DNA of 64,000 nt from an uncultured Clostridium sp. (GTDB taxonomy: Bacteria > Bacillota > Clostridia > TANB77 > CAG-508): NCBI GenBank assembly GCA_948438085.1, contig CAOJKP010000005.1, positions 1-64,000 of the forward strand, read 5' to 3'. Positions within the stretch are counted from its first letter, which is position 1, and every line of letters starts with the position of its first letter. This document shows positions 1-64,000 of this stretch, piece by piece. Both the position numbers and the translations under genes were made by a program. Under the pieces are notes generated by a model. The model made no database searches. It saw only the letters and a list, made by a program, of their open reading frames with translations, and was not told where the DNA came from.

Positions 1-25
1 CTCTTACAACACCAACTATTTTCAT
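1..25 (-). CDS. Start of an off-window gene (first 8 codons only)
   Basis: An ATG at 25-23 on the minus strand opens MKIVGVVR and runs off the left edge. It follows a purine-rich ribosome site (AGAGGAAA) and a strong sigma-A promoter at 53-81. The promoter and leader are nearly identical to those at 33190-33250, so this may be a relative of whatever that promoter was built to express. The product cannot be identified from eight codons. Confidence 0.3.
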
Positions 26-52
26 ATTTTCCTCTCTTTCTTTTGTTGTTTT

Positions 53-81
53 ATTATATATTAACCATTTTTTTATTTCAA
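53..81 (-). promoter_or_regulatory. Sigma-A promoter for the off-window left gene
   Basis: Read on the minus strand: -35 TTGAAA (81-76), 17-bp spacer, -10 TATAAT (58-53). The hexamers and spacing are near consensus. About 55 nt around it match the promoter at 33222-33250. Confidence 0.6.
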
Positions 82-262
82 TATATTTTTATTTAATTTT
101 ATATGAATTTTTGTATTCCACTTTTTTCTATTTATGGTACATACAGTAAAATTTTTTATTATAATAGATTTATTTAATACTTTTATACATGTATATAGTA
201 CTTACAAATACCTTAAAAGTGTTATTTTTTTATATTAAAATTTTACTGGTGGTGAATTTTTA

Positions 263-475
263 ATGCTAAGTTTTAATATTGAAGAATTATTAAAAAGGAA
301 AAACAAGTCAAAATACTGGTTATGTCAGAATATGAATGTAACTAGCAGAAACTTAAACAGAGTAATACATGGAGAAACTACTTCTATTTCTTTTAAATAT
401 TTAGAAGATTTATGTAAGTTTTTAGATTGTGATTTAGATGATCTTATCAATATTGAGGAAGATAATATAATATAA
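263..475 (+). CDS. Small XRE/Cro-type helix-turn-helix regulator
   Basis: A 70-residue protein made almost wholly of one Cro/C1-type HTH domain. The order is a helix (residues 4-12), NKSKYWLCQNMNVTSRNLNRV as turn and recognition helix, then the TTSISFKYLEDLCKFLDCDLDDLI segment typical of short Xre repressors of the YozG type. It is expected to bind DNA as a dimer. The start follows GGTGGTGAA with suitable spacing. It is the only plus-strand gene in the first 19 kb, and its stop lies inside a perfect terminator hairpin. A dyad ATACATGTAT at 185-194 upstream is a possible self-operator. The target regulon cannot be inferred. Confidence 0.75.
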   Translation: MLSFNIEELLKRKNKSKYWLCQNMNVTSRNLNRVIHGETTSISFKYLEDLCKFLDCDLDDLINIEEDNII

Positions 476-529
476 ATAAAACAGCTTAAAATATTAATTG
501 TAAAATTAATATTTTAAGCTGTTTTATTT
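474..529. terminator. Perfect 26-bp hairpin terminator after the HTH gene
   Basis: Arms 474-499 and 504-529 are perfect reverse complements around a 4-nt GTAA loop. A-rich and T-rich flanks on both sides would let it work in both directions. It overlaps the HTH stop codon. Confidence 0.8.
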
Positions 530-627
530 ATTTTTATTTATATTGTACTTAAAAAATACTTATAATTTGTTATTATTGAATAGATAGATTTTCAAATAAT
601 TTTAAAATAAAAAAATCACTTATTTTT

Positions 628-1299
628 TTATTTACAAAATCTATGATTGCCTATTGTTATTATATGTGGTCTTGACCATATCCATGAACTTGTTGCAGTT
701 CTTGGATTAAAATAATATATTGCTCCATATGACGGATCCCAACCATTTAATGCATCTCTAGCTGCTTTTTTAGCTGTTGCATTGGGAGTTAAATTTATTT
801 GACCATCTGACACTACATCAAATGCCCCTCTTTGATATATTACTCCCGCAATTGTATTTGGAAAATTTGAATTTTTAACTCTATTTAAAACAACTGCTGC
901 AACAGCTACTTGCCCTTCATATGGTTCTCCTCTTGCTTCTCCATATACTAGTTTTGCTAATAAATTCAAATCACTAGAATTAGAAACATTGCCACTACTG
1001 TTTCCACTAGAATTAAAAATTCCCATTGCTTCTAATGTATTTTTTCCTGCTATTCCATCTACAGCTAGTCCATTTTTTCTTTGAAAATATTTAACAGCTT
1101 CTAAAGTTTGGCTCCCATATATTCCATCTATATTACCATTATAATATCCCCATCTTTTTAATTTTGTTTGTATTTGTGTTACTTCATTACCTCTAGAACC
1201 ATATTTAGATAATGCTTGTACTATACTTGTACTAAATATGTTATATATTATAAATACTGTTAGCACAATTCCTATTGTTATTGTAGCCTTTTTGTTCAA
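628..1299 (-). CDS. sleB: SleB-like spore cortex-lytic hydrolase with peptidoglycan-binding domain
   Basis: 223 residues. An N-terminal membrane/signal segment (about 7-29) is followed by a PG_binding_1 domain (33-93, with DGIYGSQTLEAVKYFQ and DGIAGKNTLEAMG repeats). A Ser/Asn linker (95-110) leads to a Hydrolase_2 (SleB/CwlJ) domain (112-223) with the expected catalytic Glu121 in YGEARGEP. SleB is a lytic transglycosylase that degrades muramic-lactam cortex during germination. The order matches B. subtilis SleB but the protein is shorter. No ypeB partner is present in the window. The ATG follows GAGGTGAA. A forespore-type promoter candidate lies upstream. Another cell-wall hydrolase role is possible. 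Confidence 0.85.
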   Translation of the reverse strand: MNKKATITIGIVLTVFIIYNIFSTSIVQALSKYGSRGNEVTQIQTKLKRWGYYNGNIDGIYGSQTLEAVKYFQRKNGLAVDGIAGKNTLEAMGIFNSSGNSSGNVSNSSDLNLLAKLVYGEARGEPYEGQVAVAAVVLNRVKNSNFPNTIAGVIYQRGAFDVVSDGQINLTPNATAKKAARDALNGWDPSYGAIYYFNPRTATSSWIWSRPHIITIGNHRFCK

Positions 1300-1337
1300 A
1301 TAAATTCACCTCATTTTATATTAAATACCATTTATAG

Positions 1338-1366
1338 TATTTTCTCCATAAAAAGTGAATTTATAC
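1338..1366 (-). promoter_or_regulatory. Candidate forespore (sigma-F/G type) promoter of sleB
   Basis: On the minus strand GTATA (1366-1362) is followed after 14 nt by GGAGAAAATA (1347-1338), which fits the sigma-F -10 consensus GGNRANANTW. It sits about 40 nt before the sleB start. The spacing is about one base short of the usual value, so the call is tentative. Confidence 0.35.
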
Positions 1367-1371
1367 AATTT

Positions 1372-3033
1372 TTAAAATATTCCCACTATATTTCCATCTT
1401 CATCTATATCTATTTGTTCTGCAGCTGGAATTTTTGGTAATCCTGGCATCGTATATATTTTTCCTGTTAGCACTACAATAAATCCAGCACCTGCTTTTAG
1501 ATTTACTTCTGAAACATTTATTGCAAATGGCTCTTTGCATAATAAATTCTTTGCATCATCTGAAAATGAATATTGTGTTTTTGCTATACATATAGGTAAT
1601 TTTCCATAATTTAAATTTTTAATTTGCTCTATTTGTTCTAGTGCTTCTTTGGAATATGTTACTTCATTTGCACCATATATATTTTTTGCAATCTTTTCTA
1701 TTTTTGTTTTTATATCATCTTCTATTTCATATGCATATTGCATATTTTCTTTTTGTTCACATAATTTAATTACTTTTTCGGCTAAATCCTTTGCTCCAAT
1801 TCCACCTTGTTCCCATACTGAAGTTAAACTTAATTCTATATTATTATTTTCTAATATATCTTTTAATAATTTAATTTCTTCCATACTGTCATCTTTATAT
1901 TTATTTATTGCAACAATAATATTTAATCCAAATTTATTTCTTATATTGTCTACATGCTTTAATAGATTGTTTATTCCTTCTTTTAATGCTGGTATATTTT
2001 CTTCTTTAATTCTATCTTTTTCTACTCCACCATGGTACTTTAATGCTTTCATCGTAGCAACACATACTACTGCATCTGGTTTTATATTTGCTGTTCTACA
2101 TTTTATATCTATAAACTTTTCTGCACCCAAATCCGCTCCAAACCCAGCTTCTGTTACAACATATTCTCCAAGTTTTAGTGCTGTTTTTGTCGCTATTATA
2201 CTATTACATCCGTGAGCAATATTTGCAAATGGTCCTCCATGTATTAATGCTGGTGTATGTTCTAAAGTTTGTACTAAATTAGGTTTTATTGCATCTTTTA
2301 GTAATACTGTTAAACTCCCTTGTGCATTTAAATCTCTTGCTGTAATTGGTTCTTCCTGTTCATTATATCCTACTATAATATTACCAATTCTTAATTTTAA
2401 ATCTTTTATATCTTTTGCAAGACATAAAATAGCCATTATCTCAGATGCTACAGTTATATCAAAAGAGTCTTGTCTAGGCATCATTCCTTTTTCATTAGAT
2501 AATCCACATTCTATTTTTCTTAGTTGTCTATCATTTAAATCTATACATCTTTTCCATATTACTTTTTTAAATTTTAATTTATTTCCAAAATAAATATGAT
2601 TATCTATCATTGCTGATAATAAATTGTTAGCTGATGTTATTGCATGTATATCTCCTGTAAAATGGAGGTTTATATCTTCCATTGGAGCTACTTGAGCATA
2701 TCCTCCTCCTGTTGCTCCACCCTTTGTACCAAATACAGGACCTAGTGATGGTTCCCTTAATGCTAAAATGGACTTTTTCCCTATTTTAGATAATCCATCT
2801 GCTAACCCAATTGCTACTGTTGTTTTTCCTTCTCCTAGTGGTGTTGGATTTATTGCAGTTACAAGTATTAATTTACCATCTTTATTCTTAACAATTTTTT
2901 CTTGAATCTTTTCAGATATTTTTGCTTTGTATTTTCCGTAACTTTCGATATATTCTTCCTCAATTCCTATCTTTTTTGCAACATATAAAATATTCTCTAA
3001 TTTTACATTTCTTGCTATTTGTATATCTTCCAT
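1372..3033 (-). CDS. fhs: Formate-tetrahydrofolate ligase
   Basis: ATP-dependent ligation of formate to tetrahydrofolate, giving 10-formyl-THF for purine synthesis, initiator fMet and, in acetogens, the methyl branch of carbon fixation. The P-loop TPLGEGKTT lies about 70 residues in. The family stretches REPSLGPVFGTKGGATGGGYAQ and the C-terminal GKIYTMPGLPKIPAA are intact, at normal family length (about 553 residues). Translation could begin upstream at a TTG (3054), but MEDIQIA at 3033 fits family N-termini better. It follows the PAP2-like gene by a short gap and is probably co-transcribed. No other Wood-Ljungdahl genes are in the window, so a purely biosynthetic role is equally likely. Confidence 0.95.
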   Translation of the reverse strand: MEDIQIARNVKLENILYVAKKIGIEEEYIESYGKYKAKISEKIQEKIVKNKDGKLILVTAINPTPLGEGKTTVAIGLADGLSKIGKKSILALREPSLGPVFGTKGGATGGGYAQVAPMEDINLHFTGDIHAITSANNLLSAMIDNHIYFGNKLKFKKVIWKRCIDLNDRQLRKIECGLSNEKGMMPRQDSFDITVASEIMAILCLAKDIKDLKLRIGNIIVGYNEQEEPITARDLNAQGSLTVLLKDAIKPNLVQTLEHTPALIHGGPFANIAHGCNSIIATKTALKLGEYVVTEAGFGADLGAEKFIDIKCRTANIKPDAVVCVATMKALKYHGGVEKDRIKEENIPALKEGINNLLKHVDNIRNKFGLNIIVAINKYKDDSMEEIKLLKDILENNNIELSLTSVWEQGGIGAKDLAEKVIKLCEQKENMQYAYEIEDDIKTKIEKIAKNIYGANEVTYSKEALEQIEQIKNLNYGKLPICIAKTQYSFSDDAKNLLCKEPFAINVSEVNLKAGAGFIVVLTGKIYTMPGLPKIPAAEQIDIDEDGNIVGIF

Positions 3034-3065
3034 ACCTACTTTCATTCCTTCCAAATGTATATAAT

Positions 3066-3497
3066 TTAAAATACTAATCCTGCAATTATACCTATTGTTG
3101 CTCCAACAAATACTTGTATTGGTGTATGCCCCAGTACTTCTACTAATTTTTCTTGAACTTGCAAAGTTGATAGTCCAGGTGTTTCAATTATTTTATTTAA
3201 TAATCTTGCTTGCTTTCCTGCTGCTCTTCTTACCCCTGTTGCATCATACATTACTATAAATGCAAATATCACAGATAAAGCAAATAATGGTGTATTTAAT
3301 CCTTCATTTTTTCCTATTAATGTAGCAACTGAACTTACAATAGCAGAGTGTGAACTTGGCATTCCTCCTGCACCTAATATCCTCTTAAAATTAAATTTCT
3401 TAGTTTTTACTAAATCATATATTACTTTAAAAGCTTGTATTCCAACCCATAATAGCATTGGAATATATAAATATTTATATTGTGTTACTCCTTCCAC
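3066..3497 (-). CDS. Divergent PAP2 family membrane protein (YuiD-like)
   Basis: About 143 residues with four predicted hydrophobic segments. The conserved GGMPSSHSAIVSSVATLIG and YDATGVRRAAGKQA blocks define the divergent PAP2/acid phosphatase-related (DUF212) family. The SSHS motif and the downstream Arg/His pattern suggest a lipid-phosphate phosphatase-like active site, but no substrate is established for this family. A GTG at 3497 preceded by GGAGG with 5-nt spacing looks like the true start; an ATG 12 nt earlier overlaps that ribosome site. It lies 12-33 nt upstream of fhs. Confidence 0.85.
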   Translation of the reverse strand: MEGVTQYKYLYIPMLLWVGIQAFKVIYDLVKTKKFNFKRILGAGGMPSSHSAIVSSVATLIGKNEGLNTPLFALSVIFAFIVMYDATGVRRAAGKQARLLNKIIETPGLSTLQVQEKLVEVLGHTPIQVFVGATIGIIAGLVF

Positions 3498-3630
3498 ATT
3501 AACCTCCATTCAATGTAAATAAGTTGTCAACATTCATTATATAAGTTATTCTATTTAGCAAATAAAATTCATTTTAAAGCCATTAAATTTTTATGCTAAT
3601 AAATGAACTCTTATTCTTTATTTAAAATGT

Positions 3631-3858
3631 CTATTCTTGTACAGTAAAATTATCTTCTACAACGTCATTATCGTTTCTTATAAGTATATTTATTCTTTTT
3701 TCTGCATTTTCTAAAATTGTATTACACTGTTTTGATAATTTCATTCCTTGTTCAAATTTTAAAACTGATTCATCTAAATTTAAATCTCCCTTTTCTAATT
3801 CTTGTGCTATTTGTTCTAATTGTTTAATAATTTCTTCAAAACTAATATTTTCTTCCAT
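3631..3858 (-). CDS. xseB: Exodeoxyribonuclease VII small subunit
   Basis: 75 residues, the normal size for XseB. The sequence begins ENISFEEIIKQLEQIAQELE and continues with GDLNLDESVLKFEQGMKL, the diagnostic helical hairpin that binds the large subunit. Exonuclease VII degrades single-stranded DNA from both ends into acid-soluble oligonucleotides. It lies directly downstream of xseA. Because xseA is frameshifted here, this subunit would have no full-length partner if the frameshift is real. Confidence 0.93.
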   Translation of the reverse strand: MEENISFEEIIKQLEQIAQELEKGDLNLDESVLKFEQGMKLSKQCNTILENAEKRINILIRNDNDVVEDNFTVQE

Positions 3859-3933
3859 TTTTACTTTTCATTCCTTTCTAAATTACAAACCTATGTTGGA
3901 AAATAATTGTCATTTCATCTATTATTTATATTC

Positions 3934-5122
3934 TTATAATACTTGTGCTTGTTTTTCTCCATCTATAAATTTTAAATTAATTATTTCATCTTTTTTTAAA
4001 TCATCTACTGTTTTTAATATCTTTTCTTTGCTTTGTGCTATGCAATACCCTCTAGTTAGTGTTTTTAATGGGCTTAAAGTATCTAATCTATTTATTACAT
4101 TATATGCTTTGTTTTGTTTATCTTTAAAAATATTACTTTCGCTTGTTTTTAGTCTATTCACTATCATATCTATTTTTATATATTGTTCTGATATATTTTG
4201 TAGTGGCTCTTTAAATGCTCTTGTAGACATACATTTTTCATATTTTAGTCTCATTAATTCAACTTTTTTCTTTAAAGAAATTTTTAATCTATTATTATAG
4301 TTTGATAATTTAATTTTTATTTCTTCTATATCTGGTACTGCTAGTTCTGCAGCAGCAGAAGGAGTTGGTGCTCTTAAATCTGCAACAAAATCAGCTATTG
4401 TAAAATCTGTTTCATGTCCTACAGCAGATATTATTGGTATTTTAGAATTAAATATTGCTCTTGCTACTACTTCTTCATTAAATGGCCATAAATCTTCTAG
4501 TGATCCTCCGACCTCTACCTATTATTAATACATCTGCTAAATTTTTTTCGTTCATAAAACGAATTGCATCTGCTATTTTTTCTCCTGCCCCTTCTCCTTG
4601 TACTGGTACAGGTAATAATCGTATATATACATTTGGGTTTCTCCTTGTACTTACGTTTATTATATCCCTTATTACAGCTCCAGTTTGAGATGTTAAAACT
4701 CCTATAACTTTAGGCATAAATGGTATTTTCTTTTTATATTTTTGTTCAAATAATCCTTCTTTTTCTAAATTGTTTTTTAATTCCTCATATTTTTTATATA
4801 AATCTCCAATTCCTTCTTGTTGCATTGCTTTACAATATATCTGATATACTCCATCTCTTTCATATACAGCTACAGTTCCAAATACTACTACCTTTGTTCC
4901 ATCTTTTGGTACAAATTTTAAAGTTTGAGTATATGATTTAAACATAATACATTTTATTAATGAATTATCATCTTTAAGTGTAAAATATAAATGCCCTGTA
5001 TAATGATTTTTAAAATTAGATATCTCTCCTTTTACTAAAACATTATTTAAATATTCATCATTATCTACTTTGTTTTTTATGTATTTATTCAAATCTGTTA
5101 CTGTTATTGCTTCTGGTTTCAT
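3934..5122 (-). pseudogene. xseA: Exodeoxyribonuclease VII large subunit, interrupted by a single-base frameshift
   Basis: The 5' part (5122 to about 4511) encodes the OB-fold (VTDLNKYIKNKVDNDEYL, VKGEISNFKNHYTGHLYFTL) and the start of the catalytic domain up to DVLIIGRG. An extra base at 4510 (G on the plus strand, C in the message) then shifts the frame to a stop. Skipping that base gives [16 protein letters not shown] and continues through [24 protein letters not shown] and the coiled-coil region to the stop at 3934. The reconstructed length is about 395 residues, normal for XseA. Everything else is intact, so this is a very recent mutation or a sequencing/assembly error. The start follows a short ribosome site after a terminator that separates it from nusB. 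Confidence 0.88.
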
Positions 5123-5152
5123 TTCTTCTCCTTTTGTTTTATAAATATTTTA

Positions 5153-5207
5153 TATAGTATTTTTGAATAGGTAAAATCCAAGATTTTACCTATTCAAAAA
5201 TACTATA
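5153..5207. terminator. Perfect 26-bp hairpin between nusB and xseA
   Basis: Arms 5153-5178 and 5182-5207 are exact reverse complements around CAA. It lies after the nusB stop and before the xseA start on the minus strand. It probably ends the asp23-nusB transcript. Confidence 0.75.
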
Positions 5208-5217
5208 TAATAGCTAC

Positions 5218-5637
5218 TTATATATTATCTAATTTTTGTTTTACTATACTTGCCAATACTCCATTAATGAATGAGGATGAATTTTCTTCGCCATATTTCT
5301 TTGCTAACTCTATTACTTCATTTATAGCTACCTTATAAGGTAATTGTTTATATATTATTTCATATGTAGACAATTTCAAAAGTGCCAAATTTACCTTTGA
5401 TATTCTACTAATTTGCCACTCTGCTTTTAAATTGTGAGATATTAATTCTTCTATCTCAGAATTATATCTATTAACTCCATCTACTATATCAATTATATAT
5501 TCTTTTGTATTATTGTCTGTTATCTGGTTGTTTTCAATATATAATAGAGTTATATCTTTGCTATTTTCATGTTGAATTTCCATACTGTATAACAACTTAA
5601 AAGCCTCATCTCTTGCTGCAGTTCTATTCATAGCCAT
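5218..5637 (-). CDS. nusB: Transcription antitermination factor NusB
   Basis: 139 residues, full NusB length, all-helical. N-terminal [19 protein letters not shown] and C-terminal [27 protein letters not shown] are characteristic. NusB with S10 (NusE) binds boxA RNA in rRNA leaders to form the antitermination complex. It lies 28 nt downstream of the DUF2273 gene, the common asp23-amaP-DUF2273-nusB order of Clostridia. A strong terminator follows. Confidence 0.96.
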
Positions 5638-5665
5638 ACCATTCCTTTCAAAAGGTTAAATACTT

Positions 5666-5869
5666 CTATAATCTATCTATAAGTCCTTTTAATTTTTCTT
5701 TAACTTGAGTTTTATTCCTTTGTACATAATTTCCTATAATCATTCCTAAAAATATTAATACAACTCCTATAATTAGTTCATATAAACGTGTGCATAATAT
5801 TACTATTGCTATTAATCCACCTATAATAGCTCCACAATATTTAGTTAAAAATTTTTTAAAATTATCCAT
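5666..5869 (-). CDS. DUF2273 small membrane protein
   Basis: 67 residues with two hydrophobic helices (about 11-28 and 30-48) joined by a short turn, then a basic tail (QRNKTQVKEKLKGLIDRL). The layout and the position between amaP and nusB match the DUF2273 family, small proteins linked with Asp23 envelope complexes. It is probably a membrane partner of AmaP/Asp23; no biochemical role is established. The ATG follows GAGAGG. Confidence 0.8.
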   Translation of the reverse strand: MDNFKKFLTKYCGAIIGGLIAIVILCTRLYELIIGVVLIFLGMIIGNYVQRNKTQVKEKLKGLIDRL

Positions 5870-5903
5870 ACCTCTCTACTCATTCCTTTCAGATATTACT
5901 GAC

Positions 5904-6461
5904 TTATTCTTGTACATTGTTTACTTTTTGAGTTATATTTTTAATTTTTATATCTACTTGTTTTACATCTATATCTATAGATTTTTTTAATACATCTTTT
6001 ATTTTCAACTGTAAATTACTTGATAAATCTTTTATTATTGCTTCTTTTGCAACATATAGTGTCACTTCTATATTTAAGCTTTTATCTGAACCCATATGAA
6101 CATCTGTGGATACTTCTTGTGCACTTTCAAATTCTTTTGCAACTCCGTTTACTATATTTTGTATTGTTTCTTTTGATATTAGTAATTTACCATTTTCATT
6201 TTGTAATAATATCCCATTTCCAAATGTTTTATTTGATTTATCGCTTGAAGTAAAAAATATTGCCTTTATTGCTAATAATATAAATACTACTAAAAGTCCT
6301 AAAACTACATTTGATGTAACTGCATCTGTTATTACGAAATTTATAAAAGTAGTTATAGTTAATATATCTAACCATCCAAATATTAGTAATGCTGTTATTA
6401 TAGATATTATTAAAATTATTGTTGAAAATAGTATTAAAGCTATTTTATCTAATATTTTCAT
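5904..6461 (-). CDS. amaP: Alkaline shock response membrane anchor AmaP
   Basis: 185 residues. Two N-terminal membrane segments (about 7-31 and 47-69) are followed by a cytosolic domain (about 80-180) with NENGKLLISKETIQNIVNGV and the alternating beta/alpha pattern of Asp23-like folds. AmaP anchors Asp23 at the membrane in Staphylococcus aureus. It lies between asp23 and DUF2273. About 170 nt separate it from asp23, and that gap carries a long inverted repeat (6489-6574), so stoichiometry may be adjusted by partial termination. Confidence 0.85.
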   Translation of the reverse strand: MKILDKIALILFSTIILIISIITALLIFGWLDILTITTFINFVITDAVTSNVVLGLLVVFILLAIKAIFFTSSDKSNKTFGNGILLQNENGKLLISKETIQNIVNGVAKEFESAQEVSTDVHMGSDKSLNIEVTLYVAKEAIIKDLSSNLQLKIKDVLKKSIDIDVKQVDIKIKNITQKVNNVQE

Positions 6462-6488
6462 TTTATATGCTCCTTTTTTAGTTCATTT

Positions 6489-6574
6489 TATATAATAGGA
6501 AAGCTTCTAAAACATTCTTTTAAAAATAAATTAATATAATTTTAAAAAAGTTTCATAGTGTTTCCTATTATATA
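6489..6574 (-). promoter_or_regulatory. Long inverted repeat between asp23 and amaP
   Basis: Arms 6489-6502 and 6561-6574 (14 bp, perfect) enclose an AU-rich inner region that can itself pair (CTTTT...AAAAG). It lies inside the presumed asp23-amaP transcript. It could act as a partial terminator or RNA-stability element, because the asp23 product is normally needed in excess of its anchor. Confidence 0.4.
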
Positions 6575-6629
6575 AATGTTTTCATACAACTCTTCGTTTT
6601 AAGTACACATTAGGCTTAAAGTTGAAATT

Positions 6630-7064
6630 TTAATCTTCTTTTGATTGTTGTTGTTCTTCTAATGCCTGTGTTTTTACTCCTTGAACATGTACATTTACTT
6701 CTATAACTTTTAATCCTGTCATATTTTCTACTGCTTTTTTTACTCTATTTTGTATTTCAAATGCTATGTCTGGAATTCTTGTACCATATTCTACTATTAT
6801 ATTTACATCTATTTTTGTTTCTTTTTGTCCAACTTCAACTTTTATTCCTTTAGAGATTTTTTTCTTTCCACTTAATACTTCAGAAATTCCTCCTGCAAAT
6901 CCCCCTGCCATTTCTGCAACTCCTGCTACTTCTGAAACAGCTACTCCAGCTATTACTGATACAACATCATCTGCTATACTAATTTGATTATTATCTTGAC
7001 TTTCTAGTGAAACTTCTTGATTAACTACTTCTTCATTTTTTTGTTCTACATTTTCCTTTTCCAT
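6630..7064 (-). CDS. Asp23/Gls24 family envelope stress protein
   Basis: 144 residues. An acidic Gln/Asn-rich N-terminus (1-28) is followed by the Asp23 domain (about 29-130) with SIADDVVSVIAGVAVSEVAGV, a Gly-rich AGGFAGGISEVLSGKK and KIDVNIIVEYGTRIPDIAFEIQ. A Gln/Glu tail closes it. Asp23 proteins form membrane-associated assemblies tied to cell-envelope homeostasis. It is the first gene of asp23-amaP-DUF2273-nusB. The ATG follows AAGGAGG. The 6S RNA gene lies immediately upstream on the same strand. Confidence 0.93.
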   Translation of the reverse strand: MEKENVEQKNEEVVNQEVSLESQDNNQISIADDVVSVIAGVAVSEVAGVAEMAGGFAGGISEVLSGKKKISKGIKVEVGQKETKIDVNIIVEYGTRIPDIAFEIQNRVKKAVENMTGLKVIEVNVHVQGVKTQALEEQQQSKED

Positions 7065-7095
7065 ATTATTTCCTCCTTAATTATTAATAAAAATA

Positions 7096-7138
7096 AAATT
7101 GATATACTTATCTTATGAATATTAGTATATCAATTTTT
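7096..7138 (-). terminator. Hairpin between 6S RNA and asp23
   Basis: Arms 7096-7108 and 7126-7138 are perfect 13-bp complements. The minus-strand 3' side is followed by a T-rich tail. It lies just downstream of the 6S RNA 3' end, so it is probably a back-up terminator. Confidence 0.5.
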
Positions 7139-7189
7139 ATAATTTTTTACAACAGTTTTTATATAAAATTTTTCTTTCCTTTTATATAC

Positions 7190-7379
7190 AAAAAACCCCG
7201 CCTTAGACGTCATTGCCAAGAGATTTTACGGACCTGTATATATACAGGTGGGTGCCTACCTAAATACTTATGGGTTTCTTACATAAATGCAAGCATACAC
7301 GCCATATTCAGAGTTTAAGCTCCCTTTCCGAAAGTTTGAGGTTCTAAAATATCTTGTTTGTCGCGTACTACGCAGGGAA
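7190..7379 (-). ncRNA. ssrS: 6S RNA (RNA polymerase-binding regulatory RNA)
   Basis: This GC-richer island of about 190 nt has no coding potential. On the minus strand the 5' end CCCTGCG pairs with the 3' GGCGGGG, which runs into TTTTTT. Internal blocks GAACCTCAAAC, GGGAGCTTAAACTC, GGCGTG.ATGC, GTAAGAAACCC, GTAGGCACCCACCTGTA.ATACAGGTCCGTAA and CTCTTGGCAATGACG follow the order I recall for Firmicutes 6S RNAs. The long hairpin mimics an open promoter and sequesters sigma-A RNA polymerase in stationary phase. Ends are approximate and the family call rests on remembered consensus, not a covariance search. Confidence 0.8.
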
Positions 7380-7556
7380 ATTTAATATCTATTTAATTAC
7401 AAGTTTATAATAACATATAAGCTTAATTTATTTCAAGTTTGTTTTTTTCGTTTTAAGCTTATTTTTTTATATTTAGATTTATTTATCTCACTTTTTTTAA
7501 GTTTTTATAATATTATTATATAAATTTATTACTTGTATTATTCATAAATTTATGTA

Positions 7557-8360
7557 TTATCTTACAATACATAACACAATTATAATAATTCCAATAATTA
7601 CTCTATATATTGCGAAAAATTTAAAACTTCCTTTTTTTAAATATTGCAATAAAAATTTTATTACTAATATCCCAACCAAAAAGCTTACAAATATTCCTAT
7701 AAAAAATGGTACACTAAAGACAAAATCTTTTAGTTTATATAAAGTTGCCGCAAATACTATTGGAGTTGAAAGCAAAAATGAATATTTGGCAGTTGATTCT
7801 CTATCTACTCCCATTAGTCTACCTGTAGTCATTGTTACTCCAGAACGTGACACTCCTGGAATAAATGCTAATGCTTGTGAAAATCCTATTAAAAATGTTT
7901 GTTTTAAGCTCATATCCTCATATTTTGTGTTTGATTTTGCATTTTTATCTACTATATATAATACAATTCCCATAACTATTAATGCTATTGCTATTATTAT
8001 TGGCTTTGTTAGTAAATCTTCCAAAAAATGGTCTAATAAAAATCCTATTATTCCTCCTGGTATTGTTGCTAATACTATATACCAAAACATTTTTCCTTGT
8101 GTTGTTTTTTCTTTCTTTATAGCTAATTTGTATCCACCTTTTATAAGTTCTATCCAATCCTTAAAGAAAAATAATACTATAGCTAAAAGTGTTCCAAAAT
8201 GTAAAGCTACATCAAATCCTTCAAATGAATTTACAAATTCTAGTATTTTATCCCACCCTAATATCCATGGTATTATATTTAAATGAGCAGAACTTGATAT
8301 TGGTAAAAGTTCTGTTAATCCTTGTACTACTCCTAAAATAATTGCTTGAAATATTGTCAT
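7557..8360 (-). CDS. uppP: Undecaprenyl-diphosphatase (UppP/BacA)
   Basis: 267 residues, 7-8 hydrophobic segments. The two signature blocks are present: GVVQGLTELLPISSSAHL (10-27, Glu17 and the SSSAH motif) and IPGVSRSG (167-174). UppP dephosphorylates undecaprenyl pyrophosphate to recycle the lipid carrier for peptidoglycan and teichoic acids, and confers bacitracin tolerance. It lies 28 nt downstream of dpaA and is probably co-transcribed. Confidence 0.97.
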   Translation of the reverse strand: MTIFQAIILGVVQGLTELLPISSSAHLNIIPWILGWDKILEFVNSFEGFDVALHFGTLLAIVLFFFKDWIELIKGGYKLAIKKEKTTQGKMFWYIVLATIPGGIIGFLLDHFLEDLLTKPIIIAIALIVMGIVLYIVDKNAKSNTKYEDMSLKQTFLIGFSQALAFIPGVSRSGVTMTTGRLMGVDRESTAKYSFLLSTPIVFAATLYKLKDFVFSVPFFIGIFVSFLVGILVIKFLLQYLKKGSFKFFAIYRVIIGIIIIVLCIVR

Positions 8361-8388
8361 TTTAAATTTTCCTTTCTTTTGTTATATT

Positions 8389-9240
8389 TTACATAGATAT
8401 AAACATATTTTCTAAAGTTTGCTTTATATATTCTGCAGATGATTTAGGTGATATTTTACCAGGTAAGGCAAGTGCTAATATATACTTTTTATTTAGTATC
8501 TCTACTTGGTTTTTATCTACTCCTCCTGGCGCTGATGCTAAATCTATTATTAATGTTTCTTCTTTTATTTGTTCTAATTTTTCTTTATCTAATATTATGC
8601 TTGGTATGGTATTAAATATTATATCAAATCTAGCTAAATTATTTTTTAAATTATTTATATCTATAGGTTCGTATCCATATGATTTTATCCATGCTAAATC
8701 TGATTTTTTTCTTGCCTCACATGATACATTAGCCCCTATTCCATCTAGCATTTTTGCTAATATTTTACCAATTCTTCCAAATCCCATAATTAAAACATTA
8801 CTTCCACATAAATTTTTTGGTATATTACTTATTGCAATTTGTATTGCTCCTTCTGCAGTTGATATAGCATTTAATATTGCCAATTCTTCTTGTTCTAATA
8901 TGTCTATAATTTGTACATTTTTATTTATAGCAAGTTCTTTAATTTGGTTTGTTAAATTTCCTGCTATAATTGTTTTTCCATTAGCTTGTGAAAATAATTC
9001 TTCTATCTGTATTTGCTTTTTACTATATGGTGTATTAATTTTTATTCCATCTTTAGAAAAAGGTATTGCACTTATTATTACATCTGTATTTTCTATGCAT
9101 TCTTCTACTGAATTATTTATATTTTCAATTTCAGTTGACTCTTCTAATGCATAAGTTCTAACATTATAGTTATCCTTTAGCATATTTACTAGTTTCACTA
9201 TACGCAAATCTCCACCTATAATAGAAATATCTTTTACCAT
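8389..9240 (-). CDS. dpaA: Dipicolinate synthase subunit A
   Basis: 283 residues, close to the B. subtilis SpoVFA length. The N-terminal domain (SIIGGDLRIVKLVNML, VIISAIPFS) is followed by a Rossmann dinucleotide site GFGRIG at 153-158 and the family segments DLASAPGGVD and ALALPGKISPKSSAEYI. With subunit B it oxidises dihydrodipicolinate-level precursors to dipicolinic acid in the mother cell; Ca-DPA then loads the spore core. No dpaB flavoprotein lies beside it: uppP follows and a TPR gene precedes. It should be under sporulation control, but no sigma-K site was assigned. Confidence 0.88.
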   Translation of the reverse strand: MVKDISIIGGDLRIVKLVNMLKDNYNVRTYALEESTEIENINNSVEECIENTDVIISAIPFSKDGIKINTPYSKKQIQIEELFSQANGKTIIAGNLTNQIKELAINKNVQIIDILEQEELAILNAISTAEGAIQIAISNIPKNLCGSNVLIMGFGRIGKILAKMLDGIGANVSCEARKKSDLAWIKSYGYEPIDINNLKNNLARFDIIFNTIPSIILDKEKLEQIKEETLIIDLASAPGGVDKNQVEILNKKYILALALPGKISPKSSAEYIKQTLENMFISM

Positions 9241-9290
9241 AAATTCCTCCTTATAGTATATAATTATATTGTATAATGCATATTTTATTA

Positions 9291-10484
9291 CTAGTCTCTT
9301 TCTTTTTCTATATTTATTTGTTTTTCTTTTTTGTTTTGTGCCTTTAAATTATTAATATTAATTTTTCCAACTAATTTTGTAGTGTTTTCTAAATGTTCTA
9401 TTGCTTTTAATTCCTTTTTACTTAGCTTTGTTTCTTTTATAGGTGTTTCTTCTACAGGATAATGTAAATATGCCTTAATTGGTATAAATAATGGCTCTTC
9501 CTCAGCTTTTTTATAGTATGAACTGTCTGTTTCTATCGCTACATTTATATACTTTATTGCATTTTCCTTATCACCTTTCAACATGCAAATCTTTGCTAGG
9601 TAAAAATATGCTTTTGGTTCCATTTCTTCTGAATCTATACATTTTTGAAAATATTTTTGAGCTTCTTCTAAATCATTATATATTAAATTAATATGTGCTA
9701 GATTATAATAGGTTGTATATTCTAATGTATTAATTGCTGCTGCTTTTTCATAACAATTTTTTGCATTTTGAAAATCATTTAACATTGTATAAACCATTCC
9801 TAAATTGTAATATAGTTCATAACTTGTTGGATTGTATTTTATTGCATCATTATATATATTTGCCGCTTCTTTATATCGTTCTTGATTACAATATATATCT
9901 GCTAATAATTGAGTTGCCTTAAAATACTCTGGTTTTTTCTTTAATAATGTTTCTAGCATTTGTGATGCTTCATTTGGTTTTCCTAGTTCATTTAACAAAT
10001 ATGAAATTCTATAATATGTATCATAATCTTTTTTATTGTTATCTATTGCTTGCACATATTCATCTATTGCTTTTCTCATTCCGCCTTCTTTTTCATAAAT
10101 CTGTGCTAGCCTTTTATGTCCTAAATAGCTTTCTGGATACTTTGTTACTAAATCTATTAAAAATTTCTTTGCTTGTTTATTATTCTTAAATATAGTTGCA
10201 ATTAAACTGAAAAATATATACATAATTTCTGAAAAATTCACTTTATACTTTTCTAAAATTATTATTATTGCAGGAATTATAATAGCAAAAATATACATTA
10301 TTAAATTTAAGGCTATTCCATATTTTAATACAAATATTATTTCTATAAAATCAATTGCTATCCCTACAGCTTGTATACACAATATTATTAAATAATTTGT
10401 ATCATTTTTTTTTATCATTTTATAAAAAATGCATATAAATAATAAAAATGCAATTACATTAAATATTATTTTTGAAATTAACAT
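9291..10484 (-). CDS. Membrane-anchored TPR-repeat protein
   Basis: 397 residues. Three N-terminal hydrophobic helices within 1-90 are followed by about six or seven tetratricopeptide repeats (about 110-330). Examples are YLGHKRLAQIYEKEGGMRKA, YELYYNLGMVYTMLNDFQNA and TTYYNLAHINLIYNDLEEAQ. The C-terminal tail is lysine-rich and charged. TPR arrays are protein-binding scaffolds; no enzymatic domain is seen and the partner is unknown. A sigma-A type promoter lies at 10514-10542 and the gene ends 50 nt before dpaA. Confidence 0.75.
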   Translation of the reverse strand: MLISKIIFNVIAFLLFICIFYKMIKKNDTNYLIILCIQAVGIAIDFIEIIFVLKYGIALNLIMYIFAIIIPAIIIILEKYKVNFSEIMYIFFSLIATIFKNNKQAKKFLIDLVTKYPESYLGHKRLAQIYEKEGGMRKAIDEYVQAIDNNKKDYDTYYRISYLLNELGKPNEASQMLETLLKKKPEYFKATQLLADIYCNQERYKEAANIYNDAIKYNPTSYELYYNLGMVYTMLNDFQNAKNCYEKAAAINTLEYTTYYNLAHINLIYNDLEEAQKYFQKCIDSEEMEPKAYFYLAKICMLKGDKENAIKYINVAIETDSSYYKKAEEEPLFIPIKAYLHYPVEETPIKETKLSKKELKAIEHLENTTKLVGKININNLKAQNKKEKQINIEKERD

Positions 10485-10513
10485 ATACCGCTCCTTCCTT
10501 TAAGTCTACTACA

Positions 10514-10542
10514 ATTTTATGACAATTTTCATTAATTGTCTA
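10514..10542 (-). promoter_or_regulatory. Promoter of the TPR gene
   Basis: Minus strand: -35 TAGACA (10542-10537), 17-bp spacer, -10 TAAAAT (10519-10514), ending about 30 nt before the start codon. An inverted repeat GACAAT...ATTGTC (10521-10540) overlaps the -35 side and could be an operator. Confidence 0.5.
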
Positions 10543-10596
10543 GTGTTTATATAAAAAATAACATTTTTATTTATGTTTAGTCTTAGAAGGATAATT

Positions 10597-10755
10597 AGCG
10601 CGAAGGAAGAAATGTTTTAAAATATTTTAGAACGATGAGGAGCCATGCGTGGGGGACCAATAGAAACTGTCAAAATGTGTTAACATTTTGTACTGTTTCA
10701 TTGGGGAATGGCGACTGTTCAAAATATTTTAAAACATTTACTTCCTGGAATCGGT
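10597..10755. repeat. Structured repeat element, copy 1 (unrecognised)
   Basis: A GC-richer ~159-nt island between two minus-strand genes. Left GGAAG...AAATGTTTTAAAATATTTT pairs with right AAAATATTTTAAAACATTT...CTTCC, a stem of about 28 bp. Inside are GCCAT/ATGGC, GAAAC/GTTTC and a terminal CAAAATGT-GTTA-ACATTTTG hairpin, with GCGTGGGGGACC and TGGGGA unpaired in between. It has no reading frame of note. Copy 2 (24235-24393) is inverted and about 94% identical without indels. It could be a structured RNA gene or a mobile hairpin; the transcribed strand is undetermined. Confidence 0.8.
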
Positions 10756-10767
10756 ATTTATTGTGAC

Positions 10768-10812
10768 AATTGTAATAAGATAACCTTATTATAAGGTTAT
10801 CTTATTACAATT
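10768..10812 (-). terminator. Terminator of the histidine kinase gene
   Basis: Arms 10768-10789 and 10791-10812 are a perfect 22-nt palindrome with minimal loop. It overlaps the kinase stop codon, so it marks the 3' end of the two-component operon. Confidence 0.7.
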
Positions 10813-12301
10813 TATCTAATTCTAAATCGAAGTAAAATTCAACTCCATTTTCCTTATTTATTACTCCATAATCTAATTCATAGTTATTCATTATTGCTTT
10901 TACTAATGATAATCCTATTCCTGTTCCTCCATCTTGTCTATTTCTAGACTCATCTACTTTATAAAATCTATTCCATATTCTTTGTAAATTTTCTTCTTTT
11001 ATGTTGTCTCCTGTGTTAAACACTGATATTCTTATTTTATTTTTTTCTATATTTATATTAGTAGATATAATTATTTCTTTAACATTATCTCTCTGTTTTA
11101 CATGCTTTATTGCATTTGTTAAGTAATTTGTTAATACTTGCTCTATATAAAATTCATCTGCATATACATAAACTGAATCTGTACACATATTTTGAATTTT
11201 TATATTATTTTGTTCTATTATTAGTATATTCTTTCTTATTACTTCTCTTATCAATTCACATATACAAAATGGTTTATTGTCAAATTCCCTCTTTCCATAT
11301 TCTAACTTCATAAGTTCTAATAGTTGTTTAACTAATTTGTCCATTTTATTTGCTTCATCTAATATTACTTCTGAATAAAATCTTCTATTTTCCTCATCTG
11401 TATTTACATTTTCAATTAATCCTTCTGCATACCCTTGAATTAGAGCTATTGGTGTTTTTAGTTCATGTGATACATCAGATATAAATTGTTTTCTCATTTC
11501 ATCTATTTTAGATTTTTCTTCTATATCTTTTTCAAGTTCAATATTGGTTGACCTTAATTGCTTTATTGTTCTTTCTAATTTGTCAGACATTGTATTTATA
11601 CTTTTTCCTAAATCATTAATTTCATCCTCTGTATCTGTTATTCTATATTTATGACTAAAATCTAAATTCGACATTTTTTTTGCTATGTTATTTAATTCTA
11701 CTATTGGATGAGTAAATTTTCTTGATATAAATGAAACTACTACTCCTCCTATTAATATTGTAATTCCTCCTATTAAGTATAAAAACTTATTAGATATTTT
11801 TACGCTTTCATGAATTGAAGCAATAGGCATTCTTATATAAACCATATATCCATTGTCCATTTGTGCTCTAAACATTATAAATGTTAGTCCACTTTTTGTA
11901 TCATCAATTTTTGTTATATTAATTTTACTTTTTTCATTTTCCTTTTCATTTTCTTTTCTAATCAAGCCATATGGATACTCTTTTATAGTATTTGCAAAAA
12001 AGTCACTATCAGTTGAATATACAATAATGTTTTCATCTGTTTTTATCACAATATCAAAATTATTGTTTACAGCATCTCTTTGTAATTCTAATTCTAAATC
12101 AATATCTTTATTATTAATATAATAGTCATTAATTTTATGATAAACTTCAAAAATGGAACGTTCTTTATTGTAGAAATAGAATGTTTCTAATACAAAGTTA
12201 TTTGTTATTATAAGAAAAGATATTATTATTAATACTACTATACATAATGTTAAAAATAGTTTTATTCTTACTGATTTCAAATAAACATTTAATTTCTTCA
12301 T
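10805..12301 (-). CDS. Sensor histidine kinase
   Basis: 498 residues. Two membrane helices (12-34 and 173-193) flank an extracytoplasmic sensor. They are followed by HAMP (about 190-245), a coiled coil, HisKA with phospho-acceptor His279 in ISDVSHELKTPI, and HATPase_c (about 380-498) with the N-box YLTNAIKHV and G-box GGTGIGLSLVKAI. It autophosphorylates in response to an unknown envelope signal and passes phosphate to the adjacent response regulator. The start overlaps the regulator stop (TAATG), implying translational coupling. It resembles the PhoR/YycG-like class, but without the PAS domain that class often has. Confidence 0.95.
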   Translation of the reverse strand: MKKLNVYLKSVRIKLFLTLCIVVLIIISFLIITNNFVLETFYFYNKERSIFEVYHKINDYYINNKDIDLELELQRDAVNNNFDIVIKTDENIIVYSTDSDFFANTIKEYPYGLIRKENEKENEKSKINITKIDDTKSGLTFIMFRAQMDNGYMVYIRMPIASIHESVKISNKFLYLIGGITILIGGVVVSFISRKFTHPIVELNNIAKKMSNLDFSHKYRITDTEDEINDLGKSINTMSDKLERTIKQLRSTNIELEKDIEEKSKIDEMRKQFISDVSHELKTPIALIQGYAEGLIENVNTDEENRRFYSEVILDEANKMDKLVKQLLELMKLEYGKREFDNKPFCICELIREVIRKNILIIEQNNIKIQNMCTDSVYVYADEFYIEQVLTNYLTNAIKHVKQRDNVKEIIISTNINIEKNKIRISVFNTGDNIKEENLQRIWNRFYKVDESRNRQDGGTGIGLSLVKAIMNNYELDYGVINKENGVEFYFDLELDKL

Positions 12302-12969
12302 TATTTTACTTCGAATTTGTATCCTACTCCTCTCATAGTTTCAATATATTTTCCTTTTTTTCCTAGTTTATGTCTTATTTTTTTTATATGACTATCTATT
12401 GTTCTTGAATCTCCATAATAATCGTAATTCCATACATTATTTAATATTTTATCTCTTGATAATGCAATTCCTTGATTATCTACTAAATATTTTAACAATT
12501 CATATTCTCTTAGGCTCATTTCTACATTTTTTTCATCAACCTTTACTGTTCTTCCATCTGAATCTATTATTATTCCTCCATAATCTTCTACATTATTTTG
12601 CTTTTCTTTAGTTCTTCTTAATATTGCCTCTACTCTTGCTACCAATATTTTAGGACTAAATGGTTTAGAAATATATTCATCAACTCCAAGTTCAAATCCA
12701 AATAATTCGTCTTGTTCTTCTCCTCTTGCAGTTAACATTATTATTGGTACATTTGAAGTTTGCCTTATTTGTCTTAGTACAGACCATCCATCAAGTTTTG
12801 GCATCATTACATCTAATAAAATTAATTTTATTTCATTTTGTTTTTCTTCAAAAATATTTAAGGCTTCTTCTCCATCTTGTGCTTCTATAACATTAAAATC
12901 TTTTTGCACTAAAAAATCTTTTATTAATTTTCTCATTCTAGATTCATCATCAACAACTAATACTGTCAT
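12301..12969 (-). CDS. OmpR/PhoB-family response regulator
   Basis: 222 residues. The receiver domain (1-118) has acidic DD at 7-8, phospho-acceptor Asp53 in LLDVMMPKLDG, T80 and K102 in SKPF. A winged-helix DNA-binding domain (about 128-222) carries LREYELLKYLVDNQG and RTIDSHIKKIRHKLG. It is first in the operon with its kinase. The ATG follows AGAGGTGA. The regulon is unknown and no neighbouring transporter or hydrolase hints at the signal. Confidence 0.95.
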   Translation of the reverse strand: MTVLVVDDESRMRKLIKDFLVQKDFNVIEAQDGEEALNIFEEKQNEIKLILLDVMMPKLDGWSVLRQIRQTSNVPIIMLTARGEEQDELFGFELGVDEYISKPFSPKILVARVEAILRRTKEKQNNVEDYGGIIIDSDGRTVKVDEKNVEMSLREYELLKYLVDNQGIALSRDKILNNVWNYDYYGDSRTIDSHIKKIRHKLGKKGKYIETMRGVGYKFEVK

Positions 12970-13119
12970 AAAAATTCACCTCTTATATAGTTTTTATGTA
13001 TTATATATTATGATTGTGTCTTATTTGTGAAAAGCCAATTAGAAATTCTATATCGGACTGCTAAAGGCATCCCTTACACTTCTTGGATTTATTTTTTAGC
13101 TTTTATACAATATAAAGTG

Positions 13120-14457
13120 CTATCTTTCTTCTATATTATTGTTATTTTCATCTTGCATTTTTGTTTGTTGTTCTTGTTTTACAACTGGTTGTGCGATTTC
13201 TAATAATTCATCTAATTCTTCTTCGGTTATTGAATTCTCAGTAATATATGTTATTCCGTCATCTTCATTTGGTCTTAGTGTTGCAAATACTGTATTATTA
13301 TCTAAAATATAACAAGTTTCATCTTCTGCTTTATATGCTATTTTAAAATCTTGTAGTTCTTCTGTTTGTCCTGATTCTAAACATGCTGAACATATTCCCA
13401 TTTTTAATGCTAAATTGTCTGTCTGCGGTAAATTAATAATTTCATTTTGTATCATTAAATCTATAAGATTATTTTCTACATTATAATATTTATGAGGTTT
13501 GCTTATTCTAGTACTTATTTTTTCACTGTCTTTTATATCTTTTCCAATAATTTCTTCTTGTTTTTCATCATAATATTTCATGCTATTGTTTATTTTTCTA
13601 ATAATATTAGCTACCCTAATCAATTTTTCATTATCACAATTTTCTGCATACATCATTGTATTACATTGCCTATATAATTCTTCTATTTCTTCTACAGTAT
13701 ATATTTTTGATTCTTCTATGTCTACTTTAAGATTATTTTTAAAATTGTTTTGATTAATTTGTTTATATATATAATTTTCTTCTTTTTTTCTTGCACTTTC
13801 TAAAGCCTCTTTCTGTGCTTCTACTCCATATTTTTCATTTATTTCTTCAATTGACATAGATGGATTTAAAAAGCTTTTTATATATTCTTTTGGTATTTGA
13901 AGAGCTCCTACTCCTCTATATGCTAAATCTTTAAGTGGTGTTCTATACATTCCATATGGATTTTCTGTTTCTAAAGAATTTAACATAATAATTTTACCAT
14001 CTTTAAATACTCCTATTGCACAAGCGGTAGGATCAATAATTAAAGTTATATTATCTTCTTTTACATCCACTGCTACAACTACATGATTTCCAAGAATATC
14101 TTCTGAACTTTCTTCTCTTATTGCATAAATTATATTATAAAATAAAATATCACCATATTTACTAATCTGCTCTGACTTACCATCATTCAAATGTGTAGGT
14201 TTAATTGCTTTATTATTGCCAGTACCATTTGCATGCACAACAAATACTCTTGCATTATACTTTTCATAAACTGCATCCAACTTTCTTGCAATATTTTCTG
14301 CCATATGTCTACATACACCACTCCCACTTCCATCTTCTTTTTCTAAACTCATTCCCAAATAGCCTTCAATTTCCATGTCTGATGTACCATATCCTCTACT
14401 AGAATTATACATATCATCTATACTTTTCATAAATATTTCTAAATCTGTTAATTCCAT
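13120..14457 (-). CDS. Transglutaminase-like (papain-fold) protein, function unknown
   Basis: 445 residues, not assignable to a named family by eye. The first 150 residues carry a Cys-His-Asp layout typical of transglutaminase-like/papain folds: C49 in GSGVCRHMAENI, H125 in GNHVVVAVDV and D142 in LIIDPTACAIG. This is inference from motif order only. The rest is charged and helical (YGVEAQKEALESARKKEE), and CSACLES near residue 360 is a small Cys pair. The tail is Gln/Glu-rich. No signal peptide, so probably cytosolic. It lies 13 nt after the 148-residue membrane protein, behind dnaE. Confidence 0.5.
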   Translation of the reverse strand: MELTDLEIFMKSIDDMYNSSRGYGTSDMEIEGYLGMSLEKEDGSGSGVCRHMAENIARKLDAVYEKYNARVFVVHANGTGNNKAIKPTHLNDGKSEQISKYGDILFYNIIYAIREESSEDILGNHVVVAVDVKEDNITLIIDPTACAIGVFKDGKIIMLNSLETENPYGMYRTPLKDLAYRGVGALQIPKEYIKSFLNPSMSIEEINEKYGVEAQKEALESARKKEENYIYKQINQNNFKNNLKVDIEESKIYTVEEIEELYRQCNTMMYAENCDNEKLIRVANIIRKINNSMKYYDEKQEEIIGKDIKDSEKISTRISKPHKYYNVENNLIDLMIQNEIINLPQTDNLALKMGICSACLESGQTEELQDFKIAYKAEDETCYILDNNTVFATLRPNEDDGITYITENSITEEELDELLEIAQPVVKQEQQTKMQDENNNNIEER

Positions 14458-14470
14458 TTCATTTATATGA

Positions 14471-14917
14471 TTAGCATATTGGTCTATTCCGCTTAATATA
14501 ATCTTCTATTTCAGTGGCATATTCAATTTCGTTTTGCTTTTTTATTGCCTCTGATTGATATATAGCCTCTCCAACAAGTAAAGCTGATGCACTTGAAGTT
14601 GTTATTCCTAAAGCAGATAGTGCTATTCCTAATGTCACTTTTATTCTGTTTTTTATTGCATCAATAGAAAATTTGCCACATTCTGCTTCTATCTCTTCTT
14701 GCTTTATTTTTCTTAATAATTTATTGTATTTATGTGCTCCATATCTTAAATATATTGCTTCATATTTGCCTTCTTCTTTTAATTTTTCTAAATCATTTTC
14801 CTTATATTCATCACTTGCATATTTGTTATATACTTTTCTTCCAAATTTTTGAAAAATCGCTTCATAATTCTTTTCTTTTTTTAATTGTTTTATAATACGT
14901 TTTTCCTCTTTTGTCAT
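14471..14917 (-). CDS. Small protein with internal repeat and one membrane helix
   Basis: 148 residues, unrecognised. A 21-residue unit occurs twice: LKKEKNYEAIFQKFGRKVYN (about 12-31) and LKEEGKYEAIYLRYGAHKYN (about 45-64), giving a charged helical N-terminal half. One hydrophobic segment (about 92-118, Ala/Ser/Leu-rich) is followed by a short charged tail, so it is probably a membrane protein with a large cytosolic face. It is sandwiched between dnaE and the transglutaminase-like gene with short spacers, so these are likely one transcript. Confidence 0.55.
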   Translation of the reverse strand: MTKEEKRIIKQLKKEKNYEAIFQKFGRKVYNKYASDEYKENDLEKLKEEGKYEAIYLRYGAHKYNKLLRKIKQEEIEAECGKFSIDAIKNRIKVTLGIALSALGITTSSASALLVGEAIYQSEAIKKQNEIEYATEIEDYIKRNRPIC

Positions 14918-14941
14918 TTAAGCTTCACTCCTTAAACTATA

Positions 14942-17900
14942 TCATTTTTCAATGATTATAACTCTATTTTCTCCAATTATTTCTTTAAATTGTTTTATTA
15001 TTTCATCTGTTAAAAAAATTGCTCCACATGGTTTTTGTTCATCATTTTCTTTTATAAATATGGCAATATTATTTTTTTCTCCATTAAAGAATTTTATTGC
15101 TCCTCTTAGTTTTTTCTTTGTTTCTTCTTCTAAATTAGTTATATCTAATAAAAGATTTTTTGTTTTATTTTGTTCAAATTCTGTTATTTTATTTGCAACA
15201 ATTTTTGTTTCTTCATCTTCTCTTATACTTAAACGCCCTTCTATTAATACAATTTTTTCTTCCATTAAGATATTTGATGCTTGCATATATGCATTTTCAA
15301 ACACTATAATTTCTGCTTGCCCATATAAATCTTCTAATGTTAAAAAAGCCATTATTTTATTTGTTTTTGTATATTTTTTCTTTATACTTGTTATTATTCC
15401 TGCAATTTTTATAGTTTGTCCATCTTGATATTCATTTGCTTTTTCTTGTTCTTCTATTTCTTCTTGTGACGATTCTCTCATTTTTAAAGTATTTATTGTG
15501 CTTACCTTTGAAATTTCTTGCCTTAGGCTCTCTAGTGGATGTCCTGATATATAAATTCCAAGCATTTCCTTTTCCATGGACAGTAATTCTTTTTTTCCAC
15601 ATTCTTCTAGTACAGTATATGTATATTTTATATCATTCATTTCATCATTTTCAGGTGCTAAGTCAAACATTGTAACTTGTCCTTGTAACATTTTTTTAGC
15701 TGAATTTTGAATTGTATCTATAATTGTTTCAAATGATGCAAGCAATGTATTTCTTGTTTGTTCAAAATTATCAAATGCTCCTGCTTTTATTAAACTTTCT
15801 ATGCATTTTTTATTTACAGATTCTTCACTAACTCTTTCACAAAAATCTGTAAAATTTTTGTATTCACCATTCTTTTTACGTTCTGCAACAATTGCATTTA
15901 CTGCACCTATTCCAACATTTTTTATACTTCCAAGTCCAAATCTAATTTTTTTATCATCTACTGTAAATTTTGTGTAACTCTTGTTTATGTCTGGTTTTAA
16001 TATTTCAATTCCAAGTCTTTTACATTCTTCAATATAATCTGGTACTTTATCTAAATTTCCTAAAAAGCTATTTAATGTCGCTGCCATAAATTCTTCTGGA
16101 TAATATGCTTTTAAATATGCTGTTCTATATGAAACTACTGCGTATGCAGCAGCATGTGATTTATTGAATGCATATTTTGCAAATTCTGCCATTTCATCAA
16201 ATATTTTATTTGCAGACTTCTCATCTATTCCATTTCTTACACAGCCTGGGATTTCAATATTTCCATTATCATCAAGTTTACCATTTATAAAATATTCTCT
16301 TTCTTTTGCCATTACATCTAGTTTTTTCTTTCCCATTGCACGTCTAACAAGATCTGCTCGTCCTAATGAATATCCAGCAAGATCTCTTACAATTTGCATA
16401 ACTTGTTCTTGATAAACCATACATCCATATGTTACATTTAATATTGGTTCTAGAGATTTGTGCGTATATTCTGCATGTTCTGGGTTTAATTTATTTTTTA
16501 TATATCTTGGAATTTGGTCCATTGGTCCTGGTCTATATAAAGAAACTCCAGCTATTATATCTTCTAAGCTATCTGGTTTTAATTCCTTCATGAAATTAGT
16601 CATTCCTTGGCTTTCAAATTGGAATATACCAACACTTTCTCCATTTGCCCATAATTTATATACTTTAGGGTCACTCATATTCTCATCAAATTCCACTTGT
16701 ATATTACGATGCTCTTTTACTAAATTTATAGCATCTTGTATTACAGTTAAAGTCCTTAATCCTAAAAAGTCCATTTTTAGAAGTCCCAATTCTTCCAATG
16801 TTGTCATTATAAATTGAGTAGTTATAGCACCATCTTTAGGGTTTACATATAGTGGAACATAATCTACAACTGGTTGTTTCGTAATTACTATTCCACACGC
16901 ATGAGTTGATGCTTGTCTTGGCATTCCTTCTAAAGCCATGGCAATATCTAATACTTTTTTTGTTTCTGGATTTGTATCATATTCTTCCTTTAATTCTTTA
17001 TTTTGTTCTAATGCTTTTTTTATTGTTATATGTATTTCATTTGGTATCATTTTAGCAAGTCTATCGGCTTCTGAATATGGAATATCTAGAGCTCTACCAA
17101 CATCTCTTATTACCATTTTAGCTGCCATTGTTCCAAATGTTATAATTTGAGATACATGGTCGTATCCATATTTTTTACATACATAGTCTATTACTTCTTG
17201 TCTTCTTTCATAGCAAAAGTCAACATCAAAATCTGGCATGCTTATTCTTTCTGGATTTAAAAATCTTTCAAAAAGTAAATTATATTTTATTGGATCTATA
17301 TCTGTTATTCCTATTGCATATGCAAGTATCGACCCTGCACCAGAACCACGTCCTGGACCTACTGGAATCCCTACTGATTTTGCATAATTTATATAATCCC
17401 AAACTATTAAATAATAGTCTACATATCCCATTTTATCTATTACGCTTAATTCATATTCTGCTCTTTTAATTATTTCATCATTTGGATTATCTCCATATCT
17501 TTTTTTCATGCCTTCACAACAAAGATATTTTAAATAATCATAGTGAGTTTTATACTCTTTTGGCACATCATAGTTTGGTAATATTGTATGTCCAAATTCA
17601 AATTCTACATTACATTTTTGGGCTATTTTTACTGTATTTTCTATTGCTTCTGGTATATTCTTAAAGTATTCAATCATTTCTTCTTGAGATTTAACATATA
17701 ATTCTTCTGTATCAAATTTCATTCTTGTTTCGTCATTCATTTTCTTTCCTGTTTGAATACATAATAATACTTCATGATTATAAGCATCTTCTTTTCGTAA
17801 ATAATGAGCATCATTTGTTGCTACTAAAGGAATATCTAATTCATGCGCTATTTGAATTATTTTTTGATTTACTAATACCTGCTTAGGTATTCCATTATTT

Positions 17901-18421
17901 TGAATTTCTAGGTAATAATCTTCTTTAAAAATATTTTTAAACCATAATGCTATTTCTTTTGCCTTATCTATGTCATCTTTTAATATTGCCTGGCTTACTT
18001 CTCCTGCAAGACATGCACTACAACATACTATTCCTTCATGATATTTTTCTAATATTTCTTTATCTATACGTGGTTTATAATAAAATCCTTCTGTAAATCC
18101 CATTGATACAAGCCTTGTTAGATTTTTATATCCTTCATTATTTTTTGCAAGCAAAATCAAATGGTTGTTTCCATCTATTCCAGCTTCTTTATCAAATCTT
18201 GTTCTATTTGCAACATATACTTCACAACCTATTATTGGTTTTATTCCTTCATTTTTACAAGCTTTATAGAAGTCTATTACACCATACATTGCTCCATGAT
18301 CTGTAATAGCTATAGAATCCATTCCAAGTTCTTTTGCTCGTTTTGGTAAATCTTTTATTCTATTTGCTCCATCTAATAGACTAAATTCACTATGTATATG
18401 TAAGTGTACAAATTCTGACAT
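14942..18421 (-). CDS. dnaE: DNA polymerase III subunit alpha, DnaE type
   Basis: 1159 residues, full length. The N-terminal PHP domain has HLHIHSEFSLLDG and ITDHGAMYG. The polymerase core carries GPGRGSGAGS and the catalytic aspartates in SMPDFDVDFCYERR (about residue 400). Next come ACGIVIT, the thumb/finger segment RRAMGKKKLDVM, an HhH region and a C-terminal OB-fold (TIKIAGIITSIKKKYTKT). In Firmicutes DnaE works with PolC, extending primers on the lagging strand. rqcP lies 14 nt upstream and two hypothetical genes follow. Confidence 0.97.
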   Translation of the reverse strand: MSEFVHLHIHSEFSLLDGANRIKDLPKRAKELGMDSIAITDHGAMYGVIDFYKACKNEGIKPIIGCEVYVANRTRFDKEAGIDGNNHLILLAKNNEGYKNLTRLVSMGFTEGFYYKPRIDKEILEKYHEGIVCCSACLAGEVSQAILKDDIDKAKEIALWFKNIFKEDYYLEIQNNGIPKQVLVNQKIIQIAHELDIPLVATNDAHYLRKEDAYNHEVLLCIQTGKKMNDETRMKFDTEELYVKSQEEMIEYFKNIPEAIENTVKIAQKCNVEFEFGHTILPNYDVPKEYKTHYDYLKYLCCEGMKKRYGDNPNDEIIKRAEYELSVIDKMGYVDYYLIVWDYINYAKSVGIPVGPGRGSGAGSILAYAIGITDIDPIKYNLLFERFLNPERISMPDFDVDFCYERRQEVIDYVCKKYGYDHVSQIITFGTMAAKMVIRDVGRALDIPYSEADRLAKMIPNEIHITIKKALEQNKELKEEYDTNPETKKVLDIAMALEGMPRQASTHACGIVITKQPVVDYVPLYVNPKDGAITTQFIMTTLEELGLLKMDFLGLRTLTVIQDAINLVKEHRNIQVEFDENMSDPKVYKLWANGESVGIFQFESQGMTNFMKELKPDSLEDIIAGVSLYRPGPMDQIPRYIKNKLNPEHAEYTHKSLEPILNVTYGCMVYQEQVMQIVRDLAGYSLGRADLVRRAMGKKKLDVMAKEREYFINGKLDDNGNIEIPGCVRNGIDEKSANKIFDEMAEFAKYAFNKSHAAAYAVVSYRTAYLKAYYPEEFMAATLNSFLGNLDKVPDYIEECKRLGIEILKPDINKSYTKFTVDDKKIRFGLGSIKNVGIGAVNAIVAERKKNGEYKNFTDFCERVSEESVNKKCIESLIKAGAFDNFEQTRNTLLASFETIIDTIQNSAKKMLQGQVTMFDLAPENDEMNDIKYTYTVLEECGKKELLSMEKEMLGIYISGHPLESLRQEISKVSTINTLKMRESSQEEIEEQEKANEYQDGQTIKIAGIITSIKKKYTKTNKIMAFLTLEDLYGQAEIIVFENAYMQASNILMEEKIVLIEGRLSIREDEETKIVANKITEFEQNKTKNLLLDITNLEEETKKKLRGAIKFFNGEKNNIAIFIKENDEQKPCGAIFLTDEIIKQFKEIIGENRVIIIEK

Positions 18422-18435
18422 ATAACCTCCTTGTA

Positions 18436-18672
18436 TTATAGTATTTTTATTAATTCATCTATATTTTTTCCTTGTACTTCTGGTATTCTAATTATTTCAA
18501 ATTTAGATATTTTATCTCCAAAAGCAATTTCTACAATATCTCCAACTTTTACATTATAGCTTGCTTTTACCACACTGCCATTAACTTTTACTCTTCCATT
18601 ATCTGTAACTTCATTTGCAATAGTTCTTCTTTTTATTACTCTTGATACCTTCAAAAATTTATCTATTCTCAT
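18436..18672 (-). CDS. rqcP: S4-domain RNA-binding protein RqcP
   Basis: 78 residues consisting of an S4 domain: MRIDKFLKVSRVIKRRT, NGRVKVNGSVVKASY and VGDIVEIAFG. Length and sequence match YabO/RqcP, which binds obstructed 50S subunits and supports RqcH-driven alanine tailing in ribosome-associated quality control. In Bacillus it sits near mfd-yabN; here it precedes dnaE, 14 nt away. A paralogous Hsp15-like role in 50S recycling is closely related and not excluded. Confidence 0.88.
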   Translation of the reverse strand: MRIDKFLKVSRVIKRRTIANEVTDNGRVKVNGSVVKASYNVKVGDIVEIAFGDKISKFEIIRIPEVQGKNIDELIKIL

Positions 18673-18726
18673 ATTATTGTTCTCCTTTTATTTTGTAATT
18701 GTTATATCATATTTTCTAAAAATAGT

Positions 18727-18787
18727 AAATACTAATTAAGCCTATCAATAATACTTTAAAGTAAATTGATAGGTTTAATTAGTATTT
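18727..18787. terminator. Hairpin upstream of rqcP
   Basis: Arms 18727-18749 and 18765-18787 pair over 23 nt with one G-T, enclosing ACTTTAAAGT, itself a palindrome. T-rich and A-rich flanks suit termination in either direction. No gene clearly ends into it, so it probably insulates rqcP-dnaE from the repeat patch upstream. Confidence 0.5.
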
Positions 18788-18825
18788 TAAATTTTACAAG
18801 TTTTTTATTTTATTCTTATTGTCAT

Positions 18826-18935
18826 TTCTCTGGAGATTAGACCGCCTAAAACAGCCCCTACATTTTGCCACCTGTTAGTCGCAGTGAAAAATGAATGATA
18901 AATATTGAATAATGTAAATAGTTTTATTTTGAAAA
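18826..18935. repeat. GC-richer dispersed repeat patch before the ger operon
   Basis: On the minus strand CATTATTCAATATT.ATCATT and CATT.TTCACTG.GAC match the patch at 32880-32935. They are followed by ATGTAGGGGCTGTTTTAGGC and GGTCTAATCTCCAGAGA. The GTAGGGGC core recurs at 32958-33092. The base composition differs from neighbouring spacers. An open frame through it (18805-19026, minus) is best read as non-coding. Confidence 0.6.
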
Positions 18936-19018
18936 TATTTTCTCGTTTTTCTTTATTTTGTATAGTTTTATAAAAATTGTAAATAATATTTTTAATAAAT
19001 GCTCGAATGGAGGTTTTT

Positions 19019-20749
19019 ATGAGCAATTTTGTAAAACAATTATTTTACGATTTATTTAAATACGAAGATAATAACTATCATGATTTTATATTACCAGAAA
19101 CCAATCATGAAAAAGCTAAGCTTTATGATGGTAATCCTAATAGCGATAACAATGATAATAATAATGAACAAGATAAATCAAATCCCAAAAAACTATACAA
19201 TGCAATTGATGTTAATTTAGAAATTGTTAAAAATCAGTATAATGCTGATATTAATAGTGATATTGTAATTAGAGATTTTAACTTAACTGCTAGAAATAAA
19301 CAATATAAAGCATTTTTATTATATATTGATGGAATGGTAAATACTGATAGTATTAATCATTTTGTTTTAAACCCTTTAATGTTAAAAAATACAGCAAATA
19401 TGTATGATAATTCTGAAAACGAAGTTGTTAGAAAAGCAATTAGTAATAATATTGTTATAAGAAAAGTAAAAAAATTCGATTTAGCTGACTATATATATAA
19501 TAACCTTGTTCCACAAAATAGTGTTGAAAAATTGAGTGATTTTGAAAAAATTGCTTCAAGTGTTAATATGGGAAATTGTCTATTGTTTGTAGATACTCTT
19601 AATATTGCTTTTGATATAGATGTTAAAGGTTTTAAGCAAAGAAGTGTCGATAAACCTGAAAATGAAATTGTAATTCGTGGTCCTCATGAGGCTTTTGTTG
19701 AATCAATAAGAACTAATACTTCTTTAATACGTAGAATTATAAACAACGAACATTTAATTATTGAAAACATAGAGATTGGTAAAATAAGTAAAACGAAATG
19801 TGCTATTTGCTATCTAAATAATGTCGCTAATGATAGTTTAGTTGGTGAAGTAAAATATAGATTAAGTAATATTTCTATTGATTATTTAACATCTGCTGGT
19901 CAACTTGAACAGTTAATAGAGGATAATGGAAAATTTAGCCTTCCTCAACTTCTTGCTACTGAACGTCCAGATAAGGCAAGTAACTATATTTTAGAAGGAC
20001 GTGTAGTTATTATTGTAAATGGTTCCCCTTACGCATTAATAGCTCCTGCAACATTTTTAGATTTTTTATGTACTCCTGAAGACTATAACTTAAAATATCA
20101 ATTCTCTAATTTACTAAAATTTATACGTATTTTAGCTTTACTTATAACTTTACTTTTACCAGGATTTTACATCGCCATTGTTAATTTTCATCAAGAATTG
20201 CTTCCTACTGAATTACTGTTTTCTATTGTTGCAAGTAGAGAAACGGTACCTTTTCCTATACTATTTGAGTTGATAATTATGGAAGTTTCATTTGAATTAA
20301 TTCGTGAAGCAGGTCTTAGAGTTCCTTCACCAATTGGTCCTACTATTGGTATTGTTGGTGCCTTAGTTTTAGGTCAAGCTGCTGTTGATGCAAGTATTGT
20401 AAGTCCTATTTTAATAATTATTGTTGCTATTACTGGTATTACTTCTTTTGCTGTTCCAGATTTTTCTCTTAGTTTTTACTGTAGAATATCTAGATTTGCC
20501 TATTTAATAGCTGGCTTTTTATTCGGATTTTTAGGAATTGCATTAGTTTGTTCTGTTCATCTTATAATTGCTTGTTCTATAAAGTCTTTTGGAACACCTT
20601 ATTTACAACCTTTTGTTCCTATGACTGAAAATTTAAAAGGCATTCTTCTTTCTCCTGCTTGGAAACGTGAAAGACGTGCAGATTTTTTAAATCCAAAACG
20701 TGAATTTAAACAAGATAAAATTAGCATGAATTGGAAAAATGATAGTTAA
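19019..20749 (+). CDS. Spore germination receptor subunit, GerA family
   Basis: About 576 residues. A hydrophilic N-terminal half (1-330) carries the family motifs LLYIDGMVNTDSINHFVLNP, VIRGPHEAFVESIRTNTSLIRR and LPQLLATERPDKA. A membrane half (about 345-535) with five or so helices includes FPILFELIIMEVSFELIREA and VPSPIGPTIGIVGALVLG. A-subunits form the germinant receptor of the spore inner membrane with B and C subunits. The ATG at 19019 follows GGAGG with 5-nt spacing; an upstream ATG at 19007 overlaps that site. An unusual Asn/Asp-rich stretch (about 36-56) follows the N-terminus. Confidence 0.95.
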   Translation: MSNFVKQLFYDLFKYEDNNYHDFILPETNHEKAKLYDGNPNSDNNDNNNEQDKSNPKKLYNAIDVNLEIVKNQYNADINSDIVIRDFNLTARNKQYKAFLLYIDGMVNTDSINHFVLNPLMLKNTANMYDNSENEVVRKAISNNIVIRKVKKFDLADYIYNNLVPQNSVEKLSDFEKIASSVNMGNCLLFVDTLNIAFDIDVKGFKQRSVDKPENEIVIRGPHEAFVESIRTNTSLIRRIINNEHLIIENIEIGKISKTKCAICYLNNVANDSLVGEVKYRLSNISIDYLTSAGQLEQLIEDNGKFSLPQLLATERPDKASNYILEGRVVIIVNGSPYALIAPATFLDFLCTPEDYNLKYQFSNLLKFIRILALLITLLLPGFYIAIVNFHQELLPTELLFSIVASRETVPFPILFELIIMEVSFELIREAGLRVPSPIGPTIGIVGALVLGQAAVDASIVSPILIIIVAITGITSFAVPDFSLSFYCRISRFAYLIAGFLFGFLGIALVCSVHLIIACSIKSFGTPYLQPFVPMTENLKGILLSPAWKRERRADFLNPKREFKQDKISMNWKNDS

Positions 20750-20783
20750 GATATTTCTTCATAGAAAGGATTGAAAATAATTT

Positions 20784-21878
20784 ATGGATTATTGCAAAAT
20801 TGGCAAGTACCAAGCTATTTCATTAATACTAATATTAATGTTAAATCATTTAATACTAAATATACCCCAAAATATGTACGAAATTTCTGGCAATTCTATT
20901 TTATTAAATATAATATGGATAAGTACTGTAATTATACTTATTACATTTATAGTTATAAAATTATTCAAAAATTTTGCTGGTAAAGATTTACTTGATATTA
21001 CAGATTTTGTTTTTGGAAAAAAAATTAGAACAATTGTTGGAATAGTATTTATTATATACTTTTTATTAAGTAGTAGTTTTCTTCTTCGAAACTTTGTTGA
21101 AGATATACATTCAATATATTACATTCAAATTCCAACGTGGGTATTATGTATATTAATGCTTTCCATTGGTATAATTTCTAATAAATTAGGTGCAAATACT
21201 GTTTGTAAATATAATTCTATTATTGTTTTCATTATGCTTATTAGTACAATTCTAGTTTTATTAACAGCTATTCCATATTATTCTACTAATAATATTTATC
21301 CTTTATTGGGAAATGGAATAAATGCAACATTTTTAAATGGATTATCTAATATTTATGCTTTTTCTGGATTTAGCTTTTTATACTTTATTATGCCGATTTT
21401 AAAAAGTAATAAAGATTTTAAAAAAGTTGGAATATCTAGTATAATTGTTTCTAGTATATACATTTTCTTTGCTATGTTAACATTTTTATTTTCATTTACA
21501 TTTCGTATTCCAACAAATGGGTCTTCTCCTTTATATTTAGTACTTCTCTCTGCAGAATTAGGACGATTCTTTCAAAGACCTGCCGCAATTTTTATTTTAA
21601 CGTGGATGCTAAGTATTATGTCATTTTTATCTGTTATTATTATGTTTTGCTCAATTATATTTAAAAAAATGTGCAATACCAAGAATTCATCTAGTCTCTC
21701 TTATATTTTTGGTAGTCTAATTTATATTATTGCATTAATACCATCAAATTTAATTATTGTACATGATTTTGAAAATACTATTTATAGATATTTTACTATC
21801 ATTTTAGTTTTTATTTTAGTCCCATTATTATTAATTATTGCAAACATAAAATATAAGCATCTTAAAGGAGGTACTTGA
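20784..21878 (+). CDS. Spore germination receptor subunit, GerB (GerAB) family permease
   Basis: 364 residues with about ten membrane helices, the amino-acid-permease-like layout of the GerAB/spore-permease family. It begins with ISLILILMLNHLILNIPQN and contains DLLDITDFVFGKKIRTIVG and LNGLSNIYAFSGFSFLYFIMP. B subunits bind germinants such as L-alanine within the membrane. It follows gerA by 34 nt; AGAAAGGA precedes the ATG with a rather long spacing. The stop is separated from the gerC start by one base. Confidence 0.93.
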   Translation: MDYCKIGKYQAISLILILMLNHLILNIPQNMYEISGNSILLNIIWISTVIILITFIVIKLFKNFAGKDLLDITDFVFGKKIRTIVGIVFIIYFLLSSSFLLRNFVEDIHSIYYIQIPTWVLCILMLSIGIISNKLGANTVCKYNSIIVFIMLISTILVLLTAIPYYSTNNIYPLLGNGINATFLNGLSNIYAFSGFSFLYFIMPILKSNKDFKKVGISSIIVSSIYIFFAMLTFLFSFTFRIPTNGSSPLYLVLLSAELGRFFQRPAAIFILTWMLSIMSFLSVIIMFCSIIFKKMCNTKNSSSLSYIFGSLIYIIALIPSNLIIVHDFENTIYRYFTIILVFILVPLLLIIANIKYKHLKGGT

Positions 21879-21879
21879 T

Positions 21880-23100
21880 TTGATACAAAAAATAAAAAAA
21901 TTTATCATAGCTATTGTATGTGTAGCATTAGTCTTCTATTTTTTACTTCAACAATATAATTTATATGATATAGATAATTTAGCATATGTTATTGCTCTCG
22001 GGTTTGATGTTGGTGATAATAATATATTAAAATTGAGTTTTCAAATATCTGCTCTTGGTAGTTCTTCTGGTGAAAGTGGTAAAGCTCAATCTGATAATCC
22101 AAAAGTAAATACTGTTGAATGTTCTTCTTTAGAAAATGGTATAAATATTATGAATAGTTATTTAAGCAAAGATCTTAATTTAGCTCATTGTAAAATGATT
22201 ATATTTTCTGAAGAACTTGCAAGTATGGATATTTCTGATTATATCTATACATTAGTAAATAATAATCAAATACGTTCAGATTCCAATATTTTGATTAGTA
22301 GATGCAGTGCTGAATATTTTTTAAATAATTCTAAACCAGTTTTAGAAAGCTTAGCTGCTAGATATTATGAAACCGTTCCTTTAAGTAGTGAATATACAGG
22401 TTATACTCAAAATGTTACATTAAAGCAATTTTTTATAAAAATGTCTTGTAAATATCAAAATCCTGTTTCTATCCTTGGTGATGTAAATTCTTCTGAATCA
22501 CATAGCGAATTTTCTGATTTAACAAACATAGAAAAGGACTCTAGCTACAAAGCTGGACAAACAAATATAAATCATTCTTCTAAAGAAGTAGAAACTATAG
22601 GTCTTGCAGTTTTTAAAAATGAAAGTTTAGTTGGTGAATTAACTGCTTTCGAAACTCTTTGTCACTTAATGGTTACAAATCAAATAAATCGTGCTCAATT
22701 AACTATTCCTAATCCTTTTGTTCAAAATGAATCTGTTACATTACTTCTAAAACCAACTAATAATTTTAAAAAAGATGTTAAAATTGTTAATAATACTCCA
22801 TATATTAGTGTGTCTCCTAATTTTGAAGCAAATATTTTAACTTCTAATAAACACTCACCTAATTTAAATCCAGATGAGATTAATATATTAGAACAATATG
22901 CTGTTTCATATTTAAATTCTAAGATAAATGAGTATTTGTATAAAACATCTAAACAATTTAAGTCTGATATAGATGAATTTGGAGGATATGCTTCAAAATA
23001 CTTTCTTTACACAAAAGATTGGGAAGATTTTGATTGGAATAGTGCATATGAGAATGCATTTTTTAATGTAAATAGTAAAATTCGTATTGTTTCTGGATAA
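21880..23100 (+). CDS. Spore germination receptor subunit, Ger(x)C family
   Basis: 406 residues. An N-terminal membrane helix (8-24) is followed by IDNLAYVIALGFDVGD, then the three-domain GerAC fold with FSEELASMDISDYIYTLVNN, SRCSAEYFL, VETIGLAVFKNESLVGEL and a C-terminal YAVSYLNSKINEYLYKT helix. C subunits are normally lipoproteins, with an LxGCW-like lipobox before the first domain. Here the only early Cys lies inside the hydrophobic helix (VCVALV) and no lipobox is seen, so this copy is probably anchored by its uncleaved helix. The TTG start is supported by AAAGGAGG seven bases upstream. Confidence 0.88.
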   Translation: MIQKIKKFIIAIVCVALVFYFLLQQYNLYDIDNLAYVIALGFDVGDNNILKLSFQISALGSSSGESGKAQSDNPKVNTVECSSLENGINIMNSYLSKDLNLAHCKMIIFSEELASMDISDYIYTLVNNNQIRSDSNILISRCSAEYFLNNSKPVLESLAARYYETVPLSSEYTGYTQNVTLKQFFIKMSCKYQNPVSILGDVNSSESHSEFSDLTNIEKDSSYKAGQTNINHSSKEVETIGLAVFKNESLVGELTAFETLCHLMVTNQINRAQLTIPNPFVQNESVTLLLKPTNNFKKDVKIVNNTPYISVSPNFEANILTSNKHSPNLNPDEINILEQYAVSYLNSKINEYLYKTSKQFKSDIDEFGGYASKYFLYTKDWEDFDWNSAYENAFFNVNSKIRIVSG

Positions 23101-23111
23101 GTGGAGGATTT

Positions 23112-23279
23112 ATGAGATTTTTTATTGTTATATTAAGTATATATATATTTATTGAAACAGCAAAGTATGCAATTTTTGAATTTAAAGAACAACAAAATAA
23201 GGTTGCTGGAGTAATATTGTTTATACTTTCAGTAGCTTGTTCTGTTGGAGTTTCTACTGTAACATACATTAAGTATTAG
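23112..23279 (+). CDS. 55-residue two-helix membrane protein in the ger operon
   Basis: It starts at ATG 23112 after GGAGG (23103-23107), 11 nt beyond the gerC stop. The 55 residues form two hydrophobic segments (about 3-16 and 31-51) joined by a charged FEFKEQQNK turn. It is unrecognised by sequence. Small D-subunits (GerD-like/GerKD-type two-helix proteins) are known to accompany some ger operons, so an accessory receptor subunit is plausible from position, length and topology. A terminator follows directly. Confidence 0.65.
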   Translation: MRFFIVILSIYIFIETAKYAIFEFKEQQNKVAGVILFILSVACSVGVSTVTYIKY

Positions 23280-23294
23280 AGAAAATGAAAGAAA

Positions 23295-23323
23295 ACTAGA
23301 CAAAATATTAAGTTCTTGTCTAG
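23295..23323. terminator. Convergent terminator of the ger operon and truB
   Basis: ACTAGACAA (23295-23303) pairs with TTGTCTAGT (23315-23323), with T-rich tails on both strands. It lies between the convergent ger operon and truB. Confidence 0.75.
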
Positions 23324-24198
23324 TCTTCTTTTATTATTACATCTCTTTTTAACAGGTTTTTATTTACTATTCCTAATCCTATAAATTTGCTATTATTATA
23401 TACTCTATATATGTCGTCTTTTAAATTCATTGTTAATTTTACTCCATTTAAAAATAACTGTAATTGCTTGTTATCAAGTTCTATTTTTTCTTTATTTTTA
23501 AATATTTGCTCTATTGTTATTATTTTATTTTCAATTTTTTCTTTATCTTCTTCATATCTTTTTAATTCTTCCACTGTTACTGTATTGTTTATTTCAAATT
23601 CTCCAACTTTTATTCTTTGTAGTTCCTTCATTATTCCAATTGTTCCTAATTTGTTTGCAATATCTTCGCATAAAGTTCTAATATATGTACCTTTTGAACA
23701 TTCTACTTTATATCTTATTTCTTTATTTTTTTCATCTACTTCTAGTAATTCTATATTGTATATATGTATTTTCCTTGGCTGAATTTCTACTTGTTTATTG
23801 CTTCTTGCATATTCATATAACTTTTTTCCATTTACTTTTATTGCAGAATACATTGGCGGATATTGTTCACATTTACCTATAAATTGATTAAGAACATTTT
23901 GGACTCTTTTTTTTAAATCGTTAGTATCTACTTTTGTTTCTTCTAATATTTTTCCTGTAGAATCAAGAGTATCGGTTTTTATTCCTAATTTTAGAGTTGC
24001 AATATATATTTTATCGTGATTTATTAAGTATTTTGAAATTTTAGTTGCATCACCTATTAATAGTGGTAATACTCCTGTTGCATTTGGGTCTAATGTTCCT
24101 GTATGTCCCATTTTTTCTTTTAAACTTTTTTTTGCAATTGACACTATATCGTGTGATGTATAATCTTTTGGTTTATTTATTAAAATTATACCATTCAT
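23320..24198 (-). CDS. truB: tRNA pseudouridine-55 synthase
   Basis: 292 residues. MNGIILINKPKDYTSHD opens the protein; catalytic Asp37 lies in GHTGTLDPNATGVL, followed by KCEQYPPMYSAIKVNGKKLYEYAR and KGTYIRTLCEDI. It forms pseudouridine-55 in the T-loop of tRNA. It ends the rimP-to-truB operon, but about 235 nt holding the structured repeat element separate it from nrnA. Its stop lies inside a bidirectional terminator shared with the ger operon. Confidence 0.97.
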   Translation of the reverse strand: MNGIILINKPKDYTSHDIVSIAKKSLKEKMGHTGTLDPNATGVLPLLIGDATKISKYLINHDKIYIATLKLGIKTDTLDSTGKILEETKVDTNDLKKRVQNVLNQFIGKCEQYPPMYSAIKVNGKKLYEYARSNKQVEIQPRKIHIYNIELLEVDEKNKEIRYKVECSKGTYIRTLCEDIANKLGTIGIMKELQRIKVGEFEINNTVTVEELKRYEEDKEKIENKIITIEQIFKNKEKIELDNKQLQLFLNGVKLTMNLKDDIYRVYNNSKFIGLGIVNKNLLKRDVIIKED

Positions 24199-24234
24199 TT
24201 CTTCTCCTTTTGTTAATATTTAAGATATAAATTA

Positions 24235-24393
24235 CCGCTCCCAGGAAGCAAATGTATAAAAATATTTTGAACAGTCGCCATTCCCCAATGAAACAGTACA
24301 AAATGTTAACACATTTTGACAGTTTCTATCGGTCCCCCACGCATGGCTCCTAATCGTTCTACAATATTTTTATACATTTCTTCCTTCGCGCTA
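24235..24393. repeat. Structured repeat element, copy 2 (inverted)
   Basis: The reverse complement of copy 1 (10597-10755), about 10 differences over 159 nt and no indels. The outer stem stays paired although its sequence differs (GTATA/TATAC here, GTTTT/AAAAC in copy 1). The internal GCCAT/ATGGC, GAAAC/GTTTC and CAAAATGT/ACATTTTG stems are identical. It sits between nrnA and truB inside an otherwise continuous operon. No clear target duplication is visible in the AT-rich flanks. Confidence 0.8.
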
Positions 24394-24434
24394 TTTTATT
24401 AATAATTTTAATCTTTGTGTAATTTTATGCAAAA

Positions 24435-25386
24435 CTATTTTAAATGATTTTTTATTTCATTCATTATTCTTAATTTTACTTCTTCTAATGAGGCATTTAT
24501 TGTACAACCTGCTGCTCTTACATGTCCTCCGCCTCCAAACATTAAGCTTACATCAGAAACATTTACGTAATTATTAGAACGTAATGAAACTTTGTATCCA
24601 TTTTCTACTTCCCTTAGAAAAACAGATACTTCTACTCCTTCAACTTCTCTACCTATATTAACTAACCCCTCATGATCTCCTGGATTAGCATTCACTTTTT
24701 CCAAATCTTCTTTATTTATATATGTAAATGCAACTTTTTCATTTTCCAAAAATTCTAGTCTATCTATGCACATTTTTGTTAATTCGAAATTTGCTTTGGT
24801 TTTAACTTCTAATACCCTTCTATATACCTCTGAAACATTTACTCCCATTGACAATAACTCTGATGTAAATTCAAATGTTTCTGAGGATGTTCCTGGATAT
24901 TTAAATCCTCCTGTATCTGTAATTATTCCTGTTAATAAACATGTTCCTATTTCAACATTAATATTAACTCCAATAAATTCTAATACTGTTATTAGTATTT
25001 GGCAACATGCTGGAGCATCTGGATTTACATAGTTATAATCTGCAAACATTGTATTACTTCCATGGTGATCAATATTAATTGTTACTTTTGCTTTTTCAAA
25101 ATATACAGCAAATCCATTTAATCTTTTTATATCTGCACAATCAAGTGCTATTGCTAAATCATACTCTTCAATACCTGTTTCTTTTTTCATTTGATTTGCA
25201 GATGGTAGAAATTCAAATGTTTTCGAGTATTCTGGAACAATCATATCAACTTGTTTTCCAAGTGTTTTTAAGGAATTATACACTGCAAGAATGCTTCCTA
25301 TTGCATCTCCATCTGGAGTTTCATGCGTAAGTAATATTATAGATTTTGCTTTTCCGAATTTCTTCTTTTATATTATCCAATGTCAT
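24435..25386 (-). pseudogene. nrnA: DHH/DHHA1 phosphoesterase (NrnA-like), frameshifted near the 5' end
   Basis: The intended start is ATG 25386-25384 (MTLDNIKEEIRKSK), after GAAAGGAATG. One extra A in the A4 run at 25347-25344 shifts the frame to an early stop. Removing it restores SIILLTHETPDGDAIGSILA, the metal-binding motif I, and then continues through ALDCAD, the DHH motif NIDHHGSN and the DHHA1 motif GGGGHVRAAG. The reconstructed length is about 316 residues. Without correction the longest frame starts at a GTG (25283) and lacks motif I. NrnA degrades nanoRNA and dephosphorylates pAp. Position after rbfA is the standard Firmicutes order. The lesion may be a sequencing error or a fresh mutation. 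Confidence 0.85.
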
Positions 25387-25432
25387 TATTATATTCATTC
25401 CTTTCAAAGAAATCTCTTTCTTTAATTTTGTT

Positions 25433-25798
25433 CTATTCATTTCTTTCTTTTTGTAAGTTTTTTATTATTGAATCTATCTTTGCTCCATATTCTATTGAAT
25501 CATCTAATTCAAATATAATTTCTGGTGTTATCCTTAAGTTTATTCTTCTTGCTATTTCTGTTCTTATATACCCAGATGATTTTTTTAGGTTTTCAAATGT
25601 TTCATTTAGATTTTTTGAATTAAGAATACTTACATATACTTTAGCATACTTTAAGTCTGGTGTTATTTTAGCTTTTGTTACACTTAATAATCCCGTTATG
25701 TTAGGATTATTAAGTTCATAACTAATTATATTGCTAATTTCCTTTTTTAATTCTTCATTAATTCTTTCAAATCTAGGATTGTTCTTTTGCATTAACAC
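25433..25798 (-). CDS. rbfA: Ribosome-binding factor A
   Basis: 121 residues, KH-like fold: RFERINEELKKEISNIISYEL, NITGLLSVTKAKITPDLKYAKVYVSIL and the C-terminal LRITPEIIFELDDSIEYG. RbfA binds the 30S subunit and aids late 16S 5'-end maturation, notably in the cold. It is 19 nt downstream of infB. Confidence 0.97.
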   Translation of the reverse strand: MLMQKNNPRFERINEELKKEISNIISYELNNPNITGLLSVTKAKITPDLKYAKVYVSILNSKNLNETFENLKKSSGYIRTEIARRINLRITPEIIFELDDSIEYGAKIDSIIKNLQKERNE

Positions 25799-25817
25799 TC
25801 ATTCCTTTCAAAAAGCT

Positions 25818-28784
25818 TTATCTTTTTATTTCTTCCATAATATATACTTCCAAATTATCTCCTTCAATAATATCATTATAATTTTCTATTTGTAACCCAC
25901 ATTCAAATCCATGATTTACTTCTTTTGCATCATCTTTAAATCTTTTTAATGATATTAATTTTCCATCATGTATAACAACATTATCTCTAATTACTCTTAT
26001 TCCAGCATTTCTTGAAATTTTTCCATCTGTTACATAACATCCTGCAATTGTTCCAACTCCACTAACTTTAAATATTTGTCTTATTTGTGCTGTTCCTATT
26101 ACTTTTTCTTCATATACAGGGTCTAGCATTCCTTTCATTGCTGCTTCTACATCTTCTATTGCTTGATATATTACTGAATATTGTTTTATTTCTACTTCTT
26201 CTTTTTTTGCCATCTCTCTTGCTAATGGGTCTGGTCTAACATTAAATGCTATTATTATTGCATTTGATACTTTTGCAAGTGTTACATCTGATTCTGTAAC
26301 TCCACCAACATTTGCATGTATAACTTTTACTTGTACTTCTTCATTAGTTACTTTTTCTAATGATTGTTTTACAGCTTCAACAGAACCTTGAACATCTGCT
26401 TTCACAATTAAATTTAATTGTTTTAGATGTCCTTTTTCTATTTGACTAAATAAATCATTTAAAGTTACTCTTGATGTAGCATTTATAGTGTTCTCTCTAT
26501 TTTGTCTTTTTCTTCTCTCAATAAGGTGTTTTGCAGTTTTCTCATCTTTTACTTCATAGAATGTATCTCCTGCTTCTGGAACTTCTGCAAGTCCTATTAC
26601 TTCAACAGGTGTAGATGGTCCTGCTTTTCTAACTCTTTTTCCTTTATCATCGGTCATTGCTCTTATTCTTCCTATTGATGAACCAACTACTATTGTATCT
26701 CCAACATCTAATGTACCACGTTGTACAAGCATTGTTGCAACTGGTCCTCTAGATTTATCAAGCTTTGCTTCTATAACTGTTCCTTTAGATTGTTTATTAG
26801 GGTTTGCTTTTAATTCTTTCATATCTGCCACTAGTAATACCATTTCTAATAATGTATCTATGTTATCACCTTTTTTTGCAGAAATTGGCACAAATATTGT
26901 ATCTCCACCCCATTCTTCTGGAACTAAATCATATTTTGTTAATTCTTGTTTTACCTTTTCTGGGTTAGCTCCCTCTAAGTCCATTTTATTTAGAGCTACA
27001 ATTATTGGAATTTCAGCAGCTTTAGCATGATTTATGGCCTCTATAGTTTGTGGCATAACTCCATCATTTGCAGCAACTACAAGTATTGCTATGTCTGTTA
27101 TTTGAGCTCCTCTTGCCCTCATACTTGTAAATGCTTCATGTCCTGGTGTATCTAAAAATGTTATTTCTCTATCTTTTATTTTTACTTTATATGCACCTAT
27201 ATGTTGTGTTATTCCTCCTGCTTCTCCACTTATTACATTTGTTTTTCTTATAGTATCTAATAAAGATGTTTTTCCATGATCTACGTGTCCCATAACAACA
27301 ACTACTGGTGGTCTTGGTTTTAACTCGCTTTCTAAATCTTCTGTATCGTCAAATAGTATATCTTCTTCTGTTATACTTTCTTTTTTAATAGCTGTTATTC
27401 CAAATTCCTCAGCAATTAAAAATGCTGTATCAAAATCTATTTCATTATTTATAGTTGCAAGTATTCCATAGTCTAATAATTTTTTAATTACATCTCCCGT
27501 TGTTTTTTTCATTTCAGTTGCAAAATCTTTTACTGTTACTGGGTCTGGTATTGTTATTTCTGTTAATTTGAATATTTTTTGTTTTACTCTTTCTTCTGTC
27601 TTGTTTATTCTTTTTTTATTTTTTCTACCACGTTGTGTTGTCAAATCATAATAATCTAACATTCCACCTTCTTGGTCATCAAACATATTAGAAAGATTGT
27701 CTCTTTGTTTTAAACTTTTTAATTTATCTTCATTAATATCAAATCTATCAGAATTTTTGTTTTTGCTTTTCTTAGTTGCTTTATTTTCTTCATTTCTAGC
27801 TTGTTTTTGTTTATCTATTGTTTTGTTATATTCTCTTACTGTTTCCTTTTCAACAATATCTGTCATTATATTTTTAATATTTTTTTCTATTCCTTTTTCA
27901 TCAAGTGGTCTTTTGTTATAGTCATTATTATTTCTAAAATTATTTTTGTTATTATAATTACCATTATTCTTAAAATTATTAAAGTTTTTGTTAAATCCAT
28001 TTTGATCATGTCTATTTTTATATCCATTATTTTCATAATTATTATTATTTCTTGAGTAGTTTCTATTTTGGTTATAATTACTTGTTCCATTAAAATTGTT
28101 CCTATTTTGATTATTATAATCATTTTTATGATAATTATTATTACTACTATTATTATTTGTATATTTATCTTTTTGGTTATTATTTTTATTTTCAGTTACT
28201 GTTGTTACTTTTGATTCTACCATAGACTCACTTTCATTTTTTATTTCTTCTTGTTTTTTTACTTCTTTGGTTTCTTCTTTTTCGACTTTTTCTATTTTTA
28301 CTTCTTTTATGGGTTCTACTTTTTCAATTTCCGTTTTTGGTTCAACTATTACTTCTTTTTTCTCTTCTTTCAAGCCAAATAACTCACTAACGGTAAGTGG
28401 CTTTGTAGGTTTATTTCTATATACAATGTTAAAATCTTTATTTTGTTTTCTTTCTACAAATCCTAGTTCTTTTTTATTATGATTCTCTTTAGTTTTTTCT
28501 TCTGTAACATTCTTTTTTGCTTCTTCCTCATTAATTATAACTTCTCTTCTTATAATAACTGGTGTCTCATTTTTATCTCTTTTAGTTTTCTTATCGTCTT
28601 TTGTTTCTTCTTTTTTATTACCTTTTTTTAAGTTATTTTTTATTTTCGTTACAATATCTTCATCTACAGAGCTAAGATGATTTTTCACTTCAATTCCCAA
28701 TGCTTTTGCTTTTTCTATTAATTCTTTACTGGTTAAGTCAAGCTCTTTTGCTATTTCATGTATCTTTTTCTTACCCAATAACAT
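25818..28784 (-). CDS. infB: Translation initiation factor IF-2
   Basis: About 988 residues. N-terminal IF2_N domain ([27 protein letters not shown]) is followed by a charged linker and an extreme Asn/Tyr-rich tract (about 200-300). A second IF2_N-like segment precedes the GTPase domain with [17 protein letters not shown] and NKMD; domains II-IV follow. IF-2 delivers fMet-tRNA and promotes subunit joining. Starts at ATG 28784 or TTG 28778 are both possible; GGGGGTG favours the latter. The start overlaps the ylxQ stop. The Asn-rich tract is repeat-like and probably disordered. Confidence 0.96.
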
Positions 28785-29097
28785 CACCCCCATTAATTAT
28801 TTTATATATTTGGCTTGCTAAGCTCTCATTTTTAATTCCTATAACTGCTTTATTTTGCTTTCCAATAGATTTGCTTAGATTTTCTATTGTTTCATATATG
28901 CAAATCGGAATGTTAGCATCTTTACTTATAATTTCAAAATTTCTTTTTGTTCGATCTGCTGCATCATTTGCAACTATCAACAGTTTGACTTTGTTTTTTT
29001 CAATTTGTTGTTTGCATGCTTCTGTTCCAAAAACTACACTTCCTGATTTTGCACACAGTCCTAATAATCCCAAGACTTTAACGTTATTATTTATCAA
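28771..29097 (-). CDS. ylxQ: L7Ae/YlxQ-family RNA-binding protein
   Basis: 108 residues with the L7Ae/L30e fold pattern: [40 protein letters not shown] and [19 protein letters not shown]. YlxQ-type proteins bind kink-turn RNAs in relatives; the physiological RNA here is unknown. It overlaps ylxR at its start (about 11 nt) and infB at its end, so translation of the three is probably coupled. Confidence 0.92.
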
Positions 29098-29347
29098 TAA
29101 TTACACCTCTTAAATTCTCATATATTTCTTCATCAAGCTTTTGTTCAAATTCTCTTTCTATTCTTTTGTTTTTTATTGCTTTTTCTAAACACTCTATATC
29201 ATCACATATGTATGCTCCTCGTCCTGGCATTTTGCCTGTTTTATCTATGCTAATCTGTCCTTGTTTATTTTTTACAATTCTTATTAATTCTTTCTTTTCT
29301 TTTTTTTGGTTACATCCAATGCATGTTCTTTGCGGAATCTTTTTCAA
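29087..29347 (-). CDS. ylxR: YlxR/RnpM family protein
   Basis: 86 residues with the family motif RTCIGCNQKKEKKELIRIV and GRGAYICDDIECLEKAIKN. YlxR binds RNA and, as RnpM in B. subtilis, the RNase P RNA. It lies between nusA and ylxQ in the conserved order. Confidence 0.95.
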   Translation of the reverse strand: MKKIPQRTCIGCNQKKEKKELIRIVKNKQGQISIDKTGKMPGRGAYICDDIECLEKAIKNKRIEREFEQKLDEEIYENLRGVIIDK

Positions 29348-29394
29348 ATAAATTCTCCCCCATTTATATTCAATTATATTCTTATTGTTACTGT

Positions 29395-30474
29395 TTATTC
29401 TTCTTTCATTTCTGATAGCATTTGTCTAAATTGAGTTTCTGATTTTATATCAATTTTCCAATTTGTAAGTCTCGCAGCTAACCTTGCGTTTTGTCCCGAT
29501 TTTCCTATTGCTAGTGATAGTTGATCATCTGGTACTATAACTTGAGCAAATTTTTCTTCTTCTTTTATATCAACTGCCATAATTTGAGCAGGTAATAGTG
29601 CTGATGATATAAATATTGCAGGATCTGGATTCCATTCAATTACATCTATTTTTTCTCCATTTAACTCATTTATAATATTTTGGATTCTAACTCCTTTTTG
29701 TCCAACACAAGAACCAACTGGGTCAATATTTTCATTTTTCGAATATACTGCCACTTTGCTTCTGTTTCCAGCTTCACGCGATACACTTTTTATTTCTATT
29801 AATCCTTCATATATTTCTGGTATTTCAAATTCAAATAGTTTTCTAACAAAATCTGGACATGCTCTTGAAACGATTACTTGTGGATTTCCTTTTGTTCCTT
29901 TAACTACGTCTAATACATATCCTCTTATTTTATCATTTACTTTATACTTTTCTGTTGGTATTTGTTCTTTTGTAGGCATTACTCCTTCCAATTTTCCTAA
30001 ATCCATTACAACTATATTAGCATCTGCTTTTTGTATTAATCCTGAAACAATTTCACCTTTTCTATCATTAAATTCTGTATATACTATTTCTCTTTCTGCT
30101 TCTCTTAGTTTTTGTATAATAACTTGTTTTGCTGTTTGTGCTGCTATTCTTCCAAAGTCTTTTGGAACCATTTCTATATCAACACTATCTCCTAATTCTA
30201 ATTTTTTGCTTATTTTCTTTGCTTGCTCTAAACTTATTTGTAAATTAGGTTCTTCTGCTACTTCCACTACTTCTTTTACTGCATATAAATGTGCTGCACC
30301 TGTAACATTATCAACTACTACTTTTACATTTTCTGCAGAATCAAAATTTCTTTTATATGCCGTAAGTAATGCTTGTTCTATTGATTCTATTAAATATTCT
30401 TTTTTTATTCCTTTCTCTTTTTCTAAATCTTCTAATGCTAATACCAATTCTTTATTATCTATTGCTTCTTTCAT
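29395..30474 (-). CDS. nusA: Transcription termination/antitermination factor NusA
   Basis: 359 residues. N-terminal RNAP-binding domain (1-130), S1 domain (about 135-200, GEIVSGLIQKADANIVVMDLG), then two KH domains with GSCVGQKGVRIQNIINEL and LAIGKSGQNARLAARLT. It lacks the C-terminal acidic repeats of E. coli, as expected for Firmicutes. NusA stimulates pausing and intrinsic termination. It lies 27 nt downstream of rimP. Confidence 0.97.
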   Translation of the reverse strand: MKEAIDNKELVLALEDLEKEKGIKKEYLIESIEQALLTAYKRNFDSAENVKVVVDNVTGAAHLYAVKEVVEVAEEPNLQISLEQAKKISKKLELGDSVDIEMVPKDFGRIAAQTAKQVIIQKLREAEREIVYTEFNDRKGEIVSGLIQKADANIVVMDLGKLEGVMPTKEQIPTEKYKVNDKIRGYVLDVVKGTKGNPQVIVSRACPDFVRKLFEFEIPEIYEGLIEIKSVSREAGNRSKVAVYSKNENIDPVGSCVGQKGVRIQNIINELNGEKIDVIEWNPDPAIFISSALLPAQIMAVDIKEEEKFAQVIVPDDQLSLAIGKSGQNARLAARLTNWKIDIKSETQFRQMLSEMKEE

Positions 30475-30501
30475 TTTATTACTCCTCTCTATTAATTAAA
30501 T

Positions 30502-30957
30502 TTATTCCCAATTATATTTTGTTTTTATTTGAGATATATCTTTTCTTAGTATTTTAATTTCTTCTATGTCTTCTATAATAATTTTTTCATTATCAAATTG
30601 TTTTAATTTACCTATTATTTGTTTTTGTCCATTTACTGGCTTAAATGTGCTTATTTCAACTAAACTACCTATATTAGATTGTAAATGTTTTTCTTTTGTT
30701 AATTTTCTTTCAATTCCTGGTGATGATACTTCTAAAAAATATTGTTCTTTAATATAATCTTCTTCATCTAAAATATCTGTTATTGCATTATTTACTTTTT
30801 CGCAATCATTTAAATCTATTCCCTCTGGTTTATCTATAAATATTCGTAAATAATAGTCTTTTCCTTCTTTTACATATTCTACATCATATAAATCATACCC
30901 TAAATTATTTATTATTGGTTGTAATAAATCTTCAACCTTTTCTTCTATCTTTGCCAA
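30502..30957 (-). CDS. rimP: Ribosome maturation factor RimP
   Basis: 151 residues. GYDLYDVEYVKEGKDYYLRIFIDKP and the diagnostic EVSSPGIERKLTKEKH are present, plus the C-terminal SH3-like domain. RimP assists 30S assembly. It is the first gene of the operon. The start is TTG (30957) with AGGAGG eight bases upstream. A promoter (31032-31060) and leader hairpin precede it. Confidence 0.96.
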   Translation of the reverse strand: MAKIEEKVEDLLQPIINNLGYDLYDVEYVKEGKDYYLRIFIDKPEGIDLNDCEKVNNAITDILDEEDYIKEQYFLEVSSPGIERKLTKEKHLQSNIGSLVEISTFKPVNGQKQIIGKLKQFDNEKIIIEDIEEIKILRKDISQIKTKYNWE

Positions 30958-30984
30958 TATATAAACCTCCTAAACACGTATAAA

Positions 30985-31005
30985 GAGTGGGATTTGTTCC
31001 CACTC
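30985..31005 (-). promoter_or_regulatory. GC-rich hairpin in the rimP operon leader
   Basis: GAGTGGGA (30985-30992) pairs with TCCCACTC (30998-31005) around a 5-nt loop. In the minus-strand message it is followed by UUUAUA. It lies between the promoter and the rimP ribosome site, so it is a candidate attenuator or NusA-responsive element. Confidence 0.45.
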
Positions 31006-31031
31006 CTCTAGTTTTCATATTTGCAATTATT

Positions 31032-31060
31032 ATTATACCCACTATTTACCAAAAAATCAA
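31032..31060 (-). promoter_or_regulatory. Promoter of the rimP-nusA-infB operon
   Basis: Minus strand: -35 TTGATT (31060-31055), 17-bp spacer, perfect -10 TATAAT (31037-31032), about 75 nt before the rimP start. Confidence 0.65.
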
Positions 31061-31143
31061 GCTTTTTTTGAAATTTTATTGATAAATTGGGTATTTTATT
31101 TTTAGCATGTTTTTTCAATAGAAGATAGTAATAAAAAATCAAC

Positions 31144-32886
31144 TTAATGTTCAACTTGCCATTTTAATATTGGATATCCATTATTTATATACTTTATATT
31201 TCCTTTTTCATCCTTATTATCTACTATATTTCCATCTTTATCTACCCTTTTACCATCAGGAATAAATTCATCCCCTAAATTATTAGCATAGCCTTTTAAT
31301 GTTGTTTCATTTACTATTCCATTAGTATAAGTATTATTAGAATCACTGTATGCATATGTTGCAGATGTATTTGTACAATATGAATTGGTTATTGTTCCTT
31401 GTGTTCCAGTAACCCATCCATTTTGCCCTGCTATTCCCCCAATATAATACCCTTTTGCATTATTTCCTGTTATTAAACCATAGTTATAACATTTTTCAAT
31501 TATTCCATTATATACTCTTCCACTTACTCCTCCTAATATAGCTGTGCATGAACCTATTGATGTTATTTTTCCAGCATTATAACAATTTAATAACGTACAT
31601 TTTGCCGCATTCATTCCAATTATTCCCCCTGCGAAATTTTCTGGATATGTATTTGCTGTACCTGTATTATTTTTAACAGTAATATTTGCATAATTATAAC
31701 AATTACTTATTAGTCCTCCCGAAGATTTTCCACAAATTCCTCCTACTTGTTGATGTCTATATTCTGGCACAGCGTTTGATGTATTTATACTTGTAATACT
31801 ACCTGAATTTATTCCAATATTTTCTATTTTTCCTTCATTAATTCCTACTAATGAACCTATAGCATTAGACTCTATTGAAGCTCTTTCTGCATTTGAATAA
31901 TCATCATATATATATACATTATTCATTATTAAATTTTGTATTGTTCCTTGATTATACCCAAATAATCCTGCTATTTTATATTCCTCATTAATATATATAT
32001 TATCTAAACTGTGATAGTTTCCATTGAATGTTCCTCTGAAAATTGCATTATCTTCATCTGTATTCCAATGTCCTATTGGTTTCCAATTTTCTTCTTTCCC
32101 TTTTACGTTTTCTCCACATACAATGCTCAAATCTATATTATCCATTACTGTTATTGTTCTTTCTTCGTATGTTGCTCCTTTATTTACTCTTTCTCTAAAT
32201 TTCACTAAGTCTTCGGCTGTATATATTTCCATATCTTCTGATAGGTCACTTACTTTTTGAATCTTGTAATTTGTTCTTCCACTTATAGTTTCTACTTTTA
32301 TTTTATAGTTTCCATTTTCTTCTACTTGCTTTTCTATTTCATATATATACTTTCCGTTTTCTTCCACTTTTTCTGGTATTTCTATTTCTTCTCCTCTTAT
32401 TTTTATTGATGCTATTTCTTCTCCTAATGTTATTTTTGCTTTTATTGTTGATGTTGTATAATCACTTTTATTTATTGCATTTGTTTCTATTACTATACTT
32501 GTATCTTTATTTGTTATTTTTTCTACATCTTGTAGGTTCAAGTTTTCATCTACTATAAATGTGTATCCTTTTTCTATATCTTCTATTATAGCCTGCTGGC
32601 TTCCTTCTTCTATACTTACATCATATTTATTTTTATTTATTAAGTTTTTTACATCTTCTAAATTTGCTTTTTTGCCTGTTTCTTTATATGTTTTGGTTTG
32701 TATAGAAGCTATTTCTAGTGTTAATTCTTCTTTTGCATTGGCTTCACTATATTTTTCTCCTGCTACCTCAGCATTTTTTAGTATTCCATTTTCTCCCAGC
32801 GTGAAATGTAGCGTTACCCCTGCAAGAATTAGTAATAGGATTATTGTTATTATTAGGGCAATTAAGGTGATGCCGTGGTGCGACAT
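31144..32886 (-). CDS. Prepilin-like N-terminus surface protein with GLUG-type repeats
   Basis: About 580 residues from MSHHG. G-ITLIALIITIILLLILAGV is a type IV prepilin-type cleavage/methylation segment, although the residue after the cleavage site is I rather than the usual F. A helical and beta-rich region (40-250) follows. The C-terminal half has GLUG-like repeats: AGLFGYNQGTIQNL, GSLVGINEGKIENIG, GGICGKSSGGLISNC and GGIAGQNGWVTG. Such proteins are exported and surface-displayed. No ribosome site is visible before this ATG; a GC-rich repeat patch lies between it and the promoter at 33222. The frame stays open upstream to 33003. Start and expression are uncertain. Confidence 0.6.
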   Translation of the reverse strand: MSHHGITLIALIITIILLLILAGVTLHFTLGENGILKNAEVAGEKYSEANAKEELTLEIASIQTKTYKETGKKANLEDVKNLINKNKYDVSIEEGSQQAIIEDIEKGYTFIVDENLNLQDVEKITNKDTSIVIETNAINKSDYTTSTIKAKITLGEEIASIKIRGEEIEIPEKVEENGKYIYEIEKQVEENGNYKIKVETISGRTNYKIQKVSDLSEDMEIYTAEDLVKFRERVNKGATYEERTITVMDNIDLSIVCGENVKGKEENWKPIGHWNTDEDNAIFRGTFNGNYHSLDNIYINEEYKIAGLFGYNQGTIQNLIMNNVYIYDDYSNAERASIESNAIGSLVGINEGKIENIGINSGSITSINTSNAVPEYRHQQVGGICGKSSGGLISNCYNYANITVKNNTGTANTYPENFAGGIIGMNAAKCTLLNCYNAGKITSIGSCTAILGGVSGRVYNGIIEKCYNYGLITGNNAKGYYIGGIAGQNGWVTGTQGTITNSYCTNTSATYAYSDSNNTYTNGIVNETTLKGYANNLGDEFIPDGKRVDKDGNIVDNKDEKGNIKYINNGYPILKWQVEH

Positions 32887-33095
32887 ATCGGTCACAGTGA
32901 AGAATGAATGATGAATATTGAATAATGAATAATTTTTATTATGGTTATTCTTTGTAGGGGTGCCATTTGGGCGTCCATTCTTCGTAGGTTTTTTCCACAG
33001 CAATTTCTTCGAAGGGCGGGCGATTAGCTCTGCATAACTTATCTCTAACTCGCTGCTCGCTCGAAGAGTTAAGAAAAAATCGCCCCTACATGTGT
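32887..33095. repeat. GC-rich dispersed repeat patch with inverted arms
   Basis: It contains TGTAGGGGCGATT (33092-33080, minus) facing AATCGCCCGCCC, GTAGGGGTGCC...GGGCGTCC (32957-32980), and a tract ending TTCACTGTGACC shared with 18826-18935. GC content and words such as GTAGGGGCG are unlike the host spacers. Patches of this kind are, as far as I recall, common in gut Firmicutes genomes without known function. It separates promoter 33222 from the prepilin-like gene. Confidence 0.6.
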
Positions 33096-33137
33096 TGATT
33101 AAATTTTTATTAAAATCAACACGTTTAGCATCTTCCT

Positions 33138-33191
33138 CTAAATTATTGCTCTCTCTCTTACAACCTCTAAGTTTTCTAAACTTTTGTTCAT
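33138..33191 (-). CDS. 17-residue open frame behind the duplicated promoter
   Basis: ATG 33191 follows AGAGGAAAGTAAA and reads MNKSLENLEVVRERAII then TAG. It shares leader sequence and GTTGTAAGAG with the left-edge gene start. It could be a leader peptide or the remnant 5' end of a gene cut off by the GC-rich repeat patch. Confidence 0.25.
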   Translation of the reverse strand: MNKSLENLEVVRERAII

Positions 33192-33221
33192 TTTACTTTC
33201 CTCTCTTTCTTTTGTTGTTTC

Positions 33222-33250
33222 ATTATATATTAACTATTTTTTTATTTCAA
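33222..33250 (-). promoter_or_regulatory. Sigma-A promoter duplicated from the left edge
   Basis: Minus strand: -35 TTGAAA (33250-33245), 17-bp spacer, -10 TATAAT (33227-33222). Flanks match 31-85 almost base for base. Confidence 0.65.
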
Positions 33251-33277
33251 TATTTTTCTATTGAATTCTTTCATTAT

Positions 33278-33319
33278 AAAAAAAGAAATATATAGTTAAT
33301 TTCTACATATTTCTTTTTT
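33278..33319 (-). terminator. Terminator after the GGGtGRT gene
   Basis: A-rich arm 33278-33291 pairs with the T-rich arm 33307-33319 (GAAATAT/ATATTTC core). It lies just downstream of the stop at 33344. Confidence 0.55.
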
Positions 33320-33343
33320 ACATTATTTTATTATAATTATTTT

Positions 33344-34345
33344 TTATTTCATAGCTTCTTCTATAGCAACTGCAACAGATACTGTAGCACCTACCATTGG
33401 GTTATTACCCATTCCAATTAATCCCATCATTTCAACATGTGCTGGTACTGATGAAGATCCAGCGAATTGTGCATCTGAATGCATTCTTCCCATTGTATCT
33501 GTCATACCATAAGATGCTGGTCCTGCTCCCATATTATCTGGATGTAATGTTCTTCCTGTTCCACCACCTGATGCAACTGAGAAATATTTCTTTCCTGCTT
33601 CTATTCTTTCTTTTTTGTATGTTCCTGCAACTGGATGTTGGAATCTTGTTGGATTTGTTGAGTTTCCTGTTATAGATACATCAACATCTTCCATCCACAT
33701 TATTGCTACACCTTCTCTAACATCATTTGCTCCATAACATCTTACTTTTGCTCTTTCTCCATCTGAATATGGTATTTCTTCTACTACATTTACTTTTCCT
33801 GTAAAGAAATCAAAATCTGTTTTTACATATGTAAATCCATTTATTCTTGAAATTACTTGTGCTGCATCTTTTCCTAATCCATTTAATATAACTCTTAATG
33901 GTTCTTTTCTAACTTTATTTGCAGATTTAGCTATTCCTATAGCTCCTTCTGCTGCTGCAAAAGATTCATGTCCTGCTAAAAATGCAAAACATTTTGTGTC
34001 TTCTGATAATAACATAGATGCTAAATTTCCATGTCCTAAACCAACTTTTCTATCATCTGCAACTGAACCTGGTATACAAAATGCTTGTAATCCTTCTCCT
34101 ATTGCTTTTGCTGCATCTGCTGCTTTTGTACATCCTTTTTTAATTGCTATTGCTGATCCTAATGTATATGCCCATGCTGCATTTTCAAAGCATATTGGTT
34201 GTATTCCTTTTACTATTTCATAAGGATTAAATCCTTTTTTAGTACATATTTCTAATGCATCTTCAAAATCTTTTATGCCATATTTTTCCATTACTGGTTT
34301 TATTTGATCAATTCTTCTTTCATAACTTTCAAATGTTACTGCCAT
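33344..34345 (-). CDS. GGGtGRT family protein, function unknown
   Basis: 333 residues. The family name motif is visible as SVASGGGTGRTLHPDNMGAG; other conserved blocks are CIPGSVADDRKVGLGHGNLA, FLAGHESFAAAEGAIGIAKSA and HSDAQFAGSSSVPAHVEMMG. Gly-rich loops suggest cofactor or nucleotide binding, but no reaction is known to me. It lies 21 nt downstream of the Fe-S scaffold-like gene; this pairing is recurrent in anaerobes, as far as I recall, and suggests a joint function. It is cytosolic, with no membrane segments. The ATG follows AGGAGG. Confidence 0.85.
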   Translation of the reverse strand: MAVTFESYERRIDQIKPVMEKYGIKDFEDALEICTKKGFNPYEIVKGIQPICFENAAWAYTLGSAIAIKKGCTKAADAAKAIGEGLQAFCIPGSVADDRKVGLGHGNLASMLLSEDTKCFAFLAGHESFAAAEGAIGIAKSANKVRKEPLRVILNGLGKDAAQVISRINGFTYVKTDFDFFTGKVNVVEEIPYSDGERAKVRCYGANDVREGVAIMWMEDVDVSITGNSTNPTRFQHPVAGTYKKERIEAGKKYFSVASGGGTGRTLHPDNMGAGPASYGMTDTMGRMHSDAQFAGSSSVPAHVEMMGLIGMGNNPMVGATVSVAVAIEEAMK

Positions 34346-34366
34346 GATTTTTTACCTCCTAATAAA

Positions 34367-35059
34367 TTATTCTTTTCGTGGGTCTATTTTCTTAACTGCT
34401 TCATCAAATCTTCCGTATTTACCACTTGCTTTTTCAATAGCTTCCATTGGTTCAATACCCTTTTTGATATTTTCCATCATTTTTCCTAAATTTACATATT
34501 TGTAACCTATTATTTGATTATCTTTATCTAAACCAATTTCTACTATATATCCTTCTGCTAATTCTAGGTATCTTGGTCCTTTTGAAAGTGTTGAATAAAT
34601 TGTTCCAACTTGACTTCTATGTCCTTTTCCTAAATCTTCAAGACCTGCTCCTATTTGAAGTCCTCCTTCTGAAAATGCAGATTGTGATCTTCCATATACT
34701 ATTTGTAAGAATATTTCTCTCATAGCTGTATTTATTGCATCACATACTAAATCAGTATTTAATGCTTCTAGTATTGTTTTTCCTACTAGTATTTCTCCTG
34801 CCATTGCTGCAGAATGTGTCATTCCTGAACATCCAATTGTTTCAACTAATGCTTCTTGAATAATTCCTTCTTTTACATTTAATGTTAGTTTACAAGCTCC
34901 TTGTTGTGGTGCACACCATCCAATACCATGAGTAAATCCTGATATGTCTTTTATTTCTTTTGCTTTTACCCATTTTCCTTCTTCTGGAATTGGTGCTGGT
35001 CCATGATTAACGCCTTTAGCTACTGGACACATTTCTTCTACTTCTTTTGAATAAATCAT
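34367..35059 (-). CDS. Iron-sulfur cluster assembly scaffold-like protein
   Basis: 230 residues, related to the NifU/IscU N-terminal fold. Cysteines occur in GIGWCAPQQGACKL, ETIGCSGMTHSAAM and DLVCDA; the central segment GKTILEALNTDLVCDAINTAMRE resembles IscU helices. It is longer than classical IscU and lacks its LPPVK-type chaperone motif. It probably binds an Fe-S cluster or metal, acting with the downstream GGGtGRT protein. No cysteine desulfurase is adjacent. A sigma-A promoter lies at 35122-35150 and AAAGGAG precedes the ATG. Confidence 0.8.
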   Translation of the reverse strand: MIYSKEVEEMCPVAKGVNHGPAPIPEEGKWVKAKEIKDISGFTHGIGWCAPQQGACKLTLNVKEGIIQEALVETIGCSGMTHSAAMAGEILVGKTILEALNTDLVCDAINTAMREIFLQIVYGRSQSAFSEGGLQIGAGLEDLGKGHRSQVGTIYSTLSKGPRYLELAEGYIVEIGLDKDNQIIGYKYVNLGKMMENIKKGIEPMEAIEKASGKYGRFDEAVKKIDPRKE

Positions 35060-35121
35060 TTTAATTTCTCCTTTCGAGGTGTAATTTACTTTAATTATAT
35101 TTCTTTTGTTAGTACTTTATT

Positions 35122-35150
35122 ATTATATTACTAATATTTCATTATTTCAA
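35122..35150 (-). promoter_or_regulatory. Promoter of the scaffold/GGGtGRT operon
   Basis: Minus strand: -35 TTGAAA (35150-35145), 17-bp spacer, -10 TATAAT (35127-35122). It is about 60 nt before the start codon. Confidence 0.65.
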
Positions 35151-35235
35151 GGCAATTTTTAAATTATTTTGTCAAGTTTTGTAATAACAACTTTGCAAAC
35201 AATCTATTACAATAAATAGTAAACTGTTATTGCCA

Positions 35236-35280
35236 AAAATATAACAAGAATATAAAAAAATTATATTCTTGTTATATTTT
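35236..35280 (-). terminator. Terminator after the glycolytic/YezG operon
   Basis: AAAATATAACAAGAATATAA (35236-35255) pairs perfectly with 35261-35280. It overlaps the stop of the YezG-like gene. Confidence 0.75.
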
Positions 35281-35968
35281 ATATATTTAATATTTGATTT
35301 CTCTTTGTATTTGTATTTTCTTCTTGCTCCATTATTTTAGTAGACCTACTTAAATTATATCTATTTTGCTCTTGTGCTTTAAGTTTTAATTCTCTAAGTT
35401 CTAAGAGATTCTTAGTGAGTCCTTCATATATTCCTTCTGTATATGTATTATCCTTTTTATTTATATTGGGGTGCTTAGCATAATATCTTTGAATTATTGT
35501 TTGTTCTTTTTTGGTAAATGTTTGTATTGGTATATTCAGATTTTTTTGTGTCCAAACTATATGCCTATCATCACTACTAAACTCAGATTGCATTAAATTA
35601 TCAAAATCATATTCTATTGTAAATTTATTATTTTCAATTGTAATTGTAACATTACTCCATGGATTTTCTCCGTTTTTTATTTGTTCTTTTCGTAATTTTT
35701 TTATTTCTATATATAGTTTTTCTGCAAGCTTTAAATATCCATTCTCATCAATATTAAATTTATTTGGAACTTCATATACATTGATAGGATTTTTTCTTAG
35801 TACACTCTTTGGATAATAGTAAAAGTACATTTCCCCTGTTTGCACATTGTTATAATGGTCAATTACAGATGCATACAAGCATACTTTCTCCCATTTCTCT
35901 GGTATCATATAATATAACTGTTTTTGAATATTATTATATATATTTTTAATACCTAGTGTTGATATCAT
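35279..35968 (-). CDS. YezG/DUF600-like immunity (antitoxin) family protein
   Basis: About 229 residues. The N-terminal block IYNNIQKQLYYMIPEKWEKVCLYASV followed by GEMYFYYYPK is the pattern of the YezG/DUF600 family, immunity proteins for LXG polymorphic toxins. The C-terminal third is Lys/Gln/Asn-rich and unassigned. No LXG toxin or nuclease is nearby; gpmI is directly upstream. ATG 35968 is preferred because GGAGAG sits eight bases before it; an ATG at 35983 directly after the gpmI stop is the alternative. Confidence 0.65.
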   Translation of the reverse strand: MISTLGIKNIYNNIQKQLYYMIPEKWEKVCLYASVIDHYNNVQTGEMYFYYYPKSVLRKNPINVYEVPNKFNIDENGYLKLAEKLYIEIKKLRKEQIKNGENPWSNVTITIENNKFTIEYDFDNLMQSEFSSDDRHIVWTQKNLNIPIQTFTKKEQTIIQRYYAKHPNINKKDNTYTEGIYEGLTKNLLELRELKLKAQEQNRYNLSRSTKIMEQEENTNTKRNQILNI

Positions 35969-35984
35969 ACCACTACTCTCCATT

Positions 35985-37517
35985 TTACTTTCTTATTATT
36001 AAGCTTTGCCCAGTCATTTCCTCTGGTTTTGAAAGTCCCATTATATCTAACATTGTTGGTGCTAAATCAGCTAACTTTCCTTCTTTTAATTCTACATTAT
36101 CCATTCCAACTAATATTAATGGTACTGTATTTGTTGTATGTGCAGTATGTGGTTCTCCTGTTTTATAGTCTATCATTTGTTCTGCATTTCCATGATCTGC
36201 AGTAATTAACAATACCCCATTTTTTTCTTCTACTAATTTCACAACTTTTCCAACACATTCATCTATTGTTTCTATTGCTTTTATAGCTGCTTCTAAGTTT
36301 CCTGTGTGTCCAACCATATCTGGGTTAGCATAATTTAATATTATAGAATCATATTTATCGCTTGAAATAGCTTCTAATACTTTATCTGTTACTTCGTAAG
36401 CACTCATTTCTGGTTTTAAATCATAAGTTTCAACTTTAGGAGATGGTACAAGAATTCTATCTTCTTGTGGATATTGTTTTTCTTCTCCTCCATTAAAGAA
36501 AAATGTTACATGTGCATATTTTTCTGTTTCTGCTATTCTTAATTGTGTGTATCCATTTTTACTAATGTATTCTCCAAATGTGTTTTTTAACACTGTTGGT
36601 TTAAATGCTATATTAACATTTGGTAATGTTTCATCATATTGTCTCATACATACAAAGTATAATTTTTGTTTCTTTGTTTCAAATTCGTTAAATTCTTCAT
36701 CTACTAATGCTCTTGTAATTTCTCTTGCTCTATCTGGTCTAAAATTAAAGAATATAACTGAGTCATTCTCTTTTATTGTTGCAATTGGTTCATCTCCATT
36801 ACATATAACTACAGGTTCAACAAATTCATCAAATATTTCTTTTTGATAAGAACTTTCTATTGCAGAAATTGCAGTTGGAAATTTTTCTCCAATTCCATTT
36901 ACCATACAATCATAAGCTCTTTTTACTCTTTCCCAACGTTTATCTCTGTCCATTGCATAAAATCTACCTGATAATGTTGCTATTTTTCCTATCTCTTTTT
37001 CTTTCATTACTTCTTCAAGTTTTAAAATATATCCTTCTGCTGAAGCTGGTGGTGTATCTCTTCCATCTAAGAAACAATGAACATATACATTTTCAATTCC
37101 TTTTCTTTTTGCTAATTCTAATACTGCATATAAATGACGTATATGGCTGTGAACCCCACCATCTGATAACAATCCCATTATATGTAAACTTGAATTGTTT
37201 ATTTTACAATTTTCTACAGCATTGTTAAATTCTTCTATACCAAAGAAATCTCCATCTTCAATTGATTTTGTTATTTTTGTTAATTCTTGGTATACAATTC
37301 TTCCTGCTCCAATATTTGTATGTCCAACCTCAGAATTTCCCATTTGTCCTTCTGGTAAACCAACATGCATACCACTTGTATAAATTGTTGTTGTTGGACA
37401 CATTTTCATAATTCTATCTATATTAGGTGTATTTGCATTTTTTACTGCATTTCCTTTTTCATTCGTATTATTTCCAAATCCATCAAGTATCATTAACATT
37501 GTTAATTTGTCTTTCAT
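35985..37517 (-). CDS. gpmI: 2,3-bisphosphoglycerate-independent phosphoglycerate mutase
   Basis: 510 residues, full length. The metal-dependent phosphatase core has MLMILDGFG and phospho-Ser62 in [24 protein letters not shown] and [12 protein letters not shown] with [10 protein letters not shown] supply metal ligands. It interconverts 3- and 2-phosphoglycerate, using Mn. It follows tpiA in gap-pgk-tpiA-gpmI; enolase is not in the window. Confidence 0.97.
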
Positions 37518-37551
37518 GTTTATTCATTCCTTCCTTAAAGGCAATCAATTT

Positions 37552-37596
37552 GGTTGAAAAATGCACATTTATAGATATAAAATACATTTTTCAACC
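37552..37596 (-). promoter_or_regulatory. Inverted repeat between tpiA and gpmI
   Basis: GGTTGAAAAATG (37552-37563) pairs perfectly with 37585-37596. On the minus strand it is followed by AAATTG rather than a U tract, so it may be an RNA-processing or stability hairpin in the glycolytic transcript. Confidence 0.4.
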
Positions 37597-37617
37597 CTTT
37601 CTACGTCCTTTTATATA

Positions 37618-38370
37618 TTACCCTTTATAGTTTACTATTTTACTAAATTCATCTGGTTTTAAACTTGCTCCACCAACTAATCCACCATTTATGTCACTAC
37701 AATTAAATAATTCATTTGCATTTGTTGATTTTACGCTTCCTCCATATTGAATTACTACATTATTTGCCACATCTTGGCCATAAATTTTACTTATTTCTTT
37801 TCTTATAGATATTATGCTATTATTTGCATCTTCCGCTGTTGCTGTTTTTCCTGTTCCTATTGCCCATATTGGCTCATATGCAATTATTACATTTTCAACT
37901 TGTTCTTTTCCTAAGCCATCTAATGCTTTTCTGGTTTGATTTGTTATAATTTGTTCAGTTTTTCCATCTTCTCTTTCTGATAAAGTTTCACCCACACACA
38001 CTATTGGACACAATTCATTTTCAAATGCAGTCTTTACTTTTTTATTAACACTTTCATCTGTTTCATTATAATATTGTCTTCTTTCTGAGTGACCTATAAT
38101 TACATATTCAACGCCTATAGCTTTTAACATTTTTGCAGATACTTCACCTGTATATGCTCCTGTTTCTTCATAATGCATATTTTGTGCACCAATTTTTATA
38201 TTTGTATTTTTGGTTAGTTCTACTAAAAATGCTAAATCTATATATGGTGCACATATTATTATATCTTCTTTAGAATCTTTAACTAGTGGTATAAAATTGT
38301 TCATATATTCTATAGCTTCTACTGGTGTTTTATTCATTTTCCAATTTCCTGCAATTACTTTTTTATTCAT
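37618..38370 (-). CDS. tpiA: Triosephosphate isomerase
   Basis: 250 residues from MNKKVIAGNWKMNKT. Catalytic motifs are VIIGHSERR, the Glu loop AYEPIWAIGTGKTA and the phosphate loop GGSVKSTNANE. It interconverts DHAP and glyceraldehyde 3-phosphate. ATG 38370 follows GGAGG; an in-frame ATG 12 nt upstream overlaps that site. The leader carries GCTCGAATGGAGGT, also found before gerA and the gene at 51233. Confidence 0.97.
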   Translation of the reverse strand: MNKKVIAGNWKMNKTPVEAIEYMNNFIPLVKDSKEDIIICAPYIDLAFLVELTKNTNIKIGAQNMHYEETGAYTGEVSAKMLKAIGVEYVIIGHSERRQYYNETDESVNKKVKTAFENELCPIVCVGETLSEREDGKTEQIITNQTRKALDGLGKEQVENVIIAYEPIWAIGTGKTATAEDANNSIISIRKEISKIYGQDVANNVVIQYGGSVKSTNANELFNCSDINGGLVGGASLKPDEFSKIVNYKG

Positions 38371-38416
38371 AAAAACCTCCATTCGAGCAACTTATGCTCT
38401 AATACATATTTAAAAT

Positions 38417-39601
38417 TTATTTATCTTGTAAACATTCTATTCCTGGTAATTTTTTTCCTTCTAGGAATTCTAAACTTGCTCCTCCACCAGTTGATATATG
38501 TGTCATTTTATCTGCTAGCCCTATTTTTTCAATTGCTGCTGCTGAATCTCCTCCTCCAATTATTGTTATTGCGTCTACTGATGCTAATTTATTTGCTATT
38601 TCATTTGTTCCTATTGCAAATTGATCAAATTCAAATAATCCAAGAGGTCCATTCCATACAATTGTTTTTGCATTTTCTAGTTCTTGTTTATATAGTTCTA
38701 TAGTTTCATTTCCTATATCAAATCCCTCCCAGCCTTCTGGAATTTCTGTACATTTTACTATTTTACTTTCAGTATCTTTGCTAAATTCTTTTCCAACTTT
38801 TGTATCTACTGGTAACATTAATTTGACACCTTTTGTTTTTGCCTTTTCCATTAATTCTAATGCTAAATCTAATTTATCTAATTCACAAATTGAATTTCCA
38901 ACTTCATATCCTTGTGCTTTAAAGAAAGTATATGCCATTGCTCCACCAATTATTAATGTATCTACTTTTTCTAACAATGCATTTATTACTCCTATTTTGT
39001 CTGATACTTTTTTTCCTCCAAGTATTGCTACAAATGGCCTTTTGGCATTTTCTATTGCATTTCCCATAAAATCTAATTCTTTTTCTATTAGGAAACCTGA
39101 TACTGCTGGTAAATAGCTTGCAACTCCTGCTGTAGAAGCATGTGCTCTATGAGATGTTCCAAATGCATCATTTACATAAACTTCTGCAAGGCTTGCTAAT
39201 TCTTTAGCAAATTCAGAATCATTTTTTTCTTCTCTTGCATCAAATCTTACATTTTCTAATAATACAACTTCTCCTTCTTTCATATTACTTGTTAAGCTTT
39301 TTGCACTTTCTCCAATAATATCACTAGCTAATTTAACTTCTATTCCTAATTGTTTTGATAATTCTTTTGCAACTGGTAATAAAGAAAATTCTTTTTTCAC
39401 TTCTCCCTTTGGTCTACCTAAATGAGAACATAATATTACTTTTGCTCCATTCTCTAATAAATATTTTATTGTTGGTAATGATGATACTATTCTTCTTGTA
39501 TCTGTTATATTTCCAGACTCATCTTGTGGCACATTAAAGTCACATCTTACCAATACTTTTTTTCCTTTAACATCAATATCTTTTACTGTTTTTTTATTCA
39601 T
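38417..39601 (-). CDS. pgk: Phosphoglycerate kinase
   Basis: 394 residues from [35 protein letters not shown] and [15 protein letters not shown] mark the N-domain; [11 protein letters not shown] and [16 protein letters not shown] mark the nucleotide domain. It produces ATP from 1,3-bisphosphoglycerate. AGGAGG supports this start. A terminator-like hairpin overlapping a promoter lies 50-85 nt upstream, so it may be transcribed separately from gap. Confidence 0.97.
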
Positions 39602-39649
39602 ACAAATTCCTCCTAATTTTATATTTGTAATGTCTCTTAAGCTTTTAAC

Positions 39650-39686
39650 ATTGTATAACAAAAAATAATACTTTTCAAGTATTATA
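39650..39686 (-). promoter_or_regulatory. Hairpin/promoter overlap upstream of pgk
   Basis: ATAATACTT-GAA-AAGTATTAT (39686-39666) followed by TTTTTT on the minus strand looks like an intrinsic terminator. The same sequence supplies TTGAAA (39679-39674) with TATACA (57-52) or TACAAT (55-50) 16 or 18 nt later, a pgk promoter. Confidence 0.5.
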
Positions 39687-39734
39687 GTAATGTTTTTATG
39701 AAAATGATTATTAGATAATCTTTATGAAAGTAAA

Positions 39735-39764
39735 TGAGCAATATAGATATTTCTATATTGCTCA
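39735..39764 (-). terminator. Hairpin after gap
   Basis: TGAGCAATATAGA (39735-39747) pairs perfectly with 39752-39764, just after the gap stop codon. Confidence 0.65.
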
Positions 39765-39776
39765 AAAATATTATTC

Positions 39777-40793
39777 CTATCCAAGTTCTGCAAAATATTT
39801 TATTGTTCTTACCATTTGGCTTGTATATGAATTCTCATTATCATACCAAGATACTACTTGTACTTGATATAAATCATTATCTATTTTTGTTACCATTGTT
39901 TGAGTACTATCAAATAATGAACCATATTTCATTCCTATTACATCTGAAGATACTAAATATTCATCTGTATATCCATAAGATGCATTTGCTACAGATTTCA
40001 TTTTATTATTTATTACTTCTTCAGTAATATCATTTCCTTTTACAACTGCAACAAGTATTGTTGTTGATCCTGTTGGAACTGGAACTCTTTGTGCTGAACC
40101 TATTAATTTTCCATTTAATTCTGGAATAACTAATCCTATTGCTTTTGCAGCTCCTGTTGTATTTGGTACAATATTAACTGCAGCAGCTCTTGCTCTTCTT
40201 AAATCTCCTTTTCTATGTGGTCCATCTAATACCATTTGATCTCCTGTATATGCATGAACAGTTGTCATTATTCCTGATTGAATTGGTGCTAAATCATTTA
40301 ATGCTTTAGCCATTGGTGCTAAACAGTTTGTTGTACAAGATGCAGCTGAAATTATTTTATCTTCTTTAGTTAATATATTTTCATTTACACCATATACTAT
40401 TGTTGGTAAGTCTTTTCCAGCTGGAGCAGAAATAACTACCTTTTTAGCTCCTGCATCTATATGAGCTTGTGCTTTTTCTTTAGATGTATAAAAACCTGTA
40501 CATTCTAATACAACATCAACTCCTATTTGACCCCAAGGTAAATCTTTTGCATCTTTTTCTGAATATATTTTTATTGTTTTTCCTTCTACTGTTATTGAAT
40601 CTTCACCAGCTACTACTGAATCTGCTTTTTCATATCTCTTTTGTGCTGAATCATATTTTAGTAAATGTGCAAGCATATCTGGACTTGTTAAATCGTTTAT
40701 TGCAACAATTTCATATCCTTCTGCTCCAAACATTTGTCTAAATGCTAGACGTCCTATACGTCCAAAACCATTAATGGCAACTCTTACTGACAT
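39777..40793 (-). CDS. gap: Glyceraldehyde-3-phosphate dehydrogenase
   Basis: 338 residues. Rossmann motif [16 protein letters not shown], catalytic Cys153 in [13 protein letters not shown], and C-terminal [17 protein letters not shown] are intact. It is the phosphorylating NAD-dependent glycolytic enzyme, first in the gap-pgk-tpiA-gpmI order. A promoter overlapping the upstream terminator lies at 40863-40891. Confidence 0.98.
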
Positions 40794-40862
40794 TTAAATT
40801 CCTCCATTCTTGATACTTTTTTAGTATCATATAAAAAAATCTTATCTTTTCAGACATTGCTT

Positions 40863-40899
40863 ATTTTATATCAAAAAAGAATACTTTTCAAGTATTCTT
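40863..40899 (-). promoter_or_regulatory. Terminator hairpin overlapping the gap promoter
   Basis: AAGAATACTT-GAA-AAGTATTCTT (40899-40877) followed by TTTT ends the upstream operon. TTGAAA (40891-40886), 17-bp spacer and TAAAAT (40868-40863) form the gap promoter. The layout is the same as before pgk. Confidence 0.6.
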
Positions 40900-40912
40900 A
40901 ATAAAATATTTG

Positions 40913-41623
40913 TTATTCTTCTATTTTTATAGGTTTGAAATCTATATAATCTCCACTTATTAACTTAAATTTTATTCCATTTACATTTTCTTTTATTGCT
41001 TCTATATGAGATTTACCATGTAAGTGTCCATAATAGCATCTTTTTATATCATATTTTTTCATCAATTGTATAAATTTCTGTTCTGATTTATTTAACGTAT
41101 CTGAATTTGTTATAGGAGGATAATGCATAATTACTACTATTTCTTCGTTATTATTACATTTATTTTGGGCATCTATAAAAGATAATTCTAATCTTCCTAA
41201 TTCCCTATTTATTATTTTTTCATTTACTTGTTTTTCATTTATTGCCCAACCCCTTGATCCAGTTATAATTATATTTTTTATTTTATAACTATTATTAAAT
41301 AAAAACTCTATATTTTCATATTTATTTTGTTGTAAATATTGCTTCATTTTTGTTAATGTTGTCCACCAATAATCATGGTTTCCCTTTAATAAAATTTTCT
41401 TTCCTGGCAATTCATTTATATAACCAAAATCTAATTTTGCGTCTTCTAAATTCATTGCCCAAGAGAAATCTCCTGCAAGTATTATTGTATCATCTTTCTT
41501 TACTGCTTCAATCCAATTTTTCCTTATTTTTTCTTCGTGATTTTCCCAATTGTCTCCAAAAATGTCCATTGGTTTTGGATTTTTAAAGGATAAATGCAAA
41601 TCACCTATTACATATACTGCCAT
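40913..41623 (-). CDS. Calcineurin-like metallophosphoesterase
   Basis: 236 residues with all metal motifs in order: VIGDLHLSF (Asp, His), ILAGDFSWAM, LLKGNHDYWW, VVIMHYPPI and YYGHLHG. It is probably a cytosolic phosphodiesterase/phosphatase; the substrate is unknown. It ends a compact operon with tsaD and the M50 protease, 11 nt after tsaD. Confidence 0.9.
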   Translation of the reverse strand: MAVYVIGDLHLSFKNPKPMDIFGDNWENHEEKIRKNWIEAVKKDDTIILAGDFSWAMNLEDAKLDFGYINELPGKKILLKGNHDYWWTTLTKMKQYLQQNKYENIEFLFNNSYKIKNIIITGSRGWAINEKQVNEKIINRELGRLELSFIDAQNKCNNNEEIVVIMHYPPITNSDTLNKSEQKFIQLMKKYDIKRCYYGHLHGKSHIEAIKENVNGIKFKLISGDYIDFKPIKIEE

Positions 41624-41634
41624 AGTTTTCCTTT

Positions 41635-42627
41635 CTATATTTTTAAATTTGGTTGTGCATTTAATGATAATTCTGAAGTTTTTCCATTTATAAAATTATA
41701 GTACCCTGCTGAAGCTATCATTGCGGCATTATCTGTACATAATATCAAGTCTGGATAGTATACTTCTATTTTTTTTGTTTGTCCTAATTCAAAAAATCTG
41801 TTTCTAATATAACTACTTGCAGAAACCCCTCCAGCTAATACTAATTTATTTACTTTTAGTCTTTCAAGTGCTTCCTTCGTATTTTTTTCTAACATGTCTG
41901 TTGCTGTTTTTTGAAAACTAGCACACAAATCAGCTTTATTTACATTTGGGTTTTTATGATGATAATTTAATACAGCTGTTTTTATTCCGCTAAAACTAAA
42001 ATCCAAACTGTCATCAAAGCTTGTATGTGGTAATTCTATGTTAGGCTCTCCTGTTTTAGCAAGTTTATCAATTTTAGGTCCACCTGGATATTCTAATCCT
42101 ATTACTCTTGCAACTTTATCAAATGCTTCTCCTATTGCATCATCACGAGTTTTTCCTAAAATTTCAAATTCAGTGTAATTTTTTATATGTACTAGATGTG
42201 TATGTCCTCCTGATATTACTAAACATATAAATGGTGGCTCTAATTCTTTGTGTGTTATATAATTTGCCGCAATATGACCATGTATATGATTAACTCCTAC
42301 TAGTGGTTTATTAAGTGCAAAACTTAATGCTTTTGCATACGATACACCAACTAATAATGCTCCTACTAGTCCTGGTCCATATGTACAACAAACAACATCT
42401 ATATCTTCAAACTTCATATTTGCTTGTTCTAATGCCTCTTTTGTAACACTACTTATTGCTTCTATATGATTTCTAGATGCAATTTCTGGTACTACACCTC
42501 CAAATTGTTTATGTATAGGAATTTGAGAATTTATTACATTGCATAGAACCTCTCTACCATTTTTTACTATTGCTACAGACGTTTCATCACAACTTGATTC
42601 AATTCCTAATGTTATTATGTTTTTCAT
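41635..42627 (-). CDS. tsaD: tRNA N6-adenosine threonylcarbamoyltransferase TsaD
   Basis: 330 residues. [14 protein letters not shown] opens the ASKHA fold; [13 protein letters not shown] supplies metal-binding histidines; [13 protein letters not shown] and [14 protein letters not shown] follow. TsaD transfers threonylcarbamoyl to A37 of ANN-decoding tRNAs, with TsaB and TsaE (neither is in the window). Confidence 0.97.
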
Positions 42628-42649
42628 ATTTTTCCTTCCTTAAATATAT

Positions 42650-43390
42650 TTAAATTAATTGTATACCAAAAATAAATCCCATTAGCTTAAATAATACTAC
42701 CTCTACTACATCTATTACAGGAGATACTATTATTCCCAATAATCCTGTTACCCATAATATTAGAAATATCATATAAAAAATGCTTTGATATTTGTCTAGC
42801 CACGATTTTACATTATATGGCATAAACATTCTAAATATCTTACTTCCATCTAAAGGTGGTATTGGAATTAAATTAAACACTCCAAGTCCAACATTTACAG
42901 ATATCGTAGATAATAATATTATTTCTATAATTTTTCCATACTCACTTAAAATGATTACTGGTATAAATTTTACTATTACAAAATATATAATTGTAAAAAT
43001 AATCGCAATTAAAAAATTCATTAGTGGACCTGCTATTGAAACTAGTGCTTCGCCTTTTTCCATTGTAATTTTTCTATCAAAATTTCTTGGGTTAATTTCT
43101 ACTGGTTTTCCCCATCCAATATGTGCAAATATTAAAAGAACTATTCCTACAGGGTCCATGTGACTTAACGGATTTAGGTTAAGTCTACCTTGCATTTTTG
43201 GTGTATCATCTCCTAACTTATATGCCATAAATGCATGTGCAAATTCATGAAATGTAATTGCTATTATTACACCTGGCAATGATAACAATATTCCAAGAAG
43301 AGTATCTTGTGTCATTCTAGCTAAACTACTTACAACTAAAACGGCCAGTATTATATATACAATTTTTTTATTATCTCCAAAATAAAACAT
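42650..43390 (-). CDS. Site-2 protease family (M50) zinc metalloprotease
   Basis: 246 residues, about five membrane helices. HEFAH at 48-52 in IAITFHEFAHAFMAYKLG provides zinc ligands, and NLIPIPPLDGSKIF gives the third ligand Asp. It is a rhomboid-like-sized YwhC/S2P subfamily member without a PDZ domain. The substrate is unknown. It is inside the tsaD operon, 22 nt upstream of tsaD. Confidence 0.92.
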   Translation of the reverse strand: MFYFGDNKKIVYIILAVLVVSSLARMTQDTLLGILLSLPGVIIAITFHEFAHAFMAYKLGDDTPKMQGRLNLNPLSHMDPVGIVLLIFAHIGWGKPVEINPRNFDRKITMEKGEALVSIAGPLMNFLIAIIFTIIYFVIVKFIPVIILSEYGKIIEIILLSTISVNVGLGVFNLIPIPPLDGSKIFRMFMPYNVKSWLDKYQSIFYMIFLILWVTGLLGIIVSPVIDVVEVVLFKLMGFIFGIQLI

Positions 43391-43407
43391 TATTTCCTCC
43401 TTGAATT

Positions 43408-43974
43408 TTATTTATTTAAAATTTTTAATTGATTTACTAATTTATGAAATACTTCTTCTCTATTAGTAGAAGTATCGATATATATATAACCATATTCTTT
43501 ACACTTTTTTGCAATAATTTGTTCCAATTCATAATATTTCATACACTGTTGCAACATAAGTTCATCACTTCTTTCGTATGAATATTCATCTGGTGTATCA
43601 TATTTTCTAATATTCTTCAATATTTCCTCAGGTTTCAATTTTCCATGTCCTAAATAAATTACTATAGATTTTTCTGTATCAAATACTTCTTTTACTTTAT
43701 CTGGAAATACTTGACATCCTTCCACTATATATCCATGATTATTTTTTAATATTTTGTGATGCCAATATAATAATTTAGATACATAATTAGGTAATAATGT
43801 ATTATTATTTTTTCCATTTCTATCGTTAATCTCTAATTCAGGAAATATATCACCGAAAGCATTTCGAATTGCATCTATTGAAAAAATTTCATATTCTTCT
43901 AACTCATTTTCTAATAGTCTTGATAATGATGTCTTCCCAGCTCTTGGTACTCCAAAAATTAATATATCCTTCAC
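43408..43974 (-). CDS. P-loop kinase-like protein
   Basis: 188 residues. Walker A GVPRAGKTS lies at residues 8-16, followed by SIDAIRNAFGDIFP and GYIVEGCQVFPDKV, the pattern of adenylate-kinase/zeta-like small-molecule kinases. No specific substrate signature is recognised. It is flanked by the HD protein and the M50 protease in one operon. Confidence 0.7.
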   Translation of the reverse strand: MKDILIFGVPRAGKTSLSRLLENELEEYEIFSIDAIRNAFGDIFPELEINDRNGKNNNTLLPNYVSKLLYWHHKILKNNHGYIVEGCQVFPDKVKEVFDTEKSIVIYLGHGKLKPEEILKNIRKYDTPDEYSYERSDELMLQQCMKYYELEQIIAKKCKEYGYIYIDTSTNREEVFHKLVNQLKILNK

Positions 43975-44001
43975 AATATTAATTCTCCTTTTATATTATT
44001 A

Positions 44002-44565
44002 CTACATTTGTATATTATCTTCTATTTCTTTCATTGCTTCTAATGTATTTTGTAATAACTCATCCAAACTCCATCCTAATTGTTCTGCTCCACGTGCAAT
44101 CATTTCTCTTGAGCAACCTGCTGCGAATTTTTTATCTTTATATTTTTTCTTTAAGCTTGATAATTCCATATCTTTTGTACTTTTAGATGGTCTCATTTTA
44201 GCAGCAGCCCATATTAATCCCGATAATTCATCTGTTGCAAATAATATTTTTTCCATTTGATTTTTAGGTTCTATATCTGAACATATACCATATCCATGAC
44301 TACATATTGCATGTACTAATTCATCACTTGCATTGATTTCTTTTAATAATTCTGGTGCTTTTTTACAATGTTCTTCTGGATACATTTCATAATCTACATC
44401 ATGTAATAGACCTACTATTCCCCAAAATTCTTCATTTTCATTATTCTTTTTTGCAAAGTATCTCATAATTTGTTCTACTGTAATAGCATGTCTTATATGA
44501 AATTCCTCATTATTGTACTTTTTTAATAATTCTAATGCATCTTCTCTATTCATTTCACCATTCAT
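44002..44565 (-). CDS. HD-domain phosphohydrolase
   Basis: 187 residues. The metal motif is H (residue 23 in FHIRHAITVEQIMR), HD in VGLLHDVDYEMYPEEH, a further His in HAICSHGYG and Asp in FATDELSGLIWAAA. HD proteins of this size hydrolyse nucleotides or phosphoesters; the substrate is unknown. It is 23 nt downstream of the Fic gene. Confidence 0.85.
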   Translation of the reverse strand: MNGEMNREDALELLKKYNNEEFHIRHAITVEQIMRYFAKKNNENEEFWGIVGLLHDVDYEMYPEEHCKKAPELLKEINASDELVHAICSHGYGICSDIEPKNQMEKILFATDELSGLIWAAAKMRPSKSTKDMELSSLKKKYKDKKFAAGCSREMIARGAEQLGWSLDELLQNTLEAMKEIEDNIQM

Positions 44566-44588
44566 ATTTTTACCTCACTTTTTATAAT

Positions 44589-45194
44589 TTATAATTCATC
44601 TATCTTAAATGCTAAATATCCTTCATATAAATAACTATTGTCTATGCCTTTCATATACACTTGTCTATCTTCGATTTTATTCGTTAAACTTTGTTTTAGT
44701 AGTTGTTTGATTTCTATATCTTTTATAGGACTACGTTCCATTGCAAGCAAATAATCTGTTTTATCGACTTTACTCCAATCAATTACTAACTTTAACTCTT
44801 TTTTCAATATTAAATCAAGCCAAATCCTCATACTTCTTCCATTTCCTTCTCTAAATGGATGTGCAATATTCATTTCTACATATTTTTCTATTATCTCATC
44901 ATATGTTGACTGTGGCATTTTTTCAATATTTTTAATGGCTTCTTCTAAATATGCAATAGGTATAAATCTGAAATTTCCTTTTGCAATATTTACCTTTCTT
45001 AAACTACCTGCAAATTCATATATTTCTTCAAATAAAAACTTATGAATTTTCTTTAAAGATTCAAATGTTCCTGGTTCTAATTTATTCAAATAACCTATTT
45101 CAAACATTTTTTTTGCACGTATTTTACTAATTCTTTCTTCTTCTCTTGCTAGTTGAGTCTCATTAGTAATATTTAATTTATTTTCTAAAATCAT
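44589..45194 (-). CDS. Fic/DOC family protein with C-terminal inhibitory motif
   Basis: 201 residues. HPFREGNGR at 112-120 with R123 is the complete Fic motif HxFx(D/E)GNGRxxR; the flap region is GNFRFIPI (73-80). It transfers AMP (or another nucleotide moiety) to protein hydroxyls. SYLYEG at 187-192 in the C-terminal helix matches the class III autoinhibition motif (S/T)xxxE(G/N), so activity is probably self-repressed. No separate antitoxin ORF is adjacent. It sits between lysS and HD/P-loop genes. Confidence 0.88.
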   Translation of the reverse strand: MILENKLNITNETQLAREEERISKIRAKKMFEIGYLNKLEPGTFESLKKIHKFLFEEIYEFAGSLRKVNIAKGNFRFIPIAYLEEAIKNIEKMPQSTYDEIIEKYVEMNIAHPFREGNGRSMRIWLDLILKKELKLVIDWSKVDKTDYLLAMERSPIKDIEIKQLLKQSLTNKIEDRQVYMKGIDNSYLYEGYLAFKIDEL

Positions 45195-45270
45195 TATTAC
45201 CTCCTAGCCTTTTATTATTTTCTATATTTTCAGATATGGCATTTTTTATTTATAACTCTCCCAAAAAACA

Positions 45271-46776
45271 TTATATATTATTAATAGGTTTCATTGTTGG
45301 GAATAATAGTACATCTCTTATTGATGCTGAATCTGTTAATAACATAATTAATCTATCTACACCCATTCCAAGTCCTCCTGTTGGAGGTAGACCTATTTCT
45401 AGTGCTTGAACAAAATCTTCATCCATCATATTTGCTTCTTCGTCTCCTGCTTCTCTTGCTTCAACTTGTTTTTTAAATCTTTCATATTGGTCAATTGGGT
45501 CATTTAATTCTGAGTATGCATTTCCATACTCGCGTCCTCCAATGAATACTTCAAATCTTTCTGTTAAACGTGGGTCAGATGGTTTTCTTTTTGTTAATGG
45601 TGATACTTCCACTGGATAATCGCAAATAAATGTTGGTTGTATTAAAGTTTCTTCAACATATTCTTCAAAGAACATATTTATTATATTTCCTCTTGTTCTT
45701 TTTATATCTTCAACTGTAAGTTTTCTTTCTTCTGCAAGTTTTATTGCTTCTTCATCTGTATTTATCTTGTTAAAATCTACTCCTGTTACTTCTTTTATTG
45801 CGTCAATCATACTAATTCTTTTCCATGATGGTGTTAAATCTATTTCTGTTCCTTGGTAATTTATTTTAGTAGTTCCTAAAATATTTTTTGCGATTGTAGC
45901 TACCATTTCTTCTGTTATATCCATCATATCGTTGTAATCATCATATGCAGAATACAATTCCATTGATGTAAATTCTGGATTGTGCTTTAAATCCATTCCT
46001 TCATTTCTGAAAAGCCTTCCTATTTCATATACTTTGTTAAATCCACCAACTATTAATCTTTTTAAATACAGTTCTGGTGCAATTCTTAAATACATATCTA
46101 TATCTAGCGCATTGTGATGTGTTACAAATGGTTTTGCTGTAGCTCCTCCTGCTATAGTATTTAATATAGGAGTTTCAACTTCTATATATCCTTTTGAATC
46201 TAAGAAGTTTCTCATTTCTCTTATAATTTTACTTCTTATTTCAAAAGTTTTCTTTACTTCTGGATTTACTATTAAATCTGTGTATCTTTGACGATAACGT
46301 AAATCTGGGTCTTTCAATCCATGAAATTTTTCTGGTAATGGTCTTAAAGATTTTGTTAGTAATTTTACTTCTTTTGCATGAACTGATATTTCTTCAGTTT
46401 TTGTTTTAAATACAAAACCTTTTATTCCAATTATATCTCCAATGTCATATGTTTTAAATTCTTTATAAGCATCTTCTCCTAAATCATTTATACTAACATA
46501 GCTTTGAATTTTCTCATCACAATCTTGTATAGTACAAAATGATGCTTTTCCCATTATTCTTTTTGCAATTATTCTTCCTGCTACAGATACATCCTTTTCC
46601 TCTAAATTTGTAAAATCGTTTTTTATTTCTCCTGCTGTGTGTGTTCTTTCATATTTTGTAATTTCAAATGGATTTCTTCCATTTGTTTGTAATTCTTCTA
46701 ATTTCTCTCTTCTTATTTTTATTAAATGGTTCATGTCTACTTCTTGAACTTCTTCATTATTTTCATTCATATTCAT
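45271..46776 (-). CDS. lysS: Lysyl-tRNA synthetase, class II
   Basis: 501 residues. OB-fold anticodon domain (about 60-165), then class II motif 1 ([15 protein letters not shown]), motif 2 ([21 protein letters not shown]) and motif 3 ([13 protein letters not shown]). It charges tRNA-Lys. It is first in a run of closely spaced minus-strand genes, with a promoter at 46804-46832. AAAGGA precedes the ATG. No T-box is seen in its leader. Confidence 0.98.
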
Positions 46777-46803
46777 TCACATTCCTTTCACATTATGTGT
46801 ATC

Positions 46804-46832
46804 ATTATATAATATTCTTGCTTTATTGTAAA
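46804..46832 (-). promoter_or_regulatory. lysS promoter
   Basis: Minus strand: -35 TTTACA (46832-46827), 17-bp spacer, perfect -10 TATAAT (46809-46804). Confidence 0.65.
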
Positions 46833-46903
46833 CATTTTTTTGTTTTTATATTGCAATATCATAACATATTATTTTTTATTCAAATTTTGTTTTTCATTTT
46901 CCT

Positions 46904-47000
46904 AAATAAAAATAACCTATTATATATTTTCTATTCAATCTAATTATCTAAAATCACTTTTAATACACTTAAAAAAATATATAATTGGTTATTTTTATTT
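46904..47000 (-). terminator. Long hairpin after recN
   Basis: AAATAAAAATAACC (46904-46917) pairs with 46987-47000, and inner TATTATATAT pairs with ATATATAAT. The loop is long. It lies just after the recN stop (47030). Confidence 0.45.
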
Positions 47001-47029
47001 GTATTACAACATTCATAGTTTTTCTATGT

Positions 47030-48652
47030 TTATCCAACTTTTCTCAACATTCTTGCATGTTCTAATGTTATTTCATTTATATTTCCACTTGAAATTCTTG
47101 CAATTTCTCTTATTGTATTTTCTTCGTCTAAAAGTTGTATGTTGGTTTTTGTTTGCTCTTTTATTATTTCTTTGCTTATGTAATAATTATAATCTCCAAC
47201 TGCAGCAATTGGTGCTAAATGCGTAACACATAACACTTGATGTTTTTTAGATATTTGCTTTATTTTTTCTGCTACACTGTTTGCTGCTTTTCCACTTATT
47301 CCTGTATCAATTTCATCAAATACCAGAATTGGCACTTCATCTACATTTGCTAGTACATTTTTTATTGCTAGCATTATTCTAGACATTTCTCCTCCTGAAG
47401 CTATTTTTATTAATAACTTTTCTTCTTCTCCAATATTTGTTTTTATTAATATTTCTATATTATCTAAACCATTTTCATTAAATTCTTTATTTTTTTCCAC
47501 CTTTATTTTTACTGTTGCATTTTTCATTTCTAAATCAATTAATTGTTTATCTATTTTCTGTGACAATATTTTAGCATTTTTTTCTCGTATTTCATGCATT
47601 TTATCGCACAATACTATCATTTTACTTTCTAGTAATTCTTTCTTAGTTTTTAGTTTTTCTATATATTCATCTAAATTTTCTATTTGTTCAATCTCACTTT
47701 TTATTTGATTTGAATACTCTATTATTTCTTCTATGTTATTTCCATATTTACGTTTTAGTGAAAATATTAAATCTAGTCTTTCTTCAACATTTTTTCTTTC
47801 ATCTTCTTCAAAGTCATTATTTTCTCTTAATGAAGTTATATCTCTTGCAAGTTCTTGTAAATCATAATATATACTTTTTAATGTATTTAATTGTTGTTCA
47901 TATTCTTTATCTAAATTTTCTATCTTTTCTAATGCTTTTATTGAATTACTTATAGAATCAACTGTATTGTTGTTTATTTCATTATCTACAAAACTCAAAT
48001 TTTCTGATACTTTTTCTGAATTTAATATTTTAGTTCGTAAATTTTCTAATTCTACTTCTTCTCCTAATTTTAAATTTGCTTGGTTAATTTCTTCTAATTG
48101 ATATTTTAGTAAATCTAATTTTCTTTGTTTTTCTTTATCATCTCCATAGTTATTTTTTAAATCTGTTTTTACTTCATTAAATTGATTAAATAAAATTATA
48201 TATTCTTCTTTTATACTCGATAATTCTTCTTTTGCAAAATTATCTAAATATTTTATATGTGTACTTTGATCTAATAACATCTGGTTATCATGCTGACCAT
48301 GAATATCTAATATATTTTTCATAAAACTTTTTAATTCATTTACAGTTACTAATCTTCCATTTATTTTACATAAATTTCTACCATTAGTGTATATTTCTCT
48401 TGAAACTATTATATTTCCATCTATTTGCATATTATTATTTGGTAAATATAAGCATACTTCTACAAAAGAATAATCTTCACCTTTTCTAATCATTTCTTTA
48501 GAAAATCTTCCACCAGCAATAATTTCTAATGAATCTATTATTAAAGTTTTTCCTGCACCTGTTTCTCCAGTTAAAACATTAAATCCATTATTAAAATCTA
48601 TACTTATATCCTCTATTATTCCTATATTTTTTATATGTAAATTTGATATCAT
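47030..48652 (-). CDS. recN: DNA repair protein RecN
   Basis: About 540 residues from MISNLHIKNIGIIEDISIDF. Walker A GETGAGKTLII lies near residue 30; two coiled-coil stretches enclose the hinge; KIASGGEMSRIMLAI is the ABC signature and VLVFDEIDTGISG the Walker B. RecN is an SMC-like ATPase recruited to double-strand breaks. ATG 48652 is preferred for its AGGAAG site; an ATG at 48673 abuts the tlyA stop. tlyA-recN is a common Firmicutes order. Confidence 0.96.
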   Translation of the reverse strand: MISNLHIKNIGIIEDISIDFNNGFNVLTGETGAGKTLIIDSLEIIAGGRFSKEMIRKGEDYSFVEVCLYLPNNNMQIDGNIIVSREIYTNGRNLCKINGRLVTVNELKSFMKNILDIHGQHDNQMLLDQSTHIKYLDNFAKEELSSIKEEYIILFNQFNEVKTDLKNNYGDDKEKQRKLDLLKYQLEEINQANLKLGEEVELENLRTKILNSEKVSENLSFVDNEINNNTVDSISNSIKALEKIENLDKEYEQQLNTLKSIYYDLQELARDITSLRENNDFEEDERKNVEERLDLIFSLKRKYGNNIEEIIEYSNQIKSEIEQIENLDEYIEKLKTKKELLESKMIVLCDKMHEIREKNAKILSQKIDKQLIDLEMKNATVKIKVEKNKEFNENGLDNIEILIKTNIGEEEKLLIKIASGGEMSRIMLAIKNVLANVDEVPILVFDEIDTGISGKAANSVAEKIKQISKKHQVLCVTHLAPIAAVGDYNYYISKEIIKEQTKTNIQLLDEENTIREIARISSGNINEITLEHARMLRKVG

Positions 48653-48673
48653 AACAGTATTCTTCCTTTCCAT

Positions 48674-49477
48674 TTATTTTAATTCTTTGTGTGATTTTTC
48701 TACGACATTTCCTATTTTCAATTTTAAATTGTGTATATCTTGCATTTTATTAGATTGTCCTAGATATGCTATATATTCTATATTTCCAGCAGATCCCTTT
48801 ATTGGAGAATAATCTAAATCTATAAATTCTAATCCTAATTCTATTGCATAATCTGCTACTTTTTCTATGGCTTTTCTATGCGCTAATGGATTCTTTACTA
48901 TTCCATTTTTATTTATTAGCTCTTTTCCTACTTCAAATTGCGGCTTTATTAAAACTACAACTTTACCAGATTCTTTTAGTAGTTTATTTGCATACTCTAA
49001 TACATTAGTAAGTGATATAAATGATACATCTATTGAAATAAAATCCACTTTTTCATATTCTTCTATATTTATATTTTTTATATTAATCCCTTCTAAATTA
49101 ATTACTTTCTCATTATTTTTTATTTTTTTATCTAATTGATTGTGTCCTACATCAATTGCATATACTTTTATTGCACCATTTTGTAACATGCAATCTGTAA
49201 ATCCACCTGTTGAAGCTCCTATATCTACACAAATTTTGTTTTCTAAATTAATATTAAATACATTTATTGCTTTTTCTAATTTTAGACCACCTTTACTTAC
49301 ATATGGCATAATTTCTCCTACTATTTCTATTTTTGAATCTTCTTCTATTTGTTTGCTAGATTTATCTACTATATTGTTATTTACTTTTACATTTTTATTT
49401 TCTATTGCAAATTGTGCTTTTTGTCTTGTTTGAAAAAAACCCTTTCTTACTAATAAATTATCTAATCTATCTTTCAT
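48674..49477 (-). CDS. TlyA family rRNA 2'-O-methyltransferase
   Basis: 267 residues. An N-terminal S4 domain (RLDNLLVRKGFFQTRQKAQFAI) is joined to an FtsJ/RrmJ-like Rossmann methyltransferase with DIGASTGGFTDCML (SAM motif I) and VLIKPQFEVGK. Homologues methylate 16S and 23S rRNA cytidines; some are also called haemolysin A. It starts its own transcript (promoter 49511-49539) and runs into recN. Confidence 0.93.
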   Translation of the reverse strand: MKDRLDNLLVRKGFFQTRQKAQFAIENKNVKVNNNIVDKSSKQIEEDSKIEIVGEIMPYVSKGGLKLEKAINVFNINLENKICVDIGASTGGFTDCMLQNGAIKVYAIDVGHNQLDKKIKNNEKVINLEGINIKNINIEEYEKVDFISIDVSFISLTNVLEYANKLLKESGKVVVLIKPQFEVGKELINKNGIVKNPLAHRKAIEKVADYAIELGLEFIDLDYSPIKGSAGNIEYIAYLGQSNKMQDIHNLKLKIGNVVEKSHKELK

Positions 49478-49510
49478 ACACTCACCTTTTACGAATTTTT
49501 GTTTGTATTT

Positions 49511-49539
49511 ATATTATATCTTATTTTTTATTTTGTCAA
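49511..49539 (-). promoter_or_regulatory. tlyA-recN promoter
   Basis: Minus strand: perfect -35 TTGACA (49539-49534) and -10 TAATAT (49516-49511) at 17 bp, or TATAAT at 15 bp. Confidence 0.55.
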
Positions 49540-49567
49540 TATTATTAGAACAAAATTTTGTTTTTAT

Positions 49568-49614
49568 GTACAAAAAAAATTGGAGCAAAACTTTATAAGT
49601 TTTACCCCAACAAT
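49568..49614 (-). terminator. Terminator after the cadherin-like surface protein
   Basis: Minus strand: TTGGGGTAAAACTT...AAGTTTTGCTCCAA hairpin followed by eight T residues, directly after the stop at 49617. Confidence 0.8.
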
Positions 49615-49616
49615 TT

Positions 49617-51233
49617 TTAAAAATGTTTTCCCTTACTTTTTGTTTTTGATTTTGGCTTTTTCTCATAAAATCCAAAAAAATCATCATATTTGCCTTTTGT
49701 ATCTTCGTCAACATTCATAAAACTATCTATATTATTTTTTAGATTATCTATATTTTTTTCATACTTATCTGAATTGTTTGTTTCATCTTTTACAATATCT
49801 TGTCTTTCTTCAAAGCTATTTATATCATTTCTATAATTATTAATATCATCTATCCCATTACTAAAATTGCTTTTATAATCATCTATATTGTTTTTAAGAT
49901 TATCTTCTATATTCGAAATATCATTTGTATTGTACTTGTATGTATTTAAATCTTCTGATTTTTCTCCAAAAATTTGTGATACTTGTGTTTTATTTAATTC
50001 ATCATCTGTTGATAATGCTAAATTTCCATCGAATTCTGCACTCTCTTTTTCTTTTGTATATCTATATTCTATAATTCCATATCCAATTCCCATTAGTGTG
50101 ATTATTGAAGTAAATGTTGTAATTAGTATTTTATCTTTTGTATCCCATCTTGGGATTCTATTTTGTTCTTTCCTACTTATATTTCCTACTGATACAGGTA
50201 TAGCTTCTTTTGCTTCTTTTGTTGCTACTATTTGATATGCTACTGTTTCTTCTCCATGTTTTACTACAATTGAAATAATATTTTCTCCATCTTTTAAATC
50301 TGTATTTCCTACTATTTCTATTGTAGCACCTTCTATATTGGGTTCACACTTAACATTTAATTTATCTATATTACTTGGTATTTGTTTTTCTATTTTATAT
50401 GAATATATTTCACTTGAAAACTCTGGTGTTAATTCATATCCTTCAATTTGTAAAGATGTAAGTAACAATTTTAGTATTGGTGTTTCCTCTTTTTTATCTG
50501 CTGGTTCTTGTATTTGATTTGGTTTTACTTCTTCTTCTTTTGGAAGTCTAGAAATTCTTAATATATATGAATCTCCTGATGCTAATTTTATTGTTACCTT
50601 ATTAGTTCCTGTTTCTAATTTTACTGTATTTGACTTTTGTCCATTTATTGTATATGATTCTCCATTACTCACTGTTGGGGTTATTTTTATAGAATTAACA
50701 CTATTATCAACTGATAATGAAATATCTTTTTTAGGATTTTTATATGTTTTTTCTCCAACTACTATTTTAGTTATTGTTGCTTTTTCATTTGCTGACGGAT
50801 TATTATTACTTCCTCCTTGATTCTTTGCTTTTACTATAACAGTTGCTGTTGCACTAGAAGAAGCTACTGAATTTCCGTTTTCATCAGCCATATCTTGTGA
50901 TGAAAATTCTACTTTATATGTTGTATTTTCTGCTACTTCTGGTGCAGTAAAGGTATATGTTGCAATTCCAGATGTCACATTATTTGTTCCTGAAAATACA
51001 ACTAAATCTCCATTTACAGTTCCTCCTGATGCACTTTTGAAAATTAACCCATTATTAGACTTTATTTTTACAGCTCCAGATGCAACTGGCTCTTGACTAC
51101 TTATTGTTATTGTTACAGTTCCTCCTGATTCTACAGTTGGATCATTAGTTTTTATTCTTGCTAGTGATTTTGTATACATTCCTATTGCCATAATTACGGT
51201 TAACAAAAGAATATATTTTATTTTTTTAACCAT
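49617..51233 (-). CDS. Membrane-anchored cohesin-like / cadherin-like beta-sandwich protein
   Basis: About 538 residues. Signal/anchor helix (4-24) is followed by a cohesin- or Big-like beta domain (about 27-135: VESGGTVTITISSQEPVASG, GIATYTFTAPEV). Two cadherin-like beta-sandwich domains follow (about 155-230, with KTYKNPKKDISLSVDNSVNS; about 260-345, with LLLTSLQIEGYELTPEFSSE). A membrane helix (about 368-390) leads to an Asn/Asp-rich coiled tail (about 395-538). So the beta domains face outside and the tail the cytosol. It follows the dockerin-bearing glucosaminidase by about 50 nt in the same operon. GGAGGTAAAA supports ATG 51233. Cohesin assignment is tentative. Confidence 0.65.
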   Translation of the reverse strand: MVKKIKYILLLTVIMAIGMYTKSLARIKTNDPTVESGGTVTITISSQEPVASGAVKIKSNNGLIFKSASGGTVNGDLVVFSGTNNVTSGIATYTFTAPEVAENTTYKVEFSSQDMADENGNSVASSSATATVIVKAKNQGGSNNNPSANEKATITKIVVGEKTYKNPKKDISLSVDNSVNSIKITPTVSNGESYTINGQKSNTVKLETGTNKVTIKLASGDSYILRISRLPKEEEVKPNQIQEPADKKEETPILKLLLTSLQIEGYELTPEFSSEIYSYKIEKQIPSNIDKLNVKCEPNIEGATIEIVGNTDLKDGENIISIVVKHGEETVAYQIVATKEAKEAIPVSVGNISRKEQNRIPRWDTKDKILITTFTSIITLMGIGYGIIEYRYTKEKESAEFDGNLALSTDDELNKTQVSQIFGEKSEDLNTYKYNTNDISNIEDNLKNNIDDYKSNFSNGIDDINNYRNDINSFEERQDIVKDETNNSDKYEKNIDNLKNNIDSFMNVDEDTKGKYDDFFGFYEKKPKSKTKSKGKHF

Positions 51234-51284
51234 TTTTACCTCCATTCGAGCTAATTTAACTCTAATAAATTTCTCCTTAAAAAT

Positions 51285-52970
51285 TTATATATTTATATTG
51301 GTTAGTCCTGCATATGCTCTTAAAATCACTGTTGAATCTGCTGGTGTTATCCTTCCATCTTTATTTACATCCCCTGCAAGACCTACTTCATTTGTTACTT
51401 GATTTAATCCAGCATAGCTTCTTAATGCTACGGTTGAATCTGCTGGAGTCAATCTTCCATCTCCATTTAAGTCTCCAATTGAAATTATTGTATATTCTTT
51501 ATTAGTCGTTTTATCTTTCAACTTAGCTCCTGTTCCAGCCAACTCTTCCCCCGTTTTTATCACTCCATCTTTTGTTATTTCATAGTTTGTAATATTTAAA
51601 CTTGTTACTAATTCTTGTACACTTATATTGGGAATAGCTTTTATTGTTGTATCATTAATAATTTGTGCTTTTACTCTATTATTGTTACTTGTATTTCCAC
51701 ATGGAGATAAATATTGACTTGCTATATATCCTACTATTCCAGATGATATTTTTACTTTATCCCACTGTCTTCCTGTAGAATCTGTTGAAGTATATCTTTC
51801 TAATACTGCAACTACTTCGTCTAAACTTGTCATTGTAGCTAAAGCTGTACTGCTAGTAGAAGGATTTTGTCTTACTCTAACATCGGTTCCTGTCATATAA
51901 TACAAATCGCCATCATTAGTTGTTAAATTAGTTGGTAGCTTACTATAAGTATACATATTATCGTAAACTGGTATTATAAAGTTTAATTTTTCATCCAATA
52001 TATTGTTTTTTACGTATGTTGAATATGTACTTTTTGCTTGTGAAGTTGGATCTTGCACATTTGTCATATATTGATGTCCAAACAATTTATTTTCTGCAAC
52101 AATTTGTGTTTCTCCTGCTTTTAATATTTTTGTTCCTACTACATCCCATTTATAAAAATAAGCTGTATTTTGTCCTGCATTTGTATATGAATGTGCAAGT
52201 AATTTTGCTCCTTCAACTATAGATGTATATGGATTATTCCATCCATTATTTTTTGCATATTCCAAACCATTAACAATTGCATTTCCTTCGTCATTTGCTC
52301 CATAATTATAAAAATTATAATATCCTTCATATCCTGGATATATACCAGAAACAGAATCGCTTCCTTTTGAACCTACCTCTTGAATTATTTTAGTTGCTAT
52401 ACTATATGGACTCATATTACTTTGCCTTGCTGCTTCTAATATAATGTCCGCATAAGACATTGATACTCCATCTTTTATGTATCTGTAGTCTGAATTCATA
52501 AATGTTTTAGCAATTGTTGTTTGTATTCCCCCTACTGTATGTATGTTAGCATTAAATGATATTTCTAAAAATTGAAATATTTTTACATCATCATTTATAA
52601 AATTTCTTGGATCCATATAATATTTAGTTATATCTGCTGATGCACAAGCATACCCACTTTCTATATTATTACAAGAATGTTTCCATAGTGAATTTGCAGT
52701 TTTTATTACTCTATTATGCTTGCAATCGGTTTCTTTTTCTACAAGCTTGTCCCAACTGATTCCTGTATAATATGCATCAAATGTCCAATTAGGGTGCAAA
52801 TCATGTATTTTTCTTAAGTATTGCCTATATGATTCTGGAAAAGCTTCTATTCCACTTCTTATGGTTTGTGTATAAGAATTTGTAGCATTAGATTTATTGG
52901 GTAATAATATTATTGATGCTATTATTGAAAATATTAATAGCCAATTAATTAATCTTTTTAATTTATTCAT
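51285..52970 (-). CDS. Secreted glucosaminidase with SH3b and dockerin-like domains
   Basis: About 561 residues. Signal peptide (1-30) is followed by an unassigned region with several Cys (about 80-110), then a glucosaminidase/GH73-like domain (about 150-290: SPYSIATKIIQEVGSKGS, YEGYYNFYNYGAND). A bacterial SH3 domain (about 355-425: TDVRVRQNPSTSSTAL) precedes a C-terminal dockerin-type pair: GDLNGDGRLTPADSTVALR and GDVNKDGRITPADSTVILR, both Ca-binding F-hand loops. It would cleave N-acetylglucosaminyl bonds in peptidoglycan. The second of two adjacent ATGs suits GGAGG best. The promoter lies at 53018-53047. Confidence 0.85.
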   Translation of the reverse strand: MNKLKRLINWLLIFSIIASIILLPNKSNATNSYTQTIRSGIEAFPESYRQYLRKIHDLHPNWTFDAYYTGISWDKLVEKETDCKHNRVIKTANSLWKHSCNNIESGYACASADITKYYMDPRNFINDDVKIFQFLEISFNANIHTVGGIQTTIAKTFMNSDYRYIKDGVSMSYADIILEAARQSNMSPYSIATKIIQEVGSKGSDSVSGIYPGYEGYYNFYNYGANDEGNAIVNGLEYAKNNGWNNPYTSIVEGAKLLAHSYTNAGQNTAYFYKWDVVGTKILKAGETQIVAENKLFGHQYMTNVQDPTSQAKSTYSTYVKNNILDEKLNFIIPVYDNMYTYSKLPTNLTTNDGDLYYMTGTDVRVRQNPSTSSTALATMTSLDEVVAVLERYTSTDSTGRQWDKVKISSGIVGYIASQYLSPCGNTSNNNRVKAQIINDTTIKAIPNISVQELVTSLNITNYEITKDGVIKTGEELAGTGAKLKDKTTNKEYTIISIGDLNGDGRLTPADSTVALRSYAGLNQVTNEVGLAGDVNKDGRITPADSTVILRAYAGLTNINI

Positions 52971-53017
52971 CATGCCCTCCTAAAAAAATGGTAAAATATT
53001 CTACTTTTACGTAATAA

Positions 53018-53047
53018 ATTATATCATTTTGTCCTTTTTTTAGTCAA
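53018..53047 (-). promoter_or_regulatory. Promoter of the glucosaminidase operon
   Basis: Minus strand: -35 TTGACT (53047-53042), 18-bp spacer, perfect -10 TATAAT (53023-53018). Confidence 0.6.
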
Positions 53048-53104
53048 TAAAATAAGAACTTGTAATACAATTGTAATATTTGATTACAAGTTCTTATTTT
53101 ATTG
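53045..53104 (-). terminator. Perfect 22-bp hairpin after the Cys-Gly mini-gene
   Basis: Arms 53045-53066 and 53083-53104 are exact complements. It separates the mini-gene from the glucosaminidase promoter, overlapping that promoter's -35. Confidence 0.75.
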
Positions 53105-53159
53105 GTAGTATACACTTTTACTACATTATATTAAGTAATTTTTATTATTGCTTTTATAA

Positions 53160-53318
53160 TTAGCAACATCCTCTTCCACAGCCACATCCGCAATTTGTGA
53201 ATAATAATAAGAATATAATTATGAAAAATAGTATTTCACTATCTCCACATCCACTTAAAAATCCTCCACAATTATTTCCACAGCCGCATCCACAACCACA
53301 GTTTCTTGATTCTTCCAT
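53160..53318 (-). CDS. 52-residue Cys-Gly-rich membrane mini-protein
   Basis: ATG 53318 follows AAGGAGG with 8-nt spacing. The 52 residues hold 11 cysteines: an N-terminal CGCGCGCG-NN-CGG block, a GCGD turn, one hydrophobic helix (about 28-40, ILFFIIIFLLLF) and a C-terminal CGCGCGRGCC. It is unrecognised. The helix resembles that of short YjcZ-type sporulation proteins, and Cys-rich ends could bind metal or form disulfide cross-links as in spore coats; both are inference. It is a monocistronic gene between promoter-bearing spacers and is divergent from the U32 gene. Confidence 0.75.
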   Translation of the reverse strand: MEESRNCGCGCGCGNNCGGFLSGCGDSEILFFIIIFLLLFTNCGCGCGRGCC

Positions 53319-53417
53319 TGTTCTTACCTCCTTATTTTATTTATATAATATAGTATGATTTTTTTTATTTTTGTGTTACAATATGTTTGTAAATTTGTTT
53401 TAAGAGAGGTTATAACT

Positions 53418-55814
53418 TTGAAATATATTGAATTATTATCACCTGTTGGTGATTTTGAATGTTTGAAAGCTGCTGTGCAAAATGGTGCAAATGCTGTTTA
53501 TTTAGGTTCTTCTAATTTTAGTGCCAGGGCATCAGCTACAAACTTTAATTTAGAAGAATTAGAAAAAGCTATAAATTATGCTACATTAAGAAATGTAGAT
53601 GTTCATTTAGCTCTAAATACATTAATTAAAAATAATGAATTTAATTCTGCTTTAGAACTTGCAAAGAAAGCATATGAATTAGGTGTTAGTGCTATTATTG
53701 TTCAAGATATAGGTCTTGCTACATATATTCATAAATGTTTACCAGACCTTCCTATTCATGCTAGTACTCAAATGTCTATTCATAATTTAGAAGGTGTTTT
53801 ACAAGCAAAAAAAATTGGTTTTTCTAGAGTTGTGCTTTCTAGAGAACTAAACTTAAATGAAATAGAATTTATTAGAAATAATACTGATGTTGAACTAGAA
53901 GTGTTTATTCATGGTGCTCTTTGTATCTCATATTCTGGGCAATGCCTACTTTCTAGTATGATAGGAGGCAGATCTGGAAACCGTGGTAAGTGTGCTCAAG
54001 CATGTAGGCTTCCTTATGAGTTAGTTAAATACTCTTCTAATAATACTTCTACAATTGATAAAGGATTTCTTCTAAGTCCTCGAGATTTATGCGGATTGGA
54101 ATTTATTCCTAATTTGATAAATTATGGTATAACATCCTTAAAAATTGAAGGACGTATGAAAACTCCAGAATATGTTGCTACTGTTACTAGAATTTATAGA
54201 AAATATATTAATATGGCACTAAATAATGAAAAATATGATATTGACGATATAGATATTAAAGATTTGCAACAAGTATTTAATAGAGGTGGTTTTTCTAAAG
54301 GTCATTTTGATACTACTCCAAATAAAGATTTAGTTTTTAAGGAAAAGCCTAATAATATGGGAGTTTATATAGGTAATGTTTCTCACTTTAATGCTAATAA
54401 AGGACATATCAATCTTAATTTGAATGATAGACTTGCAATTGGTGATACTATTACTTTTGAACATGAACCAACAAAATATAAAATTTCTGAACTTATGATT
54501 AATAATAAAAATTGTGAAAAAGCTATTCAAGGTCAAACTGTAAAAATTGGTAGAATGAAAGGAAATATAAATATTGGAGATAAAATATTCAAATTAGAAA
54601 GCAAAACATTATCTTTAATTTCCAAACAAAGTTATAAAAATGAGAACATAAAAAATAAATTAAGTTGTAGTATAAAAATCAAGGCTTCCACTCCAGTTGC
54701 TATTGATGTTATTGATTCTTACAATAATAATATACATATTAACTCTAATATCATACCTGAAATTTCAAAAACATCTCCAATTACAAAAGAACGTATTATT
54801 ACTCAGTTTTCTAAAACTGGATCTACTCCTTTTGAATTCGAAAAATTTAATATAGATTTAGATGAAAACTTATATATCAATATAAGTGATTTAAATGAAT
54901 TAAGACGTAATATATTAGCAGAACTTGAAAATAAGATTATAAATTCTAAAAAGAAAAAATCCCCTTCAGTTTGTGCTAATATAAAAGAAATAAAACATCA
55001 AAAAAAGCAAAAACAAATATCAGTTTTATTTAATGTTTTAAATATTGATTATGATTATAGTAATTTAGAAAATATTGATAATGTATATATTCCATTAAAT
55101 TTTTTTGAAAATGTTAAATATGCTGATATAATAAAAAATATTTCTTCTAAATATACTACTTATATTTATATGCCTACAATAATTAAGCCTAATTATAAAA
55201 ACTTATTCTCTAATATAATAGAGGATGCTCTTGAAAAATATAATATTAAAGGTTTTGTTATTTCAAATTTAGGTAACATAGAATTATTATCAAAATATAA
55301 AGAAAAATATGAGTTTATAGGAAATTATACTTTAAACATTTTTAACAGTATTAGTTCTTCTTTATATAAAGATTTAGGTTTAAGTAGAATTACACTATCT
55401 GTTGAATTGAACGAAAAATCTATTTACAACATTTGTAACTCAACAGATATTCCAACTGAAATTATTGTTTATGGTAATACTCCTGTTATGAACTTAAGAT
55501 ATTGTTTACTTGGGCAATCTAATAAGTGTTATCCTAATTGTAATTCTCTTTGTAGAAATGATGAATTATATTATTTAAAAGATAGGCTAAATTTTAACTT
55601 TAGAATTATTCCAGATAATACACAAACTGTAACTACAATATATAATAGCAAAACTACTTCAATAATCCATTCCAATTTAAATGTTGATTGTGTAAGAATT
55701 GATATTTTGGATGAAGATATTTCTGAAATCAATAATGTTATAAAAACTGTAAAATCTGGAAATAGATTAGAAGGTAAAGATTATACAAATGGAAATTTTG
55801 CAAAAGAAGTATAA
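53418..55814 (+). CDS. Peptidase U32 family protein with C-terminal extension
   Basis: 798 residues from a TTG start (GAGAGG eight bases upstream). The N-terminal U32 domain (1-320) has LLSPVGDFECLKAAVQNGANAVYLG, CISYSGQCLLSSMIGGRSGNRGKCAQACRLPY and SLKIEGRMKTPEYVATVTRIYR. A middle beta-barrel/DUF3656-like region (about 320-520) and a C-terminal TIM-barrel-like repeat ending in Cys-rich LRYCLLGQSNKCYPNCNSLC follow. U32 proteins include tRNA hydroxylases (TrhP, RlhA) and collagenases; the Cys cluster suggests an Fe-S or radical-linked RNA-hydroxylation role. It is divergent from the mini-protein gene. Confidence 0.92.
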   Translation: MKYIELLSPVGDFECLKAAVQNGANAVYLGSSNFSARASATNFNLEELEKAINYATLRNVDVHLALNTLIKNNEFNSALELAKKAYELGVSAIIVQDIGLATYIHKCLPDLPIHASTQMSIHNLEGVLQAKKIGFSRVVLSRELNLNEIEFIRNNTDVELEVFIHGALCISYSGQCLLSSMIGGRSGNRGKCAQACRLPYELVKYSSNNTSTIDKGFLLSPRDLCGLEFIPNLINYGITSLKIEGRMKTPEYVATVTRIYRKYINMALNNEKYDIDDIDIKDLQQVFNRGGFSKGHFDTTPNKDLVFKEKPNNMGVYIGNVSHFNANKGHINLNLNDRLAIGDTITFEHEPTKYKISELMINNKNCEKAIQGQTVKIGRMKGNINIGDKIFKLESKTLSLISKQSYKNENIKNKLSCSIKIKASTPVAIDVIDSYNNNIHINSNIIPEISKTSPITKERIITQFSKTGSTPFEFEKFNIDLDENLYINISDLNELRRNILAELENKIINSKKKKSPSVCANIKEIKHQKKQKQISVLFNVLNIDYDYSNLENIDNVYIPLNFFENVKYADIIKNISSKYTTYIYMPTIIKPNYKNLFSNIIEDALEKYNIKGFVISNLGNIELLSKYKEKYEFIGNYTLNIFNSISSSLYKDLGLSRITLSVELNEKSIYNICNSTDIPTEIIVYGNTPVMNLRYCLLGQSNKCYPNCNSLCRNDELYYLKDRLNFNFRIIPDNTQTVTTIYNSKTTSIIHSNLNVDCVRIDILDEDISEINNVIKTVKSGNRLEGKDYTNGNFAKEV

Positions 55815-55815
55815 C

Positions 55816-55840
55816 AAAAACGCACTAATGTGCGTTTTTT
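55816..55840 (+). terminator. Terminator after the U32 gene
   Basis: AAAAACGCAC-TAAT-GTGCG followed by six T residues, starting two bases after the stop. A-rich upstream flank permits bidirectional action for the convergent KAP gene. Confidence 0.85.
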
Positions 55841-55884
55841 ATTCTTATCTTATATATAATATTACTCTAAATCCCAATACTTTT

Positions 55885-57834
55885 TTATCTTTGGTATTGT
55901 TCTAAAATATATCCTAAATCTCTTGCTAATTCTTTTAACATTATTATTTTTATTGTTATCTCTTTATTTCTTGTATACTCTTCAATTAAACTTTTTAATT
56001 GTACTATATTATTCATTTCTGGCTCTATTTCTTTTCTATATAGTTTTGCCCTATTTACCAATTTTTCCTTTATTGTAACTATATCATCATTACTTGCACA
56101 TGATATTCTTTGAAACGTCTGAAATGTATCATAATATTTAAATATAGGAATATCCATACACTCTCTATCGAATTTTTCATAAAACTCTTCCATTCTAAGT
56201 GGAATGCATTTAAATATTTCCTCTGCTTTTTCAGCATACATTTTATCTTTTAATTGTACATTCAATTTATTAAAATGTTCTAACACTTCTTCTATATCTG
56301 GTGTAACTTCTCCTATTGTTACTTTAGATAATTCTTCTTCAACATTATCACAATATCCAGATTTTAAAGAAGCTATATTCATTCCATTAAAAAATATTGT
56401 TTTTATTGTTTTTATATCATATCTTATAAGTCCTTTTCTTGCAAAATAATCAAAATATGTAAACAATTTTACAATATTAATTAATGAAACATTTCCATCT
56501 TTTACATCTAATACTACTTCATCTATTATTTTATCAAAATCTTCATCATTTATTTTCCAGTATTCTTCAGTAAGTAATCTTTTATATCCTGGTAGGTTTG
56601 CCCTATCTACTGTATTTATAATTACATCCATGTTTTCTTTAAATACTTTCATATCAAATATTCTCGTTCTAACATACATTTCTATAAATTTAAAGAACCT
56701 GTATTCAGCTTTAAAATTATAATAATAGTTACTATCAAATTCTTTGATATAAAATTGACGATTATCCATAAGCAGTACCCTTGATGATACTAATATTAAT
56801 TTGTATTCTTCATTATCTTTTATATTTACAAATTTATCTTTTGTTATTTTTCCAGCTTTTATCTCAAAAGATACTGCTATTGTAAATATAAGCATTGTTT
56901 GTAGTACTCTAGTATTAGTATTATGATAATTTTTACTTACCATCTCAAATACTTTCTTAAAATCATTTAGTGCATGTTTTAATATTCTCAAATTTCTTGT
57001 ACCACTTTTATTAAAAGTCGATACAATCAATCCTGTATTTTCTCTTAAAAATCTAAGTAGTTCTGGATTATTTTCATAACGCATTAATAGTCCATTTATA
57101 ATATAATTAAATTCAGGTACATATTCAAATGTTTCTCCAATTAACTTTTCTTTTATTCTTTCATAATCATTTGCTTTATCAAATACATATTCTATTTTAT
57201 CTCTTATTTTTTCTACAATTGGCTTGTCTGTTGATGTTTCAAGTCCTCCTTGTTTATCTAAAATATAAGTTGCTATAAAGGTTTTCATTTCTAGATTAGA
57301 ACTTTTAAGTTTAGTAGATAATTCTTTTTCATTACATATAATTATTGTTTTTATATGGTCATGTTCAACGAAATTATTAATATACCCTAAAATATCTATA
57401 ACATCTACATTTGCTCTTTCTAAGTCATCAAAACATAATACTTTATCATCTGTTGAGAAAAACTCTTTATAATCTACTTTGTCTCCATTTTGTGTTACTC
57501 CAAAGAAATTTGCCATGTCCAAACCTGTTTTTGCGTATTCTGGTATTGTTGTTTGATTATTAGATTCCATATATTTTTTTAAATTTTTATCCATTAATTG
57601 AGTAGTTTCTATAAATATTTTTTTGCTTATTTCTTCTAGATTAGATATTCCATATAATGACATATAAATTGTTGTATATTGTCTTCCATTTAACATCATT
57701 GACTCTATTTTATTTTTTATCTTATTATTCCAAAAGTATGTTTTTCCGCTTCCCCATTCACCATTTATCATTATTGCATAATCTGTATAATCAGCTCTAA
57801 CATAATCTAATATACTTTCAACTAAATCTTCCAT
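55885..57834 (-). CDS. KAP-family P-loop NTPase
   Basis: 649 residues. Walker A GEWGSGKT at 25-32 and Walker B LCFDDLER at 133-140 fit KAP NTPases (P-loop fold with an inserted segment). After this come sensor-like IIICNEKELS, then a long helical C-terminus without a clear domain. No paired membrane helices are seen, so probably cytosolic. KAP ATPases occur in signalling and in several phage-defence systems; there is no partner effector beside it here. It is transcribed after comF. Confidence 0.75.
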   Translation of the reverse strand: MEDLVESILDYVRADYTDYAIMINGEWGSGKTYFWNNKIKNKIESMMLNGRQYTTIYMSLYGISNLEEISKKIFIETTQLMDKNLKKYMESNNQTTIPEYAKTGLDMANFFGVTQNGDKVDYKEFFSTDDKVLCFDDLERANVDVIDILGYINNFVEHDHIKTIIICNEKELSTKLKSSNLEMKTFIATYILDKQGGLETSTDKPIVEKIRDKIEYVFDKANDYERIKEKLIGETFEYVPEFNYIINGLLMRYENNPELLRFLRENTGLIVSTFNKSGTRNLRILKHALNDFKKVFEMVSKNYHNTNTRVLQTMLIFTIAVSFEIKAGKITKDKFVNIKDNEEYKLILVSSRVLLMDNRQFYIKEFDSNYYYNFKAEYRFFKFIEMYVRTRIFDMKVFKENMDVIINTVDRANLPGYKRLLTEEYWKINDEDFDKIIDEVVLDVKDGNVSLINIVKLFTYFDYFARKGLIRYDIKTIKTIFFNGMNIASLKSGYCDNVEEELSKVTIGEVTPDIEEVLEHFNKLNVQLKDKMYAEKAEEIFKCIPLRMEEFYEKFDRECMDIPIFKYYDTFQTFQRISCASNDDIVTIKEKLVNRAKLYRKEIEPEMNNIVQLKSLIEEYTRNKEITIKIIMLKELARDLGYILEQYQR

Positions 57835-57884
57835 TTATAATCAGTGTTCCTTTCCTAAAGCACAATGATGTGCCATTTAAAATT

Positions 57885-58526
57885 TTAATCTTTTGCTATT
57901 GTTAAAATATCCACATTCTTTGCTCCTGCAAACTCTAGAATTTTACAACATTCATTAGCTGTACTGCCTGTAGTATATATATCATCAAATAATATTATAT
58001 TTTTATTTATTATATCTTTATTTTCTTTTACTTTATATACTCCTTTTACATTTCGGATTCTTTTTGTTTTTGTTAGAGTACTTTGTTTTTCATTATCCTT
58101 TATTTTTACCAATATATTTGTTTTACATTCTATATTTTCAATAAATTTTGATATATTTTTAGCTATTAGTTCACTTTGATTATATCCTCTTTCAAAATTT
58201 CTTTTTTTACTTATTGGAACTGGAATTATTATATCATAACTTTTTAAGATTTCATTAACTTTTTTATTTTTTAATATAATTTTTACAAAGCTTTCATTTA
58301 TATATGATTTATCAGCAAATTTATATTCAATTAGCTTTTGTCTAATTATATCTTCATACTTAAATAAGTAAATATGCTTTCTCTTTTTTACATATTCAAT
58401 TCGTACATTCATCATTTTTTTAATATTATACATACATTTAGAGCATATGCTATCTTTATTTATTTTCCCACAAAATCCACATACATTAGGATAAATTAGT
58501 TCTATAATATTTTGTAAAATTTTCAT
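57885..58526 (-). CDS. ComF family protein (phosphoribosyltransferase fold)
   Basis: 213 residues. An N-terminal zinc-ribbon (CGFCGKINKDSICSKC, about 16-31) is followed by a PRT domain with VPISKKRNFERGYNQSELIA and the PRPP loop LFDDIYTTGSTANECC. ComF assists DNA import in competent bacteria, although the family is wider. Its ribosome site is separated from the ATG by a hairpin (58534-58566). recD2 is upstream. Confidence 0.9.
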   Translation of the reverse strand: MKILQNIIELIYPNVCGFCGKINKDSICSKCMYNIKKMMNVRIEYVKKRKHIYLFKYEDIIRQKLIEYKFADKSYINESFVKIILKNKKVNEILKSYDIIIPVPISKKRNFERGYNQSELIAKNISKFIENIECKTNILVKIKDNEKQSTLTKTKRIRNVKGVYKVKENKDIINKNIILFDDIYTTGSTANECCKILEFAGAKNVDILTIAKD

Positions 58527-58533
58527 TACTTTT

Positions 58534-58566
58534 GTAAGGTTATTTTTCTTTTGAAAATAACCTTAC
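58534..58566 (-). promoter_or_regulatory. Hairpin between the ribosome site and start of comF
   Basis: GTAAGGTTATTTT (58534-58546) pairs perfectly with 58554-58566. GAAAGGAGAG lies just upstream of it and the ATG 8 nt downstream, with no other purine-rich site. Folding would bring the site close to the ATG. Confidence 0.45.
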
Positions 58567-58633
58567 TCTCCTTTCTATTTAATTGTTTTTGAAATAAAAT
58601 CTTATACGAATTATAAGACTTAAGAAAAAAAAA

Positions 58634-60856
58634 TCATTCAATATTTACTAGTTTATAAGATAAACCTGTATTTCTCTTTTTAGTATCTACATTTTGAATC
58701 ATAAAATTTATGATTTTGTCATTGCTTATTATAATAAGCAATTTTTTAGCTCTTGTAATTCCTGTATATAATAAATTTTTTGTAAGTAGCATTGGTGAAG
58801 ATGGTGCAATTGGCATAATTACTACATCAAATTCACTTCCTTGTGCTTTATGTATTGTTATTGCATATGCATGCTCAATCTGTTCTAATTCAGAAAATGC
58901 ATACCATGCAAACCTATCATCATCAAATTTAATTTTTATTTGTTTTTCTCCATTATCTATTTTTTCTACTGTTCCTAGTTCACCATTAAATACTCCTGTG
59001 CCATTTTCATACTCTGGTATATTTCTTTCCCAAAATATATCATAGTTATTTTTTATCTGCATTACTCTATCTCCTTGCCTAAAAATGACACCTAGAATTT
59101 GCTTTTCTTCTTTATATTCACTTTGCGGATTTAGTTGTTCTTGTAAATACTTATTTAATTCTTTGGTTCCTAGCATTCCTTTTTTAGTTGGTGATAGTAC
59201 TTGTATATTTTTAAAAAAATCATAATCTCCAAATGATTTTAGTCTACCTTTGCATAGTGATATTATTTCTTTTATCATTTCTTCTTGATTTGAATGTTTT
59301 ATATAAAAGAAATCTTCATTTACGTTATTAGCGTCAGCTTCTTTTTTCGTAATAAATGTTTCTTCTTGATTAACTCTATGTGCATTAACTACTATTTTAC
59401 TCTTAGCTGCTTGCCTAAATATTTTATCTAAGTGTATGGTAGGTATTGTTTTAGACTCAATAATATCTTCTAAAATACTTCCTGGCCCAACAGATGGAAG
59501 CTGGTCTGAATCTCCTACTAAAATTAATTTTGTTCCTTTATATATTCCTTTTAATAAATAATTCATTAAAAAAATGTCAACCATTGAAACTTCATCTATT
59601 ATTATTACATCTGCATCTATAGGTACAACATCATAGTCTACACTTTCAATTTTACCTTCTTCTTCAATTTTACCTATCTCTAATAATCTATGTAATGTTT
59701 TTGCTTCTTTTTTTGTAGTTTCTGTCATTCTTTTTGCTGCTCTTCCTGTTGGTGCACATAGGCTTACTTTTTTACCTTGTGATTCAAATAATTCTATTAT
59801 TCCTTTTATTATTGTTGTTTTTCCTGTTCCTGGACCTCCTGTAATAATAGATACATTATTTTCATTAACAAGTCTTATAGCTTCTATTTGTTTTTCAGAT
59901 AATTCTATATCTGAATTCTTTTCAATATTTCTTATCTCTTTTTCTATGTTTTTTATCTGTTTTACATTTTCAGATTCTTGCAAACTTAGTAATCTTGTTG
60001 CAATATTTGTTTCCGCTTTATAAAATGGTGTTAAATACACCCATTTTTCTCCTTCTTGTCTTTCTTCTACAACAATTTCTCCTAGTACTTTTAAGTCTAT
60101 AATATTATCTTCGATTATATCATTTTCTACATCAAGCAATTCGTGTACAAAATTTACCAAATTTTCTCTTAAAACACAAGTATGACCATTGTAACTTACT
60201 CGTATTAAACTATATTTTATTCCACTTCTTACTCTTTTTATATTGTCTTTTGCAATTCCTATATCAACTGCCATTTTATCTATTTGTTTAAAATCTACTC
60301 CTCTTGCAATATCTACTAATATATATGGATTATTCTCTATTTCAGAAATTGCATTTACTCCTAATAGTTTATATACCTTTTTTGCATTTGATGCACTTAT
60401 TCCAAATTTTTCTAAGAAACCGACTATTTGCCACAATTCCCAATTTTCATTGAAGCTCTCAGCCATTTCCTCTGCTTTTGTTTTTGTTATTCCTTTAATT
60501 TGTGCTAGTTTTTGTGGCTCAAATTTAAATACATTTATTGTGTCTTCACCAAATGTGCTTATTATTTTTTTAGCTGTTGAAGGTCCTATTCCCTTTATGG
60601 TTCCATTTGCCAAATATTTTTCTAATGCAGATAAACTTTTTGGCATTATTTTTTCAAAGTAATCAATTTTAAATTGTTCTCCATATTCTATATGTGTAAC
60701 AAATTTTCCTGATATTTTTAGACTATCTCCTGCACAAATAAATGGCAAATAACCTACAATTGTTATTTCTTCTTCGTCTGTATCAAATGTTGCAATTGTA
60801 TAACCATTAATTTCATTTTGATATATAATTTCATTTAGTTGTCCTGTTATTTCCAC
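58634..60856 (-). CDS. recD2: RecD2-type SF1B DNA helicase
   Basis: 740 residues. N-terminal OB-like domain (ITGQLNEIIYQNEINGYTIA), tandem helix-hairpin-helix (GTIKGIGPSTAKKIISTFG), then ATPase with IITGGPGTGKTTIIKGI (Walker A), VIIDEVSMVD, LVGDSDQLPSVGPG and C-terminal AYAITIHKAQGSEFD. RecD2 unwinds 5'-3' and counters replication-fork and RecA problems in bacteria lacking RecBC. The preceding small RNHCP gene is 34 nt upstream. Confidence 0.96.
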   Translation of the reverse strand: MEITGQLNEIIYQNEINGYTIATFDTDEEEITIVGYLPFICAGDSLKISGKFVTHIEYGEQFKIDYFEKIMPKSLSALEKYLANGTIKGIGPSTAKKIISTFGEDTINVFKFEPQKLAQIKGITKTKAEEMAESFNENWELWQIVGFLEKFGISASNAKKVYKLLGVNAISEIENNPYILVDIARGVDFKQIDKMAVDIGIAKDNIKRVRSGIKYSLIRVSYNGHTCVLRENLVNFVHELLDVENDIIEDNIIDLKVLGEIVVEERQEGEKWVYLTPFYKAETNIATRLLSLQESENVKQIKNIEKEIRNIEKNSDIELSEKQIEAIRLVNENNVSIITGGPGTGKTTIIKGIIELFESQGKKVSLCAPTGRAAKRMTETTKKEAKTLHRLLEIGKIEEEGKIESVDYDVVPIDADVIIIDEVSMVDIFLMNYLLKGIYKGTKLILVGDSDQLPSVGPGSILEDIIESKTIPTIHLDKIFRQAAKSKIVVNAHRVNQEETFITKKEADANNVNEDFFYIKHSNQEEMIKEIISLCKGRLKSFGDYDFFKNIQVLSPTKKGMLGTKELNKYLQEQLNPQSEYKEEKQILGVIFRQGDRVMQIKNNYDIFWERNIPEYENGTGVFNGELGTVEKIDNGEKQIKIKFDDDRFAWYAFSELEQIEHAYAITIHKAQGSEFDVVIMPIAPSSPMLLTKNLLYTGITRAKKLLIIISNDKIINFMIQNVDTKKRNTGLSYKLVNIE

Positions 60857-60890
60857 ATTTGTCCTCTTTTCTTTTTGTTTTTTTCACATT

Positions 60891-61238
60891 TTATATTTGC
60901 TTTGTGCTTAACTTTATTATTAATTCCATATTGTCATCAATTGCTGCTTTATTTTTTCTTATTGCTCCACATTTTTTACATCTATGTATAATAACATATC
61001 CTTTTTTAGCATCTATTTCTAAAGATACAGGTTCTAAATCTCCATGGCAATTTTCTTGTCTATCTCCTGGATTTATATCTAAGTGCTTCGAATGTAAGCA
61101 ATATGGGCAATGATTTCTACTAGTATATCCTAATTTAGTAACCTTTTTCCCACAGTTATCACATATAAATTCTTCATCTATTTGTGTAAACTTACTTGTT
61201 TGTAGCTCTTTATTATTCTTCAAATATGCTTCCTCCAA
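60891..61238 (-). CDS. RNHCP domain protein
   Basis: 115 residues. The RNHCP motif is in TSRNHCPYCLHSKHLD; two further Cys pairs, CDNCGKK and CKKCG, make a likely double zinc-binding fold. The family has no defined function; the domain pattern suggests a nucleic-acid-linked zinc protein. Its start overlaps the nucleoside kinase 3' end by 26 nt, so translation is probably coupled. Confidence 0.85.
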   Translation of the reverse strand: MEEAYLKNNKELQTSKFTQIDEEFICDNCGKKVTKLGYTSRNHCPYCLHSKHLDINPGDRQENCHGDLEPVSLEIDAKKGYVIIHRCKKCGAIRKNKAAIDDNMELIIKLSTKQI

Positions 61239-62856
61239 TAAATTCTCTTATTAATGATGTTTTTGGTATATCATCTGTTACTTCTATTGTTTTAAAGAAT
61301 GATAATAATTGTTTTAGTCTCATTGCTTCTGAATATTCTTTATCTGTATTTTTTATTTCATCTAAAAGTGGTATTGCATATTGTTTAAGTACACCTAGTT
61401 CATATATTAAAGAGGAGTTAAACATACTATCTGCTTGTTCTTGAAATGGGAAAATAAATCTTTCTTCTCCTCTATTTACTGAATACCACATTTGTATTGT
61501 ATGTTTTGCATCATATCCTCTAAATTGATTATCTCTTACTATTCTTCTTATTAGTCTTGTATCTGTAGTGGATATTCTATTATAGTAGTCTAAGTTTAAT
61601 ATTGTTAATGCACTAATATATATTTTGTATTTTTGAGAATTGGCAATAGAACTTGTAAGTCTATCATTTAAGCAGTGAATTCCTTCTATAACAAGTATTT
61701 CATCATCTTCTAATTTCATAGTTTTTCCTGTATATACTTTTGTACCAACATTAAAATCAAATGTGGGTACTTTTATTTCTTCCCCATTTAATAGTTTTAC
61801 TAAATGTTCATTAAATAAATCTAAGTCTAATGCTTCTATACATTCAAAATCATAATTTCCAAATTCATCTTTTGGCGTTTCAGGTCTTTCAACAAAGTAA
61901 TTATCCACTGAAATTGTAACTGGTTTTAGACCATTTAATCTTAATTGTGTTCCAAGTTTTCTTGCAAAAGTTGTTTTTCCTGATGAAGATGGTCCTGCTA
62001 TTAATACTATTTTTACTCCATCTTTTTTCATAATATTATTTGCAATTTCTACCATCTTTTTATCATGTAAACTTTCAGATAATAATATTGCTTCACTGGC
62101 ATTATTTTTTTCTACTTCTTTATTTAATTTATATATAGTATTTATTCCTACAAATTTGTATATATCGTCATAGTCAGCTAATGTTGTTAATAGTTTTTTG
62201 TTTTCGATAAATGGTGTTAGCTTAGTTGGAGTTTTCCAATTTGGATACCTAACGATAAATCCATCTCTATATTTTAAAACATCAAATACTTTTGTATATC
62301 CTGTTGATATTGGCATAGTTCCAAAAAAATAGTTGTAAAATTCTTCACAATAATACAAATATGCACCATACTCATGCTCTGTATCTATTTGAAACTTTCC
62401 TTTTAAAGTGTGTTCTTTTTCATAAAATTCTCTTGCTTCTTCTAAACTCATGTTTACTTCTTTTATTTCTAAATCTTTATTTATTATTTCTTGCATTCTT
62501 TTTCTTATGTTCCCAATCATCTCTTCAGTCACACTATAATTATCTAATTCGCAAAACATAGAGTTTGATAATTGATAATTAATTGTTATTAATGCATCTG
62601 GATATAATTCATGAAATGCCTTTGACATAATAAACATTAAACCTCTTATATATATCATCATTCCATCTTTAGAATTTAAATCTACTAATTCTATATTACA
62701 GTCTTTTTCTACTTCGTAATTCAGATTTTTTAACTCATTATTGCACTTTATAGCTATTACTAAATCTTTCGAATTTTCTATTTCGTCTTTTAATAAATCT
62801 TTTATTTTAGTATTTTTTTCTACTTCATATACTTTATCCTTAAATGTTACTTTCAT
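61213..62856 (-). CDS. Nucleoside (uridine-type) kinase with N-terminal TGS-like domains
   Basis: About 547 residues. N-terminal TGS/ubiquitin-like region (MKVTFKDKVYEVEKNTKIKD) and a ThrRS-like second domain (MSLEEAREFYEKEHTLKGKF, FIVRYPNWKTP) precede a kinase domain with GPSSSGKTTFARKL, SVDNYFV and DTRLIRRIVRDNQFRG. Such fusions phosphorylate uridine/cytidine. ATG 62856 is preferred after AGGAAAGG; an ATG at 62868 is possible. The promoter lies at 62897-62925. Confidence 0.9.
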   Translation of the reverse strand: MKVTFKDKVYEVEKNTKIKDLLKDEIENSKDLVIAIKCNNELKNLNYEVEKDCNIELVDLNSKDGMMIYIRGLMFIMSKAFHELYPDALITINYQLSNSMFCELDNYSVTEEMIGNIRKRMQEIINKDLEIKEVNMSLEEAREFYEKEHTLKGKFQIDTEHEYGAYLYYCEEFYNYFFGTMPISTGYTKVFDVLKYRDGFIVRYPNWKTPTKLTPFIENKKLLTTLADYDDIYKFVGINTIYKLNKEVEKNNASEAILLSESLHDKKMVEIANNIMKKDGVKIVLIAGPSSSGKTTFARKLGTQLRLNGLKPVTISVDNYFVERPETPKDEFGNYDFECIEALDLDLFNEHLVKLLNGEEIKVPTFDFNVGTKVYTGKTMKLEDDEILVIEGIHCLNDRLTSSIANSQKYKIYISALTILNLDYYNRISTTDTRLIRRIVRDNQFRGYDAKHTIQMWYSVNRGEERFIFPFQEQADSMFNSSLIYELGVLKQYAIPLLDEIKNTDKEYSEAMRLKQLLSFFKTIEVTDDIPKTSLIREFIGGSIFEE

Positions 62857-62896
62857 ACTTAATCTCATTCCTTTCCTAAGGTACAAATTCTTTATT

Positions 62897-62925
62897 ATTT
62901 TATATCTTATGATATTTTTAGTCAA
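62897..62925 (-). promoter_or_regulatory. Nucleoside kinase promoter
   Basis: Minus strand: -35 TTGACT (62925-62920), 17-bp spacer, -10 TAAAAT (62902-62897), about 40 nt before the start codon. Confidence 0.6.
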
Positions 62926-63023
62926 CAATTATTTCATTTTTATAATTTTTATCATATAATAAGAACATACATAATAAAAAATATTATTATATTTTTATTT
63001 TTTCCTTACAAGAAGGTGTTTAT

Positions 63024-64000
63024 ATGAATAATAAAAAATACAAATTGGCAGTAGTTGGAGCTACTGGATTAGTTGGTAGAACTGCACTACAAGTTTTAGA
63101 AGAAAAAAAATTACCTGTTTTAGAATATGTTTTTTTTGCTTCTAGCCGTTCTGCTGGAACTAAACTTAATTTTATGGGACAGGATTATATTGTTAGAGAA
63201 TTAAATGAACATTCATTTGATGAAGGCTTTGATTTTGCTATTTTTTCTGCTGGTGGTGAAACTTCCAAAAAATATTCGCCTATTGCTGCAGAACATGGAT
63301 GTATAGTAGTTGATAATAGTAGTGCTTTTAGAATGGATAAAGACGTTCCATTAGTTGTTCCTGAAGTAAATTTAAGTGATGCATTTGATAATAATGGAAT
63401 TATTGCAAATCCAAATTGTTCAACAATTCAAGCTGTTGTTCCTTTAAAAGTTTTAGATGATAATTATACAATTAAAAGAATTGTTTATTCTACTTATCAG
63501 GCCGTTTCTGGTGCAGGTAAGAAAGGTATTGATGATTATAAAAACACTATGAATGGATTACCTTGTAAAAAATTCCCATATCCTATATTTAATAATTGTT
63601 TGCCTCATATTGATGTTTTTTTAGAAAATGGATATACAAAAGAAGAAGAAAAAATGATTAATGAAACAAGAAAAATACTAAATAAACCAGATTTAAAAAT
63701 AACAGCTACAACTGTAAGAGTTCCTGTTTTAAATTGCCATAGTGAGAGTATAAACATAGAATTTGAAAATGATTTTGAAATTGAAGATGTTTTTGAAAAA
63801 TTAAAGAATGCTCCTAATATTATTGTACTAGATAATGTAAATAATAATATTTATCCTTTAGCAACAATTGCAACAGGACATGATGACGTATATGTTGGAA
63901 GAATTCGTAGAGATTATAGTGTTACAAGTGGATTAAATTTATGGGTAGTAGCTGATAATATAAGAAAAGGTGCTGCATCAAATGCTATCCAAATTGTAGA
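63024..64000 (+). CDS. asd: Aspartate-semialdehyde dehydrogenase (3' end off window)
   Basis: ATG 63024 follows AGAAGGTG. About 325 codons are visible; the family is only slightly longer. NADP loop VVGATGLVGRTAL, the catalytic Cys in ANPNCSTIQ, the TYQAVSGAGKKG segment, and the His in NCHSESINIEF are present. It reduces aspartyl phosphate to the semialdehyde for lysine/diaminopimelate, threonine and methionine. It is divergent from the nucleoside kinase and the first gene of a new plus-strand unit. Confidence 0.95.
   Translation, partial: MNNKKYKLAVVGATGLVGRTALQVLEEKKLPVLEYVFFASSRSAGTKLNFMGQDYIVRELNEHSFDEGFDFAIFSAGGETSKKYSPIAAEHGCIVVDNSSAFRMDKDVPLVVPEVNLSDAFDNNGIIANPNCSTIQAVVPLKVLDDNYTIKRIVYSTYQAVSGAGKKGIDDYKNTMNGLPCKKFPYPIFNNCLPHIDVFLENGYTKEEEKMINETRKILNKPDLKITATTVRVPVLNCHSESINIEFENDFEIEDVFEKLKNAPNIIVLDNVNNNIYPLATIATGHDDVYVGRIRRDYSVTSGLNLWVVADNIRKGAASNAIQIV

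Follow-up and report, generated by a model that had tools for sequence, protein, structure and literature searches.

The window (the whole stretch of 64,000 nucleotides analysed here) contains two copies of a repeated element in opposite orientations. Copy 1 is flanked by two minus-strand genes, one for a TPR protein and one for a histidine kinase. Copy 2 is located between the DHH phosphoesterase and truB genes, where it is an insertion relative to congeners. Their gap-free alignment spans 159 nt and shows 10 substitutions. The inverted repeat of about 94% identity reported in the first-pass annotation was found as described, except that the second copy occupies 24234-24392, off by one from the 24235-24393 given there. 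Four of the ten substitutions make up two compensatory pairs, 10616/10733 and 10618/10731, in the outer stem. The G+C content is 37% in the element, 45% in its core, and 27% in the whole window, in agreement with the earlier description of an island unlike its AT-rich surroundings. In comparison with dinucleotide shuffles, folding was far better on both strands, with z = -8.3 on the plus strand and z = -9.7 on the minus strand, and the inner stems named earlier are present in the fold. The features of the element are:

10597..10755, plus strand: copy 1 of the element
24234..24392, minus strand: copy 2 of the element
10597..10606, plus strand: AGCG-subfamily motif AGCGCGAAGG at the 5' end of copy 1; 26 sites in its own genome, and found in other genera too
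10744..10754, plus strand: 3' terminal motif CCTGGAATCGG (consensus CCTGGGAGCGG), copy 1; 20 sites in its own genome, and found in other genera too
10605..10628, plus strand: outer stem P1, left arm; sequence differs among copies, complementarity retained
10721..10745, plus strand: outer stem P1, right arm; sequence differs among copies, complementarity retained
10634..10641, plus strand: GATGAGGA, whose terminal GA is opposite the GA 3' of P2 (10713-10714)
10642..10646, plus strand: 5' strand of P2, GCCAT, paired with ATGGC at 10708-10712; two-sided changes in five of five pairs
10647..10656, plus strand: 5' side of the internal loop, GCGTGGGGGA; GTGGG-GA hardly varies among 11 genera
10657..10661, plus strand: 5' strand of P3, CCAAT, paired with ATTGG at 10700-10704
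10664..10698, plus strand: terminal hairpin P4-P5, with AAAC/GTTT and CAAAATGT/ACATTTTG
10705..10707, plus strand: 3' side of the internal loop, GGA

Two other structures were observed in the window. A 6S RNA (Rfam RF00013, 77.3 bits) is encoded at 7191-7381 on the minus strand. A nearly perfect long palindrome (TTGTAATAAGATAACCTTATtATAAGGTTATCTTATTACAA) at 10764-10814 directly adjoins copy 1, where the histidine kinase gene has its 3' end; this is perhaps a bidirectional terminator.

The element is one long imperfect hairpin formed around a conserved structured core. The asymmetric internal loop of the core, GUGGG-GACC / GUGGGA, is nearly invariant: the mean column identity was 0.96 for the 5' loop, 0.70 for the stems, and 0.65 for the outer stem. 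In 49 of the 60 sequences, P2 is flanked on both sides by a GA dinucleotide, and the facing GA dinucleotides could possibly form tandem G-A pairs. The third pair of P3 is G-U in 40 of the 60 relatives. The outer ends vary across genera: the AGCG motif, GTTAMAGTTCAG, TAAAATAATAAATTTA, and AAGAGGTATAAG were observed, and none was found in genomes G015 and G169. The terminal motifs of the AGCG subfamily, AGCGCGAAGG and CCTGGGAGCGG, are shared by several other genera. It should be mentioned that another conserved stretch, also apparently structured (TTCTTAAGAAAC..GTGTCTTAAGCGGGATGGGATTAAAAGGTAAGGGCAGAGCCCTTGGCCTTTT), comes after each copy in genome G328 (L219, L229-L232) at a distance of no more than about 90 bases, as though the two were modules travelling together.

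The first-pass annotation regarded the repeat as present twice, which is correct inside the window; its genome (G000; assembly 83% complete) has about 20 full or partial copies by nucleotide search and 23 by the covariance model. The genome-wide search for copies thus gave far more than two, paired relatives exist, and a recent two-copy duplication was ruled out by the multicopy nucleotide searches. The congener G007 (assembly 88% complete) gave 28 covariance-model matches, nine of which are short and have no terminal hairpin, and G015 gave 26; the counts for both genomes include deletion derivatives. Most congeners have no copy detected by the covariance model, in other words, the distribution is patchy. 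With the refined covariance model, matches were obtained in 27 of the 385 genomes of the order, from 11 genera: 26 belong to the same family, and the remaining one is a weak match outside it. None of 390 other genomes in a class-wide sample was matched by the covariance model. In these two large searches, at most nine copies were counted for any one genome because of a cap. A pattern scan of one genome per species (84,980 species) gave matches only in uncultured gut Clostridia of the same genus. The element is restricted to one family-level lineage of gut Clostridia, save the one weak outside match. The phage, plasmid, and viral collections searched gave no match, and an origin from these sources was rejected. 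In Rfam, no covariance score reached the gathering threshold, divergent members included, and the best sub-threshold matches were of low complexity. Known RNA families (6S, tmRNA, SRP, HEARO, riboswitches, and others) were ruled out on this basis, and the earlier failure to recognise a family was borne out. Of 55 copies, 54 are outside ORFs.

Copies in G007 are bounded by a 17-bp terminal inverted repeat (TIR), GTTA[AC]AGTTCAG[AT]CTAT. Most of the core-bearing elements anchored by this TIR are 206 bp long, and the short ones are about 155 bp long. The 8-mers flanking these copies match at 75%, and in 17 of the 28 copies the match is 7/8 or better. Flanks of other lengths match at approximately 40%, and none of 20000 permutations reached the observed value. 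This means that the 8-bp match is a target-site duplication, and the TIRs and the 8-bp target duplications together demonstrate DNA transposition of the G007 element. Matches to the TIR extend beyond the core-bearing copies to core-less hairpins, deletions, and fragments. Solo hairpins having the element's ends and no core (L175, L059, L060, L277, and L280) were observed as deletion derivatives of the palindrome. When an autonomous element with the same ends was sought in G000 (83% complete) and G007 (88%), the end matches inspected were hairpins and fragments only. The safe label "MITE-like" was chosen because a matching autonomous element was not found in these incomplete genomes.

Neither a target duplication nor a further terminal inverted repeat was detected in the AGCG subfamily, to which the window copies belong. 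The left flank in this subfamily is usually AATT, and in G000 the inverted ends are the outer stem itself, most copies having no further TIR. Target duplications at fixed offsets in the G015, G019, G169, G228/G226, G328, and g9 groups were not above permuted controls, except for weak values in small groups. Insertion is seen at the site of copy 2: the gap between the DHH and truB genes is 239 bp including the element in G000, and 14-27 bp in G020, G021, G016, and G007. In congeners, this gap is either short or occupied by other inserts. The slot carries different repeats in each species (L185, L186, L188, L191-L194, and L201), including GTAG-type palindromes, and a common insert of about 200 bp with TTGACA..TATAAT is present in L192 and L194. 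The first-pass annotation had argued from the near identity of the copies for function or very recent spread, and each half of this statement now has some evidence: spread from the many copies, the target-site duplications in a congener, and the insertion relative to orthologous sites, and function from the unpaired loops conserved across 11 genera. Neither outcome named there as a refutation was obtained, as Rfam gave no family and the copies are numerous and have paired relatives.

Several variants of the repeat and its surroundings were also examined. Short copies of 63 nt were considered as a separately mobile form, and this was rejected: they are scattered in the tree and look decayed. 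They are more likely independent deletions between GGGGA repeats. A paralogous empty site was sought by way of a composite flank repeat in G000, and this was uninformative, since the sole core-less copy carries another insert. In this composite repeat (L252 and other copies), the repeated upstream region precedes an ORF with a run of GA dinucleotides at its 5' end, and the ORFs behind it are possibly a phase-variable gene family. In other genera, longer palindromes that look host-derived enclose some of the copies, and one such palindrome (L233) resembles a terminator. This may be caused by a target preference for hairpins, or by snap-back copying that extends the palindrome.

The covariation score of the named pairs in the 60 sequences was 0.622, versus 0.229 +/- 0.010 when the partners were shuffled and no more than 0.10 when they were slid. 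This score should not be taken at face value, because template switching in hairpins can homogenise the arms: the polymerase can copy one arm from the other, and the spacer is inverted (PMC8604942). Signs of this process are seen in the element. The left P4 arm in L004 has been rewritten as the exact complement of the right one, and the core in G007 occurs in both orientations relative to two different (asymmetric) outer arms. Furthermore, P4 and P5 show many double changes with almost no G-U or A-C intermediates, which is the pattern expected from template switching. In the core, 53 G-U and 8 A-C cells were counted; 40 of the former come from one conserved pair, without which the counts are only 13 versus 8. 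In the outer stem, G-U and A-C are balanced (9 versus 11), and selection at the RNA level is accordingly unsupported there. These observations support the inference that complementarity of the arms is explained in part by hairpin template switching. Since covariation in palindromic repeats can come from template switching, pair counts alone are insufficient proof of a functional RNA. The argument for selection on the core is a different one: asymmetric unpaired loops and one G-U wobble persist despite a process tending to remove them. Judging from these sequence patterns, the core is probably selected as plus-strand RNA.

Short mobile hairpins are usually regarded as debris, and their pairing as a mere by-product of inverted ends. 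In the present family, conservation across 11 genera is highest in the unpaired asymmetric loops, despite a mutational process tending to erase asymmetry, and whether a MITE can depend on an internal folded nucleic acid thus becomes a testable question. The element is short, non-coding, multicopy, and mostly intergenic, as MITEs are; a terminal inverted repeat (17 bp) and a target-site duplication (8 bp) are present in G007, the duplication being undetected in the AGCG subfamily and the other groups tested. It is therefore considered, with good confidence, to be a family of non-autonomous MITE-like DNA transposons in one family of gut Clostridia, consisting of a hairpin around a conserved structured core. 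In the mechanism proposed, a DDE-type transposase supplied in trans would recognise the ends and move the element. A template switch of the polymerase inside the hairpin would rewrite one arm from the other, which would account in part for the arms staying complementary and would also invert the core with respect to the outer arms. Selection probably lets the asymmetric internal loop and the conserved G-U wobble outlast this homogenisation. The likeliest target of such selection seems to be a fold of the plus-strand RNA (or single strand) bound by a protein, with the machinery of transposition and an RNA-binding factor of the host as candidates.

The conservation of the core over 11 genera while the outer ends differ, the invariant loop, and the one conserved G-U pair would also be in line with a functional RNA, either a new class of noncoding RNA or a ribozyme, being the cargo of several unrelated mobile palindromes: the RNA persists, and not the ends. 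If this were true, the RNA would act as a guide of transposition, a decoy for host factors, or a catalyst. However, the element is absent from many genomes of the genus, the orientation to genes is random, and a consistent promoter or terminator was not found: no promoter above chance was detected in the element copies, and the sole terminator-like site is the end of copy 2. The lack of a promoter above chance and the mixed orientation give no support to an independent RNA gene, and the cargo reading is considered a rather unlikely one. The same holds for the form of this reading in which a new structured-RNA class with the conserved GUGGGGACC/GUGGGA internal loop is carried by several unrelated palindromic transposons and kept for the RNA's own action. 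As for the stand-alone structured RNA implied by the first-pass annotation, the structure is upheld; since what carries it is a mobile hairpin of DNA whose orientation to genes shows no bias, a stand-alone RNA cannot be taken as established. A glmS ribozyme was observed 3' of an element copy in genome G164 (L212:1780-1926). A cis-acting element of mRNA (riboswitch, attenuator, terminator, or stabiliser) would agree with the intergenic position and stable fold, and effects on neighbouring mRNAs have been described for MITEs such as ERIC and NEMIS (PMC2229807). The 55 copies, however, show no consistent orientation to genes (between co-directional genes, 23 antisense versus 12 sense; 12 divergent and 6 convergent), and the neighbouring genes are unrelated. 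Because of this absence of orientation bias, a cis-regulatory RNA role is unlikely, and a cis-acting mRNA element is very improbable as the explanation of the family.

Other routes of movement were weighed against a DNA transposon of the MITE type. The hairpin with conserved mismatches, the AGCG subfamily with its conserved AATT at the left and no target duplication, and the GTAG-type palindromes common in the genus might suggest that an IS200/IS605-type (Y1) or REP-associated (RAYT) transposase moves the element as structured single-stranded DNA. On the other hand, Y1_Tnp was not found in G000 (83% complete) or G007 (88%), its presence in relatives showed no correlation with copy number of the element, and the G007 copies have TIRs and 8-bp duplications. 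Y1 transposons are not known to make such TIRs and duplications. This origin is thus improbable, and assignment as an IS200/IS605-derived element was rejected on the same grounds, the case against it being weaker for the AGCG subfamily taken alone, where no duplication was detected. Still less probable is RNA-mediated movement in the manner of a SINE, with a resident reverse transcriptase making the copies; this can hardly be maintained. The core is RNA-like and reverse transcriptases occur in many relatives, but none was found in G000 (83% complete) or G009, no correlation with copy number was observed, and a DNA transposase is indicated by the G007 copies with their precise TIRs and 8-bp duplications.

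The MITE-like element resembles several known repeat families. In the Bacillus cereus group, bcr1 and the other MITE-like bcr repeats (Okstad 2004; Kristoffersen 2011; described in PMC3446304) are likewise small, non-coding, intergenic, and group-restricted with mobile-element traits, and are often transcribed within UTRs. By description, the present element is set apart from bcr1 by its lineage and by combining, across 11 genera, a nearly invariant internal loop with several different outer ends. Correia/NEMIS, ERIC, and RUP are also shorter than 200 bp and AT-rich, with TIRs and target duplications, and their transcripts fold as long stem-loops (PMC2229807). Their termini mostly carry a TA dinucleotide, whereas the duplication of the present element is 8 bp long in G007, and its conserved loop is enclosed by core helices that covary strongly. 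QMITE2 of Coxiella burnetii is a MITE with direct repeats of 7-9 bp, TIRs of 23-29 bp, and a folding core of 113-145 bp; the organism is unrelated, and cross-genus conservation of the core does not appear in the available part of its description (PMC10969869). GTAG/CGTC REP palindromes, which go with RAYTs, are intergenic hairpin repeats present in these genomes as well. A REP measures 20-40 bp and bears a GTAG or CGTC tag (PMC3733652), whereas the element is approximately 160 bp with no such tag at its ends and no matching transposase (Y1_Tnp) in G000, and assignment to the REPs was rejected. The distinguishing combination is the nearly invariant internal loop across 11 genera together with several different outer ends. 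As the nearest families differ in this combination, the element is set apart as a new form of MITE-like repeat, with the reading of its core as cargo RNA kept alongside.

Follow-up and report, generated by a model that had tools for sequence, protein, structure and literature searches.

An element of about 160 bp, found as 19–24 well-conserved copies each in this genome and two congeners, is a dispersed intergenic foldback repeat, restricted to one bacterial family, in which a conserved core is enclosed by covarying arms. The pattern of change in the arms resembles the copying of one arm from the other in the course of DNA replication more than it does selection on an RNA. The explanation in which we have somewhat better than even confidence is that this is a non-coding, MITE-like foldback element whose arms are kept complementary by template switching in DNA and whose core is under constraint.

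Results

Two copies of the element and their surroundings

The window, by which we mean the whole 64-kb stretch of DNA that was analysed, holds two copies of the element on opposite strands (Table 1); the strand that starts AGCGCGAAGG and ends GAGCGG is referred to as the reference strand. The copy at 24235 is near-palindromic, and an inverted-repeat search found its arms to be 100% complementary over 17 nt. The initial annotation distinguished the two copies by their outer stems, GTTTT/AAAAC in ‘copy 1’ (at 10597) and GTATA/TATAC in ‘copy 2’ (at 24235), and counted ten differences, four of them in two compensated pairs. Both copies are present as described, and our own count on a pairwise alignment returned the same figures: ten substitutions, four of which make up two swapped T-A/A-T pairs in the outer stem. 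Covariance model R1 matched the copy at 24235 over positions 24237–24389 of the minus strand (161 bits), and the covariance-model match to the second copy spans 10600–10752 of the plus strand (165.8 bits).

Table 1. Positions of the two copies of the element in the window and of their parts.
Feature	Position	Strand	Context or basis
Element, copy 2 of the initial annotation	24235–24392	− (reference strand)	between nrnA and truB
5′ outer arm of this copy, AAATGTATAAAAATATT on the reference strand, carrying the swapped GTATA	24363–24379	−	inverted repeat
3′ outer arm of this copy, carrying TATAC	24250–24266	−	complementary to the 5′ arm at every position
Conserved core, 5′ side, GGAGCCATGCGTGGGGGA, with the tandem GA, the GCCAT stem and the asymmetric loop	24333–24350	−	alignments; motifs kept across genera
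Conserved core, 3′ side, ATTGGGGAATGGCGACTGTTC	24269–24289	−	16-nt right half counted in three genomes
5′ end motif, AGCGCGAAGGAAGAAATG	24375–24392	−	24 genomic sites, control 0
3′ end motif, CATTTGCTTCCTGGGAGCGG	24235–24254	−	21 genomic sites, control 0
Second copy, arms GTTTT/AAAAC	10597–10754	+ (reference strand)	flanked by genes for a histidine kinase and a TPR protein
5′ outer arm of the second copy, AAATGTTTTAAAATATTTT	10610–10628	+	sequence
3′ outer arm of the second copy, AAAATATTTTAAAACATTT	10721–10739	+	sequence

The copy at 24235 lies downstream of rbfA and infB (the latter identified from its sequence), in the 236-nt gap between nrnA (24435–25283, minus; DHH/DHHA1) and truB (23320–24198, minus). 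None of the readable nrnA-truB gaps of congeners carries the element; many measure 7–50 nt and several hold other repeats. Other hairpin repeats (e.g. GTGCGACCTGATGGTCGCA, GGACTGCCTAAGGCAGCCCC, TGTAGGGGCGA..) adjoin the element or occupy the nrnA-truB gap of relatives (L004, L008–L012, L014, L350–L371). The nrnA frame (24435–25383, minus) seems to be broken near its start, as the match to DHH starts at position 21 of the profile and the upstream extension runs into a stop. In five congeners truB was matched as two pieces in different frames (L365–L374; G008, G010, G016, G017 and G019), with the break near residue 100 in four of the five.

A conserved core within variable arms

Read inward, the element consists of an end motif, long arms, a tandem GA, a stem, an asymmetric loop, the stem CCRAU/AUUGG and a variable apical hairpin, and the consensus of the core, GGAGCCAT..GTGGG-GACCRAT....ATTGGGGAATGGCGAC, sits inside the two long inverted arms. 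The tandem GA is flanked by a covarying AG/CU or CG/CG pair, the core stem GCCAU/AUGGC reads GGCUU/AAGCC and GUUUU/AAAAC elsewhere, and the asymmetric loop is GUGGGGA/GGA. Different genera share the core motifs but not the arms, and it is the outer arms that vary most. The outermost end motif (AGCGCGAAG/CTGGGAGCGG) is kept in several genera and lost in G007 and G015; overall, end motifs are conserved in G000 and some genera, and are replaced or unrelated in G007, in G015 and in the copies of genus g2. Within a single genome of genus g2, copies share a nearly identical core and have mostly unrelated, well-paired arms.

Several variants of this plan were observed. Core-less stubs occur at G000:C1:30367-30412 and G000:C16:117-162, two of 46 bp with the same junction, and also at C16:4329 and C3:87729; they seem to have arisen by deletion between short repeats located in the arms or next to them. 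We considered whether the core had been inserted into a pre-existing host hairpin and rejected this, since the 46-bp stubs have the appearance of deletion products formed at short repeats in the arms, and since in G000 and G007 arms and core go together. G007 may also hold a shorter subfamily of about 100 nt with reduced arms (L258–L264). Some copies (L184, L187, L273 and other genus-g2 loci) are flanked by an outer inverted repeat containing GGGGACGGGCTTGTTTTGCTGAAA, which resembles a separate palindromic repeat.

Distribution

By DNA search the element was matched at 34 places in this genome, near-completely at 21 of them, and some congeners gave matches too. The 16-nt right half-core occurs 21, 24 and 19 times in three congeneric genomes, and the reversed-pattern control 0 times. 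With a covariance model built from 24 diverse copies, relatives were found in 41 of 390 genomes of the bacterial family, representing 10 of 39 genera. All 28 positive genomes of an order-wide sample fall in this same family, and no genome of that sample from outside the family was positive. Named records with true copies are from uncultured Clostridia; other pattern matches in named records came without matching arms and were judged to be chance. A viral scan returned two loci with wider motif spacing, likewise judged chance, and a plasmid search gave no match to the element; a phage or plasmid origin was rejected.

Among 89 distinct copies, almost all are intergenic, and they occur in both orientations. 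Where the neighbouring genes are co-directional the element is antisense in 34 cases and sense in 17; 18 further settings are divergent and 8 convergent. A few copies overlap putative reading frames. With orientation and position relative to genes so mixed, a riboswitch or leader role was rejected. The lineage-specific presence of the element and its dispersed copies suggest that it is mobile.

Covariation of the arms

Because two copies are thin evidence, many more were gathered. In a plain sequence alignment of 24 diverse copies, two-sided changes were seen at 36 of 54 pairs; 88.5% of pairing cells were paired, compared with 77.5% after shuffling and 37–47% when partners were slid by 1–3 columns, and the covariation score was 0.300 against 0.06–0.09 for the slid structures. 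An all-against-all scan of 10,979 column pairs in 68 copies placed structure pairs in all of the top 10 and in 25 of the top 30 positions, although the alignment had been fitted to the structure of the model, which favours structure pairs among top scores. Given such strong covariation in both sets, the covariation of the outer arms is real and beyond chance. On these numbers the initial annotation was right that pairing has been preserved far more than chance allows, and the covariation it proposed to look for among further copies is strongly positive, with the ten best column pairs of the larger set all in the helix.

One reading of this result is a structured non-coding RNA family, in which the reference strand would be transcribed and the hairpin kept by selection on the RNA. 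Besides the covariation itself, it draws on the conserved asymmetric loops and tandem GA beside a covarying stem, on an A/G position in CCRAY (below), and on a stable predicted fold, which in the 24235 region scored z = −7.6 and −9.5 against shuffles on the two strands. The mixed orientation relative to neighbouring genes argues against it, as does the lack of a U-tract 3′ of the 3′ arm in either copy in the window. A search of the element against Rfam, at gathering and at permissive thresholds, gave weak chance matches only and no family, a further point against an RNA. The sole Rfam match in the window is a 6S RNA (RF00013, 77 bits) at 7191–7381 on the minus strand, and 6S RNA served as a control in what follows.

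Mismatches in the arms are strand-symmetric

In an RNA helix, a G-U pair on the transcribed strand is far better tolerated than an A-C mismatch. Over 2,953 paired positions in the outer arms of 127 distinct arms we counted 12 G-U and 19 A-C mismatches, and a looser arm alignment gave 10 and 17. For 6S RNA from the same order, by contrast, the consensus fold gave 129 G-U against 9 A-C, a ratio somewhat inflated by the energy model used to select the structure, in which G-U is allowed; restricted to pairs with a Watson-Crick consensus, the control gave 39 against 6. In the central hairpin of the element there were 52 G-U and 9 A-C, but this excess is due to a single position, the R of CCRAY, which is recurrently A or G and, on one strand only, forms an A-U or a G-U pair. 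Without it the count is 3 against 9, and the general wobble tolerance of the core stems that a first count (22 against 3) had appeared to show was rejected.

Two-sided changes in the arms comprise 286 transversion-type and 123 transition-type cells, which are not independent events as the copies are related. Most are A-T/T-A double transversions, as in the example of the initial annotation, for which no wobble intermediate is possible. For this element, then, compensation alone does not show RNA selection, and selection at the RNA level is visible at one or two core positions at most. We regard the RNA family as unlikely. The initial annotation had ascribed the compensated pairs to selection on an RNA or DNA hairpin: the pairing is indeed preserved, but with arm mismatches that are strand-symmetric, a matched indel and exchanged spacers (below), selection on the hairpin is not secured as its cause.

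Orthologous loci

The same locus carries the element in three genomes of genus g2 (L184, L187 and L273). Compared with L184, L187 has one extra A-T pair, inserted at the same place in both arms. L273 agrees with L187 in the orientation of its core and far flanks, and the spacers that separate the outer inverted repeat from the arms have exactly changed places, which is consistent with two nested inversions; this is the single locus with clean inversion evidence, and it comes from draft metagenome assemblies, in which inverted repeats may be assembled wrongly. At L033/L223 and L034/L035 the core is inverted relative to the flanking genes, for which independent insertion is possible. At L108/L202 both arms are almost completely rewritten and the flanks are still similar. 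The orthologous lineages compared are different species, and no template-switch event was seen between near-identical strains.

Discussion

Template switching between inverted-repeat arms homogenises the arms and inverts spacers (PMC8604942), and it has been put forward to explain how compensatory mutations can arise in a single step (PMC8794818). The element displays arm homogenisation without strand bias, together with matched indel changes and, at the one locus described, spacer inversion. The mismatch spectrum, the matched indel and the swapped spacers thus point to template switching as the probable cause of the arm changes. In outline, some machinery would spread copies to intergenic sites, where the arms of a settled copy would act as an inverted repeat. 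DNA polymerase would switch template between these arms, copying a mutation from one arm into the other, and may occasionally invert the segment between them. Both arms would be rewritten together, giving rise to ‘compensatory’ pairs with no selection on RNA, and the core would be held by sequence constraint. Homogenisation alone should also have removed the asymmetric loops; their conservation implies that the core is under some constraint. The rewriting of both arms at L108/L202 is not easily explained by stepwise copying and counts against template switching. A more novel reading is a self-spreading hairpin element, in which the core, as folded RNA or single-stranded DNA, would drive dispersal and the arms would be rewritten at each locus; within one genome, copies would then share a core and have unrelated, perfectly self-complementary arms. 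We consider such an element distinctly unlikely.

Two further readings were weighed. One is an ordinary MITE, whose terminal inverted repeats would serve as recognition sites for a transposase encoded by a resident insertion sequence. In its favour, the element is short (under ~600 bp), AT-rich, non-coding, multi-copy and intergenic with inverted ends, and its end motif GCGCGAAG..GAGCGG recurs in other genera. However, a MITE is conserved at its ends, whereas this element varies most in its outer arms and is conserved at its centre. In 20 elements with both ends there is no consistent target-site duplication, lengths of 4–9 bp not exceeding shuffles and those of 2–3 bp being marginal after 25 offsets. 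In three genomes nothing pointed to a longer copy in which a gene separates the half-cores; the right half-cores coincide with copies of the element as far as compared, the reversed-pattern control was 0, and an autonomous version of this type was rejected. We think an ordinary MITE very unlikely.

A DNA hairpin or cruciform could instead be selected as such, for example as the single-stranded substrate of a transposase or nuclease. The strand-symmetric Watson-Crick pairing of the arms, the conserved asymmetric core and the dispersed copies favour this. REP/RAYT and IS200/IS605-derived palindromic elements are likewise folded intergenic repeats, recognised as single-stranded hairpins. The obvious candidate enzyme, a Y1 transposase (IS200/IS605, RAYT), is however absent from the carriers G000, G007, G012 and G016 (drafts, 77–94% complete) in a Y1_Tnp search. 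Mobilisation of the IS200/IS605 or RAYT type was rejected on this ground, and the search for a mobilising enzyme, which covered Y1, found none. In addition, the arms of different genus-g2 copies share little sequence, so no enzyme could read them by sequence. DNA-hairpin selection is a possible cause of the pairing, if not a likely one.

Compared with prokaryotic MITEs and BOX/RUP/SPRITE repeats (PMC10969869, PMC3049150), the element is similarly short, AT-rich, non-coding, inverted and intergenic, with foldable transcripts (predicted in our case), but it differs in having no target duplications or found cognate transposase (Y1 was searched) and in having ends less conserved than the core. With template-switch-maintained hairpins or quasipalindromes (PMC8794818, PMC8604942) it shares matched two-arm changes, arm homogenisation and spacer inversion; those, however, are mutation patterns at single loci, whereas here the pattern extends across an entire family of dispersed repeats that have a conserved core. 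The bcr1–bcr18 repeats of the Bacillus cereus group (cited in PMC3446304) are dispersed intergenic repeats of a Firmicute, some MITE-like and some with conserved RNA-type structure, about half of which fall in transcripts. The likeness to our element lies in this general description; the organisms are different, and in our element it is the outer arms that vary between copies and the centre that is conserved.

In conclusion, compensatory base changes are usually held to be the best proof of a functional RNA helix, and the covariation in this family of elements is of the textbook kind, but the mismatch spectrum and the orthologous loci suggest that the arm changes originated in DNA copying. Caution is called for when RNAs are sought in repeats by their covariation. 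The family, which has dozens of copies per genome and occurs in several genera, is a natural test case for telling RNA selection from template switching in bacteria, and it adds a dispersed element outside Rfam to a family of uncultured Clostridia.
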